Positions 1 through 64,000 of a stretch of 64,000 nt of DNA are shown in pieces. Under the pieces are notes generated by a model, which was not told the origin of the DNA, made no database searches, and worked only from the letters and a program-made list of their open reading frames with translations. The stretch comes from Bryoerythrophyllum caledonicum (Eukaryota > Streptophyta > Bryopsida > Pottiales > Pottiaceae): contig OZ020526.1 in NCBI GenBank assembly GCA_963971425.1, positions 6,785,976 through 6,849,975 on the forward strand, read 5' to 3'. A program made the translations under genes and the position numbers. Each line of letters starts with the position of its first letter. Position 1 is the first letter of the stretch.

Positions 1-803
1 TTTTATATAAAGAACCCACTAAACCACCGGAAATACAAAAACCCATTCTTCAACCATCAAACCTTACATGTCCCATGTATACATCATCAAAAGCAAAAAA
101 TTGGCACATTAGAACACCTTGCTCAACTTTCACTAATTGCAAAAAATCTCAACATCAATAATGCATATACTGCAATTGCTCCACCACACCTACACTCACC
201 TGTGTAAAGTGCAATAAAAAATGGTCTAAGACCCCCTATAAACAACGTTACACCACTAACCCCTCCAACCCCTTACTTCCCAAATACCAAACTCACACCC
301 CTCTAAAATTTGACCCTAACTTCAGATATTACACCGACGGTTCCTTCAATGAACCAACCGAAGCAAGTTCGAAACATTGGCAGCGAGAGAAAGCCGGATA
401 TGGAATATTCAACCCCACTAAACAAATTAAACTTGCCAAAAGACTACATCGACTCCAAAATATCCTTAGAGCCGAAATGATGGCTATCCAAAAAACCCTC
501 AAGATAATTACCATGCAATACTCCAACCAACCGGCACACATTTTTACGGATTGCATTAATGTATTATACCTCCTAAACACACACATAAAACACCCCACTC
601 AACACAATAGTCATCCTCACCAAACTATTGTGACATCCTTGGTCGAAATGCTCCAAAATCGCACACAAATCACCATACTACACAAAGTTTGAGCCCACGC
701 TAACATCCACGGCAACGAACAAGCCAACAAATTAGCAAAGGAAGGTAAAATAAAAGCCTACCAAGATGCCAAAGACCCCTATGAGCACGCTTATGCCAAA
801 AGA
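1..803 (+). pseudogene. LINE fragment with RNase H domain, degenerate
   Basis: Reading one plus frame from about 300 gives an RNase H fold signature: YTDGSF (first Asp, codon 330), AEMMAI (Glu, about 471), FTDCIN (Asp, about 547) and AHANIHGNEQANKLAKEG (about 693-746). RNase H of this kind sits at the C-terminal side of the reverse transcriptase in some LINE polyproteins. Upstream, at about 160-230, is a Cys-rich stretch (CNCS...CVKC) that probably belongs to the same polyprotein. A TGA at 690-692 interrupts the domain just before its last motif, so the copy is dead. The left end lies outside the window. The right end meets the 3' end of the minus-strand LINE at about 803. The RNase H assignment is firm; the exact LINE clade is not. 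Confidence 0.7.
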
Positions 804-1079
804 AGAAGAATTCCGGTTCCCGAAGGAGGCTAGAGTGAATAAAGTGTATGTTCGTTCCACCACTAGCTCCATGTCCACTAGACTCTAGGTTTAGTAGTAT
901 GGAACTACTTCCCCCTCTCAACGGTGTAATCAATAACTGGTAACCAAGAATCCACAAGAGCCATCGCCCTCAATTGTGAGAGATGATAGATAAAGGTTTA
1001 ATTATGTGTTTTAGAAAGGTTTTAAGGGGTTCACATAATTCAGGAAGAGGTTGATTGTTTTTGAGTTTCTACTTGTAAA

Positions 1080-1690
1080 GAAGTAATGACATTGCATGTT
1101 GGATAGCGATAGTGTTGATTTTTGTGAATGTCTTCTTAATTGGATTCCTGGGAATACTGAATGTCTTTTCAAGACTTTTCATAGAGGATATAAAGGTAGT
1201 AGCTCTTGCTCCAGCACCTATGACACTAAGGAACTTAATTTTCCATCAAAAAGTTACAATGTCATTAATAAGTGGTTGGTCTTTATTAATTTTGTTTTTG
1301 ATTGCTTCAGGGGAAAATATGCCATTACAATATTTGAATTCGATATATTGGACAATGAGGTTCGTATTTATGTGGTCTAGTGGGGGATCTTTGTATGGTC
1401 ATCCTTTTACGCATAGTATGTCTGGTTTGAATCTGGCACTACAATGACATCTTTGGGTTCCACATGAGCATGGAAGTAATCATGGAGGGGCCGTGTCTTC
1501 TTGTGGTCTGTTGTTGAAGGTTTTGGCATTCATAAGTGTAAAGCACCAGGATTTGTGAGAGGATATAATTAGTTCTAGATTTCCCATACCGCCTTATTGT
1601 GTCTTTTCATGATTAAAGAGTGTATGTGATGGTTTCGGCATTAAAGGAGTACGTGTAGCCATGTGTCCGGGTCAGTAGATAGAAGATGTT
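1080..1690 (-). pseudogene. LINE C-terminal region (zinc-binding-like and terminal domain), broken
   Basis: The minus-strand translation gives TDPDTWLHVLL followed by a KRHNKAVW motif at about 1690-1560. Further on come IQYIEFKYCN-like and VIGAGARATT motifs at about 1360-1190. Both blocks are found in the same order and spacing in the plus-strand LINE at 18300-18810, which shows that the two are copies of one family. The first block resembles the Cys-rich region after RT in many plant LINEs. The role of the second block is unknown. Stops and frame changes make it non-functional. Confidence 0.55.
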
Positions 1691-3720
1691 TATACAATTT
1701 GTAAAGATGTGTGCGGGTTTATAAACGTATTGTGTAGTACTAATTTGGAGGGTTTTATGGTGGGCCATCATTTGTGCTATGAGGATATTTTGAAGTCCAT
1801 GTAGTCTTTTGGATATTTTTATTCCTTTGGTAGAGTTGTATATGCCATATCCTCCTTTTTCCCTATGCCAATGTCCGAGGCTTGCTACTGTTACTTTTAT
1901 GAAGAAACCATCTATGTAATAGCTATATGTGGAATCAAATTTTAAGGGGATATGGTCACATCATGTAAGAAGGGGGTGGTGTACGGTGGTGAATTTGTGT
2001 TGTGTTTGCATATTTAAGTTGGGACCGTATTTTTTTTTGGTTTGCCGGGGTTTGGGAAGGTGTGGGTGAAGCTATTTTTGTATACAACCGGCATATGTTG
2101 AGGTTATTTGAGATGGAAGTAAGTGTGGTAAGTTGTTCCAAGGTACCAATATTATTGTTTTGATGGTGTATGCATAGTATTTGTATGGTAGATGGCTCAA
2201 GCCTAGGTTTATTTAATAGATTTGGTGGTAGGTGGGTTCTTCATATGGTATAGAGTCTGTTTCAAATAATGCTATGTTGTGAGAATCTAGAAATAGATCT
2301 CAGTGTAGAGTAAATTTTTGGTATCACTTATTATCTGGTGTGATATGAAGAGTGGAGGTGTTTTTTGGATCATTTTTGGTCGGAAGTCTTGCCAATGTAT
2401 TGCTTGTTGTGTTTCTTCTATATTGTGGGGGTGTGCAATTTCATTTCCTATCCATTTGTGGTCAAAGGCGTTTTTTAGTGAGCCAAAAAATTTGTCTCAT
2501 TTTTGAAAGTTGAGTAGAACTTAGTGAGTTGGATAGAGCATGTGATGGGGGCTGAGAAGTATGAGTGTTGGATGTTGAAGGATGTGATTAGTGACTCTAT
2601 AATGGGCGTGGATAATGTATATTGTGCGAGTCTAAGGGGGTCATTTTTTGGGATGCCGTATTTGTATCTTTGGTATTGCCAGACTATTTTGGTTTTGAAT
2701 GATTAGATTATTGGCTCAATGCTTGTAGGGATTTGTAATTTGTTGTGGTATTGGTTCCATAGCTATTGGAGCCTAGTGATTATTTGTCTCCCATTGTCTT
2801 CGTATATGTGTGCTTGATTTTCATTAATTTTAATTGCATTGTTTGATGTGAGGATGTCTTTTTCAGGATTACATTTGGTTGAGTGTATGTTTGAGAAGGG
2901 GAATAATTGTTGGTGGGGTAACGGATCTTGAGTCACAAACTTGCTCATGGGGATGGTATGCTTGAAAGATTTCTGAGTAGAATTTGTTTTGGGTGTTTTG
3001 ATAATACTATGTTTATTGTGTGGAATTATGGGTAGAGGTGTTTTGGTCATGCCATGGAAAGAGGTTCCCTTGAGGTAGCCATTTGTTATAGGAATTGTTA
3101 TTGTGTTGCCATTGGCATAGATACTTGGTATCATTCTTTTCAATTTTGATTTGGTCAATACGTTTTCTATGTTTATGGTCGATAATGAGATGCATGGGAT
3201 AAATAGATGGGTTTTTGAGGATGTGTAATGAGGGGAGAGGAAAGATTGAACGTGGTGGGTGGGGGGGTAAATTGGCAGGGGTTTGTTTATGGGTTAGATA
3301 TCGTTGTTGGTGGTAATATTTGTAGCAATACTAAGGGCGCTTTTCACTAATTTAGATGGTATAGCGTAAAAAGTTTTGAAATCATTATGGTTCATAATGT
3401 GTGTTCCGTTTGGTAGTATAATTTGTTTCAAGTCGGTGATATTAATTGAAAAGAGTTTTTGTAAAAGTTTTTGGGAGAGGTGTTGGTTAATTCTTGTGTC
3501 ATTTTGGGTTTCTTGTAGCCATATATGTTCTAAAGAAAAGGGTTCTAAGAATAAGCCAATGAGTGCTTTTACGGTAGACTTTTGTTTCATTTTTTAGAAG
3601 AATGAATGTTTGGGTGATTGGTGAACTAATGCAACCGGCTTGTTTATTCTTGGAATGTTCTTAGCACCATTATATTTGGCAAGGATAGAGTGGATGAGTC
3701 CTTTATAAATCTTACGAAGT

Positions 3721-4989
3721 CTACATTTTTTGTTGAGTGCGATTTGAAGTTATTCCCCCTATGAATCTAAGGTAAGCATTTTTAAGGGAAAAGGCTTCTA
3801 ATCCAAATAAGTTTTGTGGGAGTTGGATTACCACGCTTGACATACATTTGGGGAGGCCACATATGGATTTTTGTATGGCTGTGGTTTTTTTGTGTAACTT
3901 TTTGATAGCGAGCATAGAGTATGGGACTGCGTCGAAACTGTATGCTACTCCGGGTCTAAGTATTGTGTCTATCATTTTTAATTTTTGTTTCATATTGGCC
4001 GGGCATGTTATTAGTTCTTTGCATTTTTTAGTGCGTTTTGTGGTAGTGATGTAAATTTGTATCTTCCATTTTAGTGAAGGGACAAGATTTGTGCCTAAAT
4101 ATATGTATGGTTTGTTTTGATGTAGTATAGGAATGGGTTGGTTAAGGTATTTTATGTTGGCGGCTTGCATAAGTGCTTTGAATGTTGTGGGGTTCATTTT
4201 GGATTTGTTTGGACATCCCGTGGCTACACATTTTTTGGTGCCAACATCCATACCGGACCAATTGTAGAATTAGTCAGTTTTGTTGAGTTAGGTTTGTAGT
4301 GAATTAAGTTTGCCGCCTATAGCGGCAAGGTCATCTGCGTAGGCGGTCAAGTTAATGGTGACTTATGATGTTCCAAAGGTGTTGCTGTTATTTTTCCTTT
4401 GCATCCATCTTAGTAGTGGTTCTAAGAAGATAATGAATATATATGGGCTTAAGGTATTACCTTGTATGGTTCCTCAATGTATGGGGATGGGCGGAGTTGC
4501 TCCAAATATTCTTTAACATATGGGGTGGAGGAGCGAGAGTATTGTTGCTGACTAATGCAATTGTGTTTGTAGGGTATCATAGGTGAAACATAGTTGCTAG
4601 TAGTCTTGGGTGGTCTATAGCGCCAAATGTGTTTTTGAAATCAATATATCAAATATATACGTCTTGGTTTGTAAGTTGTCAGTCTTCAAGTGCGGCTATT
4701 ATGGTACGGAGTTGTTTAGCGGTACTTCTTTCCGCACGATGCCTTCTTGGTTATCATGTAAGATTCGGTGGTTTTCTCTATATGGAGATAATATGAATGT
4801 AAATGTGCTTGTGAAGAGTTTATAGATAGATTTGGCTAAGGGCATTGGTCTACCGTCGCGGAGCATGGAGGGGTCACCTTTTTTGTAGAGTAACACTGTA
4901 GAGCTACTTTTCCATGAGGCTGGGATTTGTTTTTGTTTGTAGCAGTGCGAGACAAATAGGGAAAGTAATTCATAGAATCTTAGGGGCAT
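3721..4989 (-). pseudogene. LINE reverse transcriptase, broken
   Basis: The minus strand has the LINE RT blocks in order. A KKGDPSMLRDGRPMPL stretch followed by IYKLF lies at about 4890-4820. A QGNTLSPYIF block lies at about 4460-4420. The catalytic YADD is encoded at 4330-4341, and a downstream thumb-like segment runs from 4251 to 3721. The polymerase would copy the element RNA at a nicked target. At least two frame changes and several stops separate these blocks, so this is a pseudogene. The family (non-LTR RT) is secure from YADD and the block order; the clade is not. Confidence 0.7.
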
Positions 4990-5642
4990 TAGTTTTAATA
5001 CGGAGTTTGGAATGCGGTCTGGACATGGGGCTTTATTGTTTCCTATATTTTTGAAGCATGTCTCGTATGTTGCTATGTTAAAGTAGCTGTATAGCGGGAT
5101 TCTTAGTTCACCTTGTTTATCTTTAGTAAAGTTGTCAAGGCCATGTCATAGGTATTGTCTTACCACACATGTACATGAAGGTGGATGGTCTTGTAAATAA
5201 TTGCATCTAGGTACAATAGCTTTGTTGTTTTTGTTTGTTGGTTGTGTATCTCATTTGCAATATCTTCAAGGTTAGATAAGATACTGTTATGTTGGTTGGT
5301 GATACACACTAGTGGTGGTGAGTCATTGTTTTTGAAGACTCTTCTATTAATTTTCTTTGGGCTATTTTCATATACTTGTCTGTATTTAGAGATGATTTTT
5401 TTGATATTTTCTCGGGAATACTTAGTAGTTATATTTCTAGCTTGTTTGTTGGCCTCTTTTGCAATTAATGCAATATCATCTAGCCTTTTATCTGGTGATG
5501 TGTGAGGAGGTGGTGTGGGCGGGATTTGGGTCTTTTGGAGGGTTTGTACTTTTGGCAAATGGGGTGAGTAAACCATTGTGGATTAATTTTTTACGGTGAA
5601 AATTGTTTTCCAAATGGTATGATTGGTGGCAAGGTGTTGTTT

Positions 5643-6420
5643 CTACTTTTTGGAAAGTTTTTGTAGTAGATAGCTTCCTTGATTGGATGCTCTTGTTGTA
5701 AATTGGATTGGTGAGTGGTCTGAGTTTGGAATAATTTTAGTTTTTGTTGTACAAGTGTATTGTGCGTGATTGGAATTTAGTGTGAAAAAACGGTCTATCA
5801 AAATTAGGTATGTGTAGTCATAGCCACCTTGTCTGGAGTACCATGTGTTTGTAGAAATATACGTAAAATTTGGGTTATTGGTGAAGTTACGCCATTGTTG
5901 GTCAATTTGTTGTGGTGGTAAAAATTGGTTTTTGTGTTGCGTGTCAATTAGTGCAAAGTCTCTAATAATGTCACCACATAATAAATATCTGTGGTTTGGG
6001 TGGTTGTTAATTTGGGTGGTAAAGGTATTTTTGATGTTCGTGATGAATCTAATGTCTTTTGGATGGGATGGCATGTAAATGTGGAGTACTACCCACAATT
6101 AAAGGGGTTGGTTATTAATTTTCAGAATTTGTAGGTATGGTGATATGTGCATTGGTGTGGGGATTTTGACAATGTTGCCATGGAATGCGTAGGATTTATG
6201 TAGTGTGAGAAGGCCACAATGACCTCGCATATATGGGCAACGTTGTTGTATGTAGCGTGTCAGTGCATGGGTATTATAAAAGTTTATAGTTCGGGAAAAT
6301 TTGTTATATATATTTAGTAGACTTTATGGCTGTGAGTTTGGTTTCTTGGATGGTAATTATAGCAAGGGGAGTATTTTTGTATGTAACGAGGTTCTTAATG
6401 CATGGAAGCGCTGTCGTGAA
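5643..6420 (-). pseudogene. LINE endonuclease (APE-like) domain, broken
   Basis: In the minus frames the start of the domain contains an IQETKLTA motif (about 6350), the glutamate-bearing motif of exonuclease-endonuclease-phosphatase folds. Further on come LCGDII (about 5975), matching the GDxN position, and SDHSPI (about 5720), the terminal His motif. In LINEs this enzyme nicks target DNA to prime reverse transcription. The reading frame is broken between 6100 and 6350. The GDxN asparagine is replaced (GDII), so activity is unlikely. The adjoining ORF at 5576-5160 has no recognisable domain and is taken as the linker to the reverse transcriptase. Confidence 0.6.
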
Positions 6421-6479
6421 GTGATTACGTACATGGTGTGAAAACATATATCAGTATAGAAAAATAGGGGGTATTGAAT

Positions 6480-6760
6480 GGTCTAGGCCAACAGTGAAGA
6501 TATGACTAGTGGATTCATCCTCAACCACACGGTCATACTTTACCGGGGCGAGCCTTATCTTGGGAATGATATTCCTGCATCTTGTCACTAGCTCAGGTTT
6601 TAGGAGCGTCAACCGGCTGTCTCACTGCTAAAGTTTTTGCAGCCCCCAAGACCACGCGTCACATTATCCGTTCAGAGAGTCTACGGGAATCGAACTCTGA
6701 ACTAGTTTAGTGTGGCCGAACGCTCAGCCAGCCCGCTGAGCCGTGATCGATGTGCGAAGA
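6480..6760 (-). repeat. tRNA-derived SINE-like sequence
   Basis: On the minus strand a good RNA polymerase III A box (TGGCTGAGCG, complement of 6721-6730) is followed about 27 bp later by a B box (GTTCGATTCCC, complement of 6684-6694). No acceptor or T-stem pairing is possible around them, so this is not a working tRNA. A tRNA-related SINE head is the likeliest reading. The 3' body would extend towards 6480, next to the 5' end of the LINE, and its end is not sharply defined. Confidence 0.5.
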
Positions 6761-7082
6761 TGTCATCCAGTAGTATATAAGCGTTTGTAACATTGGGATT
6801 ACCCAAAATATGTAAAAAACCAATCACGATTGGTAATATGTTTATAAGTTTGGGGTTTGTTATAATAGTTGGTAAATTAGTTTGAAAGTTGATATGAAAG
6901 GGTTATTTCGTACGTTTTTGTTAAATTAGTTGAAGTCTTTGGATTATTTAGGACTTAAATGTTTGATGTTAAGCTTTTAGATAAAGTTTGGCCTCAAAGT
7001 TTAGAGTTTAGTTCTAAATGTTTAAATAGAAAAGATAGAATTGAATATGCAAAAGATAGTGTAAAAAACATAGAATGATATG

Positions 7083-7190
7083 GCAAGGGATAGAAGGATA
7101 AGAAGGAGGTGGCAAAGGATAAGAAGGAGGTGGCAAAGGATTGAAGGAGGTGGCAAAGGATAGGAGGAGGTGGCAAGGGATGGAGGGGGA
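7083..7190 (+). repeat. Minisatellite, units of about 20-21 bp
   Basis: About five head-to-tail units centred on AAGGAGGTGGCAAAGGAT give a purine-rich strand asymmetry. The minus-strand ORFs over it are repeat translations and not genes. Confidence 0.75.
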
Positions 7191-7199
7191 TGGGTTTTG

Positions 7200-8311
7200 G
7201 ATGAAAAGTCCTCCTCCTATTCGCCGATTCTCGTGTCCAATGAGAATCAAGAGGGCTGTCCGCGGCCTTATCAAGCGTTTCAGCAACTCTAAAGGGGGCA
7301 TTCGATCAAGGGAGGCCATATTCGAGTAGTTTGAATTGCAGGCTATACTTTGGGTACAAAAAACGTAGGATTTGGAGTTGGGGTTAAGAAGTTATGAGCC
7401 TTAGAAGTTAGGGGGCGATTTGGGAACCTACTGCCACTCTTTTGAGCATCCCGGGAGTTTCAAGAAAGCTTTTGGAGATCGGGAAGAGCGGCTATAAAGG
7501 TGTTTTCAAGTTCTACCTTTTATGCGGAAGAATTGAAGGATTTGGAGCTTTTATGTAGGAGATATTTGGAGCTGAACAGCGCACAAATATTTTCTAAGAC
7601 TGTAAGTATATCACTTTGATGTTGGTGGCGGTTTTGGCCATATCTTTGGCTTCTGGACGAGTTTTTGGCTAAGACTTTTCAAGAAGGTGGTTTATTATGC
7701 TGTCAAGCTATATCTTAAATTTCGTAGCGTTTGGAGCATTTTCTTGGAAGTTATGAAGATTTTGGTGCGCGGGTGTTTGTAAACAAGGTTTTAGAGAGGC
7801 TGTAGGTATTTCTGTGATATCTCAAGATCTGTGAGGTATCTACGGTTGAAACTTTGTGTAGCTGATTTTAATAGTATATCAGTTCTACTGCTGAAGTTTG
7901 GATCTATTTAGACGGTTAGATTAAGAGATACAAGCTCTTAGGATTCGGGTTAGTTTCCTTTTCTAAGGCTTGTAAAATTATATGGTTTCCTTAGATAGTT
8001 GGGTTCCTTTGTCCTATAAGGACTTGTGTAATGAAGTGATTGTCTCTTGAAAGGGACAATCTTCATATATATTTGGAGTTTCTTTTATCAAGAACTTGAT
8101 TGAGTAAAAGTGGCAGCCAGAAATCCAGTATTTTCTTGGAACATAAACTCTCTACCACGACAGCGCAATATTGAGGGATAGTGCATTCCATGTTAAAATA
8201 CATGTGTCGTTGTCTTCTGTGTTTGTCATCTGATTTAGAGGAGGAGTCTGTGGAGGTGGTGGAGGCGAGTGTGTGTATACAAGGATAGGCTCAAAGCGTC
8301 TTAACGTTTCT
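7200..8311. other. Gene-free stretch, possibly retroelement-derived
   Basis: No supported coding region is seen. The stretch at about 7980-8170, with a TATATA-like site near 8068 and a nearby short inverted repeat (TTGTCTCTTGAAAGGGACAA, about 8040-8060), resembles the end of an LTR. No partner repeat exists in the window, so this is only a suggestion. Confidence 0.2.
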
Positions 8312-9260
8312 TTAACCGTAAAGGCTCAAGAGGCCCCTCGAGGGACTCTTTAAGGTTTGGACATGTTCCTATGGTGTCAATTTATAACATTCATTTTTGA
8401 AATTTCTATTGTAGATGGACATTGCTAAAAGCTTTAAGTGAGTCCAATTTTTTTCCTAAATCCAACATTTTATGAAAAAGTTACAGGGTTTTGAATATCA
8501 AATGGGGAAACCGGGTACGTCGGGCAACTCCAAAAACTTTTACTAGGACATTCTATTGAATGTGAGATTTTCATTCCTAACAAATAATATTATTTCCTTT
8601 CATATTTTCAAACAAAACCTCTTGTCTTAAGTGGAAAATAACATAATAATCTAAGTCAAACATTTTGACACATTGTCACACTTTGTCCGGCAAGGTACCA
8701 AAAAAACTTCTATTCCAAATAAAAATTAGAGATCTTTGTATTTTTTACATTTTATTTTTTCAACTACAATATGTGGTGTAAACCTCCTTATTCACCATTT
8801 TGATTATCATTCTTAAACATATTTAGTTCACAAAAAAATAAAACGTGAATTAGCAAATTTTGAACCTCCACTCCTTGCACATTTGTTTTGAATACGCTAC
8901 ATCCCTTTTCTACGTCTAAAAATTGGTGTGCAAGGAAATAACATCATGATTAACATGATGGTAATGTTTTTAGACGTTGTATAGTTCAAAAATTTGACAC
9001 CAAGTGTAGTCCAGTCTATTGGTCCACTCAAAGCAAGGAAGAAAAAGAACGGTTTTCTGTACTTCAAACACTATAATCTTTCACTCCGTGCTGTCAAAGT
9101 GTATGAAATTTAGTGAGGATGTTAATGAATAAGTCTTGCTTTAGATCCTACAATTAGATGTAGAAATAATAGGTTTTGATTTCCTCGTTATTCATTGCAC
9201 TTTATCGAGCAGTTTTGAAGTGTTTTTTGGTGTGAAAATGCCTTGGGCCTTTGGGGTTAA
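8312..9260. mobile_element. TTAA-bounded non-autonomous element, copy 1
   Basis: The element is bounded by TTAA at 8312-8315 and 9257-9260. Its terminal inverted repeats read TTAACCGTAAAGGCTCAAGA on the left and, in complement, TTAACCCCAAAGGCCCAAGG on the right. Its body aligns along its length with 58019-58949 and 61437-62389 and more loosely with 54091-55672. It has no coding capacity. TTAA target sites with CCC-type ends are the hallmark of piggyBac transposons, so a piggyBac-related MITE is the favoured class. Confidence 0.65.
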
Positions 9261-9299
9261 TAAGTTCATTGGGGAGATATGGGAAGTGTTGTTGTGTTG

Positions 9300-10030
9300 T
9301 GTTTTGTGTTGAGGGTGGGTTTTGATTATGGATGAAGTCGTATAGTTTTTTATGTATCAAATCTTTATAATGTATGATGTCTTTATAATGTCTTTCTTCG
9401 ATGAATTTTGTGTACGGATGATTTGTGTGGATGTGCCGTTCAGGTGGGTTATCTAGAGCGGCTAATTTGTTTAGGAGATTGTTAGTCCATAATGTTATAT
9501 TAGAGTATTGTGGTGATAGGAGGTGGTTACATTCTTCTAAAGAGGGGTGAGTAGTGACTATTAAAGTATATAGTATATATGATGTGGGGTGTTTTATGTT
9601 TTGTCGGATATAGTGGGCGATATGTGGGAATGCAACATTGTGTGTATTGTGTAGTGCGTGTGTATTATTTAGGAGGGGTGCAAATGTGCTGAATATGTGT
9701 TGGTATTTGGGGTGGAGTCTTATGGTGCTTGGAATAAAGTATGGTTTTTCTCTTTTTTATGTTTTGATGGGTGTGTTTTTATTAAGTTTGGCATAGGGTT
9801 GGGGTTTGTTTTGAGTGTGGGGTCAGAGATCTTTATTGCCTTTGCCTTTATTGGCATTGTTTCAAAGAAGAGAGGGAATTTGTTTTTAAGCGTTGTTAAT
9901 GTTGGTTTTTTGTTGTGAATAGAGTTATATAGATCTTTGTGTAGCGAGGTTCTTTGTTTGAGAATGTGTTTGTAATTTTCTTTGAAGCGAGTGTGTAAAT
10001 GTTTGTGATAGTGTGTCATTCTGGAGGGTT
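9300..10030 (-). pseudogene. Unrecognised degenerate coding-like region
   Basis: The minus strand stays mostly open here. It contains a 99-residue ORF (10019-9720) and, in other frames to about 9300, similar Asn/His/Lys-rich peptide. Two segments resemble each other (HKDLYNSIHNKKP and HKKLYDFIHNQNP), and the style matches the AT-rich LINE coding DNA elsewhere in the window. No domain is recognisable. It is probably a fragment of a retroelement ORF. Confidence 0.3.
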
Positions 10031-11060
10031 TGCAGGTGTTGTTATTTTTTTGTAAAAATGTATGTGTATAATGTTGACTGGGTGTGGTATTTTAAGGGGG
10101 TTTTAGAGAGGTGTTACGGGTTTCTTGTGATGGGCTGATGGTGGTAGCTATTGTGTATATTGTGTAGAGTGGTGTGTATTTCTTGGATCTAATGATGTAT
10201 TGGCATATGTGGGAGTTGACATTGTATTTGTTGTAAGACACATGTGTCATAATAAAGAGGGAGGCAAAATGTTTTAGCTACGTATTGGTATTTTGGATGT
10301 AGTTTAATTGTTCTAGGGATAAGATATGTTATTACTCGCCTGGTTGTTTAATTGTAGTTTAATTGTTCTGGTGTGTTGTTGGATGGTTTTTGAGGAGATT
10401 GGTCATGGGGCCTTGGTTGGATTCAACGTTATAACATAGTGGTAAGAGTATAGTGTTGAGAAATGTGTAATGTGGTGCTTTGGTGTGCTTGGTTTGCATT
10501 TTAAATTACTTTGGAGTTTGTTTCTTAGTTTTAGTATTGATTTTGCTTATTGATTGTGGAGGTTTTGGTTGGATGAAAGGTTTGGGGATTGTAGTTTTTC
10601 TCTTTTGTTTGCTTGCCAATTATTTTGTGTTGTCTCTATATTTTTGTTTTGTGTTAGAATATAGATATATAATATAATTTTGTTTGATTTGACTCTTTTG
10701 TTTTTTATTTTATTTTTCTTCTCATTAAATTTTTTTTCTTAATTTTTATTATTCTTATTTTTTGTCTTAAGAAAGTATATAAATATACTATAGTATGTTT
10801 TGTTTTCTTTTTGCATGTATTTTTTTTATAACTCTTGATGTTTTTTGGATATATATTTTAGTATATAAATTGCCTTAAATTGCCTTTCCCCTATTGCATT
10901 GTTGGACATAGTGCCAAGGCAAATTGACCCCCTCGCTCGTCTTCATCCAAGGTGGGCCCCATCTTAATTGCATGGGGTCATTTTTCTAGCCCTCTTATTT
11001 TGGGGGGTCTATAGGCTTTTTTTGGATTTTTTTGGGACAAATTTGGGGCTTATGGCCATT
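10030..11060. other. AT/T-rich gene-free stretch
   Basis: There are long T-rich runs, especially 10680-10860. The small plus-strand ORF at 10480-10677 is Phe/Leu/Cys-rich because of the T-rich composition and is not supported as a gene. Confidence 0.5.
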
Positions 11061-11189
11061 GTTTAACTCAGTAGCGCCTCCCTTGCTTTAAATAGGGACC
11101 CATTCAAAAACAAAATAGGGGTCAAGTTTGGCTCCACCACCTCGTGGCCCCCTTGGATAAAGACAAGCGAGGAAGTCAATTCGCCCTGG

Positions 11190-12955
11190 CCGGACAATAC
11201 TAGTTTGACATGTCCATCTTGTTGTCTATGGCTCGTTGCTCCCGTTCCGATGCTTGTGTTTCTGCTGCCATGATGGTTGCAATAAATTGCGATCGTAAAG
11301 TTGTCATTTCTCCTCAAAGGATTTTCTTCATATTTTCTTGCACCATGTCCGCATAGTTCTTTGCTTCTTCCACGATTTCTCCCTTCATGATCTTCATTTC
11401 CCTTCAAAGTTGTTGAAGTGTGACTCCATTACCCTTGATTCGACCATTTTTTATGGCAATCACCGCATTTGCAATTGCCAAATTCACATCCTTAAACCCT
11501 AATCTTGCAAGTTCATCCGAGCTTGGTTTGTTACTACCATCTAAACTTTTAGGATGGAGGTTAAACATGATGTATTTACTGTGGAGTGGTTTGCTTTATA
11601 TGACAAACTTCTTGTATACCGTTGCATTTAAGCATTCTATGTTGCAAGTACCAACATGACGTCCATGCTCAAGTTTGAAGAATGTATCAACCACATTCCC
11701 ATCTCCAAGTATGGACTTGATACCTTCAACAAGTTCTTTCTCACTTTTTGTTTTGATAAGGTTTTTTGCAATAAGAATTAGCCGATACTTTTTGGCAATC
11801 TCATCCTCATCCATCTTCTGGGTTGCAAATACAAGCACAAAGATCTCATTATAAAATAAAATTTTGTAATTTTTTGTCTTGGCCACTTGCACCGGGGAGG
11901 AAGTTTTGACCCAAGCAAACTCAAAAAAGACTTTCTTTTTAATCCCCATGACTTCAAAACCAAGCCCTATAGCAAAATTGCCTCTTACAACTCCGCTTGC
12001 AATTTGAATGACCCTCTATTGATGAGAGTGGGGCCGGAGATTTTGACAGACAAGAGATGGGAGAAGGCTAAGTAGTCGTATGCTTTGCATACTTCCAGTT
12101 GTGGCACATTCCTTCATTCAAATTTAGAATGAAAGGCCTCATCCCTTGCAATAATCCTTTAGCATCCACCTCCGGGTTCTTAATGTGCAATTAAAGTATA
12201 CCATTCCAATTATTGGATTGATGGTAGCAATATATAGCTATTGGTCATCAACATGTGTCCCAATTGAGATACTCATGTCTTTTAGCCTTTTCTTTACCAT
12301 TGCTAAGATAACATCTTTGGTCCACATTTGGTCTCCAAGCTCAAAGCGAATTGAGACTTGGTAGTCCAAGGCAAAACCCCTTAAGTCCACCTCAACTTCA
12401 CTGGAAGTGAAGTTGGATGAGATTGAAGTGAGTACCGCCTCTTCCATCTGGCCTTATCGAGGGTTGTTTCTCTTGGGCTACAAAAGGAAAAGAGAGTACA
12501 GCTTCAAAATCCTCGACTGCCTATGTTGGATTAAGACCACATTTCACGAACTCCTCAATAGGGATAATGGGAACTTTTGGATTTTTTTGTTTTTTAGAAA
12601 GCGTGTTCATTGTGTGAAAACCTAGCCAATACTCAGGTGGAGGCAAACTTGTTGCCTTGACCTTTGTTTGGGCGGTTTTTGCAACAATTGTAGCATTACA
12701 ATCATTTGGTGTAACATTAGCACAACATTGACTCTCCTCCAATACTTCATTGAACAACATTTTGGAAGAGGACGCTAGTTGTTGGGATTGCGACATGTTG
12801 TGCCATAAAACAAAGATGTTACTTGCGGGTGTTAAGGAAATTAGTGTAGGTTTACTCATTGTCATCTTGCCCTTCTCCTCTCCCCACAACTTTCTTTGTG
12901 GGCTTGTTGAGGAGAAAGTAAAGAAAGAGTATTGTGGTGTACTACCAACTTTCAT
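11190..12955 (-). pseudogene. Unrecognised degenerate protein-coding region
   Basis: Several consecutive minus-strand ORFs look like pieces of one coding region. They run from 12955-12521 (Pro/Ser-rich, ending EEFVKCGLNPT), through 12447-12238, then 11949-11596 (Lys-rich, MDEDEIAKKYRLILIAKN), to an open stretch at 11560-11200. That last stretch reads DELARLGFKDVNLAIANA and then a charged helical segment with EEAKNYADMVQENMKKIL. It looks like a coiled coil interrupted by TGA at two points. No known family is recognised. It may be an ORF of a mobile element or a decayed host gene. Breaks between the parts show that it is not intact. Confidence 0.4.
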
Positions 12956-13023
12956 TCAATCAAGATAATGTCTCTTACTAAGCAATCTTATGAATATGGA
13001 CAATGTCTTTCAACTATCTCAGT

Positions 13024-13850
13024 TTACACAGTTTCCACTTTATATTGCAATTCATAGCATTTAGAAAAGGCATTCATACACACGGTTCTTATCACTCTAT
13101 GATAACTATAACCATTTGAGAGAATTTTGTCTTTGCAAATATTTATGCGAGACCCAAATTCAATAATGGATTTAAACATAGATTTATGGGGTTTCAACCT
13201 AAGTAGTGTGCATAAAGGCATAGTGGGTACTCTCTATAACTTGGAGGAGTACCTTGCCTAAGACCTCAACTTCTTATTGCATGGTGATTGTGGAGTACAT
13301 GGGCCTAAGCATTCACAGTGTGTTTTCCAACTAGACATAAGAGTGACAAGAATAGAAGTCATACATGGCGATAAGATGTCCTTATTGGAGATGAGTTTTG
13401 GCTTAGTTGCTAATTTTCTGTTGTCTACTACCTTTCGTCCTCTTGTGGGTCGTTTCTTGCATCGCTAAGCCTCCTTGTCTTCGGCCTTTGTCCGCATTTT
13501 TGCTTCTTTGTCTTGCAAGTTATGATTCTGGGCTAGCTGAATTGGATAGGGTGTGGAGCCTATGCAGGTCTGGAGAGGCGGCATATCATGCGCAATCTCT
13601 CTTTGTTGCCTATGAGTGCACGCTTGGAGACGGGCTTTGGCGTGCTACTCAACGTTGGTGTCAAAATCTGGCAGTGGCATTAGTTGCGTAGGTTGGAGAA
13701 CAGAGCCCGATCTTGCTTGTAGAAGTCTCAAGTTGTGTCGTCAATCTTGCTTGTAGCAGTATTGCTAGATCATGGTACGCAATATGCCTTTATAGAAATC
13801 CATGGACAAAATTATTGAAACGGACACAATTACTATTGTGAGTTATTGAT
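13024..13850. other. Gene-free stretch
   Basis: Only short overlapping ORFs on both strands are present, none with a recognisable domain. Confidence 0.4.
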
Positions 13851-14789
13851 TTCTATAGTTATTCTTTTTTTCCACGTGGATTTTTCATCCATCTACCAAT
13901 ATGAAACGTTTCATGGGGGAATGATGAGGTGGCTGATGACGTGGATTTTGAGTGTTACGTGAAATTTGAGGTGGATATTGACGTGGATTTCTTGATGACG
14001 TGGAGATTGAGGTGGCAGTTGACATGGACGATGACGTGTTTTCTTTGATGACATGTTATCATACGTGGTAGCTTATGTGTCACTTCTTTTGGGACTCGCT
14101 TGCTATTACGTAGAGGTATTTGATTGGATGAATTCTATGTGCACACTGTATAGTTATTTATTAGTTATTTTGTAGTTTTTCTCTAGTTATTTTCACTTAT
14201 TTTTTAATTACGTCACAATTATTCATTAGTTATTTTATAGTTCTTCTAGAGTTGTTTTATATACATTCCAATCATTTTCTAATGACTGTTCAAGTATCTT
14301 TATAGTTATTGAAGAGTTATTGAGATCAACTCTTTACAGTTATTACATAGTAATTAGAGAGTTATTCTAAAGTGACTTAATTAGTTATTAGATATGTATT
14401 ACTACGGATTGCATACACAATATGTGCTCCAAAATCCATACAGACTTAGTGATTTGTTTACAAGTACTAGAGTAAATAAATAGTGAAGTATAGTCCCATT
14501 CAACAAAATGCTCCGAAGTTTGAGCTAAAACGTAGTACCACAATTCCTACCAATGCCAAAAAATACATGCCTAATCAAAAACCAACCCTCAGTCATGGTT
14601 GAGCTTCAGGAGTTGGATATTCTAAAATATCACTAAGTCTCTCAATCTCCCACATGGTACTAAATCTTCCACATAATATTACTAAATCTCCCACACGGTA
14701 CTGTCAGGCCACCAAACACAATTGTAATTAAACAATCCATTCAGATGCATTACTACACAATAACTATATACTTTCTCAGAACAACTATA

Positions 14790-14911
14790 GAATGACTATG
14801 ATATGACTAAAGAATGACTCTGATATAACTATAGAATGACTCTAATATAACTACAACATGACTCTGATATAACTACAACATGACTCTGATGTAACTATAG
14901 AATGACTAAAC
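14790..14911 (+). repeat. 22-bp tandem repeat, about five units
   Basis: Units beginning ATGACTCTGATATAACTA repeat with small changes from about 14790 to 14911. Confidence 0.7.
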
Positions 14912-15872
14912 AAAATATAAGTGTATTACTTTGAAATGCCAAAATAGTCATTACACAATAACCATATATCTACTTAAAACAAATACAAAATGACATTGAT
15001 ATAAAATATAGAATTTTACGGAAGTGGCGCACACCGGAATAAAATTTGAGTTGTCCCCTGTGATCTTCCTCTTCGATATGGGGGCTTCAAAAATGCTAAA
15101 AAAAAGAACTGGAAGTGGGTGAATTGACTAGATCTAGACTGGATCTAGTGAAATGAAACCCGATCTACTCAACTCGAACGGTCTTCTATACAAAATCACT
15201 CTCTAAGATCAAGATCTCATGTCCACACACTCGGCCTTGCCTCCAAACACATATTAGGGTTTTATTAGAGTGTCATTACTTCACAAAACCTTCACAAAGT
15301 ACTCGGTGTGCACTCTCCTAATCCTAACCGGTTTAGCCACTCTTACAACTCTACACTACCACCTTCTAGCTCTCTCTACATACACCCTACAATAAGAGAG
15401 ACTAAGAGAATGAAAGCGTTTGCCCTCATCCCCTCGAAACCTTAGCCGCCATAACCCTAACTTAGTTTTTATATGCAGCTCCAATTTCATCCACTATCCA
15501 CCGTCCAATTTAGTACAAATAAATTACTAAGGCACAATCCATGAGTTATTTTTTAGTCATAAATTATACTACTGCTTGAGTTATTTTACAGTGATACAGT
15601 AGTTATTCTTGAATGTACTACTATAGAACTACTAAGGCACAATCAACGTCACCAACATACTTGCCACATCAGCATTATCGGACATAGATAGGCACCCATC
15701 CGCGTAATCAATTATGTAAAAATATCCATGAGTTCGTCTTTAGTCATAGATTATAATACTGCGTGAGTTATTTTATAGATATTGATTAATTATTCTCATA
15801 TGTATTACTAGAGACTTACTAAGGCACAATCCACGTCACCCACGTACTAGATGACGTGGTACACGTGTACTT

Positions 15873-15920
15873 GATGACGTGGGTGACCTAATACTTGTGT
15901 ACCACATCACCCACGTCATC
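15873..15920. repeat. Perfect 14-bp inverted repeat with ACGTG cores
   Basis: GATGACGTGGGTGA at 15873-15886 is exactly complemented at 15907-15920 around a 20-bp loop. Further ACGTG motifs lie just upstream. Confidence 0.7.
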
Positions 15921-16158
15921 AACGTACTTGCCACATCAACACTACCGGACAATACTTAGATGAAAACCTATGGATGACAACACAGATGATACTCGAAGTC
16001 ATGTGGCTCTCATCCCCCCGCTGCCCGAAAAAATTCAATAATTGCAGAATTACTCGGGAAATTTTGCAGTCGGAAACGCGCAGCTAGATAGTTCCAGAGT
16101 TATTGTTGGATTATTGTATTATGGCTACTTATTTGTGTTGTAGTTATTTATCCCTCGA

Positions 16159-16613
16159 TTTCTAGTAATGATGTGATATCTTGTTGTACCATCTAAATGT
16201 GTACGTTTGGAGAGGGGCGGCGGTGGCGTTCTTCTCGTCTTGGAGGGAGGAGATCAAATCTTGGAGCTAGCTCCGTTGGATGGAGAGGGAAGCCCACACT
16301 TGTTAGCAATATGCGGTGTCCTATTCTTCTTAATTGGAGATCAAGTAGCAACTTTGTCTTCAAATTTGGGGAGAAGCTGGAGTGGTCGTAGTGTGTTGTC
16401 TATCTTAGGGAGAGAAGATCTGCCTTGGAAGAGCTCTTCATGCTATGTTGTGGCGGCCGCCGCATTTTAACACTGTGATTCCTGCAGGTATGTAGTGCGT
16501 TAGCCATTAGGGGTTTGAGAGTGTCATGTACTGAGAGAGAATTGTGTAGCAATGAAACGAGTGCTTCCATTATGCTTAGATGGTACAACAAGATATCACA
16601 TCATTACTAGAAA
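16159..16613. repeat. Perfect 38-bp inverted repeat around 379 bp
   Basis: Positions 16159-16196 are exactly complemented by 16576-16613. The enclosed GC-richer segment has small ORFs (for example 16207-16470) without recognisable domains. It could be a short TIR element, but no clear target duplication was found. Confidence 0.6.
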
Positions 16614-16619
16614 GATTTC

Positions 16620-17960
16620 GAACTATTTTTGTATGGTTGATATGGTTTACAAGATTGACATGCGGCCAACCTTAGGATCCAACTTAGGATTTTTCCAGGA
16701 TATCTACCTTGTGTTGGATTTCTTTTTGTCGTTGAATTGGTGATGTAAAGGTGTAGGTTCTGGATATAACGGAGAGTTCCACGATCTACATTTCTATCAT
16801 TTTCTCAGAGCTATACTGAGATATCGTGTTGTAGCTTCTTGCCTTGTGTCTATGGTGGTTGTGGTGAGAAATGATAGGAGTAGGGACTGAATACTTATTT
16901 GTTGATGTCCACACTTGGAGATTTGGCATGTTGACTTCTCTTCTCCGTAGGGTTGGTGTTCTCGACTTCTCTTGTGCGGCAATTTTATGTTGCTATGCTT
17001 GAGCTCTTAGTCACAAGTTGGTGTCCATTATTTTAATTTAGTGTTGACTTGTGTTGTATTCACATTTGCTAGGACCGCGTTGGATATTTTTGATTCGAGT
17101 AGCTCTATGCTCGGCTTGGTACTTCTAGTGCATTGCTGATGTTTTCCTGCTCAGCTTGCGTGGATTTTGGCTACAAGAGTTGTTAAATCTGTGGAAGCAA
17201 GGAGGCAAGATTAGGTGACTTACCGTAGTGTAGGTCGTTGTTGTTGTGTCATTTTTTATGTAGAAGTTGATGCATTTAGTTTGATGGTGGTCTTTTGTGC
17301 TGGATCTTGGCGTCTTAAAGTTGTTACATGTCCACTGGCATTTCTGATTTGGTCCTTTATGTGTTTCACTAGGGTCATAGATTCTGAGAGCTCTTGTCCA
17401 ACAAGTTTGCGATGCGAATGACGTTATCATCAAAATGCAAGCACTGAAGTTGAATCAAACAAAAAGATGGTTGAGAACAAAGTATCTGTCTATGTAGTGT
17501 GCTGATCTTGGTTGTGTTGCTTGTCCTGCAGGTAGTGCACTGCTCCATTCTTTGTTAAGTTCCTTGTATTGAATATTTGAATGTCAGATGCTTCAAATGA
17601 GTTTATAGATCAAGATCTAGATCTAGATCTGTCTATTCTAAATTGTGTGTCTAGTATGGTGGTTTGGACTTGAGATTGAGCCAATACAGAGCCCCGCCAC
17701 TAATCCACTCTCTCCTACTAATTCCAAGTTCCACCATCTAACCCACAACTTTGTCCATACTTGATCCAAAGCTAGTATATCTCTATCCAATACGCGCTAT
17801 TATATGAAGCACTCTTTAGCAACAAAAGAAGGATACATATGGGATACACAATGAGGTCCAGCAGTTCCACATTGCTATGTGCTCTCTTTTTGCGCCTAAC
17901 TCCCAAACTTCCTGTCACCAGGAATAACGAAGCTACTCTCTCGTTATCTCGCCTCTCATT
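16620..17960. other. Gene-free stretch
   Basis: Several short ORFs on both strands show no recognisable domain. An AGATCT-rich stretch lies at about 17605-17625. Confidence 0.35.
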
Positions 17961-17969
17961 GTTCCACGC

Positions 17970-19186
17970 TTATGCCATCCCATATTACTTTTATAGATAT
18001 GAATGGCTCTTCATGGACAAAATCCTTGACAAAGGCCCCATAAGATTCTTGGATAAATACCTCCAAAAACACAACCTAAAAAATAATTTGGAAATACTTA
18101 CGGAAAAATTTCCTAATATTGATAAATGGACCGGTAATACAAACATTGACAACAAACTCTCCACCAACATTTGGAAAAACCCCATAATCACAAATTCATA
18201 AAAAACATGCCTAGTCAAATTTTGCATTGGACAATGTATGAAAAACGCCTGTAAACAACTCTTCTTTGGCATAGAAAGACTCCCCTCCATAACATGTTCA
18301 ATATGCAACACTACTGACCCAGACACATGGTTACACTTTTTACTCAAATGCCATAACCCTCATGTACACGCCCTAATTGTCAAACGCGACATCAAAGCGG
18401 TGTGGGCAATTTGTAAATTAGTTGTGTCATCAAACAAATCCCATTGTTTCATCCTTACAAATGCCGGAACCTTTCATGACAACCCGCAAGAAAATACGGT
18501 TCCTCCATGGTTAATACCATGCACATGTAGTACTCAAAGATGTCACTGTTATGCAAGTTTTTAACCCGACCTATTATGTGTTAGAGGGCTACCATACAAA
18601 GACTCCCCACCAAGCTACATAGACCCGAATCTCACTATTCAATTCATTGAATTCAAATATTATAATGATAGATTTTCACAAGAAGCTATTGCAAACAAAA
18701 CAAATAAACACCAACAACTCCTCAATGATATACAAGCACTTGGATGGAAAGTAGACCCCCTCATTGTCATCACCGCAGGTGCTAGAGCCACTACCTTAAT
18801 CTCCTAAATGAAAACCCTTGAAGAAACATTCAAAATTTCCATGACCTCAATCAAGACCACCTTTACAAATTTTAACACTATTGCAATCCAATATGCTATG
18901 TCCGTACTCCTACACAAAAGAAAACTCAAAAACAACCAATCCATCCCAGACACACTAGACCCCCCCATGAAAACCTACTAAACACTTCATTGCACTAGCC
19001 CCATCGGCGTCATTGGTTCTCTGCTCTTTATTACTTGTTACGTGGTACATAGTGTCTATCCTTGAGACGGGGAAGTAGTTCCATACTACCAACCTATGTT
19101 CGGTGGACATGGACTTAGTGGTAGAACAAACAAATACTTTCTTCGCGTGGGCCTCCATTGGAGATTGAAGTTCTTCTTCATCTTCT
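17970..19186 (+). pseudogene. 5'-truncated LINE, C-terminal coding part and 3' UTR
   Basis: Plus-strand frames contain a CSICNTTDPDTWLHFLLKC block (about 18300-18350) followed by KRDIKAVWAICK. The first is a Cys/His-type region found after RT in LINEs. Then, at about 18635-18810, come TIQFIEFKYYN and GWKVDPLIVITAGARATT. Both blocks match the C-terminal part of the minus-strand LINE at 1690-1080. Frame changes near 18200 and 18560 and a stop at 18805 show decay. The 3' UTR (19030-19186) carries the family's conserved GAAGTAGTTCCATACT segment and ends in a TTCTTCTTC-rich tail. Confidence 0.65.
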
Positions 19187-19189
19187 GGA

Positions 19190-20610
19190 AAAATTTATTG
19201 TGATTCAAACATCCAAAGCTTGAGTCTTGGGCAACTAGGTAGGATACCTTAGAGCTGAATAATACAAGTGCATAGTTGAATAGTGCACCTTTTTGAGGTG
19301 GGTAGCAATGAAGGAAAATTCTTAGCAACCTCCATTATTATTGTTTGAAAATGCATAGTAATAAGGCCAATTCCCATTGTTTTTCATTTTTTTGCAAAAA
19401 TATAATTGTTTTTTCAACTAGAAGAAGGCATGATAATACTATCCATCATTTGGATTTTAGATCCAAATTTTATTTTTCTATCAAAATAAAATAAAATTGC
19501 TCTCTTATCTATATGACTATTTTCTAGTCATTGCAAGTTCATTTCTCTTGTTCTAAACACCTCCACTACTTGTGGTTTTGGGGTGCAATGACCTAACACA
19601 AGGTAGAACATAAATCTATAGAATTGATGCAGTGTGTAGTGAAAAATATGCCACTTTCTTGAGTCAAAAAGTATGCTGACCATGTCCATGCACATAAGAA
19701 AAAAAACCACATTGCACTCTCTAAATGCATGTATCTTACAATATGTGCGGTAAAAGTTTACAAAATTGTTTGGATATTGTCTTCTAGCATTTAACTTGAA
19801 GATCCTACAATTCAAAATAATCATAAATGTTTGAATTAGTCCTATCCAAGGGTTGCATTTTGACAATTTTAGTTGTCATTTTTTTAAACGGAGGGTTTTT
19901 TTTTTCTAATTACATCTACAAATTAGTTATTAAATATGTGGTCTTACATTTAAAAGATTTCTAATTTAGGTTTCAAATCTCCAATTCCTATAAAAATTTG
20001 TACTCTTCATTTGTATTTGAGGAAGGGTTTTCAAGTTGCTACCAGCAATGCGCCCTATGCAGAGTGCCGTACATTAGGGTCAATTTGAACACTCATCAGT
20101 CAAATAACTAAGTTTTGGTAAAGACTCTCCATCCAACAATGGCAATTTTATTTTTTCAAATGTCAACATGTAAACATATGGCATTTTTTTTTTCTTGAAA
20201 TGGCATTAAAAAAAACTCAAGTTAACAAAGAGCCCCCAAAAAAAAACCCCAAAAAAACTATTGCAAGTGCCTTTCCCAAAAAAAATCTAAAATTTCAATA
20301 TTTTCCAACAAAAATCAAGCCAACTCAATTTCATAATATTTTTTTAAGGCCGAATTTGATCTTTGACTGGGGTACAGTACTGTACAGTACAGAACAGTGA
20401 AAGGAATGGACAGTTTGTCAATTTGCCAGAAGTTTGAGGGAATGCTTTACAGAAAAGATTGAATGCCGTGCTGAGACAGTACCTTTCATATGATAAAGCC
20501 TAACATGAGACACCCACATATTGGCTACTTTCACCTTTTAATCACCTTTTTCACAATAAAGGCCTCTGCCTATCCGTAGTGAGTTAAGATACAACTTTAG
20601 CCTTTAGTAA
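19190..20610. other. AT-rich gene-free stretch
   Basis: The minus-strand ORFs at 19086-19328 and 19528-19866 have no recognisable domain. Long A and T runs are present. Nothing else is supported. Confidence 0.4.
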
Positions 20611-20612
20611 TA

Positions 20613-21438
20613 CAGTCTAACCTTGATAATATCACACTTGTTAATATAACACCTTGATATTGTCACCCAAAACCTTGAAACAAATTTTCTTAGTGTAAAA
20701 CTACCTTGTTAATATCACTATCACTCTTGATAATATCACATTTTTTTTTCAAAATCTGTAGTGTAAGTGTGACAATATAAAAAATGGATGGATGAATAAG
20801 TGTGGATGATGGCATATCTCGTCGGAATATTTTACTATGTCTACAATTGGGGGTGATTCCTGAATGAAAAATGTGCGCAAATCATAGATTTTGGTGAAGA
20901 TGAGGGTTCTAGGAAGAGCAAGGATTCTGAGCTCCAAAAGCATTGAGACTCGGGAGAGGACAAGGGTTTGCTTGCGGTTTGTTTCTTTACAGATTTAGTA
21001 CAATACAGGTCGTTGGGGTGTAAGTTCATTGCTGGAATGGCGATTAATTGATGATACTATATGTGTAATGTGAACGAGTTACACCTTGTCACGTGTTATT
21101 TCTCAATGACCATTCGACATGACGTGAGATAAATCATATACTAGGTTTCAATGGATTTACTAATTTGTTAAGCTCAAATGAGATTTCACTAATTCATTTA
21201 TTTGATTTTGGTGATTTATAACATCTGATGGTGATTGATTTAGGTTGGAAAATCAAGGGTATGACAGTTTGTAATTTTATTTGATTTTCTGATTTTTTTG
21301 AATTTTTTTTGGCCTTCTTTTTGATAATATCACATTTTGCCTGAAATTGCCAAACATGATATTATCAAAATTGTCACACCTTGATAATATCACATTTTTG
21401 GGTGAAACGGAGGGTGTGATATTATCAAGGTTAGACTG
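20613..21438. mobile_element. pogo/Tc1-type MITE, TA-flanked
   Basis: The 826-bp element starts CAGTCTAACCTTGATAATAT and ends with its complement. It is flanked by TA at 20611-20612 and 21439-21440. CAGT-starting ends with TA duplications are typical of the pogo/Tc1 group. Several internal GATAATATCACA-like words recur near both ends. There is no transposase ORF. Short minus-strand ORFs inside are not supported as genes. Confidence 0.75.
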
Positions 21439-21892
21439 TACTGCACTCACAATCCCTTGCAGTGCATGTTACACCAATTTCCAAAGCACTCTTCAAAGTT
21501 TGCAAAATATCCAAATTTAGTAGTGACGGCTGAAAATTTTATTTAGTATTGATTTCAAGATAGGAGGGTTTCACACTAGGACCAAGGATCGAACTCCATC
21601 AAAGACCAAATCATGTTGATGGTATTCCAATTGTAATTTTGTAAGTGTAGTTATGGCAAGCCCTTTGCAAATGGAGCACATGATATAAAGATAAACATGT
21701 CATCTGAAAGCCTCATAGGCTCATAGCCTCAAAAAATATTTTATAATTGCCTCATTATTTTATATTAATTATTATAAAAAATAAAAAAATCATAGCCTCA
21801 CAATGTCATAGAATTCTCATATGAGACTAATTTGGGTGTAAGCTTAATAAAAAGCCATTGTTTATTTTAAAAGGTTAAAGAAAAAATGTGTA

Positions 21893-22554
21893 GTCTAACC
21901 TCTTTAATACAACACTCCATTGTACGATAAACACAATAATACGACACATTTTTACACGACCGAACTTTTTAGTCTGAAACTCCCTCCATAATACGACTAT
22001 GATACATGATAATGTGACATTTTGAGACCTACACTTTGTCATATCATAGAGGGTAATAAATGCAATGGGAACATGTTATCATGTGGGGAACGAACTGTGA
22101 ACGCTGGAACAAACTATCAAAGTTGGGAACAAGCTATCAAGGCTGTGAACACATCGGCGGGCAATGGACAAACATTGTAGCACCACCGAGCATCTCAGTC
22201 CAAAATTTTAGTCCAAAATCGTCTCTACGTTGTTATTATCCACTCCTTGCCAATGTGTTCCCATAATTTGGAGTGGCTTCGAAACCTTTATTTGTAAACA
22301 TGTTACTCGAGGATTTTTTGTGTGATATTTTCAATGCTATGAAGTTTCTATAAGCTATTTCCAATATGTTTCTTGTGCCTTTTTACTCATAGATTTTTTT
22401 GCAAACTTTAGGTATCTATCATAGTATATTTTACTAAAATCTCAATAATGCGACATTTAGGTCCAAAATGTCATATTATCAATTATACGACAATTCTCCA
22501 ATACAACACTTTTCTCATTTCCCAAACTCGTGTCAGATTAAATAGGTTACACTG
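21893..22554. mobile_element. Second pogo/Tc1-type MITE, related ends
   Basis: The left end GTCTAACCTCTTTAATA and the right end (complement CAGTGTAACCTATTTAAT) are imperfect inverted repeats resembling those of the element at 20613-21438. TA flanks lie at 21891-21892 and 22555-22556. It carries no transposase. Confidence 0.6.
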
Positions 22555-22570
22555 TACCATGTGGCCTTGA

Positions 22571-23013
22571 AGTTTTCCTGAAAGTACTTAGGGTTTAAAC
22601 CCTGACTGTCACCCCAAAACAATGATAGGGGTTGTACACCTGAAAGTCCACTTGTTTTATAGAAACATGGTAGTTTGGTTAACTTTGGGGTTTATTCCAT
22701 AAATTATGGTCCTTTGTCAGCCAACCAACATGCTACAAGGTTAATCATCTAGGCACAGTCACCGTCCAAACATAGATGCAAGGTGACATTGGTGACTCCA
22801 AATACTAATTTGGTTACATTAGCTTGTTCCATGCGCATGGCCCATAAAATATGGAGGGTGAGAACTTTCACCCTGCAAATATTGCCGTATTTAAATCTCT
22901 CCCTGCTTTGGTGAATAGAGAAAGACACAAGGTCCTTATAGGGTGCTGCACCGGGTCTTTTTGGCTGACACAAGGTAGCCACCCTTTAAAACTCAGACTT
23001 TCAGGAAAACTCT
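22571..23013. mobile_element. Short TIR element (AGTTTTCCTGAAAGT family), copy 1
   Basis: AGTTTTCCTGAAAGT at 22571 is complemented by ACTTTCAGGAAAACT ending at about 23012. An internal block around GGTCTTTTTGGCTGACACAA (about 22952-22971) recurs in inverted orientation at about 59780-59805, inside the second copy at 59749-60615. It has no coding capacity, and its superfamily is not assigned. Confidence 0.55.
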
Positions 23014-23014
23014 C

Positions 23015-24550
23015 TTGTCATTGGACACATTCACAAAATTATAATTTGGAAATCAGGGTTGAATTTTTTTTTAAAGAAATATCATTGTGGATATTGTATT
23101 TCAGCATGCGTTTTGTGCAGCTTGTATGTTTTCTCAAGATAATTTGGGAGAGCTGTGGTTACATAAAGCTATACTGAAGCTCTACAACAAGGAATGAATC
23201 TTGTGGAAAATTTATTTACAATCATCCCTAGGATAAGTTATATTTGGTAAGTCAAAATTCCCGCTATTTTTTAACCTCTTCTAACTTAAACCTTTGCAAA
23301 CTTTTAAATCGTTGTTGACGTGGATGGAAGTGATGGTTGGGTTGAAGTAACCAAGCTCTCTAGTAAGTTTAACGTCTACTAAGTTCTTACCAAACCCATG
23401 ATCCACTTGTGCTATACTTATCTAGAACTTATTTCAGGGATGAGTGTATGTAAATGGTAAGGGATTTGATTGACATAATCGTTTTGAAAAATAACACATT
23501 TTATGAAACCAACACTAGCCTCTATATATAATAGAAAATGATTTGTCATGTGTCTATCCAGAATGTCCGTAAGTTCTTTTCAGGAGAGTATTCATCTTAT
23601 TGTTATGAAGTGATATCCTTTAGAACAAAACCTTTGGGAGGAATCACTTTGTCTCTTGAACATTGTGCCTTGTTAATCAAATGTGTCTTTTGGAGGAGTC
23701 CTTTAAGCACCCTTTCAATTAGATTCGGATAGCTATTTCATTAAAATTAAATTAAGTAATACCTAGATGAACTTTTTTAGACAAAAAAATAACTACTTTG
23801 ATGAAACTATGGGGTATACTACCCTGGATATATAGAGTAAATAATGGGTTTTTTAAGTAATTTATGGATACTTATAGTAAATAATGGATATATAATCTCT
23901 CTCTTGCAATTTCAAAAACTGGTTTTCTGATCACAACCAAGATTTTAGCAAAAAAAGAAAAAAAGATGCACAAAAAGAAAGAGTAGTAGCTTGATTGCCA
24001 CTGCCTTGCTTTGTGATGTGCCCTTGATTATGTCGATTAAGGTATTTCCATCGACGTCAACAATTAGTTCTTAGTTGTTCTTGTAGAATTACTTCCTAAA
24101 TGTGAATCTAAATCTTTTATTCAAAAGCAAAGTTACATACTACAAAGATGATGTTTTGGGTGAAATTTTACCGCTTTGAATAATCTGCAAAAGAAGAACA
24201 AGTCTCAACAAAATGAGGCACACCGTACACACAAATGAGGCAAAAAAGAAGTGATAAGCTTTTCTTTTTAATTTAGTTCTCCAATGACCCTCCAATTTTT
24301 CAATTCTCCCTTCGTCCGTTGATTACGACGGGGTTCCACTTGTTTTTACATAACATGACCCACCTTAGAATTGTAAAATGGAAAACATGCATAAATAACT
24401 AATCACCTCAATTACCCTCTTAAACATTTTTCTCCTAAATATCCCCCATTTAGCCACCTAATCCCTTAAATAAACCACCTAATCCCTTAAAGAAGAGATT
24501 ATCCTTTATCATTCAAAATCACACTAATTATAGCATGCTAATGCTTCTTG
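23015..24550. other. Gene-free stretch
   Basis: Only short ORFs such as 23538-23732 are present, without recognisable domains. Confidence 0.4.
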
Positions 24551-24554
24551 GATT

Positions 24555-24712
24555 ACACATTTAATAGTGTATCATGGAGAGGGCGAAGTAGTTCCATATT
24601 GCTAACCTATGTCATGTGGACATAAACTTAGTGGTGGAATCAAGAGACACTCTATACACGCAGCTTCATTCGAAGATTCAAGTTTTTATTCTTATTTACA
24701 TAAGATAAATTT
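24555..24712 (+). repeat. 5'-truncated LINE, 3' UTR only
   Basis: The segment shares the GAAGTAGTTCCATA block and the following 100 bp or so with the 3' ends of the LINEs at 804-990 (minus) and 19030-19186 (plus). No coding part is attached, as expected of a heavily 5'-truncated insertion. Confidence 0.6.
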
Positions 24713-27376
24713 TCATAACTCTCCAATTCTTAAAACATATATTATTAAGATTTGTAAGGTCCCAGTGAAATGCAAATACTAGTCTTTAATCTTCATGATT
24801 TTGGATTTTGCATTTACAATGAGTTTTGCATTGCATTGTGGCGGCCACAAATATGTTCATTGATAGGCTAAGTATGTTATTGACAGTATATGTGATTCAA
24901 AAAAAGTAGTTGTAAAATTTTTGGTCAAAATAATAAAATCCTAGTACAGTTTGGCCATTACTTGTTTATAGCCAATCATACTATTTGAATTCTCCAAGAA
25001 TCATTTTTTTTTAAACTATAAAAATGAATTGTAAGTCAAATGGCTACTGAAGACATGGTATGATTTCTTATTTCACCATACATCAAAGTAATTTGTAAAG
25101 TAGGGCAAAAAATCCATGAGCTTTAACATATTTTTTGATTTGAAGTCATTAAAATCAACCTTAAGAGCTCTAAATGTCTATGATAAGTTCAAAGAGGAAA
25201 AGAATGGCTAAGATTGTTAGTACAATATGACCTCTCCTTTATTCTCCAAGATTGTTAGTACAATATGACCTCTCTTTTATTCTCAAAGCTAGTCAAAACT
25301 GGTTTTAACTTGAGTTCAACTTCTTAAAACTTTTGACTTTTTTTCACCAAGAACACTTTAAAATTGCTCAGTTCAGTGCTAAAGGTGAAAAAAGTAATTA
25401 TTCTCATCTCCAACCATAGGGTTCATATCTAAACTACTAAAACCACATGCTTACAAATTTTTATCATTTTTGACTTCACGGATTTAAGATTATAAAATTT
25501 GAAGTGAAAAAAACAAGTTTGCAAGGAAAAAGTTCAAGATCTTATACCATTCCAATGTACATGATGTTAGTCCCTTGTACACCAATTTTAGAGGCATTCA
25601 AGAATAGTAGCATATTCAAAATTAACCACAAAGAGAGGTCAATAATCACCAAATCCCATTTTCATTTTTAGTTCTTGTGTAAATTGAAAATCCAAATGGT
25701 CAAAACTAAGATTCATGCTTCTTCTTGAAAGTAGAAAAATCAAACTAGAAAAATATTAAGATTTCCAAATATAAAGAGGAAATGATATTGTTACTTGCAC
25801 CTTGCTCAAAATAGGTGAGAAACCTTTGACTCATCTCGGAGTGTAAGTTTTGCACTTTGGAAGGTAATTCTCCTGTACCATTTCAAATAGAATAATGAAA
25901 CTTAGTAGTGTAAAACATGTCATATTTTAAAGGGAATTGTAGCAAAAAATTTGAAGTTGCTTAATAACCCCCTTTAACAATTTTTTAAACATATGGCAAA
26001 GAAAACCTATATTTTCATGTGGTTCTTATCATCTTGCATCGTTGTACAAAATTTTAAGCATTTGAAATATAAAATGCAACCATGGGATAATGTCCAAGAT
26101 TTACAAAAGTCCACCTCAAGATCTTTAGTTTTCAGAGTTAAAGTCTAGAAAACTCTTCAACACTTAATAAAGATAGTCCCACCAAGCTCCTCCATATCTA
26201 ATAGATATTGAGAGTTAATCTATTATAGTTTCAAATGAAAAAAGATGAACTATATTATTTTAGCTTGGGATGACTTTACAAATAACTCAATCACATTTGT
26301 GATTTTTCCCAAGGTAAAATGGATTATATTGTTATCTTCCTCTATTGTAACATGTTTCATAAGCTTTGACTTCAGGGAGGCAAGCATGGGTGAGACACAA
26401 AAAAAGACTTGCCCATGTACTCTTTGAAATTATTGACAATTGAGTGAAATGCTATTATTGCAAAATTATCATAATTTATAACTTTTAATGTCAAAGTTTC
26501 AATTTAAAATACAATAGACTATTTCTTAAATATAACAAATATTTTAAGATTTTAAATTCCAAAATCCATAAATTCTATATAAAATGTAATTATCCAAATT
26601 CTATAATTTGAATTAATATAATTTAAAAGTCTTACAATATTCTACTCTCCAATGAAAGAGTAACATAGTAGTATTAATCTATAATTATTTCACTTTTATT
26701 AAAATATTAGTCATAAATATCACATTTCCTTACTATTCATTCATGTATATACTATAGTTTAATTCACATCACGTTCTTGATTTGAAATAGAGGTTGTTGG
26801 AAAATACAAACTTCTATGTGATCTATTGGCCTATCACCACTTACCACTCATCAATTATTGCTTTTTGCCCCTTCCTCTTTTGTTGATTTGACATATTTTT
26901 CACAACAAACTTGTTCACTTTTAAATCATCAATTGTTGAAAGGCCAACCAATTTGTTTCTTTGATGTATGTTTCACAATAAACATGAACACTTTACACTC
27001 ACAATTGATAATAGGGAGCGCATTTGTGATTCTTTAACATACAGTACACAACATGTTCACTTCTACCTTGTTACTTTCTTTTGTCTAACACAATGTGCAT
27101 GATACCCTGGCATCTTTATTGTCATATATCAATGCAACACAAATGACCACTTCAACATCCTCAACTGATAAAGGGATGACTACTTGTGTTTATTTGACCC
27201 ACATTTTTATACAAAGCTACTTTTTCTACCTCCATATTTTTCTTATTACGCAAACACATCCACTTCACATTCACAAATGTTGGAGGGGCTGTCAATTGTG
27301 TTTCTTCAACCAACTTTTCACACAAAAACATACTTACTTTTTTCCTCATTGTTTTGTTTTGTCTGATATCAAACTA
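24713..27376. other. AT-rich gene-free stretch with one 38-bp tandem duplication
   Basis: No coding region is supported. A 38-bp segment at 25210-25247 is repeated with one mismatch at 25248-25285. Small ORFs at 26245-26427 and 27095-27382 have no domains. Confidence 0.45.
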
Positions 27377-28316
27377 CAGTAGGGTGACATTCAGATTGGC
27401 ATTTGGCAATGTCAGGGATGGTGTCCCACACTGCTCCCAACTTTAACACTCTCTACAAGGCTAAAAATTGTTATTTTACCCTACAATTTTGGAGACAACA
27501 TCACCTTTATGTTGAAAACATGAATACCAAATTTCAAGTCTGGGGGACTTCCAAAAAAAAGATATAAAAGATTAACCACCATGGGGTAGCTGTGAGAAAA
27601 GTTTCACAACTGCCAACTTTGACACCCTCCCAAGGATTTGGGAATTTTTTTGCCCATGGAGTTTTTGGAGTGAAAACATCTTTGTGTTGATTACATGTGT
27701 GAAAAATTTCAAGTCCAAAAAATGCACGAAAAAACTCACATCTCAAATCTACCAACATGTGTAGTTGTGAGAAACAAAGGGAAAAATCATTTTACTACTT
27801 CCAACTTTGACACCCTCCTTAGGGCTGAGAGTTTGTTATTTCAACATGAAATTTTTGACACACGGTCATCTTTATGTTGATAACATGTGGCAAAATTTTC
27901 AAGGCCAGAAAATGTATTCAAAAGAAGATATTCAAAATCTACTAACATGGGGGTTAGCTGTGAGAAAAGTTTCACAATTGCCGACTTTGACACCCTCCCA
28001 AGAATTCGAAATAAATGATTTGTCCATGAAATTTTGGGTATGAAGTCACCTTCACGTCAAATACAAGTGTGGAAGATTTCAAATCCAAAAGATCTACACA
28101 AAATAACATATTCCAAGTCTACAAACATGTGTTGTTGTGAGAAACAAAGGGGAAAGCTTACCACTACTTCCAACTTCAACACCCTTCCTAGGATTGAGTT
28201 TTTGTTGATACATAATGAAATTTTGGCCACAAGATCATCTCTATGTTGGTAACATTTGAGATAGATTTCAAAGCCAAAAGATGTATATACAAAAAAGCTT
28301 ATTCCATATCTACCAA
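27377..28316. repeat. Left long TIR of Tc1-like element, made of ~185-bp units
   Basis: About five degenerate head-to-tail units recur every 180-190 bp. Each contains AACTTTGACACCCTCC and, later, a CATGTG-type stretch and GTGAGAAA. The whole is repeated in inverted orientation at 44246-45192. The central part of the two arms is identical by eye, while the outermost ~90 bp and innermost ~30 bp have diverged. ORFs inside it occur as identical mirror copies and are not genes. Confidence 0.85.
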
Positions 28317-29431
28317 CGGATATGTCCTCCTTTAGCGTCAATCATTGCTTGTAACCTTGAGGGCATAGAATGACAAAAGGTAGAGGCACCCAATTCCGAT
28401 CGGCCACCCAATTCCGATAAGTAGAATATGCATGGCATCGTGTATGAAAATGGCAAATGCTTAAAATGGTGCATGAAGTGACCCAAAATCGATAACTCAA
28501 AATTCAAAAACACTAGTCATTATTGGCATTGGGTCTAGATGTGTGCAATTTTGGGTTGCTCCACCTCAATTGAACTCTTACTGGTGGCATTGATTTGAAA
28601 GTCAAACAAGGCCGATCGCCATTGAGTACCTCCATGAGTTGGTTATCCATGGCATTTCTTCTCTCTTTTACTCACTCTCACTTGTTGGCATTGGGTGAAG
28701 GAAGGCACCAAATCTCACCTACTCTAGAGTTTGATTATGGACTGTAGTGGTTTTTGGGCTTTTAAATTCTATATCAATTCCAAATCTTTGTGATTAAATT
28801 TGAAAAAATATTTGTTGAGTTTCATTCCTAACTCCGCATCGTTCTATACAAATATTTTTGACATACATTGTCATTTGAGTCCTGAACTAGCTTAAGTGAT
28901 CGAAATTGGGTGCCTCTATCTTAGTTATAGGAGCTTAGTACCACTGAGCAAATTCCACTCTCTTTAAAGAACTACCTTCAACACTTCTAAGTTTCTAGGG
29001 CATTCCTTGCCATGTTTCTAGGGCATTCCTTTTAGCATCCTTTAGACATTCTCAATTGGATTGAGATTGGGAGAGTTTGGAGACCAATTGAGCTTTTCGA
29101 GTTGGTGGGTTTGTCTCCATTCTTCACATGTTTGTTGCAATGGACAAGTGCGCCATCTTTCATAAGCTCTCCTTTTTGAACTCTTTTCATGAAATGAATC
29201 AATTCGCCATCCTAGACCACTTCCACAAAATCCTTAGCAGAATGTCAACTTTTTGGCATGAAGACAAATTGTGACTTCTGTCCTCCTGCAAATGCACCCC
29301 AAATCATCAAAAATGTCTGTCAACTTTTAAAAGTAGGAACTATACAACTTGATTAATAGCGCTCATATGCACTTCTCCAACTATAAATTTGCCGAAATTT
29401 TTTTCGAGTCTCAAAAGTAGATTCAAATGTC
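28317..29431 (-). pseudogene. Tc1-like transposase remnant, C-terminal part
   Basis: Nucleotide similarity to the transposase at 45780-46320 is clear on both sides of an inserted MITE. Examples are the stretches around 28320-28380, 29040-29110, 29200-29290 and 29330-29431. No open frame survives and the DDE motifs cannot be read. The gene continues after the 12-kb insertion at 41462. Confidence 0.65.
28383..28916. mobile_element. TA-flanked MITE, 534 bp
   Basis: GAGGCACCCAATTCCGATC at the left end is matched by GATCGAAATTGGGTGCCTC at the right end. TA lies on both sides (28381-28382 and 28917-28918). It interrupts the Tc1-like transposase remnant. The TA duplication fits the Tc1/mariner superfamily. 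It has no coding capacity. Confidence 0.8.
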
Positions 29432-29798
29432 TGTCAGGATCGGCGCATGGAGGTGTTTGTATAGATGGTATTCGGATAGAAACCATCTAGAGAGTTGTGG
29501 AGTTACCGGAGAGCCCAAGACTTAGTGCTAATGGGAGATTAGGGTTAGGTTTAGTGCCGCGTGGCGGCTAGGGCAACCGTGGTGTCTTTCGACACCTCAT
29601 CTCGGGACTTGGAACCCGGGTGACCTCCACGTGTGGTTGAGGGAGACTCATCTTTCTCAAGTTGAGTCTCCCACGTGATGAGGTGAGGGTGTGTGCGTGT
29701 TGCACATCGTTAGCCTCATCCATATCATGTTTTCACTCTTGAAGAGTGGCATGGACTTGACTTGTTGTGATTTGTGAGTGTTTATCACTTATTTGTTA
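29432..29798 (+). repeat. Terminal repeat A1 (5' end of the 12-kb element)
   Basis: The 367-bp repeat is identical by eye to 40865-41231. It starts TGTCAGG directly after the target duplication. After 29798 the sequence departs from what follows A2. It contains a perfect 10-bp stem (GGGAGACTCA at 29641-29650, TGAGTCTCCC at 29663-29672). No tRNA primer-binding site starting TGG was found directly after it. Confidence 0.85.
29641..29672 (+). repeat. Hairpin inside terminal repeat A (also at 41074-41105)
   Basis: A 10-bp perfect stem with a 12-bp loop is present in both A copies. It could act in RNA folding, termination or packaging; the role is not known. Confidence 0.5.
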
Positions 29799-30582
29799 CT
29801 TGAGAAAGATCATGTTGTGGAAATCGGTGTAACCACAACATTATGTACATCTAAATGTGGTTTGGAGAACCTTGCTTAAAATTTGTGTTTGGACACGAGG
29901 GTTTCTAATCTCTAGAAGTAGAGGGGTTGGAGGTTTCGACCTATTAGTGAGCCCAACGGCGCGGCGTGGGGTTTGAGCATGTCGATGACGAAGTAAGAAG
30001 ACCAACTACTAGAGGTGCTACTCCAGCAGAACGAACCAGAAGAGAGTCGGAGTTTGGGGAGCTTGCGGCGTTGAAGCTGCAGAAGCGGAGCACACTCTTG
30101 GAGTTATGGATGCTGCGTCGCACCTGATGCCGTGTTAATCTGTCCTTCAACCGACGTTGGTGGATGCTGTCTGAGTACTTGAGCGACTCGAAGGTGTTGG
30201 GCGACAAGTGCATGACTCCAGTTGAGATCGTGACTAGCAGCTTGATACAGGAGCCTTCTCACATGTTGTAGGAAGGTGTGTGTGCGAGGGAACGAAAGAG
30301 TTTGAGAAATAGACTTCTACTGGAATGGAGCTCTGCGAGGCGGCGTGATTAGGAAGGCTGTGAGTGCCGGAGTTTCACGCAAGTTGGAGACAGAGGGGTC
30401 GGAAGCAGTCTGGACGAAGGCGAGTGAGCGCGGAGCTGCTGCGAGAGGCGGTGTTCGGCAGGAGCTGGCCGCCGGAAGCGGACCTGGTATCGGAACCCGC
30501 AGGGATAGCAGCAGCGACGACAAGGTGGTCCTGGGAGAGGACGAGGATCTCGTGGACATTGCGAGTTCGGCGCACAACGGTG

Positions 30583-30858
30583 CAGGAGCGTATCAAGACG
30601 ACGCAGAAGGGTACGATCACGTCGGTGCAGGCGAGCTACGTGCCGGCGGACGACTTGACGGATCCTGCTCTGGCGACGACGTTCGACCATCTGCAGGCAA
30701 CGACGACGCTGTCCCGTCAGATTTCGGAGCTGGGTATCTACCCTGCGATAGGCCCTCTGGATTCGACTATCTACTACTGCGCGCGTGACGTACAGAAGGT
30801 GCTGCAGAATTACAAGAACCTCCAGGACATCATCACAATTTTGGGATTGGATGAGCTG
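30583..30858 (+). pseudogene. ATP2: Captured fragment of mitochondrial-type ATP synthase F1 beta subunit
   Basis: One open plus frame (30364-30900) contains about 90 residues that are unmistakably from ATP synthase beta: [54 protein letters not shown] and [15 protein letters not shown]. The words SRQISELG and [14 protein letters not shown] mark the mitochondrial, not the plastid, protein. About a dozen residues expected after PLDST are missing in frame. The sequence stops resembling the protein before 30583 and after 30858. No nucleotide-binding P loop is included, so it cannot work as a subunit. It is in the sense direction of the element and has no intron, which suggests capture from a transcript or a single exon. 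Confidence 0.85.
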
Positions 30859-32059
30859 CAGCGGTTGTCGGGAGTTCTGCGTTTGTGCTGTCCACCTTAG
30901 AGACCTAATGTGGTCACAAGCAAGGTTGACGGAGTTGCTGGGATAGACGGTGGTACGGCGCTCGAGAAGGATTGCTTCTACTGAAGAGTGATCGTTGCTC
31001 CTACGTTGGTGTATGTTTGTGTCGGTGGTGGAGTGGGGAAATTATTTCACCTGCCCGGGACGTGAGGAGCAAAGTTTCCATTTGTGCCGCCAAACGCAAT
31101 TTCGGCACAACTGAGTTGCTTGAGAACACAACTGAGTTGTAAAACATCTCTTTCACCGGTTGCTGGAGGGGGTGATCCGCTTTTCGCACGAGTTGGAGTG
31201 GTTCTTCCAGAGGTGTTACTCTCGATCCTTGTATTTTTCGCTGTCAACTGTGGTGTCTTCGGCGACATTCGAGCATCTGCTGGTGTATGCTGGTTTTGGA
31301 GCACCCTAAGTGCATGCGGTGCTTGAAGTTGGTGGCCGTATTTCGTTAGGAGAGAAGCACGGTCTGGTGCGGGAGGATGTTGCCTATGGTGGCTGCCCTG
31401 GAAGCTGGAGAAGTGGAAGAGGACCGGACGTCGACGAGAAGCGACGGTGGTGCTGCATGTCGTGGACACTGAGGGCACAGCTTGAAGGAGGATCTCCAAT
31501 ATTGCTGCGGCTTGGGAGAATGGCCTGAAAGAGGGTTCTTCGTTCACCGAAATTGGGGTCCAGAGGATTGTTGAGGTGAGTTGCCTCTTCAATTGTGCGT
31601 GCTATTCCATGGATGTGAGTTTGTTCACTTCTGGCATCTTGTGAATTTTTGTGGTGCTTTGGTGATGCGGAAGCGTTGCCAAAATTTCGTTGGAATTGCA
31701 TATTGCAATTGTTTCAAGGTTGTTCAATTGTCTCCATGTGAGAATGATACATGCTTGAACACATGATAGCCTTTGTGCACATGTTAGTGCAAGATCTGCC
31801 CGTTTCTAGTGATTTTGATCACTTAGAATTTTAGGGTGTTATCCTAGGACTTTGTGTGGTTTTAGAGAAAAGCCAGCTTCTTTTATGTGGCATTATAAGG
31901 CTTTGATTGAATTTAGGGTTTTCTCTAGGAGTAGCTAGTGGTAGCTATTTGAAGGCCCAAGACAACTTCAACAAGGTAACGTATCCGGACCCGCGTTGGG
32001 AGGGGGTAGTCGGTTGCTTGGGGGAGTGACAAGTTTGTATGTTGCATCTTGTTAGTAAG

Positions 32060-32325
32060 TGGTGAAAGTGCGGGAGAGCGGGTGCCATAGTCACCTTCTT
32101 CTTGCTCTTCGTCATTCTTGTAAGAGGTGAAGGTGTGGGATAGTAGGTACCATTGTTGCCCACTTCTTACCCTTGCCAATTTGCTTGTGAGAGTGATTGG
32201 AAGAGTTGTGGGATATTGGGTGCCATAGTCACCTTTTTCTTGCACTTTGCCACCTTTGGGGAGTGACTAGTAGAGGTATGGGATGGTGAGTGACATTGTC
32301 GCTTTCCTCTTGTACTTCGTCTAGA
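32060..32325 (+). repeat. Tandem repeats of ~65 bp in the retroelement leader
   Basis: Four degenerate units are each built around GTGGGATA...GGTGCCATAGTCACC followed by a CTTCTTCTTGC-like pyrimidine stretch. They lie about 200 bp before ORF1. Confidence 0.6.
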
Positions 32326-32549
32326 AATTTGGATTATGGGGATCATGTATGGCTAGACTTTGGGTTGTTCTCATCAAATTGTTGTGCACACTGTTGATGT
32401 GTTGCATCACGTGAGCTAAGTGTGGCATATGATAGTGAACAAAAAGTGAAATTCTAGCATTCCCCTAATCTAGCATTCCCCTAACATCCATTGTGAGCCC
32501 ACTTAATACAACCACATAAAAAGAGTGGGTTGCATTGAGCATATGGGAC

Positions 32550-33191
32550 ATGGATAGTGGAGGAAAGAAGAAGGAATCAAAAGAGTCTAGTGCATCCACG
32601 GTAGAGATCAGCACCGAAACCCTTAGTCAATTGATTACTTGCCTCCAAGATTTGCAAGTTAAATCTTCATCTTCCCAGGCAAGCTCTAGTGGTAGGGATT
32701 TTGAGTTATCTCCTATAGCCAAGTCTCGAACCGGGACTCAAAACTTGCGAAAACCAGGCACGAAGGTGCTAAGCGAAGAGTCCGTGAAGTATTGGACTTC
32801 ACTTGGTGGGGTGCGCAAAGTTCGAGCGCTTCGGGCTAAGGAGGGTGTTCGAGCTCCTCTTTGTCGTGCACGAGGCCAAGTTGAAGCCGTGGATCTTGTG
32901 GTTGGAGAGAAGGCCGTTGTCCTCAAGAACGTTGGGTCAAGATACACCGTGGAGGTGGTGGATTTCCGCCGAGGGAACCAATTGCCCACGTTCTCCCTCA
33001 TCTTTACCGAGTTTGAGAGTGAAGGCTTCGTATTTCATACTACGTGGCAGTGGGAAGTGGGTACGTGGCGAGAGCGGGCCAGCAGTGTGTGGGACACACT
33101 CACGTTGGAGCTACTCGATTGGGAAGTACCACCCACCATCTACGCTCCGGAGAAGAAGGGCACTCATGAAGCATGGTGCTTCTTTGATTGA
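32550..33191 (+). CDS. ORF1 of the 12-kb element, unrecognised
   Basis: The frame opens at an ATG at 32550 and runs for 213 codons to TGA at 33189-33191. The N-terminal 60 residues are Ser/Thr/Lys-rich and look disordered, with a short leucine-rich helix (LSQLITCLQDLQ). The rest (from about residue 75) is Trp- and Arg-rich (VKYWTSLGG, TTWQWEVGTWRERA) and looks folded. No domain is recognised. It lies just before Gag in a different frame. The Gag frame is open from 33097, so the two overlap by about 95 bp. It could be the N-terminal part of Gag joined by a frameshift, or a separate accessory protein. Codon and GC usage match the following Gag-Pol, which supports real coding. Confidence 0.55.
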   Translation: MDSGGKKKESKESSASTVEISTETLSQLITCLQDLQVKSSSSQASSSGRDFELSPIAKSRTGTQNLRKPGTKVLSEESVKYWTSLGGVRKVRALRAKEGVRAPLCRARGQVEAVDLVVGEKAVVLKNVGSRYTVEVVDFRRGNQLPTFSLIFTEFESEGFVFHTTWQWEVGTWRERASSVWDTLTLELLDWEVPPTIYAPEKKGTHEAWCFFD

Positions 33192-33427
33192 GCTAACCAA
33201 TTCTCAATCTGGAGACGTGGAAGGGGCCCGGTTTCACTCGGAGAAACACCCCATTTGCGGTAGGCGTTCGTGAACGAGTGGTGGAGGAAGTTACCACTCA
33301 ATCGAAGGAAGAGGAGGATACGGTTCAACCGATAGTAGAAGAACGTGAGTTTGTGGTGGAATCTTTGGTACGTAGTGCAAGTTCCCCACCAAGAAAACCT
33401 TTGCAATCAATTTTTGATTGGAAGGAG

Positions 33428-35386
33428 ATGGCTTCACCATATGGAGGAGGAGGAGAACGGGGGGTGCGACGGTTTTCGGGTGCCACGGGCACTATCGAAG
33501 CGGATGACTTCAAGAGGGAGTTCACCATGTGGTGTGAACTCCAGAAGTCTCGCAACCCCAACTTCAACCCTTACATGGTGTGGAGGGCGTTATTTGGATG
33601 TCTAGAGGGAGCTCCGTTAGCGGATTATGGAGAATTCGAGGCGGCTCACCTCACAGAGATATTGGCATGGAGGGATTTCTATGCACCGAATTACGCGGAT
33701 GTATTCGGCGGAGCGCCGAGTGTGCCATCACGTGTGGGAAAGGGGAAGCAGGAGGAGGGCACGAGTGGTGCCGAGGACTTGAGCCAACCGATGGAAACGG
33801 TGGCTATTCCACCTCCGTTTAATCCTACGGCCATGTTCTTCACACAGATCCGTCGAGACTATCAAGGTCAACGGGCGGATAAGATGAAGGCATTGAGGTC
33901 TTTTGCGCGAGGAGGAGATGAATCCTTGCGAGAAGCTCATGCGAGACTGCGGAGACTGATTTCTGCCACTCGCGGAGTCACGGAGCAGCAAGCGGTGCAG
34001 CACTGGTACAGCATCCTAGAGAAGGAGTTGAAGACTTTAGTTCGCAATGAGGCATTGCGATTGGGTGAGCCACCGACTTTGAGATTTGTATTCGAGACTT
34101 CCGAGAGAATTGAGATCAATTTATTGGAGGAGAAAGCGGCCATGGGATTTCTCAAACGTGAAGAGAAGATTCCTGAAAAGGTCAAGGTGGCCAAGGCTTC
34201 GGTTTCCTCCTATGCCACCGACACTGAAGCATTATGCTTTAGTTGTGGCAAACCAGGGCATTTGAAGAAGGATTGCAAGGAAAGTAAGTCATCTACCCCT
34301 CAAACCGGTGGCTATTGCTCTGGTTGTGGTGCCAAGGGGCATTCCGAGGCGAAGTGTTGGAAGCTTCACCCGGAGTTGAAGCCTTCTGGAGGCAAGGGAA
34401 CCAAGGCAAGCAACAAGGAGAACGAGTCCAAGTCTTCGGGAGGAGACAAGAAAGGTTGGAAGGCCAAATTCGCGGAGTTGGAGGCTAAGATGGCGGTCAT
34501 GAGCGCGAATGCTGCTTCAGTAAGTGAGAAGCCCCAAGTCACTCCTAGTTTTCATGCTGGGGGCGGGTTTAGGCCCGAAGATGACGAATTCGGGGACTAT
34601 ATGCTAAGTGGCATGGCACTTGCTATCACGGATGGCTCACGGGAGGCTTATGCCCTTACGCGGAGTCAAACACCGGTGACGAAGGAGGTTCCACGTGGAG
34701 CAAGTCCAACCTTGGATCCTCAACATGGAAAGGACAACCGGCAAGCTCGATTGCCAGAGTCTTTCACGTTGGAGGAGATGGTGCCAACATCTTCCATGGT
34801 GCCTCCAACGCGTCGGGGGGTGTCAACAACTCGTCCTACCGTTGGGATTGTAGAGCCACCAACTAAGGTGGTGAGAGAAGCAGCAAACGTGGTTTGTGAG
34901 GCTTTATTATTTTCTGCTAAATTGATGTCACAAGAGGGCTTCAATGCAGCGGCGGTCTTCAAGATGGCGGCTCAAATGTGTGAGTCGGGTGACTCCACGG
35001 GCGTCAATGCGTTGAAGACGGAAGTGATTGAAGGAGAGGTGGATAAGAGTCAAGAGGACAACGTGGAGGGGCTGCTTTCAGCAGCTATGCGTGTCAAGAC
35101 CATGGCCGCCAGACCTGCAATCGAGAGGTCATCCATTACACCTGGTGTGGTGGTGGTTGACAACTCCCAGGGGATTTTCCAACTTGTTGGGCCCAAGGGG
35201 AGGGTATTTGTGCCTCGACGAGTGCTTTTGGATTCAGGAGCTCAACCATTGATGCTGGGAGCATCTGCCCGTGAGGGGTTGGGTTTGACTGGGGACACTT
35301 TGGAGAAGTGTCCATGGACAATTAGCACTTCCATGGGGGGTACGGAGCATGCTACAGGCATCACAAAGGAAGAGTTGATTTTATGA
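33428..35386 (+). CDS. gag-pr: Gag with two zinc knuckles and aspartic protease
   Basis: The frame is open from 33097, and its first ATG is at 33428. The first third contains a retrotransposon-Gag-like helical region (LTEILAWRDFYAPNYADVFG and, later, LREAHARLRRLISATRGV). Two CCHC zinc knuckles follow at 34235-34276 (CFSCGKPGHLKKDC) and 34316-34357 (CSGCGAKGHSEAKC), which bind genomic RNA in the particle. A Lys/Ser-rich linker leads to a retropepsin-type active site, LLDSGAQ, with Asp at 35231. The frame ends in TGA at 35384-35386 inside the protease domain, but continues open in the same frame. The stop is one C-to-T change from an Arg codon. Whether it is a mutation or is bypassed cannot be told. 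Confidence 0.85.
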   Translation: MASPYGGGGERGVRRFSGATGTIEADDFKREFTMWCELQKSRNPNFNPYMVWRALFGCLEGAPLADYGEFEAAHLTEILAWRDFYAPNYADVFGGAPSVPSRVGKGKQEEGTSGAEDLSQPMETVAIPPPFNPTAMFFTQIRRDYQGQRADKMKALRSFARGGDESLREAHARLRRLISATRGVTEQQAVQHWYSILEKELKTLVRNEALRLGEPPTLRFVFETSERIEINLLEEKAAMGFLKREEKIPEKVKVAKASVSSYATDTEALCFSCGKPGHLKKDCKESKSSTPQTGGYCSGCGAKGHSEAKCWKLHPELKPSGGKGTKASNKENESKSSGGDKKGWKAKFAELEAKMAVMSANAASVSEKPQVTPSFHAGGGFRPEDDEFGDYMLSGMALAITDGSREAYALTRSQTPVTKEVPRGASPTLDPQHGKDNRQARLPESFTLEEMVPTSSMVPPTRRGVSTTRPTVGIVEPPTKVVREAANVVCEALLFSAKLMSQEGFNAAAVFKMAAQMCESGDSTGVNALKTEVIEGEVDKSQEDNVEGLLSAAMRVKTMAARPAIERSSITPGVVVVDNSQGIFQLVGPKGRVFVPRRVLLDSGAQPLMLGASAREGLGLTGDTLEKCPWTISTSMGGTEHATGITKEELIL

Positions 35387-35875
35387 CTCAACGAAGATGA
35401 CGTCGAGGATGCAAGCTTTATGAAGGTGAAAGCTATAGTAACGGAGGCCAAGTCATACGATGTCTTGGTGGGCTCGGCGGTGCTATACCCCATGGGGTTC
35501 ACCTTGGATTTCTGGGAGGAAATCGCAAGTTATAGACCAGGATGGCAAGCAGGAGATGGGCGGAAGGCTCAGCTGCCAGCTCGTTTTATTCGAGTTCTGA
35601 CTGGCAATCTTGCAGACGTGTTTGCCTTCTCAGGAGGTATGGATGTGGGACCATCATGGTTTCACAAGGGTTGTGATACTTTCTCGATGGATACTCCTAC
35701 ACTTCACGAGATGGATGCCCAAGTGGGTGACACAAGTGGTGGAGATACAGAGACGTATCAACCTGGCATAGAAGCAGCGTGGAGGACCACGACTCAACTT
35801 CAGAAGGATGCGGCACAGGTCATTGAAGATGCTTGGCAGCATTCGATACTCCCACAATCGGAAGATGATTCTTGA
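35387..35875 (+). CDS. Continuation of protease domain and linker
   Basis: This is the same frame as Gag, starting after the TGA at 35384. It includes YDVLVGSAVLYPMGFTLDFW (about 35456-35515), which fits the second half of a Ty3-type protease (the ILG/LG-like motif before the C-terminal strand). About 120 residues of acidic linker without a recognised domain follow. It ends in a second in-frame TGA (35873-35875), immediately before the methyltransferase. It has no ATG of its own in a sensible place, so it is part of the Gag-Pol polyprotein and not a separate gene. Confidence 0.6.
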   Translation, partial: LNEDDVEDASFMKVKAIVTEAKSYDVLVGSAVLYPMGFTLDFWEEIASYRPGWQAGDGRKAQLPARFIRVLTGNLADVFAFSGGMDVGPSWFHKGCDTFSMDTPTLHEMDAQVGDTSGGDTETYQPGIEAAWRTTTQLQKDAAQVIEDAWQHSILPQSEDDS

Positions 35876-37276
35876 GTGGACCAAGACTTGGGCCGACGTC
35901 TAGACACTTCCACCATTCAGTGGAAGGTACCAGAGGATGGTATTGTGTTGTTGGAGTTGTTCGGAGGGATTGGAAGTGGCTTGGCGGCAGTGCTGCAAGC
36001 AGGGATGAAGGTCAAACGCTACATCTACGTAGATGTTGATGAGGCAGCAAGGCACGTGGCTAAGCGGCATTCACGGCGATTGAGGACCCAATTTCCAAAC
36101 TTGTTGGCCACTAGTGCCATCAAGACTTCATTTTCTACTCTTGTTGGTGATATTGCTTTGCTTTCAGTAGAGGATATTCAACGTGTTGGCCATGTGGACC
36201 TTGTCATCGCGGGATGGCCATGTCAAGGATTGTCAATGGCTGGACATCAAAACGGGTTGAAAGACACTCGTTCTTCGCGGTTTCATGATATGATTCGGGT
36301 ATTGTCTTTGCTTCAAACCTCTCAGAAGCGACCACCAGGTTACATTGTGGAGAATGTACCAGTGATGAGTAGCTCGAGGTCGAGGACATTAGAGGGCATG
36401 CACCGCATACACCAGACTCTGGGTATGCCCGTATTGTTGGATGCAGCTGCGGTGGGATCGCGAGCACATCGCCCGCGATTGTGGTGGACGAATTTAGCAC
36501 CTCAAGAGTTGTTACAGTCCGTTGTGGGTCGAATTAAACGGCCGGATGTCTACGTGAGTGATATTTTGGATCCTCACAGGGCACCGCGGCGCGTTTATCA
36601 TGACGACCAAGCACCTTTGGCGGTCGTCAACCGCAAAGGAGAACCACGTAGGGCATTGCCCACGTTGGTTAGTTTTGCTCGGTCGTATGCCTTTAAGGAT
36701 AACGGCCCGGGTCTTGTGTGGGATTCCTTGTCTCAAGAGATGGTGGAGCCTAATGCGGATGAACGGGAGAGAGCCATGGGATTTTCCACGGGCACTACCG
36801 ATGCACCCGGGATCTCGGAGCAACAACGGCGATTTTTACTTGGGCAAGCGATGGACTTAAATTGCTTGACGTGGATCGTTTCGTTGCTAGTGGCTGAACA
36901 GAAGCGGTTGGCTTCTAGTTTTACTGGTTACATGGGGTCTTATGAGTTGCGGGCGGCCGGAGAACCATTTGTCTCTGTTAAGGTAACAGGCAAAGTGGTT
37001 GGGGGCGAGAAGGCCTTGGCACCTCACCCATGGAATATGTGGAGCTCCGCGAACCTTTTCGCGACACCCAAGACTGAGGATCCTCTTCATGGAGTGAAGG
37101 ATTGGAACCGAAGTAGGGAATTGGCCCACCAAACGAAGGATTTGGAGGAGGCTGTGTTCGTGGGAGAACACACAGCTCACCAAAGGGAGAGAATTGGCAA
37201 ACTATGCCAATTGGAAGGACTTAGAAGCTTGGTGGAGGTGGAAGGAGAGGATTCTCCTTCGCATGGCATCCAATAG
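35876..37276 (+). CDS. C5-cytosine DNA methyltransferase domain within Pol
   Basis: The enzyme transfers a methyl group from S-adenosylmethionine to cytosine C5. Its catalytic motifs are present in the usual, unpermuted order (residues from 35876). Motif I is LLELFGGIGSG (25-35). Motif IV is GWPCQGLS with the nucleophile Cys116. Motif VI is VENV with Glu159. Motif VIII is GSRAHRPRLWW (194-204). Then come a GFSTG motif (302-306) and motif X-like RRFLLGQAMDL (318-328). The AHRxR form of motif VIII and the LLG motif near the end recall the DNMT3 group. No BAH, CXXC, UBA or PWWP domain is seen. It lies between protease and RT in the polyprotein frame. The coding end is TAG at 37274-37276, followed by CAACCA. 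C5 methyltransferases in LTR retroelements have been reported in a charophyte alga and in dinoflagellates (from memory). Confidence 0.93.
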   Translation: MDQDLGRRLDTSTIQWKVPEDGIVLLELFGGIGSGLAAVLQAGMKVKRYIYVDVDEAARHVAKRHSRRLRTQFPNLLATSAIKTSFSTLVGDIALLSVEDIQRVGHVDLVIAGWPCQGLSMAGHQNGLKDTRSSRFHDMIRVLSLLQTSQKRPPGYIVENVPVMSSSRSRTLEGMHRIHQTLGMPVLLDAAAVGSRAHRPRLWWTNLAPQELLQSVVGRIKRPDVYVSDILDPHRAPRRVYHDDQAPLAVVNRKGEPRRALPTLVSFARSYAFKDNGPGLVWDSLSQEMVEPNADERERAMGFSTGTTDAPGISEQQRRFLLGQAMDLNCLTWIVSLLVAEQKRLASSFTGYMGSYELRAAGEPFVSVKVTGKVVGGEKALAPHPWNMWSSANLFATPKTEDPLHGVKDWNRSRELAHQTKDLEEAVFVGEHTAHQRERIGKLCQLEGLRSLVEVEGEDSPSHGIQ

Positions 37277-38527
37277 CAACCAAGGAAGGAGAATCCTGCT
37301 CCAAAGGAACCGAAGGAGGCGGTGACCAAGGATACTTGGAAACCGATGGTAGGCCTGGCGGATGGAGCAGTTGAGAGAGAGGAACATGAGTTCCTCAGGG
37401 AGTACTTAGATTGTTTTGCCTTTAGTCTTGAAGATCTTGGAGTATTGAAAGGGCAAGAAGTACATATCAATTTGACGGACAAAGCACCAATATACCGGAA
37501 GCCGTACAAGTATAGCAACGTTGAACGGAGGATGATACGTGCTCGTACGGAGGAGTTGGTGGCTGCGGGGCTAGTGGAGTTGGCTCCACCGGATTGCGAG
37601 TATGCATCGGCGACGGTTATGCCATCCAAGAAAGATATCTACGATAATTGGACCGAGAAGAGGATGTGCGGGGACTATAGGAGGATTAACAAATTCACCA
37701 AGTCGGATCGTTATGCGATGCCAACGCCGGAGGAGAACTTTGAGGCTATTGGTCACGCCAAGGTATTTAGTACGTTGGACTTGCGCTCTGGATACCACCA
37801 GATTGGACTGAGAGAGGAAGACAAGGAGAAGACCGCGTTCTGGGGCATTGACAAAGATGGGAAGGACCGGTTGTTCCAATGGAAATTCTTACCATTTGGA
37901 TTGAAGAATGCCCCTGCCGAATTCCAGAGGGTTATGGACCGAGTATTCTCGGGCTTGGATTTCGTGAGATGCTACATTGACGACATCGTTGTCTTTAGCA
38001 CGAATCGAAGGCAACATAGGCTACACTTGATGGAAGTGTTTGCTAGATTGAGGCTCCACGGTTTGAAGTTGCACCCTGGTAAGTGCAAATTCTACTTTGA
38101 CCGCATCGAGTACTTAGGCCACATGATATATCCAAGTGGATTGGGTGTGGTAGCTAGTAAAATTGAAGTAGTGATGTCTATTCCTAGACCAAGGGATATT
38201 AGTAGGCTACGTGCATTCTTGGGGTTGTGTAATTACTATAGAAAGTTTGTGAAGACTTTCAGTGCTATTGCCAAGCCATTAACCATGTTGACAAGGAATA
38301 ATCAACCTTGGATATGGGGAGATGAGCAAGAGGTGGCCTTTCAAGAGTTGAAGGACCGTTTGGCATCGGCACCTATACTTCGAAGGCCAATAGCCGGAAG
38401 GACATACCAGCTACACACAGATTGGAGCGCATTGGGAATTGGTGCGGTGTTGACGCAAATGGATGACGACGGGAAGGAGTTTGTCATTGCGTACGCCAGC
38501 CGGTCCAACAATAATGCGGAGGCCTAG
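37277..38527 (+). CDS. rt: Ty3-type reverse transcriptase and start of RNase H
   Basis: This is the same frame as the methyltransferase, after the TAG at 37274. Ty3/Gypsy RT blocks are complete: MCGDYRRINKFT, FSTLDLRSGYHQI (first catalytic Asp), LPFGLKNAPAEFQRVMD, CYIDDIVVFS (YIDD encoded at 37973-37984), KCKFYFDRIEYLGHMI and LRAFLGLCNYYRKF. RNase H begins at about 38400 with HTDWSALGIGAV (first Asp at 38420). The frame is cut by TAG at 38525-38527. The flanking peptide there (NNNAEA, then YSSYEGECLAA) is the conserved RNase H region around the catalytic Glu. The TAG replaces a normally coding codon and is one C-to-T change from a Gln codon. Confidence 0.92.
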   Translation, partial: QPRKENPAPKEPKEAVTKDTWKPMVGLADGAVEREEHEFLREYLDCFAFSLEDLGVLKGQEVHINLTDKAPIYRKPYKYSNVERRMIRARTEELVAAGLVELAPPDCEYASATVMPSKKDIYDNWTEKRMCGDYRRINKFTKSDRYAMPTPEENFEAIGHAKVFSTLDLRSGYHQIGLREEDKEKTAFWGIDKDGKDRLFQWKFLPFGLKNAPAEFQRVMDRVFSGLDFVRCYIDDIVVFSTNRRQHRLHLMEVFARLRLHGLKLHPGKCKFYFDRIEYLGHMIYPSGLGVVASKIEVVMSIPRPRDISRLRAFLGLCNYYRKFVKTFSAIAKPLTMLTRNNQPWIWGDEQEVAFQELKDRLASAPILRRPIAGRTYQLHTDWSALGIGAVLTQMDDDGKEFVIAYASRSNNNAEA

Positions 38528-40402
38528 TATAGCTCGTATGAAGGGGAGTGTTTGGCTGCCATATGGGCAATTGCTCATTTTCGATGTTACCTTTATGGTA
38601 ACGAGTTCTTGTTAGTCACGGATCATCAACCTTTAAAGTGGTTGATGGAGTCTGACAAACTAACATGCAAGCTAGCGCGGTGGGCCTTGATGTTGATGGA
38701 ATACGACTTCAAGGTGGTGCACAGAGCGGGATTGGTGAATATGGATGCCGACGGCCTTAGCCGCAATCCAATTCCAAACCAAGCGGATGCTACGGGCGCT
38801 AGGTGGCACGGGGAGGATGAAGCCGATCCGTTACCAGGTTGGCATAGTTCGGCCTTTCTAAGTGTATTGGCGATGCGTAGAGATGACACCGGAGCTTCTA
38901 CTGTAGCCACAGTAGATGAGGATGGCGGTGAAGAATCTGGGGGCGCCAAAGACATCTTTGAAGACACGAACGTGATGCATTTTCTAAAGAATGGAGAAGT
39001 GGTGCTTGTGTGGTCCGCTAAGGAGAGAGATCGGGTCTCACAACGAGCCAAACGGTTTGTGTGGGAGAGGATTCACCTTGTGAGGGTGTGGCCGGATGGC
39101 ACGCGAAAGGTTGTGCCAACTCCATTGGAGAGAGTGAAGCTCATCAAGGACACGCATGAAGACCTTGGGCACTTTCGAGTGCGGAGGACTTATAGCTTGC
39201 TCCAGCTTCACTATTGGTGGCGAGGTATGCAAATTCAAGTTCAAGCCTTGATAGCCCGGTGTATGATTTGTGATCGTGTGCGAGCGTCTTTTAACGCTCC
39301 GATGCCACAATTGCAACCATTGCCAATTATGGGCTTGGGATATAGATGGAGCTTAGATTTTGCTGGTCCGTTGCCAGTGACACCTCGACACAACAAGTAT
39401 GTATTGGTGATGATCGAGCACTTCTCGAAATGGATAGAGTTGGTGGCGTTGCCTGACAAGTTTAGTGAGGGGGCCGCTTACTCTTTTCTCGATCGTGTAT
39501 TGAGCCGCTTTGGAGCTCCAGCGGAAGTTCTCACAGACCAAGGAAGGGAATTCTTGGGTGAGTTTCAAACGTTGTGTGAGCAAGCGATGATAGATCACCG
39601 CACTACTTCGAGGGATCACCCCGAAGCGGATGGCTTGGCGGAGCGCATGGTGCAAACCGTCAAGAGGGGGCTTCGGAAGTATAGTTTGAAGAAGGGACAT
39701 CATCAAGATTGGGACTTGCAATTACCGTGGATAGCTATGGGCTACCGGTTTAGCAAGCAAGCATCTTTGGCGTCCTTTTCTCCTTACTTCTTGTTGTTTG
39801 GAAGGCAACCGGTATTACCGAAGGCCATTCAGGCGGATGCTGACACCGTGTTGGCTAACATGGACAATCCAGATACGTGGGCTCAAGTGTGTGAGCAACG
39901 TGCGGATTTGTTCAAACGGGTGATGCCTATGGCATTGGAGAATCTTTCCATTGCTCAACATCGGGATACGTTGCGTTATGCTACAATACGGGGAGGAGGC
40001 TACCGACCGCAAGTGCGACGGTTTACTCCTGGAGACTATGTGTATTTGCAGCAAGCAGCGCCCACCACCTTGGATGTGACAGCGGGACGGGTGATCTTGC
40101 GAGTTCGTGAGGTGAAGCACTCAGGAGTGTTACTGTTGGAGGGCCGTGATGGTAAGATATGGAAGGATCACACACGCAATTGCGCTCCTTGCCATTTACC
40201 ACACATTGATGGAACAGTAAACCCTGGTATTTCTCACATCTCCTCTGGATTGCGATGTCAATTGTGTGGTAGTGCCAAACGGGCAGCCACAATGGTCATT
40301 TGTGACTTGTGTTCTACGGGGTGGCATCTAGAATGTCTAACCCCACCTCTTCTAGAGGTACCAGTAGGTCAATGGTCGTGTCCAAATTGTTTAGCACATT
40401 AA
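38528..40402 (+). CDS. int: RNase H, DDE integrase and C-terminal PHD finger
   Basis: The frame continues from the RT after TAG 38525. The rest of RNase H holds EGECLA (Glu), VTDHQPLKWL (Asp) and NMDADGLSR (last Asp). The integrase begins at about 39140 with the HHCC zinc-binding domain (HEDLGH..., CMICD). The DDE core follows: SLDFAGPL (Asp 39356), LTDQGREF (Asp 39536) and DGLAERM (Glu 39641), with 34 residues between the last two by my count. After a basic C-terminal domain, residues at 40256-40390 form a PHD finger instead of a chromodomain: C-x2-C-x11-C-x2-C-x4-H-x2-C-x14-C-x2-C with Trp two before the seventh Cys. The stop is TAA at 40400-40402. This segment has no internal stop. The domain calls are firm. 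Confidence 0.92.
   Translation, partial: YSSYEGECLAAIWAIAHFRCYLYGNEFLLVTDHQPLKWLMESDKLTCKLARWALMLMEYDFKVVHRAGLVNMDADGLSRNPIPNQADATGARWHGEDEADPLPGWHSSAFLSVLAMRRDDTGASTVATVDEDGGEESGGAKDIFEDTNVMHFLKNGEVVLVWSAKERDRVSQRAKRFVWERIHLVRVWPDGTRKVVPTPLERVKLIKDTHEDLGHFRVRRTYSLLQLHYWWRGMQIQVQALIARCMICDRVRASFNAPMPQLQPLPIMGLGYRWSLDFAGPLPVTPRHNKYVLVMIEHFSKWIELVALPDKFSEGAAYSFLDRVLSRFGAPAEVLTDQGREFLGEFQTLCEQAMIDHRTTSRDHPEADGLAERMVQTVKRGLRKYSLKKGHHQDWDLQLPWIAMGYRFSKQASLASFSPYFLLFGRQPVLPKAIQADADTVLANMDNPDTWAQVCEQRADLFKRVMPMALENLSIAQHRDTLRYATIRGGGYRPQVRRFTPGDYVYLQQAAPTTLDVTAGRVILRVREVKHSGVLLLEGRDGKIWKDHTRNCAPCHLPHIDGTVNPGISHISSGLRCQLCGSAKRAATMVICDLCSTGWHLECLTPPLLEVPVGQWSCPNCLAH
40256..40390 (+). other. PHD finger domain at the integrase C-terminus
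   Basis: The eight ligands are C4HC3 with normal PHD spacing and the WSC signature before the last Cys pair. PHD fingers commonly bind the histone H3 tail. In chromoviruses a chromodomain at this place steers integration to marked chromatin, so a targeting role is a reasonable inference. Confidence 0.85.
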
Positions 40403-40632
40403 GAGTCTACGTAGACAAGGTCTAGCCATTAAAAGTGTTAGAGGCGATTAACGATGGGGCTCTCATTGCACCCGGCCTATCCTTTGTCTACATGGTCTAT
40501 TAGTGTCTTTTCTATAGGTCACCTTGATTTTTCTGGACTTGAGAGGTTTTCATGCTCGGTCGATCATACACTTTACGTTAATTGTGTGGTTCGCCGGTGT
40601 GAAAGGGACTTCAGCACAGGCGAAGGGGGCGA

Positions 40633-40862
40633 GTAAAGGGGTCCTTGTAGACCAATTACTAAATGTTATGGTCTGGGTATTTATTTCTTTTTCCCTAGCC
40701 TAGGTTGTTGGAGGTTGTTAGTTTCTTTTGTGAACTATTGTTTTCGTTGTTTACGGAGGCAACGGTGATAGTATAGTCACCATTGCTCCGAGTTTGCCTC
40801 TAATTGTGCGCTCTCACCTGTTGGCACGATGTTATCTTTGCACGATGTGTTTGTGCACGACA
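40633..40862 (+). repeat. Terminal repeat B1 of the 12-kb element
   Basis: The 230-bp repeat is identical by eye to 41232-41461. It is directly preceded by a purine tract (GAAGGGGGCGAG, about 40622-40632) that looks like a polypurine primer for plus-strand synthesis. It ends CACGACA and is followed by GC and then repeat A2. The junction forms the perfect palindrome GACAGCTGTC at 40859-40868. Confidence 0.85.
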
Positions 40863-40864
40863 GC

Positions 40865-41231
40865 TGTCAGGATCGGCGCATGGAGGTGTTTGTATAGATG
40901 GTATTCGGATAGAAACCATCTAGAGAGTTGTGGAGTTACCGGAGAGCCCAAGACTTAGTGCTAATGGGAGATTAGGGTTAGGTTTAGTGCCGCGTGGCGG
41001 CTAGGGCAACCGTGGTGTCTTTCGACACCTCATCTCGGGACTTGGAACCCGGGTGACCTCCACGTGTGGTTGAGGGAGACTCATCTTTCTCAAGTTGAGT
41101 CTCCCACGTGATGAGGTGAGGGTGTGTGCGTGTTGCACATCGTTAGCCTCATCCATATCATGTTTTCACTCTTGAAGAGTGGCATGGACTTGACTTGTTG
41201 TGATTTGTGAGTGTTTATCACTTATTTGTTA
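40865..41231 (+). repeat. Terminal repeat A2 of the 12-kb element
   Basis: The 367-bp repeat is identical by eye to A1 at 29432-29798, including the 10-bp-stem hairpin (41074-41105). It is followed without a gap by B2. Confidence 0.9.
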
Positions 41232-41461
41232 GTAAAGGGGTCCTTGTAGACCAATTACTAAATGTTATGGTCTGGGTATTTATTTCTTTTTCCCTAGCCT
41301 AGGTTGTTGGAGGTTGTTAGTTTCTTTTGTGAACTATTGTTTTCGTTGTTTACGGAGGCAACGGTGATAGTATAGTCACCATTGCTCCGAGTTTGCCTCT
41401 AATTGTGCGCTCTCACCTGTTGGCACGATGTTATCTTTGCACGATGTGTTTGTGCACGACA
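41232..41461 (+). repeat. Terminal repeat B2 of the 12-kb element
   Basis: The 230-bp repeat is identical by eye to B1 at 40633-40862. It ends CACGACA at the junction with the target duplication TGTC. A2 plus B2 form a 597-bp unit with TG...CA ends. Confidence 0.85.
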
Positions 41462-41740
41462 TGTCCAAACAATACGCTCCTACTCTTCTGGACTACAAGT
41501 CTACATCCACGGTACTTCTCAGCAAAAGCTATCCGTTGAGACATGTGAGGGGGTATCAAGAAAGGTTTCTTGATTGATATTCAACTAAAAATACCACTTT
41601 TATGTAATACCCTTTGAATAATACGTCTACAGACTTGAGTATGCATTATATGGTTGAGTACGACCTTAATGCGAGCACAAATTTCCTATATAATGCAACC
41701 TATAATGCGAGCACAAATTTCATCTGAAATTGCCATTTTG
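41462..41740 (-). pseudogene. Tc1-like transposase remnant, N-terminal part
   Basis: This is the continuation of the remnant at 28317-29431 beyond the 12-kb insertion. It is similar to 46310-46450 and, at 41690-41730, to the start region at about 46725-46757 of the second copy. The middle part of the gene (the DNA-binding region) is deleted. No open frame is left. Confidence 0.6.
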
Positions 41741-44245
41741 GACTATTTTTTATGATGTTGATATGATACTAAACGCTCACCAACATGTAGTCAATATAAC
41801 ACTCAACCTATGGCATTTGGATTATATAGATCAGTGAACACAAAGGGCTGAGCCCATGGCATGTGCACTAAGTAAAATCAATCAACAACATAATACTTAC
41901 ACTGGCATGTGCATTAGGTGATCACCATGGCATGTGCATCAACCGAGTGAACCATAAAATACTCTTGGACATATTCATGCCACATGTGATTTGTCCACAC
42001 TCAGTAAACAAGTCAGCAACACTCAACCAGAAAAAGGATATGTCCACTCAATGAATCAGCCCAATGTGTGTAATATGTCCACTCAACCCATATGCCCTAC
42101 GTCTAAAAACACGCAATTAAGCAATTATGCACTTGGCCATTTAAAAGTGCACTTAGGAACCACGACGGCCATGGCGCACCAGAAATCCCACATTTGAAAT
42201 TTTTTTGTCAATTTTGAAAAAAAATTAGAGTTCTTGGATCAATATTGTGTGCAATTATAAATGTCAATTTAACAAGATGTTAAATTGCTTTTCCAACAAA
42301 TTTTTAGTGGAATGTTGTTGAACTTTGATAAATGTCTATTTATAATATCATTGTACAAAATTTTGTGAATAGCTCATAAGAATTGTAATGTAGAAAAGAT
42401 GCAATCATCCAAACAAAATTGCCAATTGATATGAAGAAATTCCACATGGTACATGATACATAAGAAGAAGACAAAAAAATAAAGGCATTTATATATGCAC
42501 TTGGTGATGTAATTAATCAATAGTAAAAACTTATAGCATTTATTATTTACATTGTTTGCCTACACTATACATCATATTTAAAGTAGTACTAAAATTCCAC
42601 TCCTTGTATGTATAGCGGGAGGAGAGTAGGAAAGGAGAGGAGGGGTACGGAAGAGGAAAGAGGCCCCGGGTTTAGGTTTGGTGGTGTTAGGTTGAGGATG
42701 GCCGCGGGTTTAGGGTTAGAGTTCCGCGGATTTCGGGCAATGGCATTGAGTTCAGGACTCCAGATCAACGGCCGATAATAGGTGCAGGAGATCGACGGCC
42801 AGATCTTCTCTCAGCCAGCCCTTGATTTGGAGGCTGGCTGGTCGCGAGGATGGGTGTGCGCACGCACACCCGTGTGAAGGTGAGAGGGTGGACAGAGAAA
42901 TGGTGTAAGCAACGACAGATTATAGTTCCGCAGGGGTGGAGTAGCGGCGAGGTTTAGGACTCCATGGATGTGTGTACGCAAACTCGTACGGGAGAGGCGA
43001 AAGGAGAGGGGATGTGAGTTGCGGTGTAGGGTTTGAGGTGGGGGGGAGGGCTTGAGCTGCGCAGGGTAGAGGCTTTGAACGGTAGAAGAGAGAGGTTGTG
43101 AGCGGGAAGAGAGGGTTTGAGTGGCGGCTGGGAGAAGGTTTGAACGGCGCCTGGGGAAGGGTTTGAGCGGCGGCAAGGAGAAAGGGTTTGAGCAGCGGCA
43201 AGGAGAGAGGGTTTGAGCAACGACGGGGAGAGGCTATCAATGTGGGAAGAGGGTGTAGGGAGAGGGTTTGAGCGGCGGTGGCGGGGAGAGGCTGTAGAGA
43301 GAGGGTTTGAGCGGCGGTGGCGGCGAGAGGGTTTGAGCGGGCGGTGGTAGGGAGAGAGTTTCAGTTGTGTGGAGAGGAGGGATTGAGCGGCCGTGGGCAG
43401 AGTGTGTGAGTGGCGGAGGAGAGCTGCATCTCAACGCTGTCCTAAACCAAACCTCCAAGGGTGTGTGCGCACACCCCGCACGCACATATCCGCATAAATT
43501 AATTAAAAAAAACTTGATATAAAATTAATGTTCGTGGGCAAAAGGCTAGACGAGCTCCCCGAGTTCCTCGCGGGCTACGCGAGACGAAGCCAAGAAGAGC
43601 TAGGAAATTTCAACCTAGTTCCCTCGGTCACCCATCCAAGTCCTATTCCTTTACCATCTTGCTTAACTCCAAGGTTGCTCAACCACCTCCAACCAGCTTC
43701 TACTAGCCTTGGTGATGTTCAAGGCTTAGAAGTTAATATCTTTACACATAATGCTTCGTTTCACAAATGGTTTGTTGCACTCACATCAAGGTATGGTATT
43801 TCATTACATGATAGTACAAACACGTAAGAAAAAAAATGAATCACCAAAGTATTGGAAGTGATACAGGACTAATATTGTCTTATGTTTCAAGATGTATGTA
43901 TAGATTTTAAGTACATGAACAATGTTGTTTTAAAAAAAACAAAAACCAATTTAGTAATCATATATCCTACAAAAGTTTAAAATAATAGTTATCATATATT
44001 TTGCATATTATTCACGTACGTACACATATTTAACGCAATATGTAACGCAACATGTAACGCAACAAGTAACACAACAAACACAAAAATTTAATACTAAAGA
44101 GTTGGTAAGATTTTAGCATTTAAAAAAAATAAAAAATTGGGGGAAAAATCTTCTCGTTTTTGAGTGCCGAGTAGTGCACTTGTGAGGTGTCAAAGATATT
44201 TCAACATTCTCAATATGCCCCGTCAATATAGTTTCTCATTGATAC
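41740..44245. other. Interior of the Tc1-like element without recognised gene
   Basis: AT-rich DNA up to 42590 is followed by a GC-rich block at 42600-43490. A small plus ORF at 43528-43827 (99 residues by non-ATG-agnostic reading) has no recognisable domain and is not supported as a gene. 43830-44245 is AT-rich. Confidence 0.4.
42990..43420. repeat. GC-rich minisatellite-like block
   Basis: The phrase GAGAGGGTTTGAGCGGCGG recurs about ten times with variable spacers. A hairpin (GGGTGTGCG CA CGCACACCC) at 42852-42871 and a similar GTGTGCGCACAC at about 43460 flank the block. The minus-strand Pro/Ser-rich ORFs over it are repeat translations. Confidence 0.65.
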
Positions 44246-45192
44246 AAACATTACTAGATATGAAATAATTTTTTTTGTATATACATCTTTTGGCTTTGAA
44301 ATCTATCTCAAATGTTACCAACATAGAGATGATCTTGTGGCCAAAATTTCATTATGTATCAACAAAAACTCAATCCTAGGAAGGGTGTTGAAGTTGGAAG
44401 TAGTGGTAAGCTTTCCCCTTTGTTTCTCACAACAACACATGTTTGTAGACTTGGAATATGTTATTTTGTGTAGATCTTTTGGATTTGAAATCTTCCACAC
44501 TTGTATTTGACGTGAAGGTGACTTCATACCCAAAATTTCATGGACAAATCATTTATTTCGAATTCTTGGGAGGGTGTCAAAGTCGGCAATTGTGAAACTT
44601 TTCTCACAGCTAACCCCCATGTTAGTAGATTTTGAATATCTTCTTTTGAATACATTTTCTGGCCTTGAAAATTTTGCCACATGTTATCAACATAAAGATG
44701 ACCGTGTGTCAAAAATTTCATGTTGAAATAACAAACTCTCAGCCCTAAGGAGGGTGTCAAAGTTGGAAGTAGTAAAATGATTTTTCCCTTTGTTTCTCAC
44801 AACTACACATGTTGGTAGATTTGAGATGTGAGTTTTTTCGTGCATTTTTTGGACTTGAAATTTTTCACACATGTAATCAACACAAAGATGTTTTCACTCC
44901 AAAAACTCCATGGGCAAAAAAATTCCCAAATCCTTGGGAGGGTGTCAAAGTTGGCAGTTGTGAAACTTTTCTCACAGCTACCCCATGGTGGTTAATCTTT
45001 TATATCTTTTTTTTGGAAGTCCCCCAGACTTGAAATTTGGTATTCATGTTTTCAACATAAAGGTGATGTTGTCTCCAAAATTGTAGGGTAAAATAACAAT
45101 TTTTTAGTCCTATGGGGGGTGTCAAAGTTGGCAGCACTGTGGGACACCATCCCTGGAATTGCCCAAATTCCAATTTGAATGTCACCCTACTG
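44246..45192. repeat. Right long TIR of Tc1-like element
   Basis: This is the inverted partner of 27377-28316, ending CACCCTACTG at 45192. The four longest peptide readings of the left arm reappear unchanged here on the opposite strand. Confidence 0.85.
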
Positions 45193-45194
45193 TT

Positions 45195-47493
45195 CAGTAG
45201 ATGGACAAAAAGTTTGGTGTTTGTGCATTCGAGCAAAAGAATAAATCAAGTTTGCAATCTTTAAAAATGCACTTGAGGCACAAAAATTATCTCCTACCTA
45301 CCAGATTTGGAACTTGGGTTCTTTTATAAGCTGATCACATGTCCTCAAAGTTTTGTGGCATAATTATTTACCAAATTGGTTTTATAGCCAATTTATCAAC
45401 TAGTACCCATTTCAGTACCTTTAGTCACTAATATTAGTGTAAATTTTATACAATGAGGAGAATAAAGAATTTAAACACCAATGAATGAACCTCATTTATA
45501 TTCTAATATATTATATTTGACTTGGTTGACATCATGAAGCATCAATCATTGCCTAGTTGGCAGTTTAGAAAACACTTAAAATGTTGTCAATTGCAAAAAT
45601 AATGCTTGACATTTGAAAGTTTTTCAAAGGCACATAAATTGTTTTCTAATCCTATAAATAGGATTTTATATTCATCTATAAGTTAATTATGTAAGCACAA
45701 ATTTTGGTATCCTAAAAATAGGTAAAAATGATTTATTGCAAATTTATCAATGCATATGCCCTCTTCTAGCCTCAATCACAAATTCTAATCTAGCTAGCAT
45801 TGAATGACATAAAGTTAGAAGTTGACTACTACTAACTAATGTCCACTCTCTTTGTAAAGTTGCCTTCAACTCATATAAGGACTTGGAACTCGATTGGCCA
45901 TGTTGGACTCCACTTTTTAAAAACTTCTAGACATTCTCTAGTGGATTGAGATCAAGACTATATGCAGGCCATACAAGCTTCTCTACAAGGGGTAATTTTC
46001 TCCATTCTTTAGGAGCTTTACTTTGATGCACTGTAGCTCCATCTTCCATAAGTATAGCATGTGAGACTTGGCCCATAAATTGAAGCAAATGGCCATCATA
46101 GACCAACTCCACAAAATCAATAGCTCTGCAACGATCCTTTGGCATAAACACAAGCTCTAATTTTTTTGTCTCCTCCAAACCCTCCCCAAATCATGAGAGA
46201 TGTCCTCCCACTCTTAAAAGTGGGAATTACACAACTTGATGAATATCGCTCATATGCCGTTCTCCACACATGAATTTGCCTTGAAACTTTGCCAATTTCA
46301 AATGTAGATTCATTTGTCCAACAAACACGCTCCCACTCTTCGACAATCCATCCACAATATTGTCTTGCAAAATGTAGCCGCCACGACACATGAAGAGGTG
46401 TCAAGAAAGGCTTCTTCACCGCAATTCTACTAAAAATGTTGTAGTCATGCAAAACACGGCAAACAGTCCTAGCACTCACATCCACATGGCAAGCATTGGT
46501 GATATCTTGAAGTGATGATCGACGATGAGTTTTGGAGAAAAATAAAATTTGACGAACATCCCTCTCACTAAGTTTCTTGGGTCTTCTAGTGCTTAAATTT
46601 GCCTGGTAATTTTCATGCTCTCTAAATCAAAGAATCATGAATCATTCTTTGCACTGTCTTACTTGACTCTCCTACAATTCTTGCAATAACTAGCACAACC
46701 CATTCCCCCCTCACTCATTCCCACTAGCGGGCACGAATTTCATCAGGAATTGTCATGATTGTCTTCAATCATACTGATTGCACGTAAGCAAAGAATCTAG
46801 CTTATTGAAGCAATAGAACAAATCACCAAGCCAAATCTCAAATCAACTAAGTGGCTTCTCATTGCTCAACAGGGGGACTAAGTGCTCAACATTACTAGTC
46901 ACCCACCAGTCACTCACTAACTGAAGCCAATCAAACCTTTTTCACCCACCAATTTTGATCTTGCAAATCCTCATTATCTTCATCAACTCTCTACTCCTCT
47001 CTTATCTCACAATTGCAACTCAATTCATGTCAACTTTAACAAGTTGTGTGGTCTAAACTGCAAAGGTAATGTTGCTTATTTAACCAAATTATTGTTATTT
47101 TCAAACTAACACATCAAATGTTTTTAGGACAAGTGGAAACTCAAAATTGACAAGTGGATGATGTGTTTGTGAAACATCTACGTTAAACAAAGCATCCATG
47201 ACAATATTTTAATTTTAGAAGCATGAGGTGTCTGATTCTCTTCAACATTTAGAAAGTACCTTCTAATTCATGTTGAAAAGGGTACTAGTTGGTAAATTAG
47301 CTATAAAACCATTTTGATAAATTATTATGCCACAAAACTTTGCAGACATGTAATCAGCTTATAAAAGAACCCAAGTTCCATATTTGGTAGGTAGGGGACA
47401 ATTTTTGTGCCTTTGGTGCATTTTAAAAGATTGCAGACTTGATTTTTTCTTCTGCTAGAATGCAAAAACGCCAAACTTTTTGTCCCCCTACTA
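45195..47493. mobile_element. Second Tc1-like element, 2.3 kb
   Basis: The left end CAGTAGATGGACAAAAAGTT and the right end (complement TAGTAGGGGGACAAAAAGTT) open inverted repeats of about 230-250 bp (45195-45440 and 47270-47493). TA follows the right end at 47494-47495. The left end is separated from the end of the first Tc1-like element by only TT. It contains a broken transposase on the minus strand. Confidence 0.75.
45927..46757 (-). pseudogene. Tc1-like transposase, broken
   Basis: The minus strand starts MTIPDEIRAR at 46757, a typical start for Tc1-like transposases of this kind, then meets a stop. Two longer open segments follow. 46485-46117 includes the catalytic region with WTNESTF and LMIWGGF. 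46178-45927 includes MEDGATVH (second Asp) and PAYSLDLNPLEN (the final Glu motif). The first catalytic Asp is replaced by Asn (AAT at the complement of 46312-46314). Together with stops and a frame change near 46150 this makes it inactive. It would have cut and pasted the element at TA sites. Confidence 0.8.
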
Positions 47494-47495
47494 TA

Positions 47496-48599
47496 CAATA
47501 CCTTCAAATTTGTTTGGTGAAATATCTACTCTACCTTTATTGCCGTCCACCACCTACTTCACATCAACATCAATTCACCAAATCAATAAGTTGTATTATT
47601 GTCCACCACCCAATATGTAACACATGTCATCTTCTGCATGTCTTCTTTATCATGCCAGTCAATACGTGGTCTTATATATCTTACAATTTCACCATCTACT
47701 ATAATGAGCTATGTAACTATCATGTAAATTAAACCCCTCATAAAAAATTCCCCATCAATTGAACAACCTTAGGCACTCTCACACAAAAAAAATGGTTAAA
47801 TCTATTCAATCCAGTGAATTCCTTGATGTAACCCCTAAAATCATAATTTCAATTCAAACAAATATTTCAAAAACAATATTCTACATTAAAATAAAAAACA
47901 AATAACAACATATCAATCCATGTAAAAGACTCCATACCATTACATAGACACAATCTCACAACCATATTCACCATGACAAAATCATCATGATACAACCCCA
48001 TATATTTATATATAACGTTATGAATAATCCAAAAAATAAAAATAAAATAAAATCGAGTGCATAAAGGTCCAACGTAGAATATCCTATGGTTGAAAATAGA
48101 AACACGACTTTCCTTATATATCTTATATTCTTTACACTAGGATGGACATCTTGGAAGTGTTGTTTGGTCAAAAATAGTTATGAAGGTGTAAGTATTAATC
48201 ATGGTTGGTTTCTAGAGTTTCATGGAGTATAGTTTCGAGTTACCATGGGGTGTTATTGAGTTGACGGAGCCAATCACAGATTTTAGAAGTGCATGGGACG
48301 AGTTCTTGGTCCGTAGTCCTTCCACTTGCTTGGAAACATATGCCCTTTCAAAACTTGACATGCGTGTGCTTGATGTGAATTTGTGCATCAATAATGAATC
48401 CGTGAACGGTGTAATCAATGGTAAGATTCAAAACACAAAATTCAGAGAAGTAATTCCAGGCTGGCGCGGAACGGGTAATTCCAGGCTGGCAGGGTAAAAA
48501 TCCCATATGGCGACGAAAAGACAATGACTCGGATGCCGTAGATAAAATGAAGCGAACCGCTTCCATCCGAGGTTTAAGCCAATGGGGAGCCGTTGTTCC
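47496..48599. other. Gene-free stretch upstream of the cryptochrome gene
   Basis: AT-rich DNA up to about 48190 is followed by small overlapping ORFs at 48222-48614 without domains. GTAATTCCAGGCTGGC occurs twice, at about 48451 and 48474. Confidence 0.4.
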
Positions 48600-49382
48600 C
48601 ATAAAGGCCCCCACCCCACCACCCTATTTGCCCCGAGATTCCTTCTCTCAGGCTCACGTTCCCCTCGCCCGTTCCCCCGCGGTGGCGACCGGCTGGGGCG
48701 GGAACGGGGAGGGAGCGTGTGACCATCAGGGGCGGGGAACGCTATCGCACCGGGGGGGCCGGTGAAAGTTGACCGTCTCGCACCTTCGGAGGCGGGCCGC
48801 TTCAAGGGAGAGGGCGAGGGCGCCGCGCGGTTTGTCTTCACTCGCTCCTCGCACCGTCGTCGGGGCGGCCGCTGTTGCTCTAGGTTGTGTGTGGAGCACG
48901 GCGGGTTGGTTTGCCGCTGTTGCACTTAGTTGTGTGTGGAGCACGGCGGTTTGGTTTGCCGCAGTCGCGGTTTGATTGCGGTTCGTTTGAGACCTGCCGC
49001 GTCGTGTGCCGTGGAGGGACGGGGTGGATTCGCGGGGGCGAGGGTTTGGTGGATCGGGGGATGGTGAGTGGATCGAGGAGATGGCGGTCGAGGACGTTGG
49101 TGGCTGCGGCTAGCGGAGAGCGTGGTTGAGAATGGACTGGTGCAGGAGGCAGGACGCCTTATCCAAGTGTCCGGACGTGAGAGTCGAGAGGAGGTGGTGT
49201 TTGGCTGAGACAGGAACGGGTGTGAGTGAGCTCGTCTAGCTTGTGAGCAGTGTCGAGAATTGATTTCTGGTCGTGTCGCGTGTGAGGGGATGCGTGAGCG
49301 GTGATTGCGAGGTTTTGGTTTCGAAGAGGGGGAGCGTGGTGTTAGTGGCGCGGTTTGGGAGGGGGGGGGGTACTCGCTGAAA
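48600..49382 (+). promoter_or_regulatory. GC- and CpG-rich promoter / 5' UTR region of the cryptochrome gene
   Basis: The GC and CpG content rises sharply compared with the rest of the window and ends at the start codon. A 45-bp tandem duplication lies at 48871-48915 and 48916-48960. ORFs on both strands are a by-product of the GC-rich sequence. No TATA box can be placed with confidence, and the transcription start is unknown. Confidence 0.5.
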
Positions 49383-52300
49383 ATGGCTACGTGTACAATA
49401 GTGTGGTTTCGACGCGATCTTCGGCTAGAGGACAATCCTGCACTGATTGCGGCGGCGAGAGCAGGGACTGTAATTCCGGTTTTCGTGTGGTCGCCGGCGG
49501 AAGATGGCCAGTTTCATCCGGGACGCGTGTCCAGATGGTGGCTTAAGCAGAGCTTGATACATTTGGAATTCTCCCTAAAGAAACTTGGCTCGCCGTTGGT
49601 CATGAGAAAGTCCCCGGATACGCTCGCTGTGCTTCTCGAGATCGCCGAGGCGACGGGAGCAACGCAAGTGTTTTACAATCACCTTTACGGTGAGTGTTTT
49701 TACTAAGAAACTACTAGCTTAAGCTCTAGGTTGTGATGCCGGAAAAAATTGTCTCTTGAATCCGGTTTAACTAGCATGCTTTGCCTTGAACGTTTATTGG
49801 AAGGTGCTTCCGAGGGCGTGCCTTTCCTCTGGATCTGTTTTGGATATAGAATTTATATCTTAAACTAGTGCCGCAGATTTTGACGATACCTTTCGTGACA
49901 CGGTTCGTCCAAAAGTTTCAGAGATGCATATACTTTTATTTAGCCTCTAGATTTTAATTTTTGTTTCGTGTCTTATTGCAGACCCCGTCTCTCTCGTGCG
50001 GGATCATCGAGTAAAGCAAGGCCTATCGCAGAAAGGCATCGTGGTAAAAACTTTTAATGGCGATTTGCTATATGAGCCGTGGGAGGTTTATGATGACGAA
50101 GGGCAGGCATTCACCTTGTATGACGCTTTCTGGCAGAAGTGCATGAACATGCCATTTGAGCCGGAGGCACCACTCCTTCCTCCTAAAAGACTCATTGGAC
50201 CCATCGGTATGTTGATCTTCCGAGTGTAACCTGTGTATCCTGTCCTTGATCACATAGATGTCATCTGTATTTTTGTTCAAGTTTTATCATTATATACTTT
50301 TCTGGTGAAATTCCTCCGAAGATGTGCTCTGATATTTATCTCTTTGAATGAGTCTTAAAGTTGTGTGTTAGCTAGTTTTGTGCAGTGAATATGTATCAGT
50401 TATGGATTTTTCGTGGCTGGTCCTTTGAGTTGTCGCTAAGTCATGTTCTTTAGAAGTTCTTACCTTAATGATCATATGGTCTTTCCAGGAAAACTGCAAG
50501 GCTGCACTGCAGAGGAGCTGGGCCTAGAAGACGAGTATGAGAAAAGCAGCAACGCTCTCTTAGCACGGGCATGGTGTCCGGGTTGGAGCTATGCGAACAA
50601 GTCTTTAGATTCGTTTTTACGTGCTCCTCTGTGTGACTATGCGACGGATAGGCACAAAGCAGATGGGATTAGTGGTGCTCCAACATCGCTACTGTCCCCT
50701 CACTTGCACTTTGGAGAATTGAGCGTGCGCAAGATTTTTCATGAGGTCCGCAAGAAACAAATCACATGGGCCAGAGAGGGATATGCAGCTGGAGAAAGGA
50801 GCGTGAATATGTTTCTTAGAGCTTTAGGGTTTCGGGAATATTCCAGATATCTTAGTTTCCACTTTCCGTTCACGCATGAAAGATCGCTTCTCGCCAACTT
50901 GAAGTCTTTTCCATGGCGTGCCGATGAAAGTTACTTCAAAGCATGGAGACAAGGACGTACGGGTTATCCGTTGGTGGATGCTGGTATGAGAGAGCTTTGG
51001 GCTACAGGCTGGTCGCATAATCGCATTCGTGTCGTGGTGGCCAGTTTCTCTGTGAAGTTTCTGCAACTTCCGTGGAGGTGGGGGATGAAGTACTTTTGGG
51101 ATGTTCTCCTTGATGCCGACTTGGAATGCGATGTTCTGGGATGGCAGTATATTTCGGGAAGTCTACCCGACGGCCATGAACTAGATCGGATAGAGGACCC
51201 TCAGGTGCGAATCACTATCATGGATTCATTTGTTCTCGGGAATTGCAGTGTTCATTCGCTTTGTGTCGGTGTTTTTATGAGCGTTTATCACGTAATCAGT
51301 CTCCCAATTCATGCGTAGCTCGATTGTTGTTTCTGGTAAATTGGATGATACTAACTGGGTCAGATATGGCGGAGATAGCTTCCTATTTGATATTTAATGT
51401 ATTCTGTAAATGGTGGTTTAGGTTAAAATTAAATTGATTCTACTGTTTGAGCTTCATGTTGCATGCCTGTGCTCTTTTATTCTAGGTCCTCTCAATACTA
51501 ATTCATGGTTTAGTATGTAGAAATTTTCACAATTGATTGACAATCTTGACAACGAGGTCAGCTCAGTTCTGTGTGGGGTTTGATAGATGTTCTATTAGAC
51601 TACTTTTTCTTTGTTGGTGGGTGTCGATCTTGTTCCTTGTTGATTTTGAGTATGCTGAACTGCTGATGGTAAGTTCGATTTCACCATGAATCTCAAATCA
51701 TAATTTTATGTTGCTTCAGGTTGAAGGTTACAGGTTTGATCCTGATGGAGATTATGTACGGCGGTGGCTCCCAGAGCTATCAAGGCTACCGAACGAGTGG
51801 ATTCATCATCCTTGGGATGCTCCACCTGGTGCTCTTCGAGCCGCTGGCGTTGAGTTGGGAACTAATTATCCACGGCCAATTGTAGAGATTGGCGCTGCCA
51901 GAGAGCGACTCCAGGCTTCACTTGCTGAGATGTGGGAAAAAGATGCAGCGATGAAAGCTGCTCAGGCGAATGGCTTGGAAGAGGGACTTGGAGAAACTGT
52001 TGAAGTTGCCGGCACGGGAGGACCATTGCATGAGAGAATGGATGTACACAGAGTGGTAGTACACAGGGATGCTGGTGTGTCATCCAACAGCTCTAGAAGA
52101 GACCAACTGGTGCCAGAGATTGTACCTAATGAGTTCCACATGCAGGCTCATGACTCTATCATGAACCAGAGGGCACCTATGGTGGAAGATGTTGGAGAAA
52201 TCGCAGACGCAGTGCCTTACATGTTTCAAAGAAGGGCCGCATATGTGCATACTCCCCCAAATCATGTTGAAGGAAACTATGGTGTAGTGCCTGCAGACAG

Positions 52301-53089
52301 AACTCCTATCAACTGGCCTACTGTTACTGCTGTGGATTACGATTTGGATTCTACAGCAGAATCAACTTCTGTGGCAGGACGTGCCGACAGCATTGGCGGG
52401 ACGGTTCCTGTTTGGTCCCAATCACTTCCTGCACGTCCTCACGTGCGTGAAGGTCTTGTGCCTGTCGTTCCTGATGTTCGGAGGGGAGCTGGTTTATCTC
52501 GGAGACATCTACACGCTTCTGTGCAAAGAGTGAATCTTGAGGCGATGACGTCAAGCAAGGTGAGGCTTTGATACCACTTCCTTTTCCCCATTATGAGTTG
52601 ATGCGTTCATACTAGTGTGTGTATTGTCTATCTTTTTCAATGCCCAAATCCCACGTGATTTTGCTGCCCTGCTCCGCCTCCGATTTTTTTTTCTCGTGTG
52701 TGAGTGTGTTTCTGGCTTTGTGTGGATTCGGCGAGGATCTGGGTTTGTAGGTGTAGGTGTGCGTGTTTGTGGGTCATCTTGAAATCCTACAGATTGGAGC
52801 TTTTGTGCTTGTCTATGGTGCAGACAAGCTCTCTCTCGGTTTAGATTGGTCCAAGGTGGAGCTGGAATGTGAGGCCTGAAATATATCGCCACGTCAACCT
52901 GATGCGACTTGCTTTCTTCTTAGGGGGTTCCACATGCACTTCTCTCCTGGGCCTATTGCTGCCTGCTTATGTGGGCTTCACTGTGTTGTTGCTTTGGTAA
53001 TACAGCAGGCTGACGAAGAGGACTTCTATGTTCCGAAGCTGGGCAAATGGACTCAACACCGCAAGCGACGTGCTAAGCAAGAAGACTGA
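49383..53089 (+). CDS. CRY: Plant-type cryptochrome (blue-light photoreceptor), five exons
   Basis: Exons: 49383-49689, 49982-50206, 50489-51204, 51720-52559 and 53009-53089. All introns are GT-AG and frames join exactly, giving 722 residues by my count, normal for plant cryptochromes. The ATG at 49383 is the first in frame and starts MATCTIVWFRRDLRLEDNPA, the photolyase-homology N-terminus. The FAD domain has RQGRTGYPLVDAGMRELWAT. The electron-transfer tryptophans are W320, W373 and W396, and the flavin-facing Asp is D392. All are four less than in Arabidopsis CRY1. The C-terminal extension carries DQLVP (544-548), STAES (627-631) and GGTVPVWS, plus a basic HRKRRAK (713-719) that may be a nuclear signal. 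It binds FAD and signals blue light in nucleus and cytosol. No break is seen. CRY1/CRY2 orthology cannot be assigned. Confidence 0.96.
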
Positions 53090-54090
53090 CTGACGGGAGT
53101 GTTCTTGGGCACTCCGATGTCACCTTTTTGTAGAGCTTACCGGGTTAGTTTAACTTTCTGGCTGCCCTGCTTCATATGAGAACGCCTTAGGCAGTAAAGT
53201 AGCATGCAGGGAGACGACAAGCTAATCAGCCAAGGTCTGGGTGGTCCTCCGTTCCATTTTCCAACCCTTTGAGTGTGATTTGGATTCCATTGATTGTTTT
53301 TGCTTCCCCGCAAACTGCCTACTCTGATGAGTAAAAAGTGGGTGAATTGCATGAAAGTGGAATGAGGTCGTTACTTCCGTCTCCAGTTTAGTTATAGTAC
53401 CATACCAGTGTTCACTTGTGCGTGTGTCATAGATGTCAGTCAGGCATATCTGGTTCCTAGTACCGGATACTTTCCCAAGTATCACTGCGTGCTGGAGTTC
53501 TTCTTCTAGGGTCATCGTAGCACCAAGTCTATGACAGAAAATGACCACAGAAGCTAAGCGAGTGTGATTTATAGGCAGAGAGTCGCTGTATTTCAACTGC
53601 TTACATACTCTTGTTAATACAAAAGGGTTTGACTGGATTGCCTTCACCATGGAATCTAGTAGATGTAGGAAAAAGCATATCTTTCCCCTGAGTAACCCTT
53701 AAACGTCAGTCAAGAACCCTATATACTACATAAAAGTTCTGAAGTTTCGCAAGACATACACCTTCGGATTGAAAATTCTTCAACTAACATCTTTCATTTG
53801 GAGGTCATTACATTGAAGGGTTCAAAAGAGGAAGTACAACCTCTTCTGCGGAAATATAATCTATTATCTTTTCTAAAGAATCTCTAGTGCACGTTTTGGG
53901 GCTTTTGAGTTGTCTCTCGATATTGTCCTTCATGTGCACTGGTTAAAGTGAACCTTTACACCTTTATTAAAAGAATACGAGCTATTTTACTTCTTGGATG
54001 ACGTAGCACGAATCTGATTTTCACGATTTGATGTGATTGTTTTTTGATATTTGTGTGATGTTTGAAGATTTGACTTTCAATCTCACTTGT
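53090..54090. other. Cryptochrome 3' UTR and downstream DNA
   Basis: The gene's 3' UTR must lie here, but no clear polyadenylation signal was fixed. The minus-strand ORFs at 53137-53650 have no recognisable domain. Confidence 0.4.
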
Positions 54091-55672
54091 TTAACCCTTA
54101 AATTACCAAGAGTCTCCTTGGGGAACTAAAGTTCGGGCAGGTTCCTCTTGTAATTTTATTTTTTGGATTTTTTAACTTGTAGTTGGACATTACTAAAGCT
54201 TTGTGTGAGTCCAATTTTTTCCTAAATTTGACATTTAATGCAAAAGTTATAGGGCTTTGAAGTTCAAATGTGGAGAGTGGGCACGTTGGGCACGTTTAAT
54301 GTAAAAACTTTTGCTAGGACACTCTATTGAATGTGAGATTTTCAATAACAACAAATAATATTATTGCCTTCCATATTGTCAAAAAAAAGTTCTTGTCTTT
54401 AGTGGAAAATAGCATACCAACCCAAGTCAAACAATTTCACACATTGTTGGGCAAGGAACCGAAAAATCTTCTTCGTTTCTACATTAAAAACTATTTTTGG
54501 TGTGAAAATCAAAGAAGGGGCAAAATGGAGCGTCGAGTATTTTATAATACGAAGTCATCAAAATGCAAGTAAGTGAAATCAAAGTGGTGGATGGAAAGCT
54601 TCCGTTGATGAGCATTGTAACATCAATAAGGTCAAAGAAGAAAACCATCACATCATTCCAATATAAATAATCAAGTTTATAAAGGATTTTATTGAATACT
54701 AAAAAAAATTCAAATACAAAATGAAATTCATGCAATAATGGCCAATATTGATTCACGTTTGTCACTTATGATGTCCACTAATATTCCATGCTGTCGATTC
54801 CACAAAGGATTATCAAATGCCATTCTCACAAGAAAACATCTATTTTTCCACAATTTGAGATTTATCTCAAGCATACAAAGGTTGATTTCCATTGATGAAA
54901 GGCATACACATGTTCAAGATGATGGTTTACAATACCTTAAAGACAACACTAAAGAAAATTGGCTTCATTCCAAATTGTGTATATTTTGAAAGCTCTCATA
55001 CCAATCTTGAACAAAAGTGAGTATGAAGGCACTCTATTTTGGCATTTGACATCTTCCAAACCACAATTCAACTCCACCTCAAACTTTGCAGCATTGTGTA
55101 ATGCATCATGTACTACAACTTTGATTTGTACACATTTCGATTTTGCCCACCTATACTCATGGTATGGTTTTTTGAATGGAAGTGAGTAAAAATTGTACTC
55201 GGTTTTGTTTGTCACTGTAGATTCTCATTCTAAAACATATTAAGTTCACAAAAAATAGAACACAAATTGACAATTTTTGAACCTCTATTCCTTGCACAAT
55301 TATTTTGAATATGCTACATCATCTTTAAACTTAAAATTGGTGTACAAAGAACTAATATCGTGCTTAAGATGGTGGTGATGAATTTAGACCTTGTGTAGTG
55401 CAAAAATGGGCACCAAGTGAAGTCAAAGTTTGTTGATCGACTAAACGCAGGGAAGAAAATGAACCCTTTTCTGGACTTCAAACACTATAATCTTTCAATC
55501 CGTGCGGTCAAGGTTTATGAAATTTCGTGAGTATGTTATTGAATAAGTCTTAATTGAGATCTTACGGTTCCAACTAGAAATAAGAGTTTTGGTTTCTTCC
55601 TTACTCATTGCATTGAAACAAGCAGTTTTGAAGTGTTTTGGTTTGAAAAAGGCTTGGTAATTTATTGGTTAA
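54091..55672. mobile_element. TTAA-bounded element, copy 2 (longest)
   Basis: The ends are TTAACCCTTAAATTACCAAG and, in complement on the right, TTAACCAATAAATTACCAAG. The flanks of the body align with the other three copies, but about 600-700 bp between roughly 54490 and 55220 is extra. The small ORFs within the extra part (54484-55215, both strands) have no transposase motif. Confidence 0.65.
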
Positions 55673-57612
55673 CATATCATGTATTAAAAACCTTGATACT
55701 ATTTTCACTTTTGTGTGACTTTCTAGTTGTCAAAATCCCTATTTAGTATGTTGATTCCTGATGTTCCTTCATTACTTTAAAAAAAAAAGATTGTACAAAG
55801 TAATTTTTTCCACATTCATATTTGTAGATTATGAGAAGAATGTGTATATATATAGTGATATTATATTAGAAGAATCCTTTGCCGAGTGAAATCTTTGCAC
55901 TAATTCTTTAACAAGGCCATGGGAGGGTCAATTTTGGTGCCTTTGGTGTTTTAAGTTTTTCCCAATATTGGATGTTGTCATTGCAGTCTTCGGAATGCAC
56001 TTTCAGGGAAGTTGTTAGAGCATCCGCACTGCTCTTCACGATGCGGAGCCCAACAAACAGTTTGAAGATATTTCTTGTCTCGTCAATTTCACGACATCCA
56101 CACCGCAACCACACTAAGTGAACCCCCCCAAACTTCCGCTCTGCGCTGCAATTTGCCACATACTACAAGACCTTCAATCGGACCACTTCCCACCTCTCCC
56201 ATGTTGACCGAAATATTTGGTGTGCCTTCAAATTGCAGTGAATTTGTTATAATTTGGAGGGACGACATGTTTGGGGTAGGGAATGGAGTGTGCAATAGGG
56301 AGTTTTGGCGTTGGCATTGTCCTTGGCGTGGTGGATGGAGTGTCAAGTATGGGTGCTCCTAGCTTTCTAACTGATCTTCTTGATCTCCAATTGATGCAAG
56401 CATTTGTGAACAACAGTGATTTCCTTGGAGTGGGATCGCAATGAAATGTATTTGCTATGTAGATGATGTTTTGCATAGTCTGTTAAGCTCTTAGATTCTC
56501 CCAAGCCCTTTTGGTCCACTTAGGTGTTAAAGTCCATTTGAAATTTAGCAATTGTCAACCAAATTAAGTTATATGTTGTAAATGTGTTTACCATCTAAAA
56601 ATCAATCTTGGAATGGGAGATGCAAAATAAAGTGTCCATGGTGTGAATAGCACAAAATGGAATCACACCATGTTGTATAATTTTTTTCAAATATGGTCTT
56701 ACCACTTTGATAGGGATTTTAAGCATGTAAGTCTCTTTTTAGAAGACAACACAATGTAAAAAGTTTTCTAACAAATACACTTACCTTGGCAGTTACTTTT
56801 TTTCATTCGAAGCTCTAGAACAAACTTTTTCTAGGCCCAATTTTACACATCATGTCTTTTTTCCATCCTTATTTGTTTTTTCCTATAAATAAATATGTCA
56901 TTTGTTGAGATTTTTAATTTAAAAAAGCATGGAAGTGGCCCCTAAATAAATAAGTTTTGTAGTGTTTCAAGATCCATATTTGTTTGTTGTTTCAATTTGC
57001 CCCCTAAGAGCACCTCCATAGACCTATGGTGCCTTGGCATTTTTGTCTGGGTAGTCCCGCCAAGGAGGTTTAGGCGGCTCACAGTGCTGGCTCGGTGGAT
57101 TCAAATTCTAAAAATATGATTTTACTCACTTAAATTTGGATCTAGTGCAAAAGTAGAAGTTTCTAGGATTCACTACATAGAGCTCCGTAGCACAACATTA
57201 GGCAAGTAAAAATGGAGGGCGAGGAAGTAAAATTGTCGGAGTGAGGAATAAAAATTTGCGGGTAGGGCCCTAGGGGGATGAAAACGGAGGGGAGGAAGTT
57301 ATAGTGGTGGATATAGTATTAAATGGGATGGATGTGCATGCATCTGCAACGTACAATGGGGACTTAACAAATAGTATAGTGCGATGTTGGATGGTGTAGG
57401 ACCGCGGGTACGGTCCGATGAAGCTGAGAGAGACTAGTTGCATGGGAGGCGATGCAGGAGCACTTGACGGTGTCAACGAAGTGACGTGATTTGGGCATGG
57501 CTAGGTTCCTTCTCCCTCACGCTCGTCCACTGGCCGCCGAGTAAGTTACCAACCGCATGCAACACTCCCAACTAACTCAATTGCATGTAGCCGCAATGCT
57601 GCTACACTAAAC
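55673..57612. other. Gene-free stretch
   Basis: Short ORFs only (55908-56476). The segment at about 56380-56500 resembles part of the ~300-bp MITE family found at 57613-61056. Confidence 0.4.
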
Positions 57613-57933
57613 TTAACCCTTCAACCCTTTAATTCTGTACGGCCGATGAGCTTTTTTTTCCGGTGAGGATCTACAAGTGTTCTAGATCACGCAAGATGGC
57701 ATCTATGCAGTGGATACATTTCAGCACAAGAATCTACAAACTCTTTTTACAAAAATCACTGTAGCTCGCCAATGCTTACACCGATTGCGGTGGCAATGGT
57801 CTCAAAAGATGCCCATCTTCCTCCACCTCCAAGTCATAGTCTTTTTTTCCTTTCATGTGGCATGTAGCACTTTCTATAAAGGTTTTTGTCCCAAATCGAC
57901 CCATATGTGGTTGATCGGCCTTAAAGGGTAAGG
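57613..57933 (-). mobile_element. ~320-bp MITE, family B copy 1
   Basis: The ends TTAACCCTTCAACCCTTTAA and GGCCTTAAAGGGTAAGG are related in inverted orientation. The internal sequence (a GATGCCCATCTTCCTCCACC block) is the complement of the same block in 59413-59709 and 60767-61056. Confidence 0.55.
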
Positions 57934-58018
57934 ACAAGAGGCCCATAGGTGGTCCTTTTTGGAGTAATTTGCAAATTGGTGGACCAATACTTCATCTCTA
58001 AAAAATCTCCAGTCTAAT

Positions 58019-58949
58019 TTAACCCCTAAAGGACCAAATGTAAAAAACGAGCTTTATGAAAGTTTGGTCAGGTTCCTATGGTGTCAATTTCCAACATTCC
58101 ACTTTGAAATTGTTACTCTAGAAAGACATTACTAAGATCTCAGTGGGAGAACAATTTTTTCCTAAATGTGACATATAATGAAAAAGTTATAGGGCTTTGA
58201 ATTTCAAATGGGGAGAGCAGGCACTTCAAACACTTCCAAAAACTTTTGCTAGGACACTCTATTGAATGTGAGATTTTCAATACTACCAAGTAATATTTTT
58301 TTCCTTTCATACTGTCAAATTTTTTTTGTCTTTAATGAAAAATAGCATATTAACCCAAGTCAAACATTTTCACACATTGTCACACATTGTCGGGCAAGGT
58401 ACCAAAATATCTTCTTCCTTTCCACATAAAACTTAGAGATCTTCTTATTTCTTACTTTTTTTTCCCACAACAATATGTAGTGTAAATCTTCTTATTGATT
58501 GTTTGGATTATCAATCTAAAACATATTAAGTTCACAAAAAATCAAAATGCAAATTGGCAAACTTCAAACCTCCACTCCTTGCACAGTTGTTTTGAATATG
58601 CTACATCCGTCCTCTAACTCTAAAAATTGGTGTACAAGCAACTAACATGATGGTAATGAATTTAGACCTTGTGTAGTGCAAAAATTTGACACCAAGTTAA
58701 CACAAAGTCTCCCGATCCACTGAACATCGGGGAGAAAATGAACCATTTGCTAGACTTCAAACACTATTATCTTTCAATCCATGCGGTCAAAGTTTATGAA
58801 ATTTTGAAAATATATTACTTAATAAATCTTAATTGAGACAGTCAGAACTAGAAATCAAAGTTTTTGTTTCCTTCTTTGTTCATTGCACTAGGATCCAACA
58901 ATTTTGAAGTGTTTTTGGTGTGAAACTGTCGCCGTACCTTAGGGGTTAA
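58019..58949. mobile_element. TTAA-bounded element, copy 3
   Basis: The element is 931 bp between TTAA at 58019-58022 and TTAA at 58946-58949. Its ends are TTAACCCCTAAAGGACC and, in complement, TTAACCCCTAAGGTACGG. The body aligns closely with copy 4. No coding capacity. Confidence 0.75.
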
Positions 58950-59138
58950 GCTCCTTGGGTTGTTGTGCTTCCAACAAATGTGGTGTGAATGTGCGCCTAA
59001 GTCCGACGGGCAAATTATAGTGGTGTTTTTAGTGACTAGTTGCAATGAAATGTATCTATTGTGTAGATGATGTAGTGACGAGTCGCAGTGAAGTGTACCC
59101 ACTTGTGGCATCTTCCAGGCATGGCCGTAGGTGTTGCC

Positions 59139-59428
59139 TTTAAAGGATTAAGGCCTGAGAGCTCACGAGGCCTAGAAAGAATCTTTGAGTGTAATAGATC
59201 ATCTATGGAGGGGGTACATTTCATTGCAATCACACTTCACAAAAATGAGGCTTACCATCGATTTGTGGTGCCAATTTGTGGGCAAATGGTCTCATCAGAA
59301 TCATCGTAACCTACTGCGCGTCCGTTGTGAAGACTTCTTTGGACCATGTTTCCTTAATTCACTACTACAGTGTAATTATATCCCCACACAGACCACATAT
59401 GGATCTTTCCGGCCTTAAAGGGTTAAGG
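59139..59428 (-). mobile_element. ~290-bp MITE, family B copy 2 (diverged)
   Basis: A TTTAAAGGATTAAGGCC end on the left and a GGCCTTAAAGGGTTAAGG end on the right are present. The right part (CCACATATGGATC before the end) matches copy 1. Its right end overlaps the left end of the next copy at 59413. Confidence 0.4.
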
Positions 59429-59709
59429 CTGAACGACCATATATGGCACAAGAACCTTTGTATCAAGCGCTACATGCCACCTCCAAGGAAAAAATACACC
59501 ATGACTAAGAGGTGGAGGAAGATGGGCATCTATTGAGACCATTGCCATGACAATTGGTGCATTTATCCACAAGCTATAGTGATTTCCATGAAATGCCTTT
59601 GTAGATTTTTTGTGCTGAAATGTACCCAATGAGTAGTTGTCATTCTACATGATCTAGAATACTCATATATTCTCACAAGCCAAAAAACTCATCGGCCTTA
59701 AAGGATTAA
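59413..59709 (+). mobile_element. ~300-bp MITE, family B copy 3
   Basis: The element is bounded by CCTTAAAGGGTTAAGG on the left and GGCCTTAAAGGATTAA on the right. It carries the GGTGGAGGAAGATGGGCATC block at about 59513 shared with copies 1 and 4. Confidence 0.6.
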
Positions 59710-59748
59710 TGTTTAGTGTAGTGGAATGCCAACTTGGACATTAATTAG

Positions 59749-60615
59749 ACTTTTCCTAAAAGTATGAAATTAAACGGTGGCCACCTTGTGTCAGCCAAAA
59801 AGACCCGCTGGAACACCCTTTCAGGACCGTGTGTCCTTTTCTAATTGCAAAAGAAGGGATGAGATTTATAAACAGATAAAATTTGCAGCGTGAGAAATCT
59901 TACACTGCTTACTTCCTAGGCCACATACCCACAACAAGCTGGAAGGTTGAAAATGGTGGTAGTTGCAACCACAGTAGCGGGCCCTCACACACAAATCCTT
60001 CTAAAATCGGTATCCACAATTAAGTCGTGTCAATGATTACTAGTGCCAACCTTGATTTGTCATGTCAGTCATCCAATTACCACGGCCCGGTCTAGATCAC
60101 ATCTTGTTTCAGTTGGTCCCCGCCTTCTTCACTGCCCGCACTTGCATTTGAACTCTCTTCATTGAGAATCCATCCCCAAATTGAAGTTGGCTGCCGAAGA
60201 TTTATAGGATATCATGGAGGATACAAAAGACTTACAAACAAATTTGTATCCTTGATGATCTGCTATGAATCTTTGGCAGCAAACTTCAATTCGGTGATGG
60301 GTTTCCAATGAAGAGAGTTCAAATGCAAGTGCACGTAGGGAGACCGGGCACTGAAGAAGGCGTAGGAGAGGCGGGGCCCAACTAAAACAAGATGTGATAT
60401 AGCCTCGGCCAATTACCACATACCAAATCAGTAACCTTAGTCACCCAAGATGTGACTGATGCTCACTGACATTGCCCACATATCAAGGGGTCATGTCTGT
60501 AATTAACCCAACCATGGAGTTTGCCATGGCTCCTCTTTCTTTCAATTCATATACTCATTTGCGGGATACATGATGACAATTAAGGTCACGATACTAAGTA
60601 CTTTCAGGAAAACTC
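59749..60615. mobile_element. Short TIR element (AGTTTTCCTGAAAGT family), copy 2
   Basis: CTTTTCCTAAAAGT on the left and ACTTTCAGGAAAACT on the right are related to the ends of the element at 22571-23013. The GTCAGCCAAAAAGACC block at about 59785 is the complement of the one in copy 1. It is about 420 bp longer than copy 1. Inside, 60120-60190 and 60270-60350 carry a further imperfect inverted repeat (GAACTCTCTTCATTG and its complement). Confidence 0.5.
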
Positions 60616-60766
60616 TATTTTGAACTACCCATTTAGTGTATGGACAATACTTTACACTAATTGCAATTTGTCACTTCCAACACTATTTGCCAACTCTAGT
60701 AAGATTTGGAACCTTATTTGTTTTACATGTTGAAGTTTAGTGTAGATATTTGATATTTTTTACTCT

Positions 60767-61056
60767 TTAAGGCCTAATGTCCATTTTTGTGTTGTATCAA
60801 CACAATAATCTCAATAGCAAACGCTACAGGCCACTTCCATAAAAAATTCAAATAAGGACATAGAGGTGGAGGAAGATGGGCATCTATTGAGACCATTGCC
60901 ACCAAAATTTGTACAAGCATTTGCAAACTACAATGATTTCCGAGAAGAAGGGTCATGATGATATGTACCCTGTGCGTAGATGTTGTTTCACATGATCTAG
61001 AACACTCGTAAATTCTTGCATGCTTACAGAGGTCATTGGCCTTGAATGGTTATTAA
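60767..61056 (+). mobile_element. ~290-bp MITE, family B copy 4
   Basis: The left end is TTAAGGCCTAATG and the right end GGCCTTGAATGGTTATTAA. The body shares GGTGGAGGAAGATGGGCATC with copies 1 and 3 and follows copy 3 along its length. Confidence 0.55.
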
Positions 61057-61436
61057 ATGTGGAAGACAATCTAGAAATATTGTTGCCAGTACTCTGAGAG
61101 CTGTGAAAATATTAGCAATTTCCCAAGCGTTCTGGTATGGAGATAGTGCAAACAGCAGACCTATGTGTACTTTTCAGATGGCTTGGAAGTGAGATGGAGA
61201 AGATGAGCTCCTCGGATCACCTTTTGGGCTATCCATGAGATTGAAAGAAGCAGACACTTGATTATTTGATACAAGATGCTTCAATATTAGTAATCTACCA
61301 AGATAAAACCCTTGGGTAGAAGTCTTGTAGTCACTATTGTGCCGCTTTCTTCTTGCTGCCATTCATATCTAATTGGAAGGTACTGAACGAGAAGTCTAGA
61401 AGAATATTACAAGGCTCCGGAATCACTAATGGAGTA

Positions 61437-62389
61437 TTAACCCCTAAAGGACCAAGTGTCAAAAATGGGCTTTTTGAAAGTTTGGTCAGGTTTCTATGCT
61501 GTCAATTTCAAACATTCATCTTTGAAATTCTTATCATAGAAAGGCATTACCAAGACCTTAGTGGGAAAACAAATTTTTCCTAAATTGGACATTTGATGAA
61601 AAAGTTATAGGGTTTTGAATTTCAAATGGGGAGGGCAGGCACCTCGGGCACCTCCAAAAACTTTTGCTAGGACACTCTATTGAATGTGAGATTTTCAATA
61701 CTCCCAAGTAATATTATCCCCCTTTATATTGTCAAAAAAAAGTTCTTGTCTTTAGTGAAAAATAGCATACCAACCCAAGTCAAACATTTTCACACATTGT
61801 CACACATTGTCGGGCAAGGTACCAAAAAAACTTCTTCTTTTCCACATTAAACCTAGATATCTTTATATTTTTCACTTTTTATTTTTTCCACAACAATATG
61901 CGGTGTAAACCTTCTTATTGATCATTCGGATTATCAATCTAAAACATATTAAGTTCACAAAAAATTAAAGTGTGAATTGGCAAATTTCGAACCTCCACTC
62001 CTTGCATAGTTGTTTTGAACATGCTACACCCATCTTCTACTTCTAAAAATTGGAGTATAAGGAACTAACATCATGCTTAACAAGATGGTAATGGATTTAG
62101 ACCTTGTGTAGTGCAAAAATTTGACACCAAGTGAAGTCGAAGTCTGCTGATCCATTGAACGCAGGGAAGAAAATGAACCATTTGCTTGACTTCAAACACT
62201 ATTATCTTCTAATCCGTGCGGTCAAAGTTTATGAAATTTTGTGAGCATACTACTCAATGAGTCTGAATTGAGATCCTATGGTCAAAACTAGAAATCAAAG
62301 TTTTTTTTTCCTTCTTTGTTTAATGCACTAGAACCCAAGAATTTTGAAGTGTTTTTGGTGTAAAACTGTCACGGTACCTTAGGGGTTAA
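61437..62389. mobile_element. TTAA-bounded element, copy 4
   Basis: The element is 953 bp between TTAA at 61437-61440 and TTAA at 62386-62389. Its ends are TTAACCCCTAAAGGACC and, in complement, TTAACCCCTAAGGTACCG. It is close to copy 3 throughout. The plus ORF at 61353-61583 crosses its left boundary and is not a gene. Confidence 0.75.
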
Positions 62390-64000
62390 CTCAATAGATC
62401 CTTGTGATGCTCTAACAACATTTTAAGGCAAGTGGGTGATTAAAGCATGTATGCCTAACAACTCCAACCTCACCTTCCTTCAAAGATTTGGGCTTCAAAA
62501 ATTCCAATTGCTCACCAATGATTAAATGGGAGCATGATATGGAATGGTTCAAGCTTAAGGAGCACATCGTTTTACACGTTCGAAGACGTGGCAGTGCACC
62601 TGTGATGTATGGGCCAATGTTAAAGGGAGATTTTGCTTATCTTTTGTTCATAAGGTAACAAATCAAGTCCCAAACAGGAACTCCAAAAGGTCTAGAGATG
62701 ATTTTAACTCCCGGAGTCGTACCTGGACCCGGGCCTAATTCTGGACCTCATTAGGGTTTCAATTATGTGCTTAGATTATGCTACATGTAAGGAATTCGAT
62801 GTTGTCAGTCCGGTTTCTAACCCTTTAGGTCACATATATGTGCGATTAGGTATTCTAGTAACCTTAATGCCTTCCATTAGATAGAAGTTAGGTTTGGTTT
62901 GCCTAGATCTAATCTGAATAAAATCTAATAGATTGAGTCTTGATCCGTACAACCCAAGCCTAATTTTCTCAAAAACACACTCTCAACCTTAAAATCTAAC
63001 CTCTAAGCATTCGACCATAGGACAAACATACTTTAGGGTTTAAACAAGAGTTCCATTGCTGCACACATGCTCCATACAACCCACAGTCTTCTGACCTTGA
63101 GTATCAAACTACAACTCCAACCCTCATTACTCTCCTCCTATTCCCTCTCTACCACCCACCATCCTTTCCTCATTTCAAGTGACAAGAAGAGAGAGAGAGT
63201 CCTCGGCCTACCCCCTCTCAAAACCCTAATGACGTCCATCCATAGAACCTAATTTTTTCATCTGCAGTAAGTAGTTTCTTCTGTAATTCCTAGTAAAGAC
63301 AAAACAATAAACTACCGAACCCCATAAAGTTGGTCAATAGCCAAGTTAGTCAAATTTGTTAAGAGAAGACCTCCTCGGGTCATTGATGGATGATTAAATG
63401 AATCTATATTGTGGAGAAGTGAACCCTCCTATTATTGATACAAATATTTCCAACAAGAAAGTTGCCCAACTTCATAGAGCTAAAATGAGAAGATTTATAG
63501 ATATCTAGGTGATCAATGAGGCTAGGTTTGTTCAAGGTAATGAAGTTGCTGCCATGTTTGGCCTTCATAGGGAGGGGGAGAAGAGAGGTGGAGTTGAACC
63601 GCTTTGATTAGACATGTGGAGTTGGACCGGCAAGAGGAGGCTCAAATGACACTTATCAAATCGAAATCGCGGAGGCTAAAGTTCGCCGGCCCTATTTAAT
63701 TGGGTACCCCTGGCCCCCTATCTTGAGACAAGCTTTCCTCCATGCCTGCCACCGTGCCCAACACATGTGATCCTTCCACGACCTTACCATGCTCGAAATG
63801 TACAGCCCTGTTGCACTGCAATTGGATGGCTCCACCTTTTAGGAATGGATGGCTGATAGGAGGGGTGTTTTTTAATAAGTCGGTGCCATCCTTCGTGACT
63901 CCACTGGTTGGACACCTTTCCTCGCTTTGCCTTCTTTGTGATGTTTCTTGTCGCTATCTATTATATAGTTGTGTTGTTTTGACCAGTCATATGCAATCAC
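62390..64000. other. Gene-free stretch to the window end
   Basis: The small plus ORF at 63067-63252 is Ser/Leu-rich and has no domain. An AAACCCTAA word at about 63219 resembles plant telo-box promoter elements, but no coding start can be tied to it. Confidence 0.35.

Follow-up and report, generated by a model that had tools for sequence, protein, structure and literature searches.

Within the window, the whole 64,000-nt stretch of DNA analysed here, the plus strand carries an element with split direct repeats. A1 (29432-29798), the left integrated terminus, starts with TGTC and is identical to A2 (40865-41231) at 367/367 positions, and B1 (40633-40862), which ends in GACA, is identical at 230/230 positions to B2 (41232-41461), the right integrated terminus, which ends in CACGACA. 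The A1-interior-B1-A2-B2 order with identical repeat pairs, as described in the first-pass annotation, is thus found at this locus and recurs genome-wide. That annotation also placed B1 directly before A2; the adjacency order holds, but a 2-bp GC spacer (40863-40864) had been left out. A on its outer side and B on its inner side each have a border that is ambiguous by one shared base (29431/40864 and 40632/41231, respectively). Target DNA is duplicated as TGTC on both sides (29428-29431 and 41462-41465). Once joined, the flanks of the element align across the join to positions 46074-46437 of the window (72% over 378 columns), a relative that the first-pass annotation labelled Tc1-like and in which TGTC is present once at the matching place. 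The duplication previously put at 4-5 bp is therefore real and exactly 4 bp long.

The interior begins with a leader (approximately 29860-32400) whose first 760 bp are highly variable among copies. A first ORF (33278-35386, in-frame TGA at 35384) encodes gag with a CCHC knuckle and the start of a protease-like region (DSGAQ, recognised by eye), and continues in the same frame from 35420 to 35875 (in-frame TGA at 35873). It is followed by a DNA methyltransferase (35876-37276, in-frame TAG at 37274), assigned to the cytosine-5 class by its match to PF00145, by a reverse transcriptase with the first part of RNase H (37322-38527, in-frame TAG at 38525), and by the second part of RNase H, an integrase with HHCC and DDE motifs and a C-terminal PHD finger (38552-40402). 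The best PDB match of the integrase is Ty3 Gag-Pol (7q5b), with foamy virus integrase next, in agreement with the earlier claim of a complete HHCC/DDE integrase in the polyprotein. Gag CCHC, reverse transcriptase, RNase H and integrase together place the element in Ty3/Gypsy on protein content, and no tyrosine recombinase (PF00589) was detected among the 10 longest ORFs of the region (at least 150 aa). Two integrase-PHD proteins of Klebsormidium nitens match at 53%, with 50% and 73% of the query covered. Named relatives among the protein matches came from the liverworts Calypogeia, Riccia and Marchantia and from the charophyte algae Klebsormidium and Closterium.

Within the literature searched, only one prior description matched this combination, that of KnitGypsy-Dnmt3 from K. 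nitens, presented in the section devoted to it as having Gypsy domains and the same repeats as a DIRS retrotransposon (PMC5890265, 2018). A Gypsy pol, a C5 methyltransferase and a DIRS-like repeat order are common to both. The methyltransferase within the pol of KnitGypsy-Dnmt3 is of Dnmt3 type (PMC5890265), whereas our assignment goes as far as the cytosine-5 class. The section on KnitGypsy-Dnmt3 and its Fig. 4 legend mention no primer site, purine tract, spacer, palindrome, duplication or mechanism (PMC5890265), and the present elements form at least three diverged groups.

In the 437-Mb genome, samples of 40 A copies and 40 interior/B junctions were scored for family 1. Twenty-five of the A copies read flank-A-interior, 14 B-GC-A-B and one was a solo A-B. 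Among the interior/B junctions, 24 run on into A-B (interior-B-GC-A-B), in 22 cases across an intact CACGACA-NN-TG, and the other 16 right ends pass from B directly into flank, without A2-B2; one of these 16 is probably a second assembly of another. Plain LTR-interior-LTR copies, which the first-pass annotation had named as evidence against its reading, were looked for and not found at any of these 40 A and 40 interior/B places, nor were interior/A junctions or tandems seen among the 40 interior/B junctions. The reverse order A-B-GC-A-interior-B was likewise absent from the 40 family-1 A copies and, as judged by spacing, from 40 sampled copies of family 3. The same repeat order occurs in two diverged groups, family 3 and a second subfamily whose A and B, where alignable, share only 71-78% identity with those of family 1.

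Comparison of termini and duplications gave the same picture. An exact 4-bp target duplication flanks 24 of the 26 insertions with both ends read, the two others deviating from it; in family 3 the figure is 4/5, with one exception. A one-off rearrangement, a nested insertion or a misassembly can be dismissed as an explanation: the 26 insertions lie on many contigs with distinct flanks, further right ends add to them, and we found no point in its favour. The aberrant single insertion that had been kept as an alternative is excluded by this recurrence.

Several features recur at fixed places relative to the repeats. A putative primer-binding site, CTTGAGAAAGAT (29799-29810), predicted from self-complementarity, lies exactly at the A1/interior border, and a 7-bp hairpin with compensatory changes among copies (29814-29839) stands directly 3' of it. 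Its complement, 12 nt long both in family 1 and in the second subfamily, lies within a hairpin inside A (ATCTTTCTCAAG, 29650-29661 in A1 and 41083-41094 in A2). The site is exact in 24/25 aligned family-1 left ends and also in L055, and the self-primer motif is kept in 5/5 second-subfamily copies checked. Family 3 has another primer site at the A1/interior border, ACTTGACAAAGAC, in 5/5 left ends read, with a 13-nt complement that lies in a different hairpin within the A of that family. The sequence of the primer site thus differs between families 1 and 3 while its pairing with the element's own A is kept. The self-primer lies at position 219 of A in family 1, at 220 of A in the second subfamily and at 182 in family 3, and a simple estimate puts the chance of finding one 12-mer match within 600 bp at about 4e-5. 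Priming by tRNA was rejected, as the site lacks the TGG-type start that is the usual criterion for tRNA primer sites and the self-complement is exact. Self-primed LTR elements, whose primer is the 5' end of the RNA, are exemplified by Tf1 and sushi. In such elements the primer site following the repeat is complementary to the element's own repeat (PMC2864245), a pairing that we also predict here; the difference is that the present primer sits in a strong hairpin inside A.

At the other end of the interior, the polypurine tract GGCGAAGGGGGCGA (40619-40632) adjoins the start of B1. A purine tract directly precedes B1 in all three families and is exact in 33/43 family-1 right ends, the rest having substitutions. 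The B1/A2 junction forms the palindrome GACAGCTGTC (40859-40868), which spans the GC spacer and presents CA on both strands. The spacers of 25 family-1 elements are GC in 20 (one with a substituted B end), AC in three and CC in one, and the one remaining element has lost three bases. The palindrome is kept in 7/7 second-subfamily junctions and in 8/10 of family 3, where one variant has GT and another a substituted A start.

Plus-strand priming at the start of B and minus-strand priming at the end of A would make the LTR of reverse transcription B-GC-A, of 599 bp, with its U3 starting at B1 and its U5 side ending with A1. It is this unit, and not the integrated ends, that primer site and purine tract flank. 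We consider it quite probable, in a judgement that covers the explanation as a whole, that the reverse-transcription LTR is out of register with the integrated ends TGTC.../...GACA. An A-B LTR with the interior inserted in one LTR was rejected: copies reading A-B-interior-A-B were not seen, and both primer site and purine tract would be misplaced for it. The transcript-level B-A LTR primed from a purine tract, as first suggested, gains from the conserved tract and from the self-complementary site at A1/interior, but that model did not foresee the GC spacer, self-priming, the strict direction or the A-interior-B copies.

Named by its parts, the element would most readily be understood as a permuted Ty3/Gypsy element whose cDNA ends are joined and whose integrase opens the upstream B-GC-A palindrome, a reading that has good odds in our view. 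Ordinary reverse transcription would yield a linear B-GC-A-interior-B-GC-A, and joining of its raw ends would create an A/B junction, seen as A2/B2. Integrase would then act on the upstream LTR and cut each strand of its palindrome after CA, so that a single staggered cut would produce both canonical 3'-processed ends at once, with 2-nt 5' GC overhangs. Insertion of both ends would leave a 4-bp duplication flanking TGTC.../...GACA and, with loss of the overhang GC, the product A-interior-B-GC-A-B. Textbook reverse transcription makes the upstream LTR double-stranded first, and for this reason its palindrome may be preferred. We infer the joining, the cut and its direction, and the choice and timing of the palindrome cut from sequence features. 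Random opening of a two-LTR circle predicts an equal share of A-B-GC-A-interior-B; as none was seen among the copies sampled, it is at odds with their strict direction and a directional step must be added. The earlier suggestion that integrase acts on a two-LTR form, at its B-A junction, is strengthened by the conserved palindrome, while the circle or joined form is one that we still infer.

The A2/B2 joint is free of indels in 25/25 family-1 elements and in 7/7 of the second subfamily. In family 3, a single additional base sits precisely at the joint in 2/30 elements (L103 and L125) and is missing from their own A1, as expected from end joining. Divergence between A1 and A2 is 0.63% within elements against 1.81% between elements, and that of B 0.44% against 1.87%; since the minimum between-element distance is 0 for both, within-element identity is not always distinctive. 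DIRS, PAT and Ngaro elements are not known to make a target duplication. PAT, Ngaro and VIPER have the same split repeats, A1-interior-B1-A2-B2 (PMC4157794, PMC6681497), and encode a tyrosine recombinase, in place of which we find a DDE integrase and 4-bp duplications; the repeat borders here coincide, moreover, with primer site and purine tract. This likeness allows for replication as in PAT/DIRS with integrase replacing the recombinase: an RNA would run from A1 into B2, the internal B1-GC-A2 would serve as a splint to restore its ends, A2/B2 would be copied from RNA, and a new B2-A1 junction would be opened. Such a scheme would account for the strict direction and the near-perfect A2/B2 joint. 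It leaves unexplained, in three families, why the end of A coincides exactly with a self-complementary primer site and the start of B with a purine tract. The 4-bp duplications, the extra joint bases of family 3 and the lack of a tyrosine recombinase among the ten longest ORFs also speak against it, and we regard it as improbable.

With Ty3/Gypsy elements the present one shares gag CCHC, reverse transcriptase, RNase H, HHCC-DDE integrase, 4-bp duplications (4-6 bp in Ty3/Gypsy) and TG...CA ends. The Ty3/Gypsy LTR-interior-LTR order is not seen here, the integrated ends being those of an apparently permuted reverse-transcription LTR. The integrase of foamy virus is reported to cleave a palindromic two-LTR junction to give 3'-processed ends with 2-nt 5' overhangs (PMC1180852). 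A junction palindrome with CA on both strands is common to both systems, cleavage being predicted from sequence in ours; the viral palindrome arises at the LTR-LTR joint, whereas here it would be inherited inside the LTR, with the LTR-LTR joint (A/B) elsewhere.

DNA synthesis in LTR elements starts or stops at the LTR ends, and integrase uses these same ends as substrates. Here, from sequence alone, these two roles appear separate, with primer site, purine tract and palindrome each recognisable. On balance, we favour the view that a long-lived DDE-integrase lineage uncoupled its reverse-transcription ends from its integration ends, carries an inherited palindromic attachment site within the LTR, and integrates as a rule via an end-joined (two-LTR) intermediate. 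If so, what counts in retroviruses as a dead-end DNA form would here be a productive substrate, and the old question of whether two-LTR forms are used productively in integration becomes testable in a natural system. Split repeats, otherwise read as a sign of tyrosine recombinases, would have arisen here independently of these enzymes by a second route, which might also explain the DIRS-like repeats of the Klebsormidium Gypsy element (PMC5890265).

The A-interior-B copies would most likely have arisen by later deletion between B1 and B2, or otherwise by insertion of one-LTR circles. They may also be primary products, from a one-LTR circle or from linear cDNA cut at both palindromes, with A-interior-B-GC-A-B formed only from two-LTR molecules. 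Such use of mixed substrates by the same enzyme at the same site is a variant of the permuted Ty3/Gypsy explanation, not exclusive of it, and we give it appreciable weight while thinking it the less likely origin. Exact 4-bp duplications flank 11/12 such insertions with both ends read, and copies without A2-B2 make up 16/40 in family 1 and 3/10 in the second subfamily. Slow later deletion predicts longer terminal branches in these copies, and the lack of a difference in family 1 counts against it (medians 0.0058 without and 0.0055 with A2-B2, p 0.95, n=11 and 13), in a comparison whose 24 elements give low power. On the other side, A-interior-B copies should be unable to make a repeat-bounded transcript. 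Their share is lower in family 3 (3/40; 0/10 among copies fetched earlier), where B measures 106 bp against 230 bp in family 1, as B1 x B2 recombination predicts; this is only suggestive because age is confounded, family-3 copies being 99-100% identical to the query against 97-100%. An earlier Fisher test on smaller numbers gave 19/50 against 0/10 (p 0.023). Finally, unequal B x B exchange should leave arrays with extra GC-A-B units as its reciprocal product, and two such arrays, L033 and C202, were seen.

Full identity over 367 bp joins A1 (29432-29798) to A2 (40865-41231), and over 230 bp B1 (40633-40862) to B2 (41232-41461), bearing out the split direct repeats recorded in the first-pass annotation; two bases, GC, separate B1 from A2. 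A begins with TGTCAGG and B ends with CACGACA. TGTC lies on either flank of the window element, while the stretch at 46074-46437, which aligns to the joined flanks across the join (72% over 378 columns), carries TGTC once at the matching place. The target duplication is therefore 4 bp, so that the duplicated site noted earlier stands but not its length of 4-5 bp.

The order A-interior-B-GC-A-B is a family trait. It recurs in family-1 copies, close relatives of the window element, across the 437-Mb genome, which disposes of the earlier alternative of a one-off aberrant insertion. Among the best-scoring 40 of 873 candidate A matches, all read and constituting a sample rather than a census, 25 were flank/A/interior, 14 were B/GC/A/B, one was a solo A-B and none had A/B followed by interior. 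The best-scoring 40 of 912 candidate interior/B junctions, likewise no census, continued into A-B in 24 cases and to flank in 16. One flank-ending copy (C607) shares its flank with a further copy, of which it looks like a second assembly; the 24 include a truncated B2 (L061), a junction lacking three bases (L075) and an array with two additional GC-A-B units (L033). No copy read in these A and interior/B samples had an interior/A border or tandem interiors. The far ends of unpaired A copies were fetched where the contig extended, the partner of copy L038 being identified later, and 26 insertions were read at both ends: 13 carry A2-B2, 12 lack it and one is a solo A-B. Comparing termini and duplications among copies, as had been suggested, gave an exact 4-bp target duplication in 24 of the 26; the two others were GCTG/ACTG and a possible 6-bp TAGTGT.

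An integrase search of the genome, limited to the best-scoring 71 of 6403 candidates, revealed a second subfamily, of which ten right ends were fetched from rows with 90-92% protein identity. Seven were B/GC/A/B and three B/flank, and their A and B are just 71-78% identical to those of the window where alignable. Family 3 was found by a search with P0128, a protein 53% identical to the window integrase; relative to P0128, not to the window, family 3 shows 56-57% identity in integrase and 61-63% in RT. Its right ends read interior/B/GC/A/B in 10/10 cases, with A of 356-359 bp and B of 106 bp. A second B lay downstream at 36 of the best-scoring 40 of 1536 candidate family-3 interior/B junctions, the remaining four being B/flank (three) and B/GC/A (one). 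Judged from these sequences, the split-repeat arrangement is evidently old.

Immediately 3' of A1, CTTGAGAAAGAT is exact in 24 of 25 aligned family-1 left ends, and also in copy L055. Its reverse complement occurs a single time in B-GC-A, at A position 219, inside a hairpin (fold z -4.3 for the surrounding 261 nt). In the second subfamily, four stretches contained three left ends, all starting with the family-1 site, and the self-complement motif lies at A position 220 in 5/5 copies checked. Family 3 has a different site, ACTTGACAAAGAC, at A1/interior in all five left ends read; its complement lies at position 182 of the family's own A, likewise in a hairpin. Because the putative primer site differs between families 1 and 3 while complementarity persists, we regard this as strong evidence for self-priming. 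A 7-bp hairpin 3' of the family-1 primer site is maintained, with both-sided changes in 5/7 pairs; its covariation score of 0.390 was reached by 0/500 shuffles and falls to 0.067-0.192 when the partner is slid by 1-3 columns. At the other border, the purine tract GGCGAAGGGGGCGA immediately 5' of B1 is unchanged at 33 of the 43 right ends of family 1 (substituted in the rest) and at 8/9 second-subfamily borders seen; the family-3 tract before B1, CTAGGGGGGGCA, is exact in 9/10. Together, primer site and purine tract designate B-GC-A as the predicted reverse-transcription LTR, out of register with the integrated ends, in agreement with the B-A transcript-level LTR and purine-tract primer first suggested for the window copy.

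B-GC-A contains GACAGCTGTC, a 10-bp palindrome. Spacer and palindrome are unaltered in 7/7 second-subfamily B/GC/A/B junctions; the spacer of 25 family-1 elements is GC in 20 (one with a substituted B end), AC in three, CC in one and affected by a three-base loss in one, and among ten family-3 junctions one has a GT spacer and another a substituted A start. Spacer variants breaking the palindrome (three AC, CC, GT, three-base loss) occur in L057, L067, L071, L034, L075 and L099. Were GACAGCTGTC cut after CA on both strands, each side would end in a recessed CA-3'OH with a 5' GC overhang, the form of 3'-processed LTR ends. Foamy virus integrase is reported to yield such ends at its two-LTR junction (PMC1180852). 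The window integrase, in which D269, D329 and E364 are present (38552 ORF numbering), shows matches to both Ty3 (7q5b) and foamy virus integrase, and no tyrosine recombinase was found among the ten ORFs of at least 150 aa.

Starting from a linear cDNA B-GC-A-interior-B-GC-A, joining of the ends A/B followed by opening at the upstream palindrome would yield exactly A-interior-B-GC-A-B. Like LTRs, the A and B pairs are closer within an element than between elements (mean difference 0.63% versus 1.81% for A1/A2, 0.44% versus 1.87% for B1/B2), and an identical A or B occurs in some different elements too. The A2/B2 joint is without indel in 25/25 family-1 elements (one substitution) and 7/7 second-subfamily elements. 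Two of 30 family-3 joints (L091, L123) have one additional base precisely at the joint; since it is absent from the A1 of the same elements (L103 and L125), end joining seems to fit better than copying, on this small number. Insertion direction is strict: interior adjoins A1 in 13/13 family-1 insertions that carry A2-B2 and were read at both ends, and none of 40 scored family-3 A copies were one LTR apart, except in the C202 array, where interior lies upstream of both A copies. A freely opened circle is at odds with this direction, which earlier completion of the upstream LTR may explain.

The A-interior-B copies are probably later B1 x B2 deletions, although insertion of one-LTR circles may instead account for them: their duplications are proper (exact 4 bp in 11/12) and in family 1 they are not detectably older. 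Family 3, whose B is short and whose sampled copies lie nearer their query, has fewer of them (3/40). Deletion remains the favoured origin. Arrays with two additional GC-A-B units in L033 (C9:22325023-22328388) and one in C202 (1985-3317) may derive from multi-LTR molecules or from unequal B x B exchange.

The arrangement is not new, given that de Mendoza et al. 2018 (PMC5890265) describe KnitGypsy-Dnmt3 of Klebsormidium nitens as combining Gypsy domains with DIRS-like repeats. Shared features of the elements studied here are a C5 methyltransferase encoded within the pol frame and an integrase-PHD fusion; relative to that account, we add the border reading, the palindrome, the duplications and a proposed mechanism. 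Two K. nitens integrase-PHD proteins match the window integrase at 53%, and the fusion also occurs in Calypogeia and many further proteins.

The PHD finger forms the C-terminal end of the integrase protein (about 40.2-40.4 kb), the place corresponding to the chromodomain of many Gypsy elements. A stop-free integrase match occurs in 37 of the best-scoring 71 of 6403 candidates. In the window, four in-frame stops (35384 TGA, 35873 TGA, 37274 TAG, 38525 TAG) interrupt the single pol frame; because they coexist with identical A and B pairs, this copy would either have moved recently while broken or carry young stops. Fetched family-1 copies are 95-100% identical to the window element in A, in B and at the integrase end, unlike in the leader (29860-32400, compared at left-end loci L002-L039). 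Over its initial 760 bp the interior is highly variable, 12 of 25 family-1 left ends sharing at most 268 bp with their best partner, and this stretch looks like a leader with exchanged or captured modules. A leader ORF (30364-30900) contains an ATP synthase alpha/beta fragment (PF00006, E 2.5e-12), perhaps a captured gene piece, and upstream of gag, at 32054-32322, lie four imperfect 61-nt direct repeats spaced by 65-73 nt.
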